From: Candidatus Omnitrophota bacterium
GTDB lineage: Bacteria; Omnitrophota; Gorgyraeia; Aquiviventales; Aquiviventaceae
DNA length: 44,602 nucleotides
NCBI GenBank assembly: GCA_023247275.1
Contig: JAHFGT010000011.1
Location: forward strand, 1-44,602
Direction: 5' to 3'
Shown here: positions 1-44,602 of the stretch, in pieces
Layout of the letters: each line of letters starts with the position of its first letter
How positions within the stretch are numbered: the stretch's first letter is position 1
Position numbers and translations under genes: made by a program
The notes under the pieces: model-generated
What the model saw: the letters and a program-made list of their open reading frames with translations, nothing else
Databases searched by the model: none
What the model was told of the DNA's origin: nothing

Positions 1-396
1 CGCGGCGATCGACGACAGTTCCCAGTTGCCAAAATGCGCGGTCACGACAATCGCCGGTCGTCCTGACCCGACCGCATCATCAAAATGGTTCTGGCCTTTC
101 ACCGTGATGTACCGGTCAATAGCGGCGCGGTCGATCACTGGCAGCCGCAGCAGCTCAACGAACCCGGCGCCCAACTGACGATAACAGGCGCGGATCAGCC
201 GCGCGCCCTGGGCAGGCGTCAGCTCGCCGTCGAATGCGGCGCGTAGATTCAGCAGCCCAATCCGCGAACGCTTCGGCTGAATCCAATAAGTCACCCATCC
301 GAGCGCCTGGCCAAGCCCAACAGCCACCGACACTGGCAGCCGGCACAGGACCGCGCCGATCAATTTAACCAGCGTGCACGCGAGCCAATCGAGCAT
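1..396 (-). CDS. lpxL: Lipid A biosynthesis acyltransferase, LpxL/HtrB family (N-terminal 132 residues, cut by window edge)
   Basis: Transfers a secondary acyl chain to Kdo-lipid A at the inner membrane. The visible part starts MLDWLACTLV, has a hydrophobic N-terminal segment (about residues 5-38), and reaches the family's catalytic HX4E motif as HFGNWE at residues 121-126. The C-terminal half lies outside the window. The start is ATG at 396, with a clear GAGGAG ribosome-binding site five bases upstream, inside the end of lpxK; the two genes overlap by 32 bases. LpxL and LpxM cannot be separated from this fragment, so the symbol is provisional, but the neighbours lpxK and waaA support a lipid A role. 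Confidence 0.88.
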   Translation of the reverse strand, partial: MLDWLACTLVKLIGAVLCRLPVSVAVGLGQALGWVTYWIQPKRSRIGLLNLRAAFDGELTPAQGARLIRACYRQLGAGFVELLRLPVIDRAAIDRYITVKGQNHFDDAVGSGRPAIVVTAHFGNWELSSIAA

Positions 397-1504
397 CAAA
401 CTCCTCTTCCCCGCGAACAATCTTCAAGCGAACCTCCACGAGCTTCACCGGCGTTGTTGAGGGCAGCCGGTCATGCGCCACCGCCGCTAAGCGGACCCAA
501 TCTTTTTCTGTCGTGAGGATCGCATCCGGCCGAGTCGCTTGCGCTTGTCGCAGCACCATGGCCCAATCGTTCACCCGATAGGGGTGATGATCCGGAAACA
601 CCTGGTGCCACAGCACCGAGGCTTGGAGCCCCTGGACGGTCGACTCAAACCCTTGAGGATCACCGATCGATGACACCAACCCGACATGCTGACCCGCCAG
701 GCTGCCAGGCGTGGCGACGGCACCGCTGGGCACGCTGCGAATCGCCATCGGTTCATGGGCCGCGACCACAGACACCGCCTGAGGGGCTAACACCCGCAGC
801 CGCTCCATCAGGACGTTGGCCGCGGTCCAATCGTCGTCCGCTTTGGTCAAGACCACCATCTCGGCGCGGCGCAGTGACTCGAGTGGCTCGCGCATCGGGC
901 CGCGCGGCAACACGGGCCAGCCACCAGGCGGCATGCGCGCGCTCACCAACACAATATCGCAGTCCCGATGCAGCTGTCGATGTTGAAATCCGTCGTCGAG
1001 GACGATGGTATCGCAGCCGAACTTCGCGCACGCCAGACGTCCGGTCCGGTCCCGACGCCGACCGACGACCACTGGCACGCCGCCCAACCACCTCGCCAAC
1101 AGCTGCGGCTCGTCCGCCCAGACACCCGCCTCGCCAACCGGCTGCCCATCGCAGACCAGCCGCCCCTGGTCCGCACGCAGCCAGTACGTGCGCCGCGGCC
1201 CCCCATACCCGCGCGAGAGCACGGCCACGCGCCGGCCGCGAGCCAACAATTTCCTGACAACCAGCTCGACGCACGCGGTCTTGCCAGTGCCGCCGACGGT
1301 CAGATTGCCGACGCTGATGACCGCGCATGGCAAGCGAACCTGGCGCGCAGGATGACGATCATAGTTGGCGTTGCGGGCAGCGACACCGGCCTGATAGACG
1401 ATCGACCCGGCTGTCAGGACGCTGCTGGTCAATCGGTCTGGACAGGACGTCGGATGGTGTTGTGTGGCCAGACGCCACCAGGCGTCGTGGAGGGACCGCC
1501 ACAT
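365..1504 (-). CDS. lpxK: Tetraacyldisaccharide 4'-kinase LpxK
   Basis: Phosphorylates the 4' position of the tetraacyldisaccharide to make lipid IVA at the cytoplasmic face of the inner membrane. The P-loop GNLTVGGTGKT is at residues 66-76 and the family motif DDGFQH at residues 170-175. The length of 379 residues is slightly above the usual 325-350, partly from an N-terminal extension before the SIVYQAG segment. There is no good Shine-Dalgarno before the ATG at 1504, so initiation may depend on coupling to upstream translation. The gene lies between a beta-helix exoprotein gene and lpxL, with waaA one gene further upstream. Confidence 0.96.
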   Translation of the reverse strand: MWRSLHDAWWRLATQHHPTSCPDRLTSSVLTAGSIVYQAGVAARNANYDRHPARQVRLPCAVISVGNLTVGGTGKTACVELVVRKLLARGRRVAVLSRGYGGPRRTYWLRADQGRLVCDGQPVGEAGVWADEPQLLARWLGGVPVVVGRRRDRTGRLACAKFGCDTIVLDDGFQHRQLHRDCDIVLVSARMPPGGWPVLPRGPMREPLESLRRAEMVVLTKADDDWTAANVLMERLRVLAPQAVSVVAAHEPMAIRSVPSGAVATPGSLAGQHVGLVSSIGDPQGFESTVQGLQASVLWHQVFPDHHPYRVNDWAMVLRQAQATRPDAILTTEKDWVRLAAVAHDRLPSTTPVKLVEVRLKIVRGEEEFDARLARVHAG

Positions 1505-1510
1505 GACGTT

Positions 1511-1573
1511 CTATTCTACGTCGGGGATGACGAACGTGTCAAAGGTCGCGTCGTCAGCGTCGAGCAGAGCCAT
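1511..1573 (-). CDS. Possible 20-residue coupled leader ORF before lpxK
   Basis: The stop of the beta-helix gene overlaps an ATG as TGATG at 1571-1575. The frame opened by this ATG runs for 20 acidic codons (MALLDADDAT...) and stops with TAG at 1511-1513, six bases before the lpxK ATG. That geometry could carry ribosomes to lpxK, which has no evident ribosome-binding site of its own. No homologue is recognised. The alternative is that it is a chance frame, or the remnant of a longer C-terminus of the beta-helix protein after a frameshift. Confidence 0.18.
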   Translation of the reverse strand: MALLDADDATFDTFVIPDVE

Positions 1574-3486
1574 CAGCCGGCAGCGGCTGGCTGGGTGCCA
1601 GGCGCGCCAGGGACCTTGCGGGGTTTCTCCGGACTCACGTGCGGTTCATTCACAGGGATCACGAGCAGCGTGCCATTGTTGGTGTCATCGTTGTCGATCG
1701 TCGCACTGGTCACGGTCGGGACGCCAAACAAAATCCCGGTGCCAGCCGCGGCCACGGTCGCCGTGATCGTCACGCGAGCCAGCCCGTTCCGCGGCAGCGT
1801 CCCCAACTCACAGAGCACCCCGGCGGTCGGGTCAAGCCTGCATTGGCCCTGCGTCGTCGTCCACGTCACATGATCCAGTCCGGCGGGAATCGGATGAGCC
1901 AGCGCTGCCCGTCGAGCCGCCAGGTACCCTTGATTCGTCATGGTCGCTGTCAGAACAATCCGCTGTCCCACAGACACCGGCTCAGGCGAGATCGTTTCTT
2001 CTACACGCAGGTCAGTGGCCTTGGGGCGACGTATCACCGGATTCACAGGTTGGATGAACGACTGCGCCACTTCATACGCGCCGCGGTCGCACGCAGCGCC
2101 TTGTGGCCTGGACACGCCGCGCTGGTCGGTGCTGGGACATCCGGCGCTGTCCCCTGAATCGATGGCCGGACTTCCGGAACCGATCGCTCGCGTGCGGGTC
2201 CACCCGCCATTATCCTGCAGCAGACCCAGCTTTGGGTTGGCCGCATTCAGATCGCTGATCGCTGAGAACGAACAGCTGTGGTCGCTGGCCAGATTATGAC
2301 CAAGCGAACTCAGCGACGGGCCTGCGCCAGACCCGGCGCAGTCGCCCCCGGTGAGGTGGTCTGCAACAATCACATTCTTCAATTCCACCACCGCGGGCGT
2401 GGAAATGCTATGGTGATAGATTCCGCCGCCGTGACCTCCGCTGAGAAAACCCGGCGGCGGCGGATTCACGATATTGCCGGCGATCGTACTGTTGGTGGCG
2501 TGAATCACCCCGATGGTATTGGTCAACCCACCACCGAATCCTCCGCTGGTGCTGTCGTTGGTCGCGGTATTCTTCGCGATGGTTGCGTTGATCAAGGTCA
2601 GATCGGCATGGATCGCATCGTTGACGATTCCCGCGCCGATATGGGCCACGTTCTCATCGCAGGTGACACGCTCCAGCGACGCCACCCCATCGTTGTGTAA
2701 CCCGCCCCCACTGCCAGACCCGGTGACCACGTTGTGGTGGAGCGTGCTGTCCTCCATGCGCAGCGTCCCGCCACGCACATTCCAGATCCCGCCGCCCAGC
2801 GTGGATTTGTTGCTGCTGATCGTCGCGCGGGTCAGCTCGGCGCTCCCAAGATTCAGCAGCCCGCCCCCTGCGTACGAAAAGTTCACGAGCAGGCTTGTAT
2901 CCATCAGTTTGACATCTCCACCATCGAAATTATAAATGGCGCCGCCATACGCCGGATTACCCGACGCTGGCAGCGCGGCATTCAGATAGATCCGCGCGTT
3001 CTTGACCACCAACTGCCCCATGTTCCAGATGGCACCCCCGTCTTCCCCAAGACCTGGATTGCCTTTGGCGATATTCACGCCAGAGATCAACACCTTCACC
3101 GGAGCGACGACATCAAACACCCGATCAAGGCCATGGCCATCGATGAGATTCCCCATCGGTAACCCAGACCCTTCAATCTCGATATCATCGACAATATCCA
3201 GGTCGCCGGTCGCAGCCGCGTCTTCCCCTTTGCCAGGAATGGTCAGCCGATACACCCCTGCCGGCAGGAGGATCACATCCGGTCCTGGCAGCGCATTCGA
3301 CTCCTGGATCGCGGCCCGCAGCGAGCAGGCTTCATTACTTGGCACAGGGCTGGTCGCGCGACACACGCCATCACCTGGAGCGATGTCAACCAGATCCGCC
3401 GTCGTATTGACGGTGAAAGTGGCTGCGTTCGCCTGCGTAGCTGTCAGCAAACTCAATCCAATGCCAAGCAGTCGTAGTTGTCTCAT
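1573..3486 (-). CDS. Secreted right-handed beta-helix protein with choice-of-anchor Q-type and DUF11-like domains
   Basis: A large exported protein of 637 residues. A signal peptide occupies residues 1-21 (cleavage expected after TQANA). A CSLRAAIQ motif at 54-61 of the CSLREAI type opens a long Gly/Asn-rich stretch of short repeats with GGAIWN, GGAIYN and GGGLHN turns, typical of parallel beta-helices. This region ends with PAIDSGD...DQRG...CDRGAYE, the hallmark of choice-of-anchor Q domains. Residues about 490-612 resemble a DUF11 (CARDB-like) domain, followed by a Pro/Lys-rich tail. The ATG at 3486 is chosen because AGGAG lies just upstream and the signal peptide begins there; a TTG at 3507 is in frame but unlikely. 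Function is unknown; surface attachment or adhesion is a guess. It sits inside the waaA-lpxK cluster. Confidence 0.88.
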   Translation of the reverse strand: MRQLRLLGIGLSLLTATQANAATFTVNTTADLVDIAPGDGVCRATSPVPSNEACSLRAAIQESNALPGPDVILLPAGVYRLTIPGKGEDAAATGDLDIVDDIEIEGSGLPMGNLIDGHGLDRVFDVVAPVKVLISGVNIAKGNPGLGEDGGAIWNMGQLVVKNARIYLNAALPASGNPAYGGAIYNFDGGDVKLMDTSLLVNFSYAGGGLLNLGSAELTRATISSNKSTLGGGIWNVRGGTLRMEDSTLHHNVVTGSGSGGGLHNDGVASLERVTCDENVAHIGAGIVNDAIHADLTLINATIAKNTATNDSTSGGFGGGLTNTIGVIHATNSTIAGNIVNPPPPGFLSGGHGGGIYHHSISTPAVVELKNVIVADHLTGGDCAGSGAGPSLSSLGHNLASDHSCSFSAISDLNAANPKLGLLQDNGGWTRTRAIGSGSPAIDSGDSAGCPSTDQRGVSRPQGAACDRGAYEVAQSFIQPVNPVIRRPKATDLRVEETISPEPVSVGQRIVLTATMTNQGYLAARRAALAHPIPAGLDHVTWTTTQGQCRLDPTAGVLCELGTLPRNGLARVTITATVAAAGTGILFGVPTVTSATIDNDDTNNGTLLVIPVNEPHVSPEKPRKVPGAPGTQPAAAG

Positions 3487-3509
3487 ATGGCTCCTCGGAT
3501 AGTGCAATA

Positions 3510-3538
3510 AGTTTATCTATTTAACAATCATTATGCAA
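3510..3538 (-). promoter_or_regulatory. Candidate promoter for the beta-helix protein gene
   Basis: The gap between waaA and the beta-helix gene is strikingly AT-rich for this region. On the minus strand it offers TTGCAT (3533-3538) and TAAACT (3510-3515) separated by exactly 17 bases. The match to the sigma-70 consensus is 3/6 and 4/6, so this is a weak call resting mainly on composition and position. Confidence 0.3.
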
Positions 3539-4807
3539 TCACTTATTCAATATCGGTTCGAGCTTACTGAGCAGTCGGCTGGTAGCTCCCTGTTGGCGCG
3601 CAATGAGTTGCTGCGCGCGCTGACCCAACGCCTGGGCCAAATTCGGATCCCCAAGCACCGCCTGTAGCTGTTGTGACAACTCTCCAGGGTGAGAGATCTG
3701 GCAGGCGGCTTGATGATCAATTAGTTGCTGAGTAATGTCAGCGAAATTTTCCATCGATGGCCCGAATACTGTGGGCACGTTAAGACTGGCCGCCTCCAGC
3801 GGGTTTTGGCCACCATGCGGGATCAGGCTGCCGCCGATAAACGCCACTCGACCGAGCCCATAGTAGATCGGCAATCGACCAAATGTGTCCACCAACGCGA
3901 TATCCCAGGACCCGGCCGGGTCGGTGTGGGAAACCCGCCTGACCACAAAACCGGACTGTTGCGCCAACCCCTGGACCTCGTCGAGCCGTTCGAGATGACG
4001 CGGTGCGATGATCAGCCGCACGGTTGGCTGCGCGCGGCGAATGGCTCGGAATGCCTGCAACACCGACTGCTCTTCTCCGCGATGCGTACTGCCAGCGACG
4101 ATCACCGGCTCGCCGTGCAGTCCGAGCGCATCAGCCGCTTGCTGAATCAGCTCCGGAGTCGGGCGCGCGCCTAGGCTGGCGTCCCATTTCAAGCTGCCAA
4201 CGACCTGGATCCGCTGGGCCGGCACGCCAAGCTGCTGGACCCGGCGCGCGTCAATGTCGGTCTGCATGAGAAAGCGTTCGATCTGCAGTAAGAGGGGGGT
4301 GGCCAGCGGCCGAATCCGCTGATACCGGCGGAACGCGCGCTCAGACATCCGACCATTGACGACCGCGATCGGGACGTGGGAGGCATGCGCCACCCGGATG
4401 ACATTCGGCCACAGCTCAGATTCCATGAGCAGCAGCGCGCGCGGCCGCACGACCTCAAAGGCGCGATGGACGCACCGGCTCACATCCAGCGGAAACAACA
4501 CTGGGATGACGTTGGGTTGCTGGCGCGCCACGTGCAGGCCACCCGCGGTAATGGTGGACAGCACCAGCGGCGTGTCAGGGTCTCGTTGAGCCAGCGCGCG
4601 GATCAGCGGTCGTGCGGCCAGCACCTCCCCGACGCTGACCGCGTGGATCCAGAGCGAGGAGCGACCTTCCACTGCGGCGGTGACCGACGATGGATATCGG
4701 CCCAGCCGCATCGACCAACCAGCATGTGGCAATCGTCTGCGCCACACGGCACACGGCAGATACAGGAGCAGTCCCAAGAGGACCAGAAGATCGTAGACCA
4801 CCCACAT
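3539..4807 (-). CDS. waaA: 3-deoxy-D-manno-octulosonic acid (Kdo) transferase
   Basis: Adds Kdo from CMP-Kdo to lipid IVA (glycosyltransferase family 30). It has an N-terminal membrane-anchor helix (residues 4-20) and the conserved WIHAVSVGE segment at 53-61, whose Glu61 matches the catalytic base of the family. Typical landmarks follow: ESELWPN, GSTHRGEE, and GGSLIPHGGQNPLEAA near the C-terminus. The length of 422 residues is normal. It starts three bases after the stop of the upstream lipoprotein gene, so the two are probably co-transcribed and translationally coupled. Whether it adds one Kdo or more cannot be read from the sequence. Confidence 0.97.
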   Translation of the reverse strand: MWVVYDLLVLLGLLLYLPCAVWRRRLPHAGWSMRLGRYPSSVTAAVEGRSSLWIHAVSVGEVLAARPLIRALAQRDPDTPLVLSTITAGGLHVARQQPNVIPVLFPLDVSRCVHRAFEVVRPRALLLMESELWPNVIRVAHASHVPIAVVNGRMSERAFRRYQRIRPLATPLLLQIERFLMQTDIDARRVQQLGVPAQRIQVVGSLKWDASLGARPTPELIQQAADALGLHGEPVIVAGSTHRGEEQSVLQAFRAIRRAQPTVRLIIAPRHLERLDEVQGLAQQSGFVVRRVSHTDPAGSWDIALVDTFGRLPIYYGLGRVAFIGGSLIPHGGQNPLEAASLNVPTVFGPSMENFADITQQLIDHQAACQISHPGELSQQLQAVLGDPNLAQALGQRAQQLIARQQGATSRLLSKLEPILNK

Positions 4808-4810
4808 GGA

Positions 4811-5263
4811 CTAGAGCGCGTGAAGATTGGACGGTGCGGCTGGCTCTTCGTTTGACTCAGCCCCATCCCCTTCGAGCAATGCCTCTGCGTCGATCGCTTC
4901 TGGCCCAGGGTCATCCGCAAAGCATCGAAACACCATCGTCTGTCCAGCCTGCTGAGTCGGGCCAATCCGATCCAGCCGAAGTGCGACTCCGGCGCTGAGT
5001 TGCCGATGCTCGTCGATGACCACAAAATAGGTAAACCCGTGCTCGAGGGTCATGTGCGCGGCCCGCTGCAGCAGCATTTGCCGCAGCGCCTGCCGCTCCA
5101 TCGGCAGATTGCCGGTGAAGCTCACCTCAAACAGATCGTCCTCCAACTGCGCCTGCTCATACCCGCCCTCAAACCGCCGCTGTCCGCCGGTCGCGCACCC
5201 GACGATCATCGCGACCGCGACGATCACCAGTGTTCCAACCCCTCGCGGCTTTCGCTGTCCCAT
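4811..5263 (-). CDS. Lipoprotein resembling the CC0125/CC1285 family
   Basis: A predicted outer-membrane-type lipoprotein of 150 residues. The signal sequence ends in a lipobox (AMIVGC, with Cys near residue 23). The mature part has GYEQAQLEDDLFEVSF, an N-rich turn, and RAAHMTLEHGFTYFVV, the pattern seen in the CC0125/CC1285 lipoprotein family of unknown function. The C-terminus is acidic. Start: ATG at 5263 is preceded by GAGGAG with 8-base spacing and opens directly onto the signal peptide. An in-frame upstream start at 5335 would add 24 residues encoded by a heptad repeat and would spoil the signal peptide. It is followed closely by waaA. Confidence 0.8.
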   Translation of the reverse strand: MGQRKPRGVGTLVIVAVAMIVGCATGGQRRFEGGYEQAQLEDDLFEVSFTGNLPMERQALRQMLLQRAAHMTLEHGFTYFVVIDEHRQLSAGVALRLDRIGPTQQAGQTMVFRCFADDPGPEAIDAEALLEGDGAESNEEPAAPSNLHAL

Positions 5264-5307
5264 TGCGTCAACTCCTCTGTCTCTCAATGTATCTGGGTCG
5301 CTCTGGT

Positions 5308-5337
5308 CTGTGGCTTGTTCCTTGTCGCTTGTCACGG
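5308..5337. repeat. Degenerate heptad array (CTTGTYN type)
   Basis: On the plus strand three near-identical heptads, CTTGTTC, CTTGTCG and CTTGTCA, follow one another at 5314-5334. The same heptad type appears as a perfect triplet at 44403-44423. The array lies between the Xer gene and the lipoprotein gene. Confidence 0.6.
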
Positions 5338-5340
5338 CTC

Positions 5341-6360
5341 TTATGCTCGCGGATGCGCTTGATCGTACACCTTCTTCAATCGCTGCGCGGTCACATGCGT
5401 ATAGATTTGTGTCGTCGATAAGCTGGCATGGCCGAGCAGCTCTTGCACACTGCGCAAGTCGGCTCCGCGGTCCAGCAGATGGGTCGCAAAGCTGTGCCGC
5501 AAACTGTGCGGACTAATCGCCGAGGGCAAGCCGGCCAACCGGACATAGCGCGCCAGCAGCCGGTCGATCTGCCGCACTGTCAGCCGGGTGGTTTTGCCAC
5601 TGATAAACACCGCCTGGGGGGTCTGCAATTTCCGCTCGTCGGGCCGCGCCTGCTGGTAGGCGCGCAACGCGCGCAACGCGGTTGCGCCGATCGGGCACAC
5701 CCGTTCTTTTCGGCCCTTGCCTCTGACGATGATCGTCTCAGAATACGGGTCCACGTCGCGCAGATTCAGACCAGCCAGCTCGCTGACCCGGATTCCCGTC
5801 GAGTAGAGCACCTCCAAGAGGGCTCGATCGCGCACCCCACGCCACGTCGTGGTCGGCGGCGCCTCCAAGAGCCGTTGGATTTGCGTCTCGTCAAGGAACC
5901 CTGGCAACCGCTGCTCCAACCGCGGGGTGGGGACCAGCACGGTGGGATCGTGCGGGAGCCGTCCTTCCCGGCAGAGAAATTGGAAGAAGCTGCGCAGGCA
6001 GGACAGCTTACGAGCAATCGCCCGGTGCGAATAGCCGCGTTCGCTTAGGTGGGCGACGAACCGTCGCACATCACGTGTCGTCACACGGTCAGGCTGCTCA
6101 TGCCCGAGGCGTTCAAACAGCTGGGTCAGATCGATCGCATACGCGCGCACCGTATGGGTAGAGGCGTTGCGCTCAGCGACGAGGTATTGAAAGAACTGCT
6201 CCTTCGGAGTCTGTGGGGTCGATCGGTTGGCCGGTCGTGGATTCGACCGAGTCGAGGATGGTGTGGTCGGTATGGCAGGGTCAGGAATCGGTGATGTCAG
6301 CGTCGGAATGAGCGCCTGTTGCGTCGGGCTGTTCGGTGTCGGGTGTCTTGGATGACCCAT
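5341..6360 (-). CDS. xerC: Tyrosine recombinase XerC/XerD family
   Basis: Site-specific recombinase of the kind that resolves chromosome dimers at dif. All catalytic residues are present, numbered from the start used here: Arg191, Lys215, His285, Arg288, His311 and nucleophile Tyr320 in the TQIYTHV motif. The N-terminal SAM-like domain starts near residue 52. Before it lie about 50 Pro/Thr/Ser-rich residues. No ATG, GTG or TTG occurs in frame after the topA stop, so the ATG at 6360 inside topA is used; this gives an 80-base overlap. The topA-then-xer order matches the topA-xerC arrangement in Bacillus, which favours XerC, but XerD is not excluded. Confidence 0.85.
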   Translation of the reverse strand: MGHPRHPTPNSPTQQALIPTLTSPIPDPAIPTTPSSTRSNPRPANRSTPQTPKEQFFQYLVAERNASTHTVRAYAIDLTQLFERLGHEQPDRVTTRDVRRFVAHLSERGYSHRAIARKLSCLRSFFQFLCREGRLPHDPTVLVPTPRLEQRLPGFLDETQIQRLLEAPPTTTWRGVRDRALLEVLYSTGIRVSELAGLNLRDVDPYSETIIVRGKGRKERVCPIGATALRALRAYQQARPDERKLQTPQAVFISGKTTRLTVRQIDRLLARYVRLAGLPSAISPHSLRHSFATHLLDRGADLRSVQELLGHASLSTTQIYTHVTAQRLKKVYDQAHPRA

Positions 6361-8461
6361 TCGACGCCGCGGACTCCTCATCCTTCGGGAGTCGACGCGT
6401 CGTATACCGGCAGTCCGGATATTTGGAGCAGCCGTAGAAATGGCGGCCGCGCGCACGCCGCTCGACCAGCTCGCCGGCGCAGCCTGGCTGGCCGCACTTC
6501 ACGCCGGTCGGAACCGGACGCGCGGTCTTGCACTCTGGATAGCCAGAGCAGCTGAGGAACTGCCCGAATCGGCCCCACCGGATCACCATCTGCCGAGCGC
6601 ATTTCTCGCAGACGTACTGCGTCGGAACAATTTCGCGCTTGACCTCGCGCATCTTTTCTTGCGCGGTGCTGACCCGAGCCGAAAACGGCGTGTAGAACTC
6701 TCGGACCACCGAGACCCATTCCAGATCGCCCTCCTCGACCCGGTCCAGCTCTTCTTCCATCTCGGCGGTAAATTTGAGGTCCATCACCTCTGGGAAGTGC
6801 TCGATCAACATCTCGGTGACGATCCGTCCGAGCCGGGTTGGCACCAAACTACCGCCGGTACGACGGACATAGTCGCGCCCGACGATTGTTTGGATCGTCG
6901 GCGCATAGGTGCTGGGCCGGCCGATTCCCTGCTCTTCGAGCGCTTTGACCAGCGACGCATCCGTGTACCGACGCGGCGGCTTGGTGAAATGTTGGCTCGG
7001 CGTGATGGTGGCTAGCTCTAATGGCTCACCCTGCGTCAATGGCGGCAACACCCCTTCAGGTAGTTGATCGTCTGTCGACTCTTTGTCTTCGCTCTCTTGA
7101 TACACCTTGGTCCATCCGGCAAACAGGGTGGTGCGACCGGTCGCCTTCAGGCCAAACTTGCCGGCGTCCATGCGCGCGGTGACCACCTGATCGACCGCGT
7201 CCGCCATTTGACTCGCCACGAACCGCTGCCAAACGAGTTGATACAACGCGAGCTGCTCTGGCGTCAGATGCGCGGCCAGCGACTCTGGCGTACGCGTCAC
7301 GCTCGTTGGCCGAACCGCCTCATGGGCTTCCTGAGCGCCCTTGCGGGCTTTATACGTCCGCGGCTGGGCCGGAAGGAATGGCGCGCCGAACGTGTGGGGG
7401 ATGTAGCGACGGACCGCGGTAAGCGCCTCGTCCGCCACACGGACCGCGTCAGTACGCATGTACGTAATCAGCCCAACCGGGCTGGTCTCGCCGATCTCCA
7501 GCCCTTCGTAGAGCTGCTGCGCGATCGCCATCGTGCGGACCGACGAGTACCCCAGCTTATGAAACGCCTCTTGCTGCAGGGTGCTGGTCGTAAACGGCGG
7601 GCGAGGATACCGCTTTTGTTCCCGCGGCTCCACCGAGGCGACCACATACCGCTGCTGACGCAGCTCATCGACCAACTGCTCTGCCTCAGTTTGCTGCTTC
7701 AGTTCAATCTTCTTGCCATTGACCGTCTCAAGCTGCGCGGCAAACGAGGCGGTCTCGCCTGACTTGCGCAGGTGCGCCTCAATCGTCCAATATTCCTTGG
7801 ACACGAACGCTTCGATCTCCTTTTCCCGATCCACGGTCAAGCGCAGCGCCACCGATTGGACCCGGCCGGCTGACAACCCTCGGCCGATCTTCTTCCACAA
7901 CAAGGGTGACAACGAATACCCGACGAGCCGGTCCAAAATTCGGCGGGCCTGCTGCGCGTTGACTTTGTTCAGGTCGATCCGGCCAGGACGCTGGATCGCC
8001 GTCTGGACCGCCGCTGGCGTGATCTCGTGGAAGACGATTCGGTAAATCTTTCGGCCAGTGGATGGCGCTGGCGTGGCGGCCGATGTCTTCGGCGGATCCT
8101 TCTGAGGCTGTTTGGCCGCTTTGGCGTCGGCTTTCTGCTTCAGCTTCGCGTCGTCGTCAAGCAGCAGCCGTTCCAGATGCCAACTGATCGCCTCGCCTTC
8201 GCGATCCGGATCCGGGGCCAGGTAGATCGCCTCACGACCGCGCGCCTGCTCCTGCAGCTCCTTCGCGAACTTGCGCCGTTTTTGGATCACGATATAGTGC
8301 GGCACGAAATCGTGCTCGACGTCGACGCCAAGCCGGCTAGTGGGCAGATCGCGCAGATGGCCCATTGACGAGGTCACCTCGAATGTGGATCCGAGGATCT
8401 TGTTGATCGTCTTCGCCTTGGCCGGCGACTCCACTATGACGAGGTTCTTGGTTTTTCCCAT
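6281..8461 (-). CDS. topA: DNA topoisomerase I
   Basis: Type IA topoisomerase that relaxes negative supercoils. The Toprim domain begins at NLVIVESPAKAK, with catalytic Glu11 and the DPDREGE acidic triad at 84-90. The active-site Tyr334 lies in GLITYMRTD. Two C-terminal zinc ribbons (CEKC...CSGYPEC and CGQPGC...CSKYPDC) follow the core. The length of 726 residues is ordinary. A charged, low-complexity insert of about 35 residues (Lys/Ala/Pro-rich, around 103-137) interrupts the Toprim domain. No Shine-Dalgarno precedes the ATG. The 3' end overlaps the Xer gene by 80 bases. Confidence 0.97.
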   Translation of the reverse strand: MGKTKNLVIVESPAKAKTINKILGSTFEVTSSMGHLRDLPTSRLGVDVEHDFVPHYIVIQKRRKFAKELQEQARGREAIYLAPDPDREGEAISWHLERLLLDDDAKLKQKADAKAAKQPQKDPPKTSAATPAPSTGRKIYRIVFHEITPAAVQTAIQRPGRIDLNKVNAQQARRILDRLVGYSLSPLLWKKIGRGLSAGRVQSVALRLTVDREKEIEAFVSKEYWTIEAHLRKSGETASFAAQLETVNGKKIELKQQTEAEQLVDELRQQRYVVASVEPREQKRYPRPPFTTSTLQQEAFHKLGYSSVRTMAIAQQLYEGLEIGETSPVGLITYMRTDAVRVADEALTAVRRYIPHTFGAPFLPAQPRTYKARKGAQEAHEAVRPTSVTRTPESLAAHLTPEQLALYQLVWQRFVASQMADAVDQVVTARMDAGKFGLKATGRTTLFAGWTKVYQESEDKESTDDQLPEGVLPPLTQGEPLELATITPSQHFTKPPRRYTDASLVKALEEQGIGRPSTYAPTIQTIVGRDYVRRTGGSLVPTRLGRIVTEMLIEHFPEVMDLKFTAEMEEELDRVEEGDLEWVSVVREFYTPFSARVSTAQEKMREVKREIVPTQYVCEKCARQMVIRWGRFGQFLSCSGYPECKTARPVPTGVKCGQPGCAGELVERRARGRHFYGCSKYPDCRYTTRRLPKDEESAASNGSSKTPDTEQPDATGAHSDADITDS

Positions 8462-8467
8462 GGCGTT

Positions 8468-8488
8468 TTCAGACTTCAGACTTCAGAC
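8468..8488. repeat. Perfect heptad triplet (TTCAGAC)x3
   Basis: Three exact tandem copies of TTCAGAC lie seven bases upstream of the topA start codon. The same heptad type, written CAGACTT or its complement, recurs in other gaps of this window. Confidence 0.85.
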
Positions 8489-8490
8489 GG

Positions 8491-8519
8491 TAGGAAAAAT
8501 AAACACCTTTCCTGGTGTC
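8491..8519 (-). terminator. Candidate rho-independent terminator after thiS
   Basis: On the minus strand an ACACC-aggaaa-GGTGT hairpin is followed at once by the T-rich run TTATTTTT. It lies 24 bases past the thiS stop and before topA, so it could end the dprA-thiS transcript. The stem is only five pairs. Confidence 0.45.
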
Positions 8520-8542
8520 TGAGGTCCGCACCATTATTTTCC

Positions 8543-8767
8543 TTACATCCCGCCGCCGACGAATCGAACGATCTCTACCCGATCGCCAGGATGCAGCACC
8601 ATCGTGGCGTGCTGCGCTCGTTTCAGAATCGTCAGGTTCACCTCGACCACCACCCGCTCGGCCGGCACGTTGAGCTGGTCGAGCAGCTTGGTCACCGTCA
8701 TGCCCTCAGGCACTGTCCGCGATTCGCCGTTGACCACCACATCCATGCTCTGAGCCGCCGGTGTCAC
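8543..8767 (-). CDS. thiS: Sulfur carrier protein ThiS (ubiquitin-like), with an extra C-terminal Met
   Basis: A small beta-grasp protein that carries sulfur as a C-terminal thiocarboxylate for thiazole synthesis. The segment MDVVVNGES...VPEGMTV, then GDRVEIVRFVGGG, is typical. The oddity is the end: the reading frame continues one codon beyond the glycines (GGGM then TAA), whereas ThiS normally ends in GG so that the glycine can be adenylated. The start shown is GTG at 8767, preceded by GGAGG inside the dprA end and overlapping its stop; ATG at 8746 gives the more usual N-terminus. No thiG, thiF or thiH is present nearby, so a related MoaD-like role is possible. Confidence 0.82.
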   Translation of the reverse strand: MTPAAQSMDVVVNGESRTVPEGMTVTKLLDQLNVPAERVVVEVNLTILKRAQHATMVLHPGDRVEIVRFVGGGM

Positions 8768-9912
8768 ATCGCCTCCACACGCAGAAACTGTTGGCCAGGT
8801 AGTTGCCGCACCAAGCGCCTGAGTTCCAGCTCAATCAACGCTGAACTCACCTGCGCAACTGCCAATCCGCTGTCTGCGACGATCACATCAATCAGCGCAG
8901 GCTCATCAGCTCGCAAGCACTGAAACACTCGTCGTTGATTCTCAGGCAGCTCAACCGGGTTGGTTGCCTCGGCCGCCGGCTTGGCCTTCCCTTGCATTGA
9001 TTCTACCTGATCTGGCAAGCCGGCTTGGCGCAATAGGCCTGCCACCGACCCCATGTCTTCCAGAATGTCGTCGACAGATGTGATCAACTTCGCACCTTGC
9101 TGGAGCAACCGATTGGTCCCTTGCGACGTGGCGGTCGTGATCGGGCCAGGCACCGCGAACACTTCACGTCCCTGCTCCAGCGCGCAATCAACGGTGATCA
9201 AGGCCCCGCTGCGCGGTCCGGCCTCGACGACCACCACCCCAAACGCCAAGCCGCTGATCAGGCGATTGCGCCGCGGAAAATGGCGCGGCAGCGGGGCGGT
9301 CTGCATCGGATATTCGCTGATCAACGCACCGCGTTCAACAATATCGGCTGCCAATGGCTCATGCTCTGGCGGGTACACCCGGCCAAGCCCGCAGCCTAAC
9401 ACCGCCCAGGTTCGGCCGGTGCGCAACGCCCCACGATGGGCCCAGGCATCAACCCCACGCGCCAGCCCTGAAATCACCGTCAGGCCACGAGCCGCCAGCT
9501 CAGCGGCCAACTGCTGGGCGCACTGCACGCCATAGACCGACGCCTGCCTGGACCCGACCATCGCGATGGCCGGCGCCTGGCTTTCGAGCGAGCCTTTCAC
9601 ATAGAGCGCGAGCGGCGGATCCGGGATCAGCCTGAGCAACTGCGGATACGCTGAATCGGCCAGCGTTACGATAGCTACGCCGGCGCGCTGTGCACAATTC
9701 AAGTCATTGTCCAGCGACCGCTTGTCCCGGATGCCGTCGACAATCCGACGCGCAAGCCGTGGCGTCACGCCACCGAGCTGCTGCAGATCTTGCGCGCTGG
9801 CGTGGTGAATGTGTTCAACCTCTCCGAACGCATCCAGCAGCCGTCGCCATTGCGTCGACCCGATGTCCGGGATCAGATTCAGTTGGACGTAGAGCGCCTG
9901 ACGATCATCCAT
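8764..9912 (-). CDS. dprA: DNA-processing protein DprA
   Basis: Loads RecA on incoming single-stranded DNA during transformation. An N-terminal helix-hairpin-helix/SAM-like region (residues 1-65) is followed by the Rossmann-like fold with GSRQAS at 120-125, SGLARGVD at 148-155, and the RRNRLISGL and PRSGAL motifs. A C-terminal winged-helix (DML1-like) domain occupies about the last 65 residues. The length of 382 is normal. The last codons overlap the thiS start. With the prepilin peptidase gene in the same window, competence is conceivable, though dprA is widespread in non-competent bacteria too. Confidence 0.96.
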   Translation of the reverse strand: MDDRQALYVQLNLIPDIGSTQWRRLLDAFGEVEHIHHASAQDLQQLGGVTPRLARRIVDGIRDKRSLDNDLNCAQRAGVAIVTLADSAYPQLLRLIPDPPLALYVKGSLESQAPAIAMVGSRQASVYGVQCAQQLAAELAARGLTVISGLARGVDAWAHRGALRTGRTWAVLGCGLGRVYPPEHEPLAADIVERGALISEYPMQTAPLPRHFPRRNRLISGLAFGVVVVEAGPRSGALITVDCALEQGREVFAVPGPITTATSQGTNRLLQQGAKLITSVDDILEDMGSVAGLLRQAGLPDQVESMQGKAKPAAEATNPVELPENQRRVFQCLRADEPALIDVIVADSGLAVAQVSSALIELELRRLVRQLPGQQFLRVEAM

Positions 9913-10009
9913 GTTCGGTAGCTTACCATAGGCTGCACTGCGGACACAATGGACTGGGGTGATGCGAGCGTGGGACGACAGACCGTGAACCGACTTGCTC
10001 GTACCGGTA

Positions 10010-10453
10010 CTAGGCGTTCGAGACTGGAGTTACGATGAGCGTGCGGGCACGGTCGTTGAACGTCATGAGAAACCGATCGAAGAATCCGGCCCGGCCCATC
10101 AAATTGAACCGCATGTGCAGCGCGTCGGAAAATCCGACCGGCGCGAGAAACTCCTGCCCGGCGAACCGGACCCGGATCTTCTGATAGTAAATCGGCAGCA
10201 CCGCCCCGTTGCCCAGCGAGACATACCGACGTTTGGCCTGACGGAGTTTGATCCCCAAGAGCTGAGCGACATCCAGGTGGAACACGCTCCACGATGCGCC
10301 AGAGTCCACATACGCCTGGAGGTACAACCATCGGTTCCCAGTCCAGGCCTGCAGATACACGATCGGCGCATACCGGCCGGTCGCATCCTTCATATAGTGA
10401 AATGCTAGACGGCGCAAGCCCTGCGCCTTTGACGCGGCAGAGCGACGAGGCAT
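10010..10453 (-). CDS. Retropepsin-like aspartic protease family protein
   Basis: A small clan AA-type protein of 147 residues. The core YVDSGASWSVF, with Asp50 in the DSGAS motif, matches the active-site loop of single-domain retropepsin-like proteases, which act as dimers. Flanking strands (APIVYLQAW before it, RRYVSLGNGAVLPIYY after) fit the fold. The ATG at 10453 overlaps the aroK stop as TGATG, implying translational coupling; ATG at 10390 is a later alternative. The coupling is notable because aroK carries a C-terminal domain that resembles DUF5678. The substrate is unknown. Confidence 0.75.
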   Translation of the reverse strand: MPRRSAASKAQGLRRLAFHYMKDATGRYAPIVYLQAWTGNRWLYLQAYVDSGASWSVFHLDVAQLLGIKLRQAKRRYVSLGNGAVLPIYYQKIRVRFAGQEFLAPVGFSDALHMRFNLMGRAGFFDRFLMTFNDRARTLIVTPVSNA

Positions 10454-11172
10454 CAACGCGCCGGTGCGAGTTCCCCAGGCAACGGGATATAGTAAATGCC
10501 GGCGTCCGGCTTGCCGGTCAAACGGGACGGCGTGTTTTGATACGCTTCAAGTTGCGTGTCGCCGGAGCCGACGACGCGCTCATCGATCATCACCACGTAT
10601 TTGCCTCCATACCGGCGCGAGAGCTGGTCTGCATGGTCTAACAGGTATTGCCAACTCTTACATTGATAGGCGCTGAACTGGTGCCACAATTGCTCCACGA
10701 CCTGTTCCAGGGTCACATCACTGGTATCGATCATGATATCTGCGCGCGCATAGCTGGCGGCTCGCTGGGCCAGCAAGGTTTTGATCCGCACGAGCGGATC
10801 CTGGTGGCCTTTGAGCAACGGTCTGACGTGCAACCGCGGACCCAGACGCGCCACTAACACCTTGGGCCGAGCGGTCAGGCACACCACTGGACCGGTGAAC
10901 TTCAACCGTGTGCGATTGTGCGGATCTAAAAATGCGCCGCCGCCGGTGGAAACCACCTGATGATCCTTCCGGACGATTCGACTAATGCACCGGCGTTCCA
11001 ACCGGCGAAACACCGCCTCGCCACGCTCCGTAAAAATCGTGGCAATCGACCGACCAGCGCTCAGCTCGATGAGCTGATCAATATCAACAAACTGCCAGCC
11101 CAGCCGCTTGGCCAGCCGCTTACCGACGCTGGTCTTGCCGGTGCCCATGAACCCGGTAAGGATGATGTTCAT
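10453..11172 (-). CDS. aroK: Shikimate kinase with a C-terminal DUF5678-like extension
   Basis: Phosphorylates shikimate in the chorismate pathway. The kinase domain covers residues 1-166: P-loop GFMGTGKT at 7-14, Asp30/Asp32 for shikimate and magnesium, FRRLE at 55-59, GGGAFLD at 77-83, and lid RPLL with Arg117. Typical shikimate kinases stop near 170 residues; this one runs to 239. The extra part (about 167-239) contains RYGGKYVVMIDERVVGSGD and KPDAGIYYIP, the pattern of the small DUF5678 domain. The aspartic-protease-like gene is coupled directly downstream. A heptad-repeat array lies just upstream of the start. Confidence 0.93.
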   Translation of the reverse strand: MNIILTGFMGTGKTSVGKRLAKRLGWQFVDIDQLIELSAGRSIATIFTERGEAVFRRLERRCISRIVRKDHQVVSTGGGAFLDPHNRTRLKFTGPVVCLTARPKVLVARLGPRLHVRPLLKGHQDPLVRIKTLLAQRAASYARADIMIDTSDVTLEQVVEQLWHQFSAYQCKSWQYLLDHADQLSRRYGGKYVVMIDERVVGSGDTQLEAYQNTPSRLTGKPDAGIYYIPLPGELAPAR

Positions 11173-11176
11173 CGAT

Positions 11177-11210
11177 CAGACATCAGACTTCAGACACCAG
11201 ACATCAGGAG
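11177..11210. repeat. Degenerate heptad array (CAGACNT type)
   Basis: Four consecutive heptads on the plus strand, CAGACAT, CAGACTT, CAGACAC and CAGACAT, followed by CAGGAG. The array fills most of the short gap between vapC and aroK, ending five bases before the aroK start. Confidence 0.75.
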
Positions 11211-11235
11211 AACAAGGGCCTCGATCAACATGGGT

Positions 11236-11667
11236 CTAGGTAGTCGGGGGCTGGTGGCGGGGGTGCCAAAACGTCCGAAAAGTTGACGCCACCTGAGGGA
11301 TGCGTTCGAAATCTCGGTCTGCATGCCAGAGTGGAACGTCGTAGCAGAGTGCCGTAGCTGCAATAAGGACATCTGGTGACGGAACCCGACGCCCCGCCTG
11401 CCCCAGCGCCGCGCTCAACTCCTCGGCCCTGGCCCATTCTCGTCGACCGGCTGACAAGCAGTGCACGGCATCAAAATCGGCTCGAAATGCCTTGAACTCC
11501 TCACCTGTCTTGGCACCGCCGATCACTTCAAGCCGAATCATCTCCGTCACCGCAGCTTGATTTGATTCAAGCAGCGCCTTGAGCGTCATTCGAAGCGCGG
11601 ACGAGGTGTATGGACTGAAACCCTCGATCCAGATTGAGGAATCGACCAATACCAGCGGATCAGCCAC
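11236..11667 (-). CDS. vapC: VapC-type PIN-domain toxin
   Basis: A putative ribonuclease toxin of 143 residues. PIN-domain acidic residues are in place: Asp9 in LVDSSIW, Glu in RLEVIGG, Asp in SPDVLIAATAL, and Asp in ADRDFERI. It starts with GTG at 11667 and overlaps the end of the antitoxin gene by eight bases, the usual arrangement in vapBC operons. The target RNA cannot be predicted. Confidence 0.88.
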   Translation of the reverse strand: MADPLVLVDSSIWIEGFSPYTSSALRMTLKALLESNQAAVTEMIRLEVIGGAKTGEEFKAFRADFDAVHCLSAGRREWARAEELSAALGQAGRRVPSPDVLIAATALCYDVPLWHADRDFERIPQVASTFRTFWHPRHQPPTT

Positions 11668-11860
11668 GTCGGCGCAGTCTTAAGAGTTCCCTACGGGAGA
11701 TCATGTTCGTGTGCCCAATCCGCCCCGCCAGCCGCTTGAGATGCTCGCGTCGAATGAGCTCGTGCAGTGAATGCTCGATCAGTTCTCGCTTACTTCTCGG
11801 CCGCACCAACTGCCACGCTTCTCTCAAGAGGGAATCATTGATGTCAATTGTCGTTCTCAT
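11660..11860 (-). CDS. vapB: VapB-type antitoxin
   Basis: A 66-residue antitoxin that starts MRTTIDINDSLL, the typical ribbon-helix-helix beginning of VapB proteins (VapB_antitoxin/AHH-type), followed by a basic C-terminal half (about 25-66) expected to wrap VapC. AGAGGT lies eight bases before the ATG. Directly upstream is an AT-rich palindromic promoter region where the VapBC complex probably represses its own operon. Confidence 0.85.
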   Translation of the reverse strand: MRTTIDINDSLLREAWQLVRPRSKRELIEHSLHELIRREHLKRLAGRIGHTNMISRRELLRLRRRG

Positions 11861-11874
11861 CGTATGTGACCTCT

Positions 11875-11910
11875 ATGCATAATATTAACATATTTTGTTA
11901 TGCATTTCAA
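11875..11910 (-). promoter_or_regulatory. vapBC promoter with a palindromic operator
   Basis: Inverted repeat ATGCATAA (11875-11882) and TTATGCAT (11898-11905), perfect over eight bases each. On the minus strand a TTGAAA -35 (11905-11910) and TAATAT -10 (11882-11887) are spaced 17 bases apart and overlap both arms. The site also covers the last codons of the upstream AbrB-type gene, whose stop is at 11885. Autorepression by VapBC is inferred from the layout. Confidence 0.6.
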
Positions 11911-12160
11911 CCATCCTACTGCCGCGTCGACAAATCAAAGCAGCCGGCTCACCTCGTCGGTCCTTGAGGAGGCTGTCGGTAAACTTCAGCCCCTTGTACA
12001 GGCCGCGCATGCTTTTGATCGGGTCTTTAGCAGCCGGGACAACCCGGATTCCATTCCCCGTATCAATCCAGATGAGTTTCGTGTGAGTCTTGAGTCTATA
12101 CTTGCGTCGCAGTGCAGCTGGAATAACCGTCTGCCCTTGCTTCGTGATTGTCGTTTCCAT
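11885..12160 (-). CDS. AbrB/MazE-type (SpoVT-AbrB domain) antitoxin, orphan
   Basis: A 91-residue protein whose first 45 residues (METTITKQGQTVIPAALRRKY, then LIWIDTGNGIRVVP) form a SpoVT/AbrB swapped-hairpin DNA-binding domain. The C-terminal half (KDPIKSMRGLYKG...) resembles antitoxins normally paired with PIN or MazF toxins. No toxin of its own follows; the next genes are a complete vapBC pair. It begins 12 bases after aroC, so it may be read from the aroC transcript. It may be an antitoxin that lost its partner, or it may act on the neighbouring VapC. Confidence 0.75.
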   Translation of the reverse strand: METTITKQGQTVIPAALRRKYRLKTHTKLIWIDTGNGIRVVPAAKDPIKSMRGLYKGLKFTDSLLKDRRGEPAALICRRGSRMVEMHNKIC

Positions 12161-12172
12161 TGTTCTGACTCT

Positions 12173-13300
12173 TTAGAACTGGGCGACTTGCCGCAGATAC
12201 GACTGATGATTCCGCTGCAGTTCGCGGAGGCTGTCGCTGCCGAACTTCTCGAGGACGGCGCGCGCCAACTCGAAGGCGATCATCGCCTCGCCGATCACGC
12301 CAGCGGCCGGCACCGTCGTGACATCGGTCCGCTCCACGGTGGCCACCACAGGGCGTTTGGTGTTGATCTCAACCGACCGCAGCGGCTTGCGCAGCGTCGA
12401 CAGCGGCTTGAGAAACCCGCGCACGACGATCGGCTGGCCGGTGGTCATGCCGCCTTCGAACCCGCCGGCCCGGTTGGATGAGCGACGAAAGCCAGCTCCC
12501 TTCTTGTAGAAAATCTCATCTTGCACGCTGGAGCCTGGCAGCGACGCGCCCAGCACCCCGTCGCCGATCTCGACGGCCTTGACCGCGTGGATAGAGAGAA
12601 TGGCGCGGCCGAGAATTGCGTCGAGGCGACGATCATACTGCACATAGCTGCCCAGCCCTGGCGGGACGCCGAAGGCCAGCACCTCGAACACCCCACCAAG
12701 CGTATCGCCGGTTTTGACCGCGGCGTCGATCTGTCGGATCATCTGTTTGGTCGCAGCCGAGTCCACGCATCGCAATGGCGTGCCGTCCACCTTGGCCCTC
12801 AACGCAGTGGCCGAAGCCGCAACCGCTGGTGTAGCGCGCACCGAACCCAGCGCCGTCACATGACTGGCTAACGTGATGTCGAGCGATGCCAACAGTTGTT
12901 GGCACACCGCCCCGACCGCGACGCGTGCCGCTGTTTCCCGCGCGCTCGCCCGCTCCAGCACATTGCGGATATCTCGATGATCGTACTTGATCGCCCCGGT
13001 TAAATCGGCATGGCCTGGCCGTGGTTGCGTGACGACCGGGAGCCGATCGATCGACGCATCCTTGTTCTTGATCATCAGCGCCACCGGACTCCCAAGCGTG
13101 ATCCCTCGTCGCACCCCGGACAGCAGCTCGACCGTGTCGGTCTCCAACTGCATCCGAGGGCCGCGCCCATAGCCGAGTTGGCGTCGACGCATTTCCTGCT
13201 GCAGCCGCTGGACATCAATCGGCACCCCAGCCGGCAGCCCGTCAAGAATCGCCACCAGGCTTGGGCCGTGCGATTCACCAGCCGTCACAAATCTCAACAT
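12173..13300 (-). CDS. aroC: Chorismate synthase
   Basis: Converts EPSP to chorismate using reduced FMN. The N-terminal GESHG (residues 8-12) and RRRQLGYGRG motifs, the KYDHRDIRNVLERASARETAARVA stretch, and the C-terminal MTTGQPIVVRG and RTDVTTVPAAGVIGEAM segments are all present. The length of 375 residues is normal. GAGGTG lies five bases before the ATG. It is followed by the AbrB-type gene and is separated from the upstream prepilin peptidase gene by a 181-base gap that holds a large palindrome. Confidence 0.97.
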   Translation of the reverse strand: MLRFVTAGESHGPSLVAILDGLPAGVPIDVQRLQQEMRRRQLGYGRGPRMQLETDTVELLSGVRRGITLGSPVALMIKNKDASIDRLPVVTQPRPGHADLTGAIKYDHRDIRNVLERASARETAARVAVGAVCQQLLASLDITLASHVTALGSVRATPAVAASATALRAKVDGTPLRCVDSAATKQMIRQIDAAVKTGDTLGGVFEVLAFGVPPGLGSYVQYDRRLDAILGRAILSIHAVKAVEIGDGVLGASLPGSSVQDEIFYKKGAGFRRSSNRAGGFEGGMTTGQPIVVRGFLKPLSTLRKPLRSVEINTKRPVVATVERTDVTTVPAAGVIGEAMIAFELARAVLEKFGSDSLRELQRNHQSYLRQVAQF

Positions 13301-13315
13301 GCCATCACCTCGTCA

Positions 13316-13476
13316 GACCTGAGACCGGAGACAAGAGACTTCTAAAGAAGTCGGTAAACTCCTCGCTTGGTGTGGGGTATGAGGTGTAGGGGGTAGAAAC
13401 ACGGCCTACACCGCACACCTCACACCGAGTTAGCTGAATCTGCCCTCTGATGTCTGTTGTCTCATGTCTCTGGTCT
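13316..13476. repeat. Nested palindromic heptad element
   Basis: Fills the gap between the prepilin peptidase gene and aroC. The outer arms, 13316-13343 and 13449-13476, are reverse complements at 23 of 28 positions. The inner arms, 13370-13391 and 13406-13427, match at 19 of 22. Both pairs are built of seven-base steps (GAGACNN outside, GTGTGGG/GTGTAGG inside). In RNA this would form a long two-part hairpin. Confidence 0.8.
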
Positions 13477-13481
13477 ATTCC

Positions 13482-14321
13482 TTACACCCGGCCAGAGCCA
13501 AAATGAAACTCCCACAAGAATCGAATCGTCTCTTCAATTCCGGTGACGCGCAACAGGTCTTGTCCCACAAACAGGCTCACGACCAGCCCCAGCGATAGAA
13601 ACGGGCCATACGGGATGACATGCGACCGCTTCCAGAACATGACGATCAGGCCAGGAATCAACGCAATCATCGGCGACAGGAAAAAGGTCAGCACGACCAG
13701 CTTCCATCCCAACAATGACCCGGCCATCGCCAGGAGTTTCACATCGCCCATCCCCATGCTTTCTTTTCGGAACACAAAATCGCCCACTACGCCGATGCCG
13801 TACAACAGGCCGGCGCCGACCACGGCCCCAACCAGCGACCGACCGAGCGCCAGCCACCGGCTATCGGTCGCATGGAGCGCTGGGAACATTCCGCTTACCA
13901 CCAGCCCGAACGCCAAACCGCCCAGGCTAATTTCGTCCGGGATAATTTGAAATTCCACATCGATGAAACTGATGACGATCAGCCCGTAGACGAAGACGAG
14001 GTCGACCAGGCCGATCGGCGTCAGACCAAACCGCCTCACCACCGCAATGCTCACCAGCCCGGTGAGCAGTTCGACCAGCGGATACCGCCACCGAATCGGC
14101 TGCTGGCAGTGCCGACACGCCGCGTGCAACGCCAAGAAACTGACCACCGGGATATTGTCGTACCAGGCGATCGGATGTTCGCAATGCGGGCAGCGCGACC
14201 CAGGCCACACAATCGACTGCTCTCGCGGCATCCGATAGATGCACACATTGAGGAAGCTGCCGATCATCGCGCCAATAGCGAACACGAACAACTGCACAAG
14301 CCACGATGGCACCGGCCCCAT
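13482..14321 (-). CDS. pilD: Prepilin peptidase (leader peptidase / N-methyltransferase)
   Basis: Inner-membrane aspartic protease that cleaves and methylates type IV prepilins or pseudopilins. The cytoplasmic loop has two CxxC pairs (Cys44/Cys47 and Cys69/Cys72), as in bifunctional PilD. Catalytic aspartates lie at Asp121 (FIDVEFQIIPD) and in the GMGD motif at 190-193. About eight membrane segments are visible and the length of 279 is typical. The ATG directly abuts the leuA stop (TAAATG). No pilin or secretion genes occur in the window. Confidence 0.95.
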   Translation of the reverse strand: MGPVPSWLVQLFVFAIGAMIGSFLNVCIYRMPREQSIVWPGSRCPHCEHPIAWYDNIPVVSFLALHAACRHCQQPIRWRYPLVELLTGLVSIAVVRRFGLTPIGLVDLVFVYGLIVISFIDVEFQIIPDEISLGGLAFGLVVSGMFPALHATDSRWLALGRSLVGAVVGAGLLYGIGVVGDFVFRKESMGMGDVKLLAMAGSLLGWKLVVLTFFLSPMIALIPGLIVMFWKRSHVIPYGPFLSLGLVVSLFVGQDLLRVTGIEETIRFLWEFHFGSGRV

Positions 14322-15872
14322 TTATGGGTGGGGAGACTCTCGTCGCTTGAGATACGAGCGGCGGGTCGAGGAGGACACCAGCTTGTTGATGGCGTTTAGG
14401 TAGGCTTTCGCGGATGCTTCAATGACGTCGGTGGATGCCCCGCGCCCGACTCCTTCGACGCCTTGGTGGCGCAATTTCAGCACGACCTCGCCCAACGCAT
14501 CCTTCCCTTTGGTGACCGCATGCAGATTGTAGTCCACCAGCTCGGGCGAGATTCCGGTCAATCGATCGATCGTGTTGTAACACGCATCTACCGGCCCGTC
14601 GCCGCAGGCTGCGTCCTGAAGCGTCTTGCCCTCTTTGGTCAGCCGGATGGTCGCGGTCGGCACCGTCTCGCTGCCTGAAGCGGTGTGCACATAGGCGAGC
14701 TTGTACAGTGCGTGCTCAGCCGGCAGTTGGTCCTCGACGATGGCGGCTAAGTCCTCGTCAAACACCTCTTTCTTTTTATCGGCCAGCACCTTGAACCGCT
14801 CGAACGCCTGATTCAGGTCAGCCGGCGACAACCGGAATCCCAGCGCGGCTAACCGCTTGGCGAACGCGTGCCGGCCGGACAGCTTGCCCAGCACGAGCTG
14901 GCTCGAGGCCAGACCGATATCCTGCGGCCGCATGATTTCATAGGTGGCCGCGTGCTTGAGCACCCCGTCCTGATGGATCCCGGACTCATGGCGAAACGCA
15001 TTGCCCCCAACGACGGCCTTGTTCGGCTGCACGATGATCCCGGTCAAGTTGCTGACCAGCCGCGAGGCCTTCGCGATCTGCGTCGTATCGATCCCGGTCG
15101 TCACCCGATAAAAGTCATGCCGGATCTTCAGCGTCATGACGATCTCTTCCAACGACGCGTTGCCAGCCCGCTCGCCGATCCCGTTGACGGTACATTCCAC
15201 CTGGCCGGCGCCGTTGTGGATCGCCGCCAACGAGTTGGGCACCGACAACCCCAGATCGTTATGGCAGTGCACGCTGATCACGGCCCGCTCGATGTTGGGC
15301 ACATGGTCGACGATACCGTGGATGAGCTGCCCAAACTGATCCGGGATTGCAAACCCGACCGTATCCGGGATGTTGACCGTCGTGGCCCCAGCCCGGATCA
15401 CCGCCTCGATCACCTGGTGCAGGAACTCTGGCTCGGTGCGCGATGCATCCTCCGGTGAAAATTCGATGTCCCGAGCGTATTGCTTCGCATAGGTCACCGC
15501 CCACACCGCTTGCCGGACGATTTCTTCCTGCGCTTTGCGCAGCTTGTATTTTCGATGGATCGGCGACGTCGCCAAAAACACATGGATCCGCTTCTTCTTT
15601 GCCGGGGCCAGCGCGGCCGCAGCCGCGTCGATATCCGCCGGCAGCGAGCGGGCCAGCGCAGCGATCGTCGGACCTTTGATCGTCTGCGCGATCAGCTTGA
15701 CCGCTTCCCGATCACCTGGTGAGGCGATCGGAAACCCCCCTTCGATCACATCCACGCCCAAGCGGGCTAGCTGCTTGGCGATCTCCAGCTTCTGCGTCGG
15801 CGTCAAGCTGGCACCAGGACATTGCTCGCCATCTCTCAACGTCGTATCAAACATGACAATGCGTCTGGTCAT
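14322..15872 (-). CDS. leuA: 2-isopropylmalate synthase
   Basis: First committed step of leucine synthesis, condensing acetyl-CoA with 2-oxoisovalerate. The catalytic FDTTLRDGEQCPG motif is at 8-20, and the metal-binding HCHND motif lies in VISVHCHNDLGLS. NGIGERAGNASLEEI and the HESGIHQDG linker follow, with a C-terminal allosteric domain (about 380-500) suggesting leucine feedback control. The length of 516 is normal. The ATG overlaps the stop of the upstream small ORF as ATGA, with GGAG upstream, and the stop abuts the prepilin peptidase gene. Confidence 0.97.
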   Translation of the reverse strand: MTRRIVMFDTTLRDGEQCPGASLTPTQKLEIAKQLARLGVDVIEGGFPIASPGDREAVKLIAQTIKGPTIAALARSLPADIDAAAAALAPAKKKRIHVFLATSPIHRKYKLRKAQEEIVRQAVWAVTYAKQYARDIEFSPEDASRTEPEFLHQVIEAVIRAGATTVNIPDTVGFAIPDQFGQLIHGIVDHVPNIERAVISVHCHNDLGLSVPNSLAAIHNGAGQVECTVNGIGERAGNASLEEIVMTLKIRHDFYRVTTGIDTTQIAKASRLVSNLTGIIVQPNKAVVGGNAFRHESGIHQDGVLKHAATYEIMRPQDIGLASSQLVLGKLSGRHAFAKRLAALGFRLSPADLNQAFERFKVLADKKKEVFDEDLAAIVEDQLPAEHALYKLAYVHTASGSETVPTATIRLTKEGKTLQDAACGDGPVDACYNTIDRLTGISPELVDYNLHAVTKGKDALGEVVLKLRHQGVEGVGRGASTDVIEASAKAYLNAINKLVSSSTRRSYLKRRESPHP

Positions 15873-16117
15873 TCGTCCACTCCGCCTTCCTCTATATACG
15901 GCTCAATCAGGTCTAACAGTGCATCCAAGGTATGTAAGAGGTCCTGGTCGGCTGCGTCGTGCAGGCGGAGCCGCACTTCACCCAGATCCACCCGTTTGGT
16001 GATGATGGCATCAGCTAACGCGTTGGCGAGCTGGCCGCGCTGCTGCGCGTCCGACTCATGAAACTGGCGCAGCGCGTCGATGAACAGTTGCGGATCGTGG
16101 ACTTGTCGGTCGAACAT
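15869..16117 (-). CDS. Small acidic protein of unknown function
   Basis: An 82-residue protein (MFDRQVHDPQLFIDALRQ...) that looks mostly helical, with an acidic C-terminus. No family is recognised. The ATG at 16117 is 15 bases after the stop of the upstream membrane-protein gene; a GTG that overlaps that stop is an alternative. The longer open frame to 16219 would run back into that gene and is not used. The stop overlaps leuA, so it is likely in the same operon. Confidence 0.55.
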   Translation of the reverse strand: MFDRQVHDPQLFIDALRQFHESDAQQRGQLANALADAIITKRVDLGEVRLRLHDAADQDLLHTLDALLDLIEPYIEEGGVDE

Positions 16118-16131
16118 TGGGTTGGACGACA

Positions 16132-16797
16132 CTACGATGGCTGAGAAACTGGCTCCGTGTGCTGGAACTGGGCCTTGACCGAGGCGCGATTGAAAAACCA
16201 GAGGATCAACCCGTTCCAAGCCACACCGGTGAACAGGCTCCAGGCCTTGCCAAGGCTCTCGCCGAGCTGTATTTGCTGGCGCAACCGCTCTTGCGCCGCC
16301 GGTTCTCTGGCCATGTCACTGGCCACCTGCAGCGTGAGATCTGGCGGGTGGTGGGCCCCTAACACGATCATCAACAAGATCAGCGCGAAGACCGCCTGCC
16401 CGACCGCCAGCAACCGTGCCCATGGAGCGAGTCGAAGCAATCCGATTCCAGCGATGAGCATCACGATGTTGAGCAGCAGGGTGAATTGCGTCATCGCCAC
16501 CATCCGAGGCGATAGCAATATGTCTCTCGTGCGCCGAAGTGAATTCGCAGCAGACGCCAGCGATTGGCGGAGGCGGGCGTGCGAGGCCTCAGCGTCGGCA
16601 GCCACTTCAGGATCCTGGATGGGTGCTTGTTCCCGCTCAAGATCGGCCAACCGCTGCTGGATCGACTGCTCCATCGCCTGAAAAAATGGCGGCGCGCAGA
16701 CCAACATGAGCGCGCTGCCGGCCGCGTTGAGAAGCCCAAACATGATGAACAGCACCGCCCATGCGGTGACACCCCCAGACCGTCGCGTGTGCGCCAT
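16132..16797 (-). CDS. Four-helix membrane protein of unknown function
   Basis: A protein of 221 residues with four hydrophobic segments: about 12-35, 103-122, 128-147 and 187-202. A charged, helical region of about 60 residues (rich in Gln, Glu and Arg) lies between the first and second segments. LLRLAPWARLLAVGQAVFALI resembles the [15 protein letters not shown] segment of the small membrane protein between ilvN and ilvC, so the two may share a fold. The gene lies between the relBE-type pair and leuA. Function unknown. Confidence 0.65.
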   Translation of the reverse strand: MAHTRRSGGVTAWAVLFIMFGLLNAAGSALMLVCAPPFFQAMEQSIQQRLADLEREQAPIQDPEVAADAEASHARLRQSLASAANSLRRTRDILLSPRMVAMTQFTLLLNIVMLIAGIGLLRLAPWARLLAVGQAVFALILLMIVLGAHHPPDLTLQVASDMAREPAAQERLRQQIQLGESLGKAWSLFTGVAWNGLILWFFNRASVKAQFQHTEPVSQPS

Positions 16798-16838
16798 GCG
16801 TCACCGGCTTCCGACAAGTAATGGGATCCCTGCGGTCC

Positions 16839-17120
16839 TCATGAATGAAACCACCGCCGCTCAACAGCCGGATAGACATCCTTGCGATGACGGATCGCCC
16901 ATACACTCACTCTCGTCCCAGTCAATTCAAACACGATCCGATAATCCCCCACGCGCAACTTCCATAACCCGGCAAGCGATTGCCGTAACCTCAAGCCATA
17001 CGCGTCGGGCGCTGTGGTGAGCCGCTGCTCGATCGCGCGGATCAGCCGTGCTCGGATACTCCTGGGGAGCGCTTCAAGATCCTTGACCGCCATGTCGCGG
17101 ATCTCGACCGTATAGGCCAT
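16839..17120 (-). CDS. relE: RelE/ParE-type toxin
   Basis: A 93-residue toxin with the RelE fold: MAYTVEIRDMAVKDLEALP at the start, LWKLRVGDYRIVFEL in the middle, and AIRHRKDVY with the late basic/Tyr residues of RelE-type mRNA interferases. It starts six bases after the antitoxin stop. Ribosome-dependent mRNA cleavage is the usual activity of the family; a ParE-like gyrase poison is less likely with this C-terminus. Confidence 0.88.
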   Translation of the reverse strand: MAYTVEIRDMAVKDLEALPRSIRARLIRAIEQRLTTAPDAYGLRLRQSLAGLWKLRVGDYRIVFELTGTRVSVWAIRHRKDVYPAVERRWFHS

Positions 17121-17126
17121 ACGGCG

Positions 17127-17363
17127 CTACGCGAGCTTGAATCGTCGCTTGACGTTGGAGAGCGCGTAGGCGCGCTTCGACAACTTGCGCCGCTCGTGCA
17201 CGAGCGCGTCGAGGGCCGCATCTTCGGACAGCTCCACAGCGCCAAGCAGCAGATCGCGCACCTTCTGAGAGAGACTCACTCGGTCTCGATGCGCCAAGAT
17301 CTCCACGACCTCATACAACGGAGGCTCAACGACAGCCGTCAATCGAGGGTGTGTGGCCGACAT
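17127..17363 (-). CDS. relB: RelB-type antitoxin
   Basis: A 78-residue protein with a ribbon-helix-helix-like N-terminus (RLTAVVEPPLYEVVEILAHRDRVSLSQKVRDLLLGAVE) and a basic C-terminal part that would bind the toxin. A strong AAGGAGGT lies six bases before the ATG. Placement directly upstream of the RelE-type gene supports the assignment; the exact antitoxin subfamily is uncertain. Confidence 0.78.
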   Translation of the reverse strand: MSATHPRLTAVVEPPLYEVVEILAHRDRVSLSQKVRDLLLGAVELSEDAALDALVHERRKLSKRAYALSNVKRRFKLA

Positions 17364-17370
17364 CTGGGAA

Positions 17371-17426
17371 CCTCCTTATGACGCACTTCTGAGTAACAGT
17401 GTACCACAAGTGCGAACACTCGTCCA
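17371..17426 (-). promoter_or_regulatory. relBE promoter with operator-like inverted repeat
   Basis: Inverted repeat GCACTT (17383-17388) and AAGTGC (17408-17413) brackets a TACACT -10 (17398-17403). A TGGACG -35 (17421-17426) lies 17 bases upstream, and the AAGGAGGT ribosome-binding site follows. This is the layout expected for an autorepressed toxin-antitoxin promoter. The -35 match is only 4/6. Confidence 0.5.
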
Positions 17427-17464
17427 CCCCGACATGACGCCTGTCGATCGCTTGGGCGTGGTGG

Positions 17465-18562
17465 TCATCGCTGGCCGGTTGCCAGCGGCCGTCCTCTGGG
17501 CCGTTTCGGACTCTTGCCCTTTCTACTCTCTGCCCTCTGCCCTCTAACTTCTGATCGCGTGGCCTTCCCATCGCCGCTCAGCCACGCCATCATGCCGCGC
17601 AGCTTGGCACCCACCTGCTCGATCGGGTGCTCAGCGTCTTGCCGCATCAGCCGGGTAAAGTTCGGTCGGCCGGCGTCATGCTCAGCGATCCACGCCTTGG
17701 CGAATGTGCCGGACTGGATATCGCGCAATAGCCCGCGCATGTTCTCTTTGACATGCGCATCGATGACCTTCGGCCCGCAACTGATATCGCCCCACTTGGC
17801 GGTGTCGGACACGCGCTGGCGCATGCCGTGGATCCCGCGCGCCCAGATCATATCGGTGATCAGCTTCAGCTCGTGCAGGCATTCAAAGTACGCGACCTCA
17901 GGCTGGTACCCGGCCTCGACCAGCGTCTCAAACCCGGCCTTGATCAGCGCTGAGGCGCCGCCGCACAACACCGCCTGCTCGCCGAAATGGTCGGTCTCGG
18001 TCTCTTCCTTAAAGGTGGTCTCCAGCACACCGGCCCGAGTCGCACCGATGCCTTTGGCCCACGCCAACGCAGTCGCCTTCGCCCGGCCGGTCGCATCCTG
18101 GTGCACCGCGATCAACGCCGGCACCCCTTTGCCCTCCTGGTATTGCGAACGCAGCAGGCTGCCAGGGCCTTTGGGCGCGATCATCACCACGTCGACAGTC
18201 TGAGGGGGCCGGATCAGTCCATAGAGAATCGCAAACCCATGCGAAAATCCGAGCGTCTGACCAGGTCGCAGGTTCGGCTGGATCGACTCGCGATAGATCT
18301 GCGCCTGCAGCGTGTCCTGGGCCAACAGAATGACCAGGTCCGCTTTCTTGGTCGCCTCGGCGGCCGAGACCGGCGTGAACCGATCGTGTTTCGCCTGATC
18401 AAAGTTCGGGCCGCCAGGTCGTTGGGCCACCAGCACCTTGACGCCGCTCTCGCGCAGGTTCAGCGCCTGGCCCCGTCCCTGGATCCCATAACCGATCACC
18501 GCAACGGTCTTGCCCTTGAGCGCCTTGAGGTCTGCATCCTGATCGTAGTAGATCGTGGCCAT
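17465..18562 (-). CDS. ilvC: Ketol-acid reductoisomerase (IlvC) with a repeat-encoded C-terminal tail
   Basis: Second step of valine/isoleucine synthesis. The NADPH site is GYGIQGRG at 24-31. Metal and catalytic residues lie in [13 protein letters not shown] and [15 protein letters not shown]. The start is ATG at 18562 with GGAG just upstream; the open frame five codons longer is not used. A class I enzyme normally ends near 330-340 residues. Here about 30 extra residues follow ([15 protein letters not shown] and a basic, Pro-rich end), encoded by a heptad array at 17514-17555 and the sequence beyond it. Confidence 0.96.
17514..17555. repeat. Heptad array inside the ilvC 3' end
   Basis: Plus-strand heptads CTCTGCC, CTCTGCC, CTCTAAC and TTCTGAT at 17528-17555, with two looser units before them. 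On the minus strand it encodes the [12 protein letters not shown] part of the IlvC tail. Confidence 0.7.
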
Positions 18563-18593
18563 GGACTCTCCTACCATCTTGCGATCGTCAACA

Positions 18594-18950
18594 TCACGCG
18601 AAAAACGACTTCACCGACGGGCGCTGCAGATACCGGATGATCAGCACCTGCACGGTCATTGACAGCGTCGTCAACAGTGCCCCACCCGGCCGGCCAGCTT
18701 TGATGAACAGCGCCGCCAGGCACAGCGTCGTGACGGTTGTCCATGTCGCCCCAACGATTGCCAGCACCCGACCCCAGGGCTTGAGCCATGTCAGCCCGAA
18801 CATGGCGCCAGCGGCCACAACGAACCACAGAATCGGCCACGTCATCGACCGACTCATCACACCGGCGCATATTTTCCAAACCGTCGCAGCCGAGGTGGCA
18901 GCGATCACCCCGTAGTACAACGCCAAGAGCGCAATCGGCCAGGGCACCAT
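18594..18950 (-). CDS. Small membrane protein of unknown function
   Basis: A 118-residue protein with four predicted membrane segments (about 5-25, 36-53, 60-80 and 87-107) and a basic C-terminus ([12 protein letters not shown]). The ATG at 18950 is two bases after the stop of the upstream DUF2569-like gene; the longer open frame would overlap that gene in another frame and is rejected. The [13 protein letters not shown] segment recalls the four-helix protein at 16132-16797. Its place between ilvN and ilvC suggests co-transcription with the ilv genes, but its role is unknown. Confidence 0.6.
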
Positions 18951-18952
18951 CG

Positions 18953-19483
18953 CTACGCAGGCCGGGTAAAGGTACGCTTCACGCGCTGTGACACGAGCAG
19001 GTACGGCACCATCCAGGCTGCACCCACAAACGTTCCGGCCACTGCGATCCCCGTCCTGACTGCATACCGCGCCAAGACTGTCATCGCGTCGGGATCGTGC
19101 GATTTCGGGAGCGTCCATACCCACCACACCATTCCAGCTCCCAGCAGCAGACTCAACGCGATATAGCGGAGCAAGTCTCTGTTCGCGCCCTGGCGCCGTC
19201 GCAATAGCGAGATCAGCACCAGCAACAGCAGCAACGCCAGCGTCCCATCAACGAGCACTACAGCGCCCATTAGCCAAACGAATCCCGGGATCTGGCTCAT
19301 TGTCCAGGCCAAATTTCTGCTGCGGATCGTGTCCGCATCGAGGAAGAACATCAGGGCATTGATCAGCAAGTCCCACGCCCGAAGTAGCCAGCAGGCGATC
19401 AGCCAGATCACGCAGAAGACCAGCCAGCCGCCAAGCGGGGGGCGAGCGGCCTGCGCGCGATCTGGACGACTCCTCCTCCCCAT
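18953..19483 (-). CDS. DUF2569-like membrane protein
   Basis: A 176-residue protein with four membrane segments and two features of DUF2569 proteins: a GGWLVFCVIW start to the first helix and a VPYLLVSQRVKRTFTR ending after the last. Family function is unknown. It starts four bases past ilvN and ends two bases before the next small membrane gene, so it is likely part of an ilvBN-x-x-ilvC operon. Assignment is by motif only. Confidence 0.62.
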   Translation of the reverse strand: MGRRSRPDRAQAARPPLGGWLVFCVIWLIACWLLRAWDLLINALMFFLDADTIRSRNLAWTMSQIPGFVWLMGAVVLVDGTLALLLLLVLISLLRRRQGANRDLLRYIALSLLLGAGMVWWVWTLPKSHDPDAMTVLARYAVRTGIAVAGTFVGAAWMVPYLLVSQRVKRTFTRPA

Positions 19484-19487
19484 CTTT

Positions 19488-19964
19488 TCACCGCTCCAGC
19501 GCCACCCGGCCAGTGCGCACGAGCTTGGTGATCTGGTGCTGCCGCAACTGTTCGACCAACCGATCGAGCGTCTTGGTATCGCCAGAAGCCTCCATCACCA
19601 CCGACTCCGCGGTCGCATGCGCAATCCGACCGCCGAACTGCTTGGCGATCTGCTCGAGCTGCGCCTTGGTGGCGCCGTTGGCGTTGACCCGGGCGAGCAG
19701 CAGCTCGCGGTCGATATACTCGCCCTCGCGCAGCTCCTGCACGTCGATCACGTCGATCAGCCGTCCGAGCTGGCGCTTGACCTGTTCCAGCTTCACCGCA
19801 TCGGCGTCGACCACGATCGTCATGCGGGAGGTGGTCGGGTCTTCGGTCGTGCTGACGCTCAGCGAGTCGATATTAAACGCCCGGGCGCTGATCAGCCCAG
19901 ACACGCGGGCCAGTACGCCGAAATGATTTTCCACCAACACGGAAATGGTATGTTTTTCACTCAT
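19488..19964 (-). CDS. ilvN: Acetolactate synthase small (regulatory) subunit
   Basis: Regulatory partner of IlvB. The ACT domain occupies residues 1-75 (SEKHTISVLVENHFGVLARVSGLI, then SRMTIVVDAD), followed by the small-subunit C-terminal domain with LARVNANG and the FGGRI segment. Valine feedback is expected from the ACT domain. The length of 158 is typical. ATG at 19964 is preferred to the GTG two codons earlier. It lies 24 bases after ilvB. Confidence 0.96.
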   Translation of the reverse strand: MSEKHTISVLVENHFGVLARVSGLISARAFNIDSLSVSTTEDPTTSRMTIVVDADAVKLEQVKRQLGRLIDVIDVQELREGEYIDRELLLARVNANGATKAQLEQIAKQFGGRIAHATAESVVMEASGDTKTLDRLVEQLRQHQITKLVRTGRVALER

Positions 19965-19988
19965 GGGCACAAGCGCCTGACACCTGCT

Positions 19989-21746
19989 TTAGCCAAGGCT
20001 GAGTTTGGATTCTTCGTCCGGCTCAGCGCGGCGATGCTGCGGGACCCCCCCGTCTTGCTCCAGCACGTCATGGGTGCCGAGCATCTGGTCATGCGGCTTG
20101 CCAGGCGCAATCATCGGCCAGCAATTCTCAGCTTCTTCGACCACGAACTCGATCACGGTCGGCTGTTGTGTCGTGTGCATCGCCTGCTCGATGGCTGAGT
20201 GTACGTCTTCCTTGCGTTCCACCCGGATTCCCACACAGCCATTGGCCTGGGCCAGCTTGACAAAATCGACCGGGTTGAGCCGAGACTGCGCATGGCGACC
20301 TTCGTAAAACAGATCCTGCCACTGGCGCACCATGCCGTGATGCTGGTTGTTCATGATCGCCACCTTGACCGGCAGATGATGCTCAGCGGCTGTGGCCAAT
20401 TCCTGCGCGGTCATCTGGAAACTACCATCCCCGTCGATATCCCACACCACGTCGTTGGGCCGGCCGAATTGCGCGCCGATCGCCGCCGGCAACCCGAATC
20501 CCATCGTGCCCAACCCACCGCTGGTGATCAGGGATCGCGGCCGATTGAACTGATAGAACTGGGCGGCCCACATCTGGTGCTGCCCCACCCCGGTCGCGAT
20601 GATCGCGTTGCCGTGCGTGGCCTCTGAGATTTGCTGAATGATGTACTGCGGCAGCAGTTTTTGCTTCTCACGATACATCAGCGGGTACTTGACCCGCATC
20701 TCACGGATGGTCCGCAGCCAATCTGCGGTGTCCAGCGGCTTGGCCTGTGCGTTGAGCGCGCGCAGCACCTGCTTGACGTCGCCAATCACCGGATAATCGA
20801 CCAAGACCGTTTTATTGATCGACGATGGATCCACGTCGATATGGATCTTTTTCGCGTGGCGAGCGAACTCATCCGGCTTGCCGGTCACCCGATCGTCGAA
20901 CCGCGCGCCGATGCCGATCAACAGGTCGCACTGCGCGACGGCATAGTTGGTGTACTCAAATCCGTGCATCCCCAGCATGCCCAGGCTCAACGGATCGGTC
21001 TCCGGAAAGCTGCCCAGACCCAGCAGGCTCGTCGTGACCGGGATATGCGCGCGATGGGCCAGCTCGGCCAGCTCGGCCGCGGCCCCGGCATGAATCACGC
21101 CAGCCCCGACATAGAGAACCGGCTTGCGACTGCGGGCGATCGCCTCGGCCGCTTGCATGACCTGGGCCATGTCCAGTTCAGGCGCGGTCTGAAGTCGGTA
21201 CCCGCGAATGTGGATCTGCTCTGGATAGAGAAACTCCGCCTCGCTCACTGTCGCGTCCACCGGCACATCAATCAACACCGGCCCTGGCCGACCGGTCGAA
21301 GCAATATGGAACGCCTCGCGGACGACCCGAGCCATGTCCCGCGGATCTTTGACCAAGTAGCTATGCTTGGTAATAGGACGAGTAATCCCCACCGTATCGA
21401 CCTCTTGGAACGCATCGTTGCCGATGACCGAAGTCCGCACCTGACCGGTGATCGCCACGACTGGAATCGAATCCATATAGGCGGTCGCGATTCCGGTCAC
21501 CAGGTTGGTGGCGCCAGGGCCAGAGGTCGCGAGGCACACCCCGACCCGGCCGGTGGCGCGCGCATACCCATCTGCCATATGGGCCGCGCCCTGTTCATGC
21601 ACCGTCAGGATCACCTTGATCTTGGACTGGTACAGCGCATCGAATGTGGGCAGATTCACCCCACCGGGGATGCCGAACGCCGTGTCGACACCCTCCCGCT
21701 GAAGGCATTCTACGAGGATTTGAGCCCCTTTGAGCTTCGCAGGCAT
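19989..21746 (-). CDS. ilvB: Acetolactate synthase large (catalytic) subunit
   Basis: Thiamine-diphosphate enzyme that makes acetolactate or acetohydroxybutyrate. Catalytic Glu51 lies in TVHEQGA, GDGSFQMTAQEL with a downstream NN forms the ThDP/metal motif, and the central FAD-type domain is intact. The length of 585 is normal. The start codon lies only 11 bases after a perfect TATAAT and has no Shine-Dalgarno, which suggests a leaderless or nearly leaderless message. It opens the ilvB-ilvN-membrane-membrane-ilvC string. Confidence 0.97.
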   Translation of the reverse strand: MPAKLKGAQILVECLQREGVDTAFGIPGGVNLPTFDALYQSKIKVILTVHEQGAAHMADGYARATGRVGVCLATSGPGATNLVTGIATAYMDSIPVVAITGQVRTSVIGNDAFQEVDTVGITRPITKHSYLVKDPRDMARVVREAFHIASTGRPGPVLIDVPVDATVSEAEFLYPEQIHIRGYRLQTAPELDMAQVMQAAEAIARSRKPVLYVGAGVIHAGAAAELAELAHRAHIPVTTSLLGLGSFPETDPLSLGMLGMHGFEYTNYAVAQCDLLIGIGARFDDRVTGKPDEFARHAKKIHIDVDPSSINKTVLVDYPVIGDVKQVLRALNAQAKPLDTADWLRTIREMRVKYPLMYREKQKLLPQYIIQQISEATHGNAIIATGVGQHQMWAAQFYQFNRPRSLITSGGLGTMGFGLPAAIGAQFGRPNDVVWDIDGDGSFQMTAQELATAAEHHLPVKVAIMNNQHHGMVRQWQDLFYEGRHAQSRLNPVDFVKLAQANGCVGIRVERKEDVHSAIEQAMHTTQQPTVIEFVVEEAENCWPMIAPGKPHDQMLGTHDVLEQDGGVPQHRRAEPDEESKLSLG

Positions 21747-21757
21747 GACAATCGATA

Positions 21758-21763
21758 ATTATA
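21758..21763 (-). promoter_or_regulatory. ilvB promoter -10 box
   Basis: A consensus TATAAT on the minus strand, 11 bases before the ilvB ATG. No convincing TTGACA-like -35 is seen at 16-18 bases. A start point about seven bases downstream would leave a leader of roughly four bases. Confidence 0.5.
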
Positions 21764-21787
21764 GCACGGGCAGGATGGAGACGACAG

Positions 21788-22513
21788 TCACTGTTGTGCT
21801 GCAGGAGCCGTCTTGGGGAGAAAACTCGTCGGGCGGTCTGGGCCACGCACCGCGCAATCGAGCGGATACAGGTACAACGGGACTAACGTCGCCGCATCAT
21901 CCGATTCGCCGCGCTGCAGCCGGCCCAGGGCTAGCCGCCCGACACCGGCGGCGCGTGGGAGCCAGAATTCCTGTGGGACGATCCTCGACTGGCGCAGATT
22001 CTGGCGCAGTGGCTCCGCGTACACAGCGCACCCATCGCCCAGCACGATGGCCGGCTCTTTGATGCGATCCAGAAACTCGCCGATCGGGCCAAGAAATAGC
22101 TCGCCCTGACGGCGCGGCTCGCCGTCGACTAGCCGGTACAGCCCTGCGTAGATGTTCCGTTGGCGTGCATCGACGATTGGACACACCAGCCCTGGGGCGA
22201 ATGCCAGCCCGGCGACTCGCGCATCCAACGAACAGATTCCGACGACCGGTTTTCCGGTCGAGAATGCCAGCGCCTTGACAAATGCCAACCCAATCCGCAG
22301 CCCGGTAAATGAGCCTGGGCCGATGTCGACGGCGATCCCATCAAGGGTCTTGAGCGACACGCGGGCCGCTTGCAGCACCCGGGTGACGGCTCCAGGCAGC
22401 TCGACCGCATGCGGATAGTCGGCCAGGATTTCATAGGAAGATCGCACCTGCTGGCCGTCGATCAGCGCCACCCCAAGCTGTCGGGTCGATGTCTCAATCG
22501 CCAGAATCTTCAT
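21788..22513 (-). CDS. tsaB: tRNA t6A biosynthesis protein TsaB
   Basis: Dimer partner of TsaD in t6A37 tRNA modification. It is an ASKHA-fold protein: MKILAIETSTRQLGVAL at the start, DIGPGSFTGLRIGLAF in the middle, and VDARQRNIYAGLY after it. The length of 241 is typical. The start used is ATG at 22513, preceded by TAGGTG. tsaE lies immediately upstream, a common pairing, but tsaC and tsaD are not in the window. Confidence 0.95.
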   Translation of the reverse strand: MKILAIETSTRQLGVALIDGQQVRSSYEILADYPHAVELPGAVTRVLQAARVSLKTLDGIAVDIGPGSFTGLRIGLAFVKALAFSTGKPVVGICSLDARVAGLAFAPGLVCPIVDARQRNIYAGLYRLVDGEPRRQGELFLGPIGEFLDRIKEPAIVLGDGCAVYAEPLRQNLRQSRIVPQEFWLPRAAGVGRLALGRLQRGESDDAATLVPLYLYPLDCAVRGPDRPTSFLPKTAPAAQQ

Positions 22514-22527
22514 CAACACCTACATTC

Positions 22528-22583
22528 GATGTGGGGTCTGCGGTGTGCGGCGTCGGACGACCTCACACCCCACGCCTCACACC
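22528..22583. repeat. Palindromic heptad element (GGTGTGNGG type)
   Basis: Arms 22528-22550 and 22561-22583 are imperfect inverted repeats (about 17 of 23), built of GGTCTGC/GGTGTGC-like heptads. They are closely similar to the inner arms of the element at 13370-13427. The element sits between tsaE and tsaB and supplies the last codons of tsaE. Confidence 0.65.
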
Positions 22584-23068
22584 GACGTTTTCCGTCGGGA
22601 TACTGCTGCCGTCTGTAATTCAGTGGCGAGTTCCTGGCCGCGCGCGCCAACGCCAGAGATCGCCAACCGTCGTCGATGCGTGCTGACATGGGCCACCTCG
22701 ATTCGCAGGTACGCCTCTGGCAACAGGCCGGCAAATCGCTCAGCCCATTCAATCACCGTGATCTTGTACGGCGAACATCCCAGCTCAAGATCCAACGCCG
22801 CAATCGTCGGCGCGCCCTCAAGCCGATATCCGTCGATGTGGACCAACGGCACCTCACCGGGATATTCGCGCATCAGCACAAAGGTCGGGCTTTTGATCGT
22901 CTCCGGATTGCGGCCCAGTCCGCGCGCGATGCCTTGAATCAGCGTGGTCTTGCCGCTGCCCAACTCGCCATGCAGTGCGACCACATCGCCGGGTCGCAGC
23001 AACGTGCCGAGCTGTTCTCCAATCGCGTGCGTCTGCTCGACCGAACTGGTCACCATCGGGTCCATCAT
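22577..23068 (-). CDS. tsaE: tRNA t6A biosynthesis ATPase TsaE
   Basis: ATPase required for t6A formation with TsaB/TsaD. The Walker A motif is HGELGSGKTTLIQG (residues 33-46). SPTFVLMREY and VHIDGYRLEG follow, and IEWAERF gives the family's late motif. The length of 163 is normal, though the last four residues (KTSV) come from an adjoining repeat. The ATG overlaps the thiL stop. Confidence 0.95.
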   Translation of the reverse strand: MMDPMVTSSVEQTHAIGEQLGTLLRPGDVVALHGELGSGKTTLIQGIARGLGRNPETIKSPTFVLMREYPGEVPLVHIDGYRLEGAPTIAALDLELGCSPYKITVIEWAERFAGLLPEAYLRIEVAHVSTHRRRLAISGVGARGQELATELQTAAVSRRKTSV

Positions 23069-24045
23069 GGTTCGACTCGCTTCCCATGAAAGTGTCGAAA
23101 CCCTGTTGGCCGCAACAGCCTCACCCGGCCGTCAGCCCTGCGCCATTGCACGCCGATCCCGCAGCGGATCACCCGACCGATCGGTGTGACCGGACAGGAG
23201 CCGATCCGTCGAGGGACCTGTGTGGCCGCTCGGCGATCCACCGCAAATAACAGCTCAAAATCTTCCCCATCCATGACGGCGTGATACCCGGCTGACCGAC
23301 CCGGCCAGCGTCGGCATGGACAACCCGGCCGGCGACACGTTTGCGCAGCTCGATGAACCGGCACCTGTGATTCCTCCAGCTCCAACACCACACGGCTGGC
23401 CCGGCTCATCTGCCAGGCGTCCGAGGCCAAGCCATCAGACAGATCCATCATGGCATGGACAGGACAGCGGCGAACCAGCGCCTGGGCTTCTGTCACACGT
23501 GGCAGGAGTCTGGCATGACGACCGCTCGGATACGAGCCACCCAATCGCCCGGTGACAAACAGCACATCGCCCACGCGCGCACCGTGGCGCTGGACCACCT
23601 GATCACGGCGCGCCGTGCCGATGATGGCGACATTGATGACGACCTGCGGCGCACGGACGGTATCTCCACCGACGACCGAGAGGCGATACCGGCTCGCGCA
23701 GCGCTGCAGGCCGGTGTACAGCTCGTCCACAAACCGGACTGGGGTCGTCGGCGGAATCCCGAGCGACACCACCGCCCAGCGCGGCTGCCCGGCCATTGCG
23801 GCGATATCGCTGACATTGCAGGCGAGCGCCTTCCATCCGATCCGCCAGGCCGGCACGCGCGTCCGATCAAAATGGACCCCCTCGACCAGCAGATCGCTGG
23901 CGATGAGCAGGACGTGATGTCGGTCTGCTAGGCGGACCACCGCCGCGTCGTCTCCAATCCCAACGATCACCGAGGGATCGTCCCGGAGACGCCGGCGCAA
24001 ACGCGCGATCAGGCCGACTTCTGTCAGCGCTGTCACGGTCGGCAT
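23065..24045 (-). CDS. thiL: Thiamine-monophosphate kinase
   Basis: Phosphorylates thiamine monophosphate to thiamine diphosphate, the cofactor of IlvB. Family motifs are in order: GIGDDAAVV (29-37), ASDLLVEGVHF, NVSDIAAMAGQP, GGDTVRA, DLSDGLASD and DGEDFELLF. The length of 326 is typical. A stretch before the last motif is unusually Cys/Arg-rich (AQTCRRPGCPCRRWPGR), but the frame stays open and the next motif is in frame. It overlaps tsaE by four bases. Confidence 0.94.
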   Translation of the reverse strand: MPTVTALTEVGLIARLRRRLRDDPSVIVGIGDDAAVVRLADRHHVLLIASDLLVEGVHFDRTRVPAWRIGWKALACNVSDIAAMAGQPRWAVVSLGIPPTTPVRFVDELYTGLQRCASRYRLSVVGGDTVRAPQVVINVAIIGTARRDQVVQRHGARVGDVLFVTGRLGGSYPSGRHARLLPRVTEAQALVRRCPVHAMMDLSDGLASDAWQMSRASRVVLELEESQVPVHRAAQTCRRPGCPCRRWPGRSAGYHAVMDGEDFELLFAVDRRAATQVPRRIGSCPVTPIGRVIRCGIGVQWRRADGRVRLLRPTGFRHFHGKRVEP

Positions 24046-24057
24046 GGTGGCGCTGGG

Positions 24058-25101
24058 CTACTGCCCGGCGATGATGAGCTGGTGGAGCAACAGGGCCGCG
24101 CTCATCAGCAGTGTGTTATGCGCGATATGCACCGCCATCGAACCGGCGAGCGAGCTGGTCCGCTCATACACGTTCGCCAACAGGCAGCCGAGCAGCAGAA
24201 TCGGCAGAAACCCGATCAGGTTCGTATGGGCCAGCGAAAACACCGCGCCATTGACGAGCATCGCGACGCCGCTGGACATTCGTTGCCGCGTCGCCGGATA
24301 CAACACGCCGCGGAAGAACAGCTCCTCGGCCAGCGGCCCGATGATGCAGGCGAGCACAAACGTCATGGCGAGAATCCACGGCTCACCTGGCTTGAACAGC
24401 AGCTCTTGGATCGGCTCCATCTGCACCGGCAGGTGCAACGTACGCACCACCATCACGCTGAGCACGATCAGCGCCAACACCCAGGGAATGATGGCGACGT
24501 AACTGTACAAACCTATCCGAATCGATTGCCACGCCGTGTCACCCGACAAGCCGAACAGCTCGCTGACTGACCGGCCCTTGCCCCGAGCAAACGAGATCAC
24601 CGTCGCGATCGCGAACACGTCGATCACCGCGGCCGGTGCAACGATCCAGAGAGACGGATTGGCGTCTGAGCTGAGTTGAATCGTGAGAATCGCCAATCGA
24701 GCATACGGGAACAAGAGGACCATCAACACCAACAAGGCAATGATTCGCACCACCTCGCCCAGCTTCCATGGCGGAAACCTGCCCATCGCCGGCTGCCAGA
24801 GCAAGCGGATCCGGCCGGTCCAGACCGCATGGAGCGTCACCGCCAGTCCTGAGATGCCCAGACTGATGATGAAGAGAAACCATAGCCATAAGGCGCCGGC
24901 GACCAGCGGCGCTTGCTGGGCCCCACGCTCAAGTTGTTGCTGGTCTGGCACAAACGGCTCGTGGGTCTGAAACGCGGTCCGAACTTGCGCAAATGCCTCA
25001 GCCGATGGCCGACGCACACCACCCATCCGTGTCCACAGAGCGACAACGATCAGGGCCAATATCCAATAGACCAGACTCCCTCGGAGCAACCGCTGAATCA
25101 T
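24058..25101 (-). CDS. CPBP-family intramembrane metalloprotease
   Basis: A membrane protein of 347 residues with about nine hydrophobic segments. The Abi/CAAX-like core is clear: EELFFR with Glu259, Glu260 and Arg264, then FSLAHTN with His292, and a later HIAHN. These residues match the type II CAAX prenyl endopeptidase (Rce1-like) family. The ATG at 25101 is eight bases after the metG stop; the longer frame would run into metG. Bacterial members process varied substrates and none can be named here. Confidence 0.88.
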   Translation of the reverse strand: MIQRLLRGSLVYWILALIVVALWTRMGGVRRPSAEAFAQVRTAFQTHEPFVPDQQQLERGAQQAPLVAGALWLWFLFIISLGISGLAVTLHAVWTGRIRLLWQPAMGRFPPWKLGEVVRIIALLVLMVLLFPYARLAILTIQLSSDANPSLWIVAPAAVIDVFAIATVISFARGKGRSVSELFGLSGDTAWQSIRIGLYSYVAIIPWVLALIVLSVMVVRTLHLPVQMEPIQELLFKPGEPWILAMTFVLACIIGPLAEELFFRGVLYPATRQRMSSGVAMLVNGAVFSLAHTNLIGFLPILLLGCLLANVYERTSSLAGSMAVHIAHNTLLMSAALLLHQLIIAGQ

Positions 25102-25108
25102 GAGTGGA

Positions 25109-26707
25109 TCATGCGGGTGTCGCGTCCTTCCCTCGAGGAAATAACACCGGATGCGGTCCGGTGGACTGACCAGTTGGGAGCATTCCCCATTGCTGAGAAT
25201 CAGCCAATCGCCTCGACGTGGTGCCAGAGCCGAGCTGCTGCCAGATTGCCTCGGCCACCGATGGCATGAACGGATCGAGCGTGATCGCGATGATGCGCAC
25301 GACTTCAGCCAACCCACGGAGCACCATGCGCAGCCGACCCGCCATCTGCGGATCTTTGGACAACTTCCAGGGGGCTGCGACTTCGATATATCGGTTCGCA
25401 CTGGTGACCAACCGCATGATCGCCTCAAGTGCAGCAGAAAACTCTAGTCGGTCCATCGCCTCGTCCACCAGATTCGGCAGCGCCATGGCCGCTTGACGCA
25501 GCGGCTCGTCTTCCACCGCACACCCGATTGACTCCAGCACGGGAATCTGACCCGCGCAGTACCGCTCAATCATCGAGATTGTGCGATTCACCAAGTTGCC
25601 TAGATCGTTGCCCAGATCAGCTGACAGCCGGGTCTTCAACGCCTCTTCGGAAAAATGGCCATCCTGGCCGAACGGGACTTCTCGCAACAAAAAATAGCGG
25701 TAGATGTCGGCTGCGTACGGTTGGCCGGCCAGCACATGCTGGATCACCACCGTTGGATCGACAATATTCCCCAGCGACTTGGACATCTTCTGCTCGCCCA
25801 CCTTCCACCACCCGTGCGCCATGATCCGCTGCGGCATGAGCGTGTCAGGCAGGCCCAACGCATGCAGGAGGATCGGCCAGTAGACGGCATGGTGACGCAA
25901 GATATCTTTGCCGATGAGGTGGACATCGGCCGGCCACAACTGCTGGAACCGGGTTGGGTTGTCGATATAGCCTGGGGCGGTAATGTAGTTGAGCAGCGCG
26001 TCGAACCACACATACGTCACATGCTCAGGATCAAACGGGACCGGGATCCCCCAGCTCACACGGCTGCGTGGACGGGTGATACACAACGATTCGGGCAGCG
26101 GCTGCTCCAGCATCCCGAGCAGTTCGTTATATCGGCTAGTCGGCTGCACAACCCCTGGATGCGATGTCACGAACTGCACCAGCCAGGACTGTGCTGTTCG
26201 CATCGGCAGGTGCCAGCCCACCTCCTTGACCGGCTCTAACAAACGCTGGCAGGTTGGACACACCGGGGCGGCTGAGCCAATCGCTGGCGCCAGCTCGGCT
26301 TCGGTCCAGAACGTCTCGTCCGGAGTGCAGTACCATCCCTGATACGCTGCGCGGACCAACTTCCCCTCATCGCGCAGCCGGGTTAGGATCGCTTGCACCG
26401 CCTGGGTGTGGCGCGGCTGGGTGGTGCGGAGAAAATCATTGTACGAGATTCCGAGCATCCGCCACAGCGTGATGAATTGCTCGACGACTGTGTCGACGAA
26501 TATGTGAGGGGATCGGCCGGCCGCAGCCGCTGCCTGTTCGATCTTTTGTCCGTGCTCGTCGGTCCCGGTCAACAAGAAGACCGCCTCGCCCTTGAGCCGG
26601 TGATAGCGTGCCAGCGTGTCAGCGGCCACAGTGGTGTACGAGTGGCCGATATGTGGGGCCGCGTTCACATAATAGAGTGGCGTGGTGATATAAAAAACCT
26701 TTGGCAT
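25109..26707 (-). CDS. metG: Methionyl-tRNA synthetase
   Basis: Charges tRNA-Met. The class I signatures PHIGH at 18-22 and KMSKS at 307-311 are present, with a zinc-knuckle-like CPTC at 150-153. The length of 532 means the C-terminal tRNA-binding (EMAP/TRBD) domain found in many longer MetG proteins is absent. The ATG at 26707 is chosen because MPKVFYITTPLYYVN is the normal beginning of the enzyme; upstream codons come from the intergenic repeat. No Shine-Dalgarno is evident. Confidence 0.97.
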   Translation of the reverse strand: MPKVFYITTPLYYVNAAPHIGHSYTTVAADTLARYHRLKGEAVFLLTGTDEHGQKIEQAAAAAGRSPHIFVDTVVEQFITLWRMLGISYNDFLRTTQPRHTQAVQAILTRLRDEGKLVRAAYQGWYCTPDETFWTEAELAPAIGSAAPVCPTCQRLLEPVKEVGWHLPMRTAQSWLVQFVTSHPGVVQPTSRYNELLGMLEQPLPESLCITRPRSRVSWGIPVPFDPEHVTYVWFDALLNYITAPGYIDNPTRFQQLWPADVHLIGKDILRHHAVYWPILLHALGLPDTLMPQRIMAHGWWKVGEQKMSKSLGNIVDPTVVIQHVLAGQPYAADIYRYFLLREVPFGQDGHFSEEALKTRLSADLGNDLGNLVNRTISMIERYCAGQIPVLESIGCAVEDEPLRQAAMALPNLVDEAMDRLEFSAALEAIMRLVTSANRYIEVAAPWKLSKDPQMAGRLRMVLRGLAEVVRIIAITLDPFMPSVAEAIWQQLGSGTTSRRLADSQQWGMLPTGQSTGPHPVLFPRGKDATPA

Positions 26708-26715
26708 TACTGATT

Positions 26716-26749
26716 CGTGTACACGTGAACGGGTGTACAGGTGTACAGG
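26716..26749. repeat. Palindrome plus octamer-like repeats upstream of metG
   Basis: The perfect palindrome CGTGTACACG (26716-26725) is followed by two copies of GTGTACAGG (26733-26741 and 26741-26749, sharing one base). The period is eight rather than seven, but the GTGTAC core is the same as in the element at 43107-43160. It sits between holB and metG. Confidence 0.65.
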
Positions 26750-26779
26750 TCCAAGAAGAAACGACCCGTCCACCAAGTG

Positions 26780-27748
26780 TTACTGGTCATACACCGCCAG
26801 CCAGCGCTCGCGCGCAGCCGCTGCCACTAGGCGTGGATTGGCAAATCGGTCTAACGATTCGCGCAGGGCGGCCATAGCAAACACCGCCTGCACGCATTGC
26901 TCGAGATTGATCCGTTGCGCCTGCGCTTCCAGGGCTGTCTGGTAGCCCATATGCGCAACGGCCTGGGTGCCGCCGACCGCGGTTACCGCCACATCGCGCA
27001 GCCAACTCATCAATCCATCTAATCGACCCGCCAGCTGGTCTCGATTCTCTGGCAGCGGCTGATCCACCCACAGCCATTCTGGCCGAGCCGCCAGCTCATT
27101 GACCATCGACTCATCGTCCGACCAATGAGCCGCCAACTCCAGCGCGCGCGCGGCACTGCCCCGGGCCAATCGCGCGATGCGCTCTACTACCTCTGGTGAG
27201 GCGTGCGCGGCCGCTGGCTGCATGATCGCCGCGATCGTTGCTGGCCGCAATCGCTGGCAGCGGATCAGGCGACACCGGGACACAAGGGTCGGCAGACAAT
27301 CGGAGACACGCGACGTGATGAGGACGAACCGCGTGGTCGCGGCCGGCTCTTCCAGCGATTTGAGCAGGCTGTTCGCCGCCTCTTCAGTAAGCCGCTCGGC
27401 CGGATCGATGATCACGACCTGGGTTGGCGCGGAAAACGGCCGCAGGGCGACGCGCGCTAACACTTCCCGAACGGTTTCGATTTTGATGAACAGCGAGCTG
27501 CCGTCAGATTCGACCACCCGAACATCCGGGTGGCTGCCCCGGGTGGCTTGCTGACACGCCCGACACGTATCGCACGGACGATCCGATTCCCCTACGCACA
27601 CCAGCGCCTTCGTCAGCGCCATCGCCAGTCGGCGTTTGCCCACACCGTCGGGGCCGGCCAGCAAATACGCCTGCGCCACCTGCCCGGCGGCTAGATCATG
27701 ACGCAGCGCTTGCCTCGCCTGTTCTTGACCAAGAATGTGCTCCCACAT
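26780..27748 (-). CDS. holB: DNA polymerase III delta' subunit
   Basis: Clamp-loader subunit. AAA+ Walker A GPDGVGK is at 32-38, followed by a cysteine zinc module (CVGES...CDTCRAC) and the SRC-like sensor region (LVSRCRLIRCQRL). The length of 322 is typical. The start codon directly abuts the tmk stop (TAGATG). The tmk-holB order is common in bacteria. Confidence 0.93.
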   Translation of the reverse strand: MWEHILGQEQARQALRHDLAAGQVAQAYLLAGPDGVGKRRLAMALTKALVCVGESDRPCDTCRACQQATRGSHPDVRVVESDGSSLFIKIETVREVLARVALRPFSAPTQVVIIDPAERLTEEAANSLLKSLEEPAATTRFVLITSRVSDCLPTLVSRCRLIRCQRLRPATIAAIMQPAAAHASPEVVERIARLARGSAARALELAAHWSDDESMVNELAARPEWLWVDQPLPENRDQLAGRLDGLMSWLRDVAVTAVGGTQAVAHMGYQTALEAQAQRINLEQCVQAVFAMAALRESLDRFANPRLVAAAARERWLAVYDQ

Positions 27749-28399
27749 CTATGTCGCTGAGCACCCTTGAGAGTTCGATCGCTTGATCGCTGAGAGAACA
27801 GCGGATTCCATGTTTCGACGGACGTGCCCCATGGGTTGTGATGCGTCGACGATGACAAAGCGACGAGGCTGTTGCCGGGCCAGCGTCAGATAGCCTCGAC
27901 GGACACGACGATGAAATGTGGCGGCCTTTTGTTCCATCCGGTCGTGCGCGCGACGCAGCCGGCCAAACCCAATTTTCGTCGGGACATCAAGCAGCACGGT
28001 CAGCGATGGCATCACCCCACCAATCGCCTGCCGACCCAGCCGGTCCAACCACCGCACATCCACGCCACCGCCAAACCCCTGGTACACCACCGTGGCATCG
28101 TGGAACCGATCACAGATCACCACATGCCCCTGCGTCAAGACGGGCACGATCCGTTGCTGAACTAATTCGACCCGGCCGCCGATGAACAACAAGGCCTCAG
28201 CCAACGGCGACAGGCTCACCTGTGTGTGCAGCAGCAGCCGGCGCAGCGACTGTCCGAGCCGGGTGGAGCCAGGATCATTCACGAGCGTCACTCGATAACC
28301 GGCCCGCCGCAATCGACTGGCCAACCACCGGCTGTGCGTGGACTTGCCCGACCCCTCAGGCCCCTCCAACGTGATCAAACAACCACGTCGGCGCACCAT
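27749..28399 (-). CDS. tmk: Thymidylate kinase
   Basis: Phosphorylates dTMP to dTDP. The P-loop GPEGSGKST is at 13-21, the DRF-type motif is ICDRFHDATVVYQGFGGG, and an Arg-rich lid follows. The length of 216 is normal. The ATG at 28399 is preferred to the adjacent GTG at 28402. It is followed without a gap by holB. Confidence 0.95.
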   Translation of the reverse strand: MVRRRGCLITLEGPEGSGKSTHSRWLASRLRRAGYRVTLVNDPGSTRLGQSLRRLLLHTQVSLSPLAEALLFIGGRVELVQQRIVPVLTQGHVVICDRFHDATVVYQGFGGGVDVRWLDRLGRQAIGGVMPSLTVLLDVPTKIGFGRLRRAHDRMEQKAATFHRRVRRGYLTLARQQPRRFVIVDASQPMGHVRRNMESAVLSAIKRSNSQGCSAT

Positions 28400-28435
28400 C
28401 ACGTCGCAACGAGTGCTTCGATAGGATTACCCGGA

Positions 28436-28505
28436 TGGGGTCTCATGGTCCATCCTGCTCAGCACGAGTGGTGAGCGACCTAGGAAAACACTCTTGTCGA
28501 ACCAC
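28436..28505. repeat. Degenerate palindromic element between cysS and tmk
   Basis: On the minus strand TGGTTCGACAAGAGTG is followed about 20 bases later by CACTCGTGCTGAGC and GGACCATGAG. The pieces resemble the widespread palindrome family with TTCGACAAGCTC...GAGC cores seen in many uncultured bacterial genomes, but with many changes. The 120-base gap holds no convincing gene. Confidence 0.35.
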
Positions 28506-28522
28506 GAGCGCATTGGACTCAT

Positions 28523-29923
28523 TCATCGCTTTGGAATTAAGCGGGATTGTTCTCCGATATCCTGCACGACAAAACCTTCTTCATGTAATTGCTTTCGAAG
28601 GGCATCTGACGTTTTGAAATCTTTCCTAGCTCTCGCGGCGACATAGTGCTCAAACCATTCGTCAATCTGTTTGGAACGATCGGTCTTTTCTAACTTTTCA
28701 AACAGACCAAGAAGTTTCCCATGCTCAACTAACGACTTGGCCACAGAGAGACATGTTCCTTTTTCGTCCTGTAGCTCCCAACCCAATGCGCGCATCCCAT
28801 CGAGCGCCGAGAGTGCCTGAGGGGTATTGACATCATCGTCAAGGGCGCTGAAAAATGCTTGCTTCAATTTCTCCAGCTTCGCTATTGGAGCCATGAATTC
28901 TTCGATCTCCCCTTTCAATTGTGGGTTCTCTGCCACATCGATCAGATGACGATACCCTTCATAGCGTTGTTGAGCCGCTGTCACGCTTGCCGGCCTGTAG
29001 TTCAGCGGACTCCGATAGTGCCCGCTCAGGAAAAACATCTTGAGGATATCAGGGTTCTCACCACAGGCTTTGAGCGCATCGTCGACGGTAATGAAATTCC
29101 CCAGTGACTTGGACATCTTCTCGCTCTTGACGGTCAGTAGACCATTGTGCATCCAGTAGCGCGCGAATGGTTTGCCAGCGGCGTGCGATTGCGCGACCTC
29201 GTTTTCATGGTGCGGGAACACCAGGTCCACCCCGCCGCCATGGATATCGAAGGTGTCGCCAAGGTACTTGGTACTCATCGCCGAACATTCAATGTGCCAC
29301 CCGGGCCGGCCAGCACCCCACGGGCTATTCCACGAAGGCTCGCCAGGTTTGGCGGCCTTCCACAGCGCGAAATCTAGTGGATCGTGCTTCCCGTCCCCAG
29401 GCTCAATCCTCGTGCCCGCTTGCAGTTCGTCGAGCGTCCTGTTCGAGAGCTTGCCGTAACCCTCGAATTTGCGCACGGCGAAATAGACATCCCCCTTCGC
29501 TTCATAGGCCGCGCCCTGCAGGAGTAGCTTCGCGATGAAGTCTGTCATCTCAGGCACCACGTGCGTGGTCGCACGTGGCTCCTCCGTGGGCCGACCGATC
29601 CCTAAACGTTCGAGCACACCGTGATAGCTGGCAAGATACCGCTCAGCGATCTCAACGCACGCGGCCTTGAGATCCGTCCCGCCTACCTGCCGGGCCTTCT
29701 CAATGATCTTGTCATCCACATCGGTCACATTGCGCACAAACCGGACCTGGAACTTCTTGAACTCCAGGTACCGGCGCAGCACGTCGAACACATAGGCGCT
29801 GCGCGCATGCCCGATGTGCGGATGGTCATAGACGGTCGGACCGCACACATACATGGTCACCGTCGGCGGCGCCAGCGGCCGCAGCTCTTCCATCGACCGG
29901 GTCAAGGTGTTATAGAGTCTCAT
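28523..29923 (-). CDS. cysS: Cysteinyl-tRNA synthetase
   Basis: Charges tRNA-Cys. PHIGH is at 35-39, KMSKS at 269-273, and zinc ligands Cys27, Cys213 and His238 are present. The length of 466 is normal. The 3' part differs from the surroundings: the 180 bases at 28561-28740 count 79 G+C (44%), whereas a 60-base block near the 5' end (29821-29880) has 40 (67%). The gene follows cysE, as in Bacillus, so cysteine synthesis and use are adjacent. Confidence 0.97.
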   Translation of the reverse strand: MRLYNTLTRSMEELRPLAPPTVTMYVCGPTVYDHPHIGHARSAYVFDVLRRYLEFKKFQVRFVRNVTDVDDKIIEKARQVGGTDLKAACVEIAERYLASYHGVLERLGIGRPTEEPRATTHVVPEMTDFIAKLLLQGAAYEAKGDVYFAVRKFEGYGKLSNRTLDELQAGTRIEPGDGKHDPLDFALWKAAKPGEPSWNSPWGAGRPGWHIECSAMSTKYLGDTFDIHGGGVDLVFPHHENEVAQSHAAGKPFARYWMHNGLLTVKSEKMSKSLGNFITVDDALKACGENPDILKMFFLSGHYRSPLNYRPASVTAAQQRYEGYRHLIDVAENPQLKGEIEEFMAPIAKLEKLKQAFFSALDDDVNTPQALSALDGMRALGWELQDEKGTCLSVAKSLVEHGKLLGLFEKLEKTDRSKQIDEWFEHYVAARARKDFKTSDALRKQLHEEGFVVQDIGEQSRLIPKR

Positions 29924-29937
29924 CAGACAGGCGGTGG

Positions 29938-30687
29938 TTATGAATCGCGCTGAGGCGGGTTCGTGCGGTGTTCTTTCAAATGCTGCTCGAGCGAATCGAT
30001 CTCATGTTGCAGCTTTTCAATGCGCTCAGCCAGCGGATCGGGCAGATGGGTGTGGTCCAGATTGATTCCATGGAAGTGCCGGTCCTTGGTTCGCGTCACG
30101 CGCCCGGGCACGCCAACGACCGTCGAGTGCTCTGGCACATCGCGGACGACCACCGCGTTGGCGCCAATCATGGAATGGCTGCCGACCGTGATGTTCCCGA
30201 GCACCTTCGCGCCCGCGCCGATGACGACTTCGTCCCCGATCGTCGGATGCCGCTTGCCCCGTTGCTTGCCGGTCCCGCCCAAGGTGACCCCTTGGAACAG
30301 CGTCACATCCCGACCTAGCACCGCGGTCTCGCCGATCACCACGCCAGTGCCATGGTCGATGAACAGTCCAGGCCCGATGGTCGCCCCAGGATGGATTTCG
30401 ATTCCGGTGAGGATCCGCACGCCCATCATGATCCACCGCGGCACAATCGGCACCTGCCACCGGTGCAACGCATGCGCGAGCCGGTACAAGACCGTCGCCT
30501 GCAGTCCGGAATACGTGAGGATCACCTCTGCCGTGCTGCGGGCCGCTGGATCCCGTTCAAAGCAGGCGCGCACCTCAGGCTGGAACCTGATCAGCACCAC
30601 CAGGCTGTAGAGAATCAACAGGATCGCCTTCAAGGCCACTAAGCTGGCGATGACCAGGGCAAACTGAAACAGCAAATACGTTGCCAC
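29938..30687 (-). CDS. cysE: Serine O-acetyltransferase with an N-terminal hydrophobic segment
   Basis: Makes O-acetylserine for cysteine synthesis. The left-handed beta-helix of hexapeptide repeats runs from about residue 95 to 200, with [24 protein letters not shown] (catalytic His112) and [11 protein letters not shown]-terminal coiled-coil tail is present. The unusual part is the N-terminus: residues 1-33 are almost wholly hydrophobic and look like a membrane anchor, whereas most CysE proteins are soluble. The gene sits 14 bases before cysS and 8 after ispF. Confidence 0.93.
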
Positions 30688-30695
30688 CTACATCC

Positions 30696-31202
30696 CTATC
30701 GTGTGCGCCTGCGCGACATCCGACGCCGCGGCGGCGATTTCTCCAACAACACGACGGCGTGCGCCGCAATCCCGGCGCCGGCATGCCCCAACCCTTCGGT
30801 CGTCTTGGCCTTGACAGACACCTGATCAGGCGTCACGCCAAGCAGCCGACTGATGGCCGCCCGCATCCTGGGCTTATGGCCGGTGAGCCGGGGCGAATCA
30901 GCGATGACGGTCGCATCCAAATTCGCCACAGCCCAACCGCTCCGACGCACCGCCTGGCACGCCGCGCGGACAAACATCTGACTGTCCGCGCGGCGATACC
31001 GCGGATCTTCTGACGGGAACTGTTCGCCGATATCCGGCGCCCCAACCGCTCCGAACAACGCATCAGCCACGGCGTGGAGCAGGACGTCCGCATCCGAATG
31101 GCCGGCCAGTCCACGCGCAGACGGAATCGTCACGCCGCCAAGCTTCAGTGTCCGCTTGGCGCCATCAAATCGGTGGATGTCGTAGCCGATTCCAACTCTC
31201 AT
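30696..31202 (-). CDS. ispF: 2-C-methyl-D-erythritol 2,4-cyclodiphosphate synthase
   Basis: MEP-pathway enzyme. Metal ligands Asp8 and His10 lie in GYDIHRF and His43 in DADVLLHA. DIGEQFPSEDPRYRRADS, KAKTTEGLG and the rest follow the family. The length of 168 includes a basic C-terminal tail (PPRRRMSRRRTR). It lies just downstream of ispD, the usual pairing; the start codon follows a heptad palindrome. Confidence 0.96.
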   Translation of the reverse strand: MRVGIGYDIHRFDGAKRTLKLGGVTIPSARGLAGHSDADVLLHAVADALFGAVGAPDIGEQFPSEDPRYRRADSQMFVRAACQAVRRSGWAVANLDATVIADSPRLTGHKPRMRAAISRLLGVTPDQVSVKAKTTEGLGHAGAGIAAHAVVLLEKSPPRRRMSRRRTR

Positions 31203-31210
31203 GCGTCGTT

Positions 31211-31287
31211 CAGAAATCAGAGGTCAGACCAACGATGCTAAAAGCTTTTTCTGACTTCTGTCGTCTGACTTCTGTCCTCTGCTCCTG
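31211..31287. repeat. Palindromic heptad element between ispD and ispF
   Basis: The left arm CAGAAATCAGAGGTCAGA (31211-31228) faces right-arm heptads TCTGACT, TCTGTCG, TCTGACT, TCTGTCC and TCTGCTC (31250-31284). The left arm differs by one base from the left arm of the lolD element at 42324-42341. The right arm encodes the RGQKSDDRSQKK tail of IspD. Confidence 0.8.
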
Positions 31288-31973
31288 CGCTGTAAGATTG
31301 CCTCTGCAAGCAACAGATCGTCTTTCGTGGTCACTTTCAGATTCAATGGATCTCCTGGAATTAAGCGGACCGAGTACCCGGCGGATTCGAACAGTGCTGC
31401 GTCATCCGGAAATTCGCTCAGGCGATGATCGGCCTGGCTCAGGGCCTGCGCGAACCAGTCGCGGCGGAACACTTGCGGCGTCTGCATGAGCCAGAGCCGT
31501 TCTCGATCCAATGTCAGTCGGACGGTGTGCCGGTCATCCGCCGCCTTGACCGTGACCGCCGAGGGTAACCCACACGCGACGGCGCCGAATCGTCGCGCAG
31601 CCTGGATGGCCTGTTCAATCAGGGTCGATGTCACACACGGCCGAGCGCCATCATGCACCAGCACCCAGCGCGCGGCTTTTGGCACCTGGGCAAATCCGCG
31701 CGCCACCGATTCTGTGCGCGAGGCGCCCCCAACGCACAGGGGCAACGCCTTGCGAATCCCGGCACGCGCCAACAGCCGCTGCACGCGAGACGCTGCCCCC
31801 GGCTCGACCACCGGGACGATCCAGCGAATCGACGAGCACGCGTCTAGCGCGCGCAGCGTCTGGACGAGTACTGGCCAGCCATCGAGCAAGACGTACGGCT
31901 TGCGCACACGGCCGCCGAACCGCTTCCCCTTCCCAGCGGCCGGCACGATGGCGGCAGTATCCGCCCGGCTCAT
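31224..31973 (-). CDS. ispD: 2-C-methyl-D-erythritol 4-phosphate cytidylyltransferase with a repeat-encoded tail
   Basis: MEP-pathway enzyme that makes CDP-methylerythritol. The nucleotide-binding AAIVPAAGKGKRFGG is at the N-terminus, LVHDGARPCV supplies the catalytic Asp/Arg motif, and TPQVFRRD and DDAALFE follow. About 20 extra residues at the end (RGQKSDDRSQKK then LLASLV) are encoded by the adjoining repeat. The ATG abuts the stop of the PIN-TRAM gene (TAGATG). Confidence 0.95.
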   Translation of the reverse strand: MSRADTAAIVPAAGKGKRFGGRVRKPYVLLDGWPVLVQTLRALDACSSIRWIVPVVEPGAASRVQRLLARAGIRKALPLCVGGASRTESVARGFAQVPKAARWVLVHDGARPCVTSTLIEQAIQAARRFGAVACGLPSAVTVKAADDRHTVRLTLDRERLWLMQTPQVFRRDWFAQALSQADHRLSEFPDDAALFESAGYSVRLIPGDPLNLKVTTKDDLLLAEAILQRRSRGQKSDDRSQKKLLASLV

Positions 31974-32987
31974 CTAGCGTTTGGACGACGAGGCGCCGTC
32001 TGGACGCAGGAAGATCATCCGGCCGGCTGAGGTTTGCAAGACACTAGTCACCGTGCCGTGCACCGCCTGTCCGATCAAGCTGCGGCCATTCTCAACGACG
32101 ACCATCGTGCCATCCTCGAGATAGGCGACCGCCTGGTGATGCTCCTTGCCTTCTTTGAGCGGTTTCACCTCGAGGACTTCTCCCGGCAACACCACCGACC
32201 GCAATGCCTGGGCCAGCTCGTTGACGTTGAGCACCCGCACATTCTGCAGCTCGGCCACTTTATTCAAATTGTAATCATTCGTGACGATTCGGGTTCCGAG
32301 CACCTGGGCCAGCTTCACCAGTTTGCCATCCGGCTCAGAGATCCCTGGCACATCATCCTCGAGGATTTTGACATCGATTCCCGGGGTCTCTCGTAGCTGG
32401 GCCAGCACATCAAGCCCTCGGCGACCGCGGCTGCGCTTCATCGAATCATGGCTGTCGGCCACCGCCTGCAGCTCCTTGAGAATGAACCGAGGGATCATCA
32501 ACCGGCCTTCGATAAATTTCGCTTTACAGAGATCGACGATCCGTCCGTCGATAATCGAGCTGGTGTCCACAATGAGCGTCTCTTCGGCCCGGTCGTGCCG
32601 AGCCAATTGCACGTAGGGGATGATCACGCTGAATTCGTCCCGACCGCGCAGCGCCATCGTCATTCCCAAATAACAGAACGCCCATGTCAGCGAGACCCGC
32701 ACGATCGCGGCCATCCCAGCATCCATCGGAATCAGCGCAGTCACATCGGTCACCATCTTCGCCATGATCAAGCCAAACAACAGGCCGAACACCGCCGCGG
32801 AGAACCCCCGCACCGACACCCGACCGATGCGATGGATCGCCGCCTCGACCAGCACCAGCACTACCCCGGCAACTCCGCCGATCGCCAGGCGCCACCAGGT
32901 CGACCACGCGCTGCCCTGGCCGATGATCTGCGATCCTAAGAGCGCACTGATGATGATGAACCCAATTCTCACATACCGCAGATCCAT
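31974..32987 (-). CDS. Membrane-anchored PIN-TRAM domain protein (YacL-like)
   Basis: A 337-residue protein with four N-terminal membrane segments (about residues 6-115). A PIN nuclease-like domain begins at LIVDTSSIIDGRI (Asp141, Asp148) and continues through VTNDYNLNKVAEL. A C-terminal TRAM domain (GEVLEVKPLKEGKEHHQAV...) could bind RNA. This architecture matches Bacillus YacL, often found beside radA and ispD as here. The ATG at 32987 is one base past the radA stop; the longer frame is rejected. The function of the family is poorly known. Confidence 0.9.
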   Translation of the reverse strand: MDLRYVRIGFIIISALLGSQIIGQGSAWSTWWRLAIGGVAGVVLVLVEAAIHRIGRVSVRGFSAAVFGLLFGLIMAKMVTDVTALIPMDAGMAAIVRVSLTWAFCYLGMTMALRGRDEFSVIIPYVQLARHDRAEETLIVDTSSIIDGRIVDLCKAKFIEGRLMIPRFILKELQAVADSHDSMKRSRGRRGLDVLAQLRETPGIDVKILEDDVPGISEPDGKLVKLAQVLGTRIVTNDYNLNKVAELQNVRVLNVNELAQALRSVVLPGEVLEVKPLKEGKEHHQAVAYLEDGTMVVVENGRSLIGQAVHGTVTSVLQTSAGRMIFLRPDGASSSKR

Positions 32988-32988
32988 C

Positions 32989-34383
32989 TTATCCGCCCAG
33001 CGCCAACCCGACCGCTTCCCGCACCGACCGCACCGGAACGACCTCAAGCCCGTCGATCTCGACGGCTGAACGGTCGCGCACCGCGGCAAAACATCGCTGA
33101 AATCCGACCCGCCTTGCCTCGTTCAGGCGTTGGGGTATATTGGTCGCCGGCCGAACTTCACCCGTGAGCCCGACCTCGCCGATGGCCACATCGCGACGGC
33201 CGGCCGGGCGCTCTCGCAGGCTCGACGCAATGGCCAGCGCAATGGCGAGATCGGCGGTCGGTTCAACCACCCGGACCCCACCCAGCGACGAGACAAACGC
33301 ATCCTGCTGACCTGCCAGATGTAGCCCGGCGCGTCGCTCCAACACCGCAAGCAGCATCGACAGCCGGTTAAAATCCACTCCAGCGGCGCGGCGGCGCGGC
33401 AAACCGAATGCGCACGGGCTGGTCAACGCCTGAATTTCAACCAGTAACGGCCGGCTGCCTTCCAGGCTGACAGTGACCATGCAGCCGGGCACTGGATCAT
33501 GCCGATCGCTGAGAAACAGCTCGGACGGATTGGACACCTCGACTAGGCCTTCAGCGGTCATATGGAACACGCCTAGTTCATACGTCGCGCCAAACCGATT
33601 TTTCGTCGAGCGCAACAGGCGAAACCCGCTGGTGGGTTCGCCTTCAAAATGCAGGACGGTATCGACCAGATGCTCCAGCACCTTCGGACCAGCTAAGGCG
33701 CCTTCTTTGGTCACATGCCCAACGAGGAACAACGCCCCTCGACTCTGCTTGACCAGCCGAACCAGTTCATGCGCGCAGGCCCGCACCTGCCCAATCGACC
33801 CCGGCGCTGAGGTGAGCGCTGACGTTTCAATCACCTGGATCGAGTCGATCACAATGGCGTCTGGCCTGAGCTGGCGGATCACCTCTGCGATTCCCTCGAG
33901 CTGCGTATGCGCCAGCAGATGCACCTTGGCTGAACTGAGCCCAAGCCGCGTGGCGCGTAGTTTGGTTTGCCGCAGCGACTCTTCTCCGCTGACATACAGC
34001 ACGCTGCGGCCGGCTGTGATTCCCTCGCGCTCTGATTCGGCTGGCGGGCTGGCCAACGCGCCCATGACACTCAGCAGCAGCGTCGATTTGCCGATCCCTG
34101 GCTCACCACCCACCAATGTCACCGACCCTGGGACGATCCCTCCACCCAGCACCCGGTCGAATTCGCCCAGCCCGGTTTGGATCCGGACCGTATCATCAAG
34201 CGGAACGTCATCCAATGTGACCGGCCGCACCAACGCTGTCGGACGGGCGCTCGACTCCTCCACCGCGTCGGCCACCTCTTCAACCATGCTGTTGTATTGC
34301 CCGCACGCCGCGCACCGGCCCTCCCAGCGGACGGACTGGTGGCCGCATTGTTGGCAGACAAACAGGGATTTAATCTTCGGCAT
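32989..34383 (-). CDS. radA: DNA repair protein RadA
   Basis: Recombination helicase that helps process branched DNA. A four-Cys zinc finger (Cys10, Cys13, Cys24, Cys27) is followed by Walker A GGEPGIGKS at 92-100, the RadA-specific KNRFG at 261-265, and a C-terminal Lon-like domain. The length of 464 is normal. No Shine-Dalgarno precedes the ATG; a palindromic repeat lies immediately upstream. Confidence 0.97.
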   Translation of the reverse strand: MPKIKSLFVCQQCGHQSVRWEGRCAACGQYNSMVEEVADAVEESSARPTALVRPVTLDDVPLDDTVRIQTGLGEFDRVLGGGIVPGSVTLVGGEPGIGKSTLLLSVMGALASPPAESEREGITAGRSVLYVSGEESLRQTKLRATRLGLSSAKVHLLAHTQLEGIAEVIRQLRPDAIVIDSIQVIETSALTSAPGSIGQVRACAHELVRLVKQSRGALFLVGHVTKEGALAGPKVLEHLVDTVLHFEGEPTSGFRLLRSTKNRFGATYELGVFHMTAEGLVEVSNPSELFLSDRHDPVPGCMVTVSLEGSRPLLVEIQALTSPCAFGLPRRRAAGVDFNRLSMLLAVLERRAGLHLAGQQDAFVSSLGGVRVVEPTADLAIALAIASSLRERPAGRRDVAIGEVGLTGEVRPATNIPQRLNEARRVGFQRCFAAVRDRSAVEIDGLEVVPVRSVREAVGLALGG

Positions 34384-34393
34384 GTACTCGGAT

Positions 34394-34487
34394 GTCAGAC
34401 TTCAGACATCGGGAAGGACAATAGCAATGCCTTGATTTGGGATTTGATTTCCGTTGGTCCTTTGCTCTTCCTGATGTCTGCGTGTTA
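34394..34487. repeat. Palindromic element between mlaD and radA
   Basis: CAGACATCGGGAAG (34403-34416) and CTTCCTGATGTCTG (34467-34480) are inverted repeats with one mismatch in 14. Between them lie GATTTGG and GATTTGA heptads. TCAGACT/TCAGACA heptads precede the left arm, and the right end supplies the KQKSAK tail of the MlaD-like protein. Confidence 0.75.
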
Positions 34488-35237
34488 CTTTGCTGATTTC
34501 TGTTTCCGCGGCTGGGCCAGCAGCTTCCACGGATGCGCGCGCAGGTCTTGCATGAACTCGATCGCCTGCTGGTACAACTCGTCGTCGTACAGGAACTTCC
34601 CCAGGTTGCCTTCTCCTGACTCGGCGTGCGACATCGCCAGATTCAATCGCTCACCAAACGCTTTCCAGTTCCGCGTCGCATCCCGAGCCTCGAGCAACGC
34701 TTCTTTCAGATAGATGCGCGCCTCCGGATCGCCGACTAAGCTATTGAGCCCTTCCAGCGTTTGCTTGAATTCCGTGAGGACTTCGTTGGATCGTTGGATC
34801 GTGACTTCAATGGAGACCGGCGGCTGGCCTGCCATTTCCTCATTCGGCCCCAGCAACCGGCCCTGCCGCGGCCCAGGAGTAATGGACAGGAATTTTTCAC
34901 CCAGCGCAAACGTGCTGACGCTGATCGAGGCCTCGTCATCCGAATAGACCTGAATCGATTCGGGCAGCCACATTATGACTCGAATTTTCGGAATCGAGAG
35001 CGGCCCGGCAGGTTCGATGATGTTGACCTGTTCCACCTTTCCGACTTTGCAGCCGGCATATTGCACCGGGGAGCCGGCAATGATCCCATTCGCTGAATCA
35101 AACACGACCAGCAGCCGATAGCCAGGCTGAAACACCATGGACCAGTCTCCGATGGCGGCGATGAAGACAATGAGCAACACCAACCCCAAGACCACGAACG
35201 CGCCAACCTTGATCTCCAGCGACCAACGTCTGGCCAT
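34485..35237 (-). CDS. mlaD: MlaD-like MCE-domain protein
   Basis: Lipid-binding subunit of a phospholipid transporter. It has one N-terminal membrane anchor (about residues 9-29), a single MCE domain (YRLLVVFDSANGIIAGSPVQYAGCKVGKVEQV...), and a helical C-terminal half (about 145-240) of the kind that can form a hexameric barrel. AAGGGG precedes the ATG. It lies five bases after the ATPase gene. No mlaB or mlaC is present nearby. The last residues (KQKSAK) are repeat-encoded. Confidence 0.9.
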   Translation of the reverse strand: MARRWSLEIKVGAFVVLGLVLLIVFIAAIGDWSMVFQPGYRLLVVFDSANGIIAGSPVQYAGCKVGKVEQVNIIEPAGPLSIPKIRVIMWLPESIQVYSDDEASISVSTFALGEKFLSITPGPRQGRLLGPNEEMAGQPPVSIEVTIQRSNEVLTEFKQTLEGLNSLVGDPEARIYLKEALLEARDATRNWKAFGERLNLAMSHAESGEGNLGKFLYDDELYQQAIEFMQDLRAHPWKLLAQPRKQKSAK

Positions 35238-35242
35238 TCCCC

Positions 35243-36094
35243 TTAGCTTCCTCCGTGTTCAGCACGCCTGCCCGCCCCGCCAGCTGGCGAGCGAGCACCA
35301 GGGACAGGGCGGCGTGAGGACCAGCGCGACAGGATGCGCTGGTCAGGCAGCCCTTCCTGAATCGGACCGACCGCCTCTCCGTTGATGAACTGCTGGACGA
35401 TGGGGCTCTTGGAGTGGCGGATCTCGTCAGGGTTTCCGATATCTACAATCTTTCCATTGTAGAGCATCGCAATCCGATCCGCTACCTTGTAGGCGCTGCG
35501 CATATCATGTGTCACGACGACCGACGTGACTTTGAGTTGATCCCGCAAGCCGATGATGAGGTGATTGATGATATCCCCCATGATCGGATCGATCCCAGTC
35601 GTCGGCTCATCGTACAGGATAATCTCCGGGTTCATCGCCAACGCCCGCGCCAATCCGACGCGCTTACGCATACCACCCGACAACTCTGACGGGTACAGCT
35701 GATCAACCCCTTCCAGCCCGACCAACTGCAGGCATTCGTGCACCCGCTGCCCAATCGCCGAAGACTCCAGGGTCGTGTGCTCTCGTAACGCAAATGCCAC
35801 GTTCTCGAACGCGGTCATCGAATCGAACAACGCCGCGCCCTGGAACAGCATACCGAATCTTAAGCGAAGTCGGTCCATCTCTGGGCCACTGACCTTTCCG
35901 AGATCCACGCCGCCGACCAGCACCGAGCCCGCATCAGGCCTCATCAGGCCGATGATGTGCTTGAGCAACACCGACTTTCCGGTCCCGGATCGACCGATGA
36001 CGACCATCGTCTCAGCGTCCCGAATCGTCAGATCAATGTGGTCGAGGATCACATGGTCGTCGAATGATTTGCTGACGCTCTTGAGTTCGATCAT
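35243..36094 (-). CDS. mlaF: MlaF-like ABC transporter ATPase
   Basis: Energises the Mla-type transporter. Walker A GRSGTGKS is at 34-41, signature LSGGM at 138-142 and Walker B ILYDEPT at 159-165. The ATG at 36094 starts MIELKSVSKSF and is preceded by GGTGG; the longer open frame upstream is made of palindrome sequence. After the ATPase fold a tail of about 40 residues, rich in Arg, Pro and Gly, has no clear counterpart in the family. The start region can be sequestered in an RNA stem. Confidence 0.93.
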   Translation of the reverse strand: MIELKSVSKSFDDHVILDHIDLTIRDAETMVVIGRSGTGKSVLLKHIIGLMRPDAGSVLVGGVDLGKVSGPEMDRLRLRFGMLFQGAALFDSMTAFENVAFALREHTTLESSAIGQRVHECLQLVGLEGVDQLYPSELSGGMRKRVGLARALAMNPEIILYDEPTTGIDPIMGDIINHLIIGLRDQLKVTSVVVTHDMRSAYKVADRIAMLYNGKIVDIGNPDEIRHSKSPIVQQFINGEAVGPIQEGLPDQRILSRWSSRRPVPGARSPAGGAGRRAEHGGS

Positions 36095-36219
36095 CCCACC
36101 ACCTGCGGGCTGGCCGACGGCCGGCCGCTGGCCCTGATGCATACGCGGCAGGCCAGCGGCCGTTTCGCCGACTGGCGTTGAAATGCTCTCTGACGGCGAA
36201 ACCCAGCAGGTGGTGGGAT
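36093..36219 (-). promoter_or_regulatory. Long inverted repeat covering the mlaE stop and the mlaF ribosome-binding site
   Basis: The perfect arms ATCCCACCACCTGC (36093-36106) and GCAGGTGGTGGGAT (36206-36219) bracket the gap. Inside them CGGCCGCTGGCC and GGCCAGCGGCCG form a perfect 12-base stem with a 17-base loop. On the mRNA the mlaF Shine-Dalgarno and start codon lie in one outer arm and the mlaE stop in the other, so pairing would block mlaF initiation until the stem is opened. Confidence 0.75.
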
Positions 36220-37025
36220 CATCGTCCGATAAAGTAGAACAACGCCGTACACACGCAGTCTGCGGTGATGATCAGGAGAAACGAATTGACGACGGCCAGC
36301 GTTGTGGATCGGCCGACGCCTTCAGCCCCGCCCCGGGTTTGAAACCCTTCATAGCAACTCACGGTACAGATGATGCAGGCGAAAATGAGCGATTTCAGCA
36401 ACCCGGTCCAGAGGTCCTTGTAGACCAGCGGATCAAAGGTCATATGCCAATAGACCGACGGCAGAATACCCAGCTTGAGCGTCCCGATGAGAAACCCGCC
36501 GAACACCCCAATCGAATCGGCCCACACGGTCAACAGCGGGACCACGAGCACCATCGCGATCAGGCGGGGCACCACGAGGTACTGGACCGGATCAGCGGCC
36601 AGCGTCATGAGGACATCGATCTGCTCGGTGACTTTCATCGTGCCCAGCTCGGCCGCAATCGCCGAGCCGACTCGGCCAGCGACGATCAGCGCGGTCATGA
36701 CTGGCCCGATCTCGCGCACGACAGAAAGCGCCACCAAGCTGGCGATGTAGATCTCAGCGGAAAACTGCTGCATCTGATACGCGCTCTGAAACGCCAGCAC
36801 CATCCCGATAAACAGCGACGACAGCGACGCGATGAACCAGGATTGCACCCCGATCCGCCACAACTCATGGACCACCGCGGCCCACCGAACCCGCCGGGTA
36901 AACCACCCGCCCAGCGTCTGGATAAATAAGAGGGACAGGCTGCCAGCGTAGGAAAAGATCTCGACGGCCCACGCACCGGCCGTCGCCGTCGTTTCAAAGA
37001 GCGAGCTATTCAGGCGAGAGATCAT
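36219..37025 (-). CDS. mlaE: MlaE-like permease
   Basis: Inner-membrane permease of the lipid transporter. MlaE/YrbE features are clear: FIASLSSLFIGMVLAFQSAYQM, SVVREIGPVMTALIVAGRVGSAIAAELGTM and the C-terminal SCYEGFQTRGGAEGVGRSTT. Five to six membrane segments are visible and the length of 268 is normal. The ATG at 37025 is preferred to an in-frame TTG two codons earlier. It leads the mlaE-mlaF-mlaD cluster. Confidence 0.94.
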   Translation of the reverse strand: MISRLNSSLFETTATAGAWAVEIFSYAGSLSLLFIQTLGGWFTRRVRWAAVVHELWRIGVQSWFIASLSSLFIGMVLAFQSAYQMQQFSAEIYIASLVALSVVREIGPVMTALIVAGRVGSAIAAELGTMKVTEQIDVLMTLAADPVQYLVVPRLIAMVLVVPLLTVWADSIGVFGGFLIGTLKLGILPSVYWHMTFDPLVYKDLWTGLLKSLIFACIICTVSCYEGFQTRGGAEGVGRSTTLAVVNSFLLIITADCVCTALFYFIGR

Positions 37026-37147
37026 TGGCAAGGCGAGAACTGAAACACCACCCCCTCACACTCATGATTCTGCCATCGCGCATTCCAGCGCACAGGGCAG
37101 ACCCAGAGGCTCTGGTGTGGTGTGTGGCCACAGACGACCGAATGGTT

Positions 37148-39598
<2,451 letters not shown>

Positions 39599-39620
39599 GC
39601 CTCACTCCTGGTTCGCGTCG

Positions 39621-40682
39621 TTAATTCCGCATGCTCAGCCGACTACGAATCAGCTCGGCCCGTTTGGTGTCCCGCTCTTTCGCGGTGAGCGGCTTGCCCT
39701 CCAGCTTTTGCAAGTGCGCCGGCTGCGAAAACAAAAACAGTTCATTCACCGTCGAGCGCGTCAGCCCGTTCATCAGCCCCAGATCCACGCCGAGCCGGAT
39801 CGCGGACAACAGATCCAGCGCCTCAGTCGAGCTCATGATTTTTGAGTGCTTCAGTAATCCGTACGCGCGCCAGACTCGATCCTCGAGCTGCGGCCGATTG
39901 TTGGCCATCAGCGTTTCACGGCTGGCCTGCTCCTGATGGATGACCTCCTTGAGGATCCGCTCGATATTCTCGATCAACTCTGCTTCAGACCGCCCCAACG
40001 ACACCTGATTGGAGATCTGGAAAAAATTGCCGGACGCTTCGGTCCCTTCGCCATACAGTCCGCGCGCGGTCAGTCCCAGCTTCGTGATCGTATGGAGCAC
40101 CTTGTTGATTTGCTTGGTGATCACCAGCGACGGCAAGTGCGCCATGACCGACGCCCGCATGCCGGTCCCGGTATTCGTGGGACAGCACGTGAGAAATCCC
40201 CAATCGGTCGAATAGGCGTACGGGACCACCTCGGACAGCTCGTCGTCGAGCGAATCGATGATCGACCACGCGTCCGGTAGGTTCAGGCCGGATTGCATCA
40301 CCTGGATCCGCAGATGATCCTCTTCATTCACCATGATGCTGGTGACCTCGCCACGGCCCACGGCGACCGCCTTATGGTCTGCCCGCACGATATGCTCCCG
40401 GCTGACCAGATGCCGCTCGACGAGGAACTGGCGATCGACTTCGTCCAGCTCGCCCATTTCAAGAAACAGCGGGTCGTTCAACGTCGGGCAGTGCTCGAGG
40501 GCGTCCTGGACCACTTTCAGGACGTCGGCCTGCGTGGCTTTGGTCGCTCGTGTGGCAAATGGATACTTGTCCAGATTGCGCGCGAATCGGATCCGGCTGG
40601 AGACGACGATCTCTGACACCGGACCGCTGCCCCGCATCCATTCGCTTGGCTGTTTGAGCAGTTCGTCCAAGGTTTTCGCCAT
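39621..40682 (-). CDS. mcsB: Protein arginine kinase McsB
   Basis: Phosphorylates arginine residues of proteins, marking them for ClpCP. Phosphagen-kinase features: SSRIRFARNL near residue 28, NEEDHLR at 119-125, the CPTNTGTGMRAS signature at 167-178, and GTEASGNFFQISNQ. The C-terminal RDTKRAE matches the RDxxRA motif that binds phosphoarginine allosterically. The length of 353 is normal. The ATG at 40682 lies two bases past the mcsA stop with GGAG upstream; the longer frame overlaps mcsA. Confidence 0.96.
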   Translation of the reverse strand: MAKTLDELLKQPSEWMRGSGPVSEIVVSSRIRFARNLDKYPFATRATKATQADVLKVVQDALEHCPTLNDPLFLEMGELDEVDRQFLVERHLVSREHIVRADHKAVAVGRGEVTSIMVNEEDHLRIQVMQSGLNLPDAWSIIDSLDDELSEVVPYAYSTDWGFLTCCPTNTGTGMRASVMAHLPSLVITKQINKVLHTITKLGLTARGLYGEGTEASGNFFQISNQVSLGRSEAELIENIERILKEVIHQEQASRETLMANNRPQLEDRVWRAYGLLKHSKIMSSTEALDLLSAIRLGVDLGLMNGLTRSTVNELFLFSQPAHLQKLEGKPLTAKERDTKRAELIRSRLSMRN

Positions 40683-40683
40683 C

Positions 40684-41190
40684 TTACCGCTCCGGCCGCC
40701 GGGCTTGCTCTTCGTACCGACGGATCTGGTCGCGCAACTTGGCGGCTTCTTCAAACTCTTCCCGCTCGATCGCGCGCTCTAATTTGCGTCGCAGCTCGGT
40801 GATCTCGCCCTTGGTCTTGCTCGGCTTGGTCAGTCGCACCGGGGACTTCCCGAGATGAATCGGAGACCCGTGGATCCGCTTCAAGAGGCTCCCCAAACTC
40901 CGCTTAAACGTCTGATAGCATTGCGCGCAGCCCAACCGGCCGACCTTGCGGAAATCATCGTACGTCATCCCACAGGTTGGGCAGGCCTTGCTGGTGACCT
41001 CTTCCGGCTCCTGCGTTTTGCTGAACTCGGCCAGCCCGGACAGCAGGTCGGAGAGGCCGAAATGGCTCTCCACCTGCGCGCCCTTTTGGTTGGCGCACGA
41101 TTCGCACAGATGCAGCTCGGTCATCTGCTCGTTGACGATCTCGGTCAGATGCACCGTCGCTTGAGATTGTTTGCACACTTCGCAGACCAT
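40684..41190 (-). CDS. mcsA: McsA, activator of McsB
   Basis: Zinc-binding partner of the arginine kinase. Four CxxC pairs are present: Cys3/Cys6, Cys29/Cys32, Cys70/Cys73 and Cys88/Cys91. A C-terminal UVR helical hairpin (about 128-163, EITELRRKLERAIEREEFEEAAKLRDQI) is typical. The length of 168 is normal. Directly followed by mcsB. The 233-base gap upstream is the largest in the window and should hold the promoter of the mcsA-mcsB-clpC operon. Confidence 0.94.
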   Translation of the reverse strand: MVCEVCKQSQATVHLTEIVNEQMTELHLCESCANQKGAQVESHFGLSDLLSGLAEFSKTQEPEEVTSKACPTCGMTYDDFRKVGRLGCAQCYQTFKRSLGSLLKRIHGSPIHLGKSPVRLTKPSKTKGEITELRRKLERAIEREEFEEAAKLRDQIRRYEEQARRPER

Positions 41191-41243
41191 GGGAACACTC
41201 CGCGTGGTTCAGGCACACCACTCCGTTTCAAGTCTACCAGGTT

Positions 41244-41387
41244 TCATTTTTCGACGCTAGCGGCTGCTGCCCGTCGACCTGCGCATCGTTTCAATCGTGA
41301 ATGGTACCGCACACCTGCCTGGTCTAGCCGTGTTGAGAGCTGCGCCACGTGCTCCCGGCTTTCTTGTGACAGCTTTGACCGTTTCAT
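41244..41387 (-). CDS. Possible 47-residue basic protein upstream of mcsA
   Basis: The largest gap (41191-41423) contains one open frame, ATG at 41387 to TGA at 41244, preceded by a weak GAGAG. It would encode a basic, mainly helical peptide (MKRSKLSQESREHVAQL...). No family is recognised. It may be a chance frame in what is otherwise the regulatory region of mcsA; nothing else convincing is seen in the gap. Confidence 0.25.
   Translation of the reverse strand: MKRSKLSQESREHVAQLSTRLDQAGVRYHSRLKRCAGRRAAAASVEK
41365..41380 (-). promoter_or_regulatory. CtsR-like heptamer pair upstream of mcsA
   Basis: On the minus strand GGTCAAA (41374-41380), the CtsR half-site, is followed after two bases by TGTCACA (41365-41371), which matches the half-site at five of seven positions. 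The usual operator is a direct repeat of this heptamer with a three-base spacer. The site is about 175 bases from the mcsA start. Only suggestive. Confidence 0.22.
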
Positions 41388-41423
41388 CAACTCTCACGCG
41401 TCCGATTCGAACAAGGCAACGAC

Positions 41424-42290
41424 CTAAAGACGGATTCCCTTCGTGCGGGTAGTTTGGCGGAACGCGGCCCGCAGCTTCTCGGTCACCCGGCCTGGCACCC
41501 CGCCACCGTTCGTCCGCCCATCGACCTTGACCACCGGCACGATCTCTGCCGCGGTGCCGGTCAGGAACATCTCATCGGCGTTGAACAGATCATGCCGGGT
41601 CAACAACTGTTCGCTGACCGCCAACCGGTGGCGCTGTCCGATGTCCATGACCGTCTGCCGCGTGATCCCCCGCAAGACCCCGATATACGGCGGCGGGGTC
41701 AAGAGGTGCCGGCCTTTGACAATAAAGATATTCTCGCCGGTGCACTCGGTCACATAGCCAGAGGGGGACAACATGATCGCTTCTTCATACCCGGCGGTGA
41801 TCGCCTCGATCTTGGCCAGGATGTTATTGAGATAATTGAGCGATTTGATCTGTGGATTGAGCGCTTCTGGCACGTTGCGCTGCGTGGCCACGGTGATGAG
41901 CTGCAGCCCCTGCTCATACAGCTTCTTCGGATACAGCTCGATCCGGTCCGCGATCACAAACACCGTCGGCCGCACGCATTTGCGCGGGTCCAGCCCGAGG
42001 TCACCTTCGCCGCGCGTCACCACCAGCCGAATGTACGCGTCCCGCAAGCTATTGATCCGCAGGCTCTGCTTGACCACCTCGATCAACTCCCGCTTGGTCA
42101 GCGGGATCTTGAGCATGATCGTGTGCGCCGATTCGAACAGCCGGTCGATATGCTCTTCGAGCTTGAACACCAACCCACCGTAGGAACGGATTCCTTCGAA
42201 CACGCCATCGCCGTACAGCACCCCATGATCGAACACCGACACCACCGCCTTTGACCGATCCATGAATGTTCCATTCAGATAAACCTTCAC
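41424..42290 (-). CDS. ilvE: Branched-chain amino acid aminotransferase
   Basis: PLP enzyme that completes valine, leucine and isoleucine synthesis. Fold type IV features: FDHGVLYGDGVFEGIRSYGG, the PLP-binding Lys149 in IKSLNYLNN, and TECTGENIFIV. The length of 288 is typical. The start is GTG at 42290 with a strong AAGGAGG six bases upstream. A D-amino-acid or aminodeoxychorismate-type relative is less likely given the ilv genes elsewhere in the window. Confidence 0.94.
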   Translation of the reverse strand: MKVYLNGTFMDRSKAVVSVFDHGVLYGDGVFEGIRSYGGLVFKLEEHIDRLFESAHTIMLKIPLTKRELIEVVKQSLRINSLRDAYIRLVVTRGEGDLGLDPRKCVRPTVFVIADRIELYPKKLYEQGLQLITVATQRNVPEALNPQIKSLNYLNNILAKIEAITAGYEEAIMLSPSGYVTECTGENIFIVKGRHLLTPPPYIGVLRGITRQTVMDIGQRHRLAVSEQLLTRHDLFNADEMFLTGTAAEIVPVVKVDGRTNGGGVPGRVTEKLRAAFRQTTRTKGIRL

Positions 42291-42323
42291 AGCGATCCTC
42301 CTTCGTGAGTCACAAGCATCATT

Positions 42324-42405
42324 CAGAAGTCAGAGGTCAGAAGACAGCGGTCAGGACCAGACCTGCTTTATCTGATCTCTGACTTCTGCCCGCTGATCTC
42401 TGTCT
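42324..42405. repeat. Palindromic heptad element between lolD and ilvE
   Basis: The arms CAGAAGTCAGAGGTCAGA (42324-42341) and TCTGATCTCTGACTTCTG (42371-42388) are inverted repeats with one mismatch in 18. Heptads continue on both sides (CAGAAGA, CAGCGGT; TCTGCCC, GCTGATC, TCTGTCT). The right arm encodes the last ten or so residues of LolD. Confidence 0.85.
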
Positions 42406-43084
42406 GCGTAGCATTGTTCACGACTCGCCCATCCTCCATCGCGATCACCGTCTCGGCGAGCTCGGCCAACCGGGCATGGTGGGTTACCAAGAGCAAGCCG
42501 ACCCGGCCCTGCTGGTGCAACTTCGCGAGCACCTCAATCACTTCGGCACCGGTTTTTGAATCCAGGTTGCCGGTCGGCTCGTCGCACAGCAACAGTTCTG
42601 GCTGGTTCATGAGCGCCCGGGCGATGGCCACGCGCTGCTGCTCACCACCGGACAGCTCGCGCGGCCGGTGGGACACCCGCGCGCTCAACCCAACATCGTG
42701 CAGGCACCCGCGAGCGCGCTCCTGCAATTGACGACGCGGCTGGCGGCTACGGCCCACCAGGCTGGGCAACAGCACATTCTCTAACGCGGATAGCTCTGGC
42801 AGCAGATGATAAAACTGGAACACGACCCCGATATGCTGGTTGCGGAATTCGGCCCGTTTGGAATCCGGCAACCGGGACACCGGGCGACCTTCCCACAACA
42901 CTTCTCCGCTGGTCGGGACATCCAGCCCGGCCAACAAATGCAGCAGCGTGGATTTGCCCGCCCCGGACGGGCCCATCACGGCGAGGAACGAGTGCGGTGC
43001 CAGTTGCAGCGACACGCCTTTGAGCACCTCCAGGCGCACCCGGCCCATGACATATTCCTTGCGCAAGTTTTTCGCCTCAACCAT
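42368..43084 (-). CDS. lolD: LolD-like lipoprotein-releasing ABC ATPase
   Basis: ATPase of the exporter that releases lipoproteins from the inner membrane. Walker A is GPSGAGKST, the signature LSGGEQQRVAIARAL, and Walker B LLLCDEPTGNLD. The length of 238 is normal apart from a short end, QTEISGQKSEIR, encoded by the adjoining heptad palindrome. ATG at 43084 is used. It follows the LolC-like permease. MacB-type relatives share these motifs, so the symbol rests on context. Confidence 0.92.
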   Translation of the reverse strand: MVEAKNLRKEYVMGRVRLEVLKGVSLQLAPHSFLAVMGPSGAGKSTLLHLLAGLDVPTSGEVLWEGRPVSRLPDSKRAEFRNQHIGVVFQFYHLLPELSALENVLLPSLVGRSRQPRRQLQERARGCLHDVGLSARVSHRPRELSGGEQQRVAIARALMNQPELLLCDEPTGNLDSKTGAEVIEVLAKLHQQGRVGLLLVTHHARLAELAETVIAMEDGRVVNNATQTEISGQKSEIR

Positions 43085-43106
43085 GACCACTCGAAAGACG
43101 ACGCTC

Positions 43107-43160
43107 GTGTACGGTGTACGGTACCAAATCGGCTCTCACCGTAAACCGTTCACCGTTCAC
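43107..43160. repeat. Palindromic heptad element between lolC and lolD
   Basis: GTGTACGGTGTACGGT (43107-43122) and ACCGTTCACCGTTCAC (43145-43160) are inverted repeats with 2 mismatches in 16, each made of two heptads (GTGTACG; CCGTTCA). A further ACCGTAA lies inside the right arm. Confidence 0.75.
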
Positions 43161-43179
43161 AAGAAATTTTGTCCGGTCA

Positions 43180-44385
43180 TTATTCGTACCTCAGCGCTTG
43201 CGCCGGCACCAGCCGAGCCGCTCGCACCGCCGCATACGCGCTGGCCAGCACCGCTAAGAGAAAGGCCGCGGTCATAATTCCGACCAGATCGCCTGAACTG
43301 ATCTTGGTCGGGATATGATCCAGATAGTACACCGACTGCGGAAACAGCGAAATCCCAAATGTCTGCTCCAGCCATTTGGCGATCCGGTTCAGGTTCAGGG
43401 TGAGCGCAAACCCTAACCCGAATCCGAGCCCGATCCCGACCAGACCAATCGTCGCTCCCTGGAACAGAAATACCCGGGCCACCGAGGCTCGGGTCGCGCC
43501 CAGCGCCCGTAAGATTCCGATGTCCTTCGTCTTCTCCATCACGATCATGATCAGCATCGACATGATGTTGAGCGCTGCGACGACGATGATCAGGACTAGC
43601 ACGAAAAACATCGCCGTCTTTTCCACCCGCAGCGCGCCGAACAGCGCCGGATACAGCTCGGTCCACGTGCGGACCGTATAGGCGTAGCCGAGCTGCTGCT
43701 GCGCCGCGCGCCGAACCTGGTCCACCTTTTCCAGATCGTCCAGCTTCACGCCGATCCCGCTGACGATGCCCTCGAGGTGATAAAACTGTTGCGCCGCCGC
43801 CAGCAGCATGCCAATGAGGCCAGCGTCATACTCATACATCCCAGAGCGGAAAATTCCACCGACGGTAAACTGATACAGTTTGCCATCCGATGGGCTGATC
43901 AGATCGAGTCGATCACCCCGGCGCGTGCCAAGCGATTCGGCCAAGACCGAGCCAATCACGATCTCGTCATCAGCTGACGGCAGCCGGCCCTGGATTATGT
44001 ACTCGCCGAGCCGGTTGACCCGGATCTCGCGCTGCGCATCAAGCCCCCTGACCTGGACGCTGAACACCTGCCCAGGCCGGCGCACAATCGCCTGGCTGGA
44101 GATAAACGGGCTGGCGCCGATCACATGATCCAGCGCGCTGACCGTTCGCAACACTTGGGCCACATCCCGGATCCCGTCTGGTGCATCCACCACCAGATGC
44201 GCGTTCGCCCCGACCAACTTCTCCTTGATATCGGCGTCGAACCCGCTCATCAGCGCCATGATCGTAATGAGCGCTCCGACACCAATCGTCACGCCGCCGA
44301 TCGACAGCGCCGCGATAATCGAGATGAACCGCTCCCGCCGCTTGGCGAACAGGTACCGCAACGCCAACCAGAATTCGTATCGCAT
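43180..44385 (-). CDS. lolC: LolC/LolE-family lipoprotein-releasing permease
   Basis: Membrane subunit of the lipoprotein exporter. A first membrane segment (about 20-48) is followed by a large periplasmic domain and three C-terminal membrane segments of the FtsX/MacB type (about 265-290, 312-340, 365-390). The start FWLALRYLFAKRRERFISIIAALSIGGV and the DIGILRALGATRASV motif are typical. The length of 401 is normal. Only one permease gene is seen, so it may work as a homodimer (LolF-like). ATG at 44385 is used; no Shine-Dalgarno is evident. Confidence 0.92.
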   Translation of the reverse strand: MRYEFWLALRYLFAKRRERFISIIAALSIGGVTIGVGALITIMALMSGFDADIKEKLVGANAHLVVDAPDGIRDVAQVLRTVSALDHVIGASPFISSQAIVRRPGQVFSVQVRGLDAQREIRVNRLGEYIIQGRLPSADDEIVIGSVLAESLGTRRGDRLDLISPSDGKLYQFTVGGIFRSGMYEYDAGLIGMLLAAAQQFYHLEGIVSGIGVKLDDLEKVDQVRRAAQQQLGYAYTVRTWTELYPALFGALRVEKTAMFFVLVLIIVVAALNIMSMLIMIVMEKTKDIGILRALGATRASVARVFLFQGATIGLVGIGLGFGLGFALTLNLNRIAKWLEQTFGISLFPQSVYYLDHIPTKISSGDLVGIMTAAFLLAVLASAYAAVRAARLVPAQALRYE

Positions 44386-44388
44386 CAA

Positions 44389-44602
<214 letters not shown>

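Follow-up and report, generated by a model that had tools for sequence, protein, structure and literature searches.

A shikimate kinase fused to a DUF5678 domain beside a retropepsin-like gene points to a recurrent protease-partner pair

Why should a shikimate kinase carry an extra C-terminal domain and be followed, with a one-base overlap, by a gene for a small protease related to those of retroviruses? This arrangement lies on contig JAHFGT010000011.1 of an Omnitrophota genome, of which we analysed positions 1 to 44,602 (the window, 44,602 nucleotides; Table 1). The family that carries the fusion consists of uncultured groundwater bacteria. The first-pass annotation proposed that the extra domain is one half of a functional pair, that the protease is the other half, and that the partner became attached to AroK. 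We asked whether the fusion is real, whether domain and protease belong together elsewhere, and what their association may mean.

Table 1. Features of the aroK-retropepsin locus, in positions of the window
Feature	Position	Strand	Basis
Shikimate kinase domain, AroK residues 1-166	10675..11172	-	Pfam SKI match, conserved motifs
C-terminal AroK tail, residues 167-239, predicted aa-bb-a-b	10456..10674	-	AlphaFold2 model; kept in 20 family genomes
DUF5678 (PF18929) match, AroK residues 183-230	10483..10626	-	hmmscan
TGATG overlap, aroK stop / retropepsin start	10451..10455	-	Sequence
Retropepsin-like aspartic protease, 147 aa from ATG	10010..10453	-	PDB profile match; fold match
Catalytic DSGA motif of retropepsin	10295..10306	-	Invariant in all family copies

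The aroK ORF (11172-10453, minus strand) encodes a product of 239 residues. The Pfam profile SKI (PF01202) covers residues 9-164 with 142 bits against a cut-off of 22.1, in agreement with the kinase end that the first-pass annotation had placed near residue 166. The P-loop GFMGTGKTS, D32, R57, the glycines at 77-79, R117 and R137 are all present, and across 19 family copies all these positions are invariant or nearly so. The fused kinase is the single AroK match found in the source genome by homology search. The 73-residue tail had been described as DUF5678-like, and this holds: the matched segment scores 32.0 bits in hmmscan against a curated cut-off of 23.2, and the tail scores 34.8 bits in a genome-wide search with the DUF5678 profile, which matched none of 14 control genomes. 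The tail is thus above the cut-off of PF18929, a family of unassigned function that differs in being otherwise almost always stand-alone. Stand-alone members, which make up nearly all of our survey, are proteins of about 60-90 residues, and in related genomes outside the Omnitrophota family that carries the fusion the DUF5678 ORFs are likewise short stand-alone genes.

The AlphaFold2 model of the tail (mean pLDDT 87.6) starts with two helices, continues with a beta hairpin and ends with a helix and a strand. The first helices lie directly C-terminal of the kinase; since these conserved helices are contiguous with it, no dispensable linker is evident. They contain conserved W and Y residues, which stand-alone DUF5678 members also tend to have. 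Foldseek returned no significant PDB match to the tail model. The nearest models in a viral library include DUF5678-annotated proteins (TM about 0.6, E 4e-3 to 1e-2, probability 1.00), a weak but consistent indication from predicted structures that the tail may share its fold with other DUF5678 proteins. Pandoraviruses are among the organisms that encode DUF5678-annotated proteins (BFVD models A0A2U7UG46 and A0A2U7UD66). Two further candidate relationships were rejected. A ubiquitin-like fold, by analogy with Ddi1, was set aside as Foldseek gave only insignificant deaminase-like matches, and a HMMER match to beta-lactamase inhibitory protein II had no significant single stretch and comprised 15 residues of a repeat protein.

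The adjoining gene had been called retropepsin-like, and DSGA motif, family profile and predicted fold now agree on this assignment. The aroK TGA (10455-10453) and the protease ATG (10453-10451) have one base in common. The product contains AYVDSGA and the hydrophobic-hydrophobic-G motif NLMGRAGFF; the motif D and G and the later G are invariant in an alignment of 48 retropepsins from several phyla. Alone, the 147-residue protein scores below the Pfam aspartyl-protease cut-offs (20.5 vs 24.3 and 20.6 vs 28.2 bits) and far below that of NCBIfam TIGR03698, which we regard as a limit of the profiles and not as a defining property, because the motif and the fold are both present. Four paired relatives (L116, L126, L147 and L003) exceed the RVP or Asp_protease_2 cut-off. 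In a PDB search, a profile built from the 48 relatives finds Ddi1 and retroviral proteases at E values of about 1e-8, with 5e-8 for Ddi1. Structure comparison of the AlphaFold2 model (pLDDT 91.9) gives the Rickettsia retropepsin 5c9f (E 5e-7), HIV-1 protease (E 1e-5) and Ddi1 (E 7e-5) as matches. The single-domain size of the protease implies that it would act as a dimer.

The fused protein was used to search 27 assemblies of the family, most of them incomplete. An AroK match was found in 21, and 20 of these carry the DUF5678 tail, in every case with a retropepsin directly next. The exception (G004) has an unfused kinase of 179 residues with no tail, and nowhere in its assembly is there a match to DUF5678 or to the retropepsin. 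Since 20 genomes share this architecture, with fused proteins 54-66% identical along almost their whole length, the AroK-DUF5678 fusion with its adjoining retropepsin is confirmed as real and far beyond chance. The usual gene order is aroC, aroK:DUF5678, retropepsin and dprA, with aroC upstream in 18 of 20 loci and dprA downstream in 16 of 20 within the available flanks. Mean pairwise identity is 64% for the kinase, 58% for DUF5678 and 75% for the retropepsin, the most conserved of the three parts. In close pairs, the tail and the protease have dN/dS values of about 0.1-0.25. Kinase, tail and protease are all under purifying selection. Two observations concern individual copies. In one genome (L056 / G022:C2:3664-4410) the kinase part contains an in-frame TGA, either an assembly error or decay. 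In the window itself, positions 11236-12160, between aroC and aroK, hold a VapBC pair and an orphan MazE/AbrB-like antitoxin gene, which were not found at the same place in the other 19 fused loci.

Family-wide conservation together with selection excludes a recent accidental read-through. An older accident is the simplest alternative: the aroK stop codon was lost and the kinase was joined to a neighbouring DUF5678 gene, without AroK and the protease becoming functionally connected. DUF5678-retropepsin cassettes stand beside many unrelated genes, as described below, so the fusion could plausibly have arisen from a chance neighbour. However, a functionless tail would be lost, and this one has been kept in about 19 genera, with conserved gene order and with selection on both the tail and the protease. 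We consider a passive fusion very improbable.

To place the pair in a wider context, DUF5678 ORFs were collected blind to their neighbours from 99 relatives, from three further phyla (sets of 197 genomes centred on a Syntrophoarchaeum, 247 on a deltaproteobacterial MAG and 240 on a Patescibacterium) and from the genomes behind the loci of a collection scan. After deduplication, 156 distinct ORFs from Omnitrophota, Patescibacteria, the deltaproteobacterial phylum and several archaeal groups had their loci read. A same-strand retropepsin lies immediately downstream of 127 of them; of the rest, one is fused to a retropepsin, one is truncated by a contig end and 27 have no visible protease. The proportion paired is still about 80% when the 20 AroK copies are left out. 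Several of the 27 adjoin a decayed or very diverged protease. With about one fifth of the ORFs lacking a detectable protease, DUF5678 may also have other roles. The source genome itself has a second DUF5678 gene, likewise followed by a retropepsin; a gene for a trypsin-like protease lies just upstream of this second pair (L002:1855-2568).

The association also holds from the side of the protease, although the queries for this direction derive from paired proteases and so sample only that subfamily. In a reverse scan of a contig collection covering archaea and bacteria of other phyla, DUF5678 is directly upstream of all 14 retropepsin loci, so the statement in the first-pass annotation that stand-alone DUF5678 genes often neighbour such proteases is borne out in both directions. 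DUF5678 stands beside 37 of the 46 strong retropepsins of the relatives, with a diverged DUF5678 beside five more, and beside 27 of 32 in the archaeal phylum. Genome by genome, 19 of the 197 archaeal genomes have both, three have DUF5678 only, none has a strong retropepsin only and 175 have neither (Fisher p about 1e-23). Most of the weaker clan AA proteases in these genomes, which serve as an internal negative control, lack DUF5678. For collection scans, a broad alignment of retropepsins proved too diverse and was set aside.

The two genes frequently overlap: -1 or -4 overlaps (TGATG or ATGA), typical of translational coupling, occur in 61 of 126 pairs. Distances among DUF5678 sequences correlate with those among their partners (r = 0.38; the best of the permuted values was 0.12), which in part reflects shared descent. 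No flanking family recurs in more than three of 70 upstream or two of 72 downstream neighbours, and in the absence of recurring flanking genes we regard the pair as an autonomous cassette. Several loci depart from the usual form. One ORF from the Patescibacteria survey (L182:1105-1680) has a segment with zinc-ribbon-like CxxC motifs fused ahead of DUF5678, and a retropepsin gene comes next. Three tandem DUF5678 genes precede one retropepsin in an Omnitrophica WOR_2 MAG (L077 / G104:C100:1122-1880). In a single case, an archaeal ORF (L126:649-1245, G299:C60), DUF5678 and RVP are in one chain, both above their Pfam cut-offs; a relative 91% identical to this fusion (L200) lacks the protease part.

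Based on these observations, we suggest, with a probability of roughly 60%, that DUF5678 is a dedicated partner of the retropepsin and that the AroK tail binds and tethers the co-translated protease. Physical binding between DUF5678 and the retropepsin is what we infer from their linkage and from the fusions. DUF5678 would then be the partner of a small homodimeric retropepsin, with a translationally coupled two-gene cassette as the default form. In the ancestor of the family, such a cassette may have stood directly behind aroK, and its DUF5678 half may have become the C-terminal domain of the shikimate kinase. By binding the protease as it is co-translated, the tail would hold it at AroK, where it would presumably act on AroK or on something located there. 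The outcome could be conditional turnover or processing, which would link protease activity to flux through the shikimate pathway. Within the pair, DUF5678 could serve as a targeting adaptor, an inhibitor or both. Characterised bacterial retropepsins act with protein partners (PMC11957791). The proposal that the partner of a functional pair was joined to AroK is thus well supported, as the tail passes the family cut-off and the neighbourhood recurs strongly.

The same cassette could be read as a toxin-antitoxin-like system, in which the retropepsin is a toxic protease, DUF5678 is its antidote, and the module became fixed in the aro operon when the antidote was joined to an essential enzyme. 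Its organisation fits such a system: two small overlapping genes with DUF5678 first, forming an autonomous cassette of patchy distribution, present in up to 14 copies per genome among idiosyncratic flanking genes. One locus with three tandem DUF5678 copies ahead of one protease fits too. Intact DUF5678 genes repeatedly stand beside decayed proteases, some of which lack the active-site segment (L007, L105, L130, L133, L136 and L141), and intact proteases without DUF5678 are fewer; this asymmetry keeps some weight on an antidote, though it is only suggestive because the search design favours intact DUF5678. Against these features, a toxin could be freely lost once its antidote was locked into AroK, yet in the 20 genomes no other part is as well conserved as the protease. 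A fused antidote would have left the protease free to decay, and for this reason we favour functional control over a purely selfish role. Further points weigh against it: the queries tried recovered no relatives from plasmids, phages or viral contigs, DUF5678 has no PADLOC family, and no DNA-binding fold was seen among the PDB structure matches of the DUF5678 model. A survey of toxin-antitoxin systems (Makarova 2009) contains no aspartyl protease module. Overall, an addiction system of this kind appears unlikely, though it carries more weight than the other alternatives. Two related candidates were rejected: identity of the partner proteases with PADLOC PDC-M08B/M52B, for which the protease matches are weak and DUF5678 has none, and a phage, plasmid or viral origin of the pair, with the outcome of the relative search just given.

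DUF5678 might instead be a substrate of the retropepsin, or a zymogen-like prosegment, so that the AroK tail is removed or AroK itself is processed. Prosegments of aspartic proteases sit N-terminal to the protease, and this is where DUF5678 is found in the archaeal fusion; tandem DUF5678 copies adjoining one protease would also suit a substrate. The fused copies argue otherwise. Conservation is continuous between the kinase and the first helices of DUF5678, with no separate conserved linker, the tail model is helical from its start, and the tail has been kept as a folded, constrained domain. We judge a substrate or prosegment role improbable, more so than a toxin-antitoxin-like one.

Among known systems, RimB-RimK of Pseudomonas is the nearest precedent for the pair: a small clan AA protease whose dedicated partner is encoded with it and can be fused to it in one polypeptide. 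RimK is an ATP-grasp glutamate ligase, the substrate is polyglutamylated RpsF, and the two activities can reside in one fused enzyme (PMC11957791). The partner there is thus an ATP-grasp ligase and not DUF5678, and the AroK-adjoining protease matches no NCBIfam aspartic-protease model at cut-off. Its neighbours are aroK and dprA, with no rimK or other ATP-grasp ligase gene next to it. APRc (ApRick) of Rickettsia conorii (PDB 5c9b, 5c9d, 5c9f) is the best structural match (E 5e-7, TM 0.61/0.67), but is only about 20% identical to the AroK-adjoining protease, and the abstract of the APRc paper does not mention a DUF5678 partner (PMC4140852). Eukaryotic Ddi1, which is among the best PDB sequence-profile matches, similarly ties a retropepsin fold to a recognition domain; it differs in having ubiquitin-like and UBA domains, whereas ubiquitin is not among the best PDB matches of the DUF5678 model. 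A shikimate kinase with a C-terminal fusion partner is also known from the bifunctional AroK-AroB enzymes (NF010556, NF010627). In these, however, the partner is 3-dehydroquinate synthase, a pathway enzyme, while the tail described here has no enzymatic family match, and AroK-DUF5678 scores far below the cut-offs of both models.

A search of the open-access literature, with subscription papers and preprints outside its scope, found neither a functional account of DUF5678 nor a description of the DUF5678-retropepsin pair, an absence that is no proof of novelty. DUF5678 now looks like a dedicated partner of an HIV-protease-like enzyme, which would give a family of unassigned function a specific, testable role. 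The survey reveals a recurrent cassette in uncultured bacteria and archaea, and the fusion to AroK, as a natural experiment, identifies one site at which a protease of this kind is deployed. These results bear on the roles of single-domain prokaryotic relatives of retroviral proteases, few of which have been characterised so far. A bolder and rather doubtful extension is that the pair is an ancient, undescribed protease-based control or addiction module of bacteria and archaea, whose guard or antidote has been fused so that a shikimate kinase restrains an HIV-protease-like enzyme. Another biosynthetic-operon setting for retropepsins is seen at two loci (L240 and L242; G074:C61 and G098:C23), where the protease gene, here with no DUF5678, lies between bioA and a ubiE/menG-like methyltransferase gene, both named by eye.
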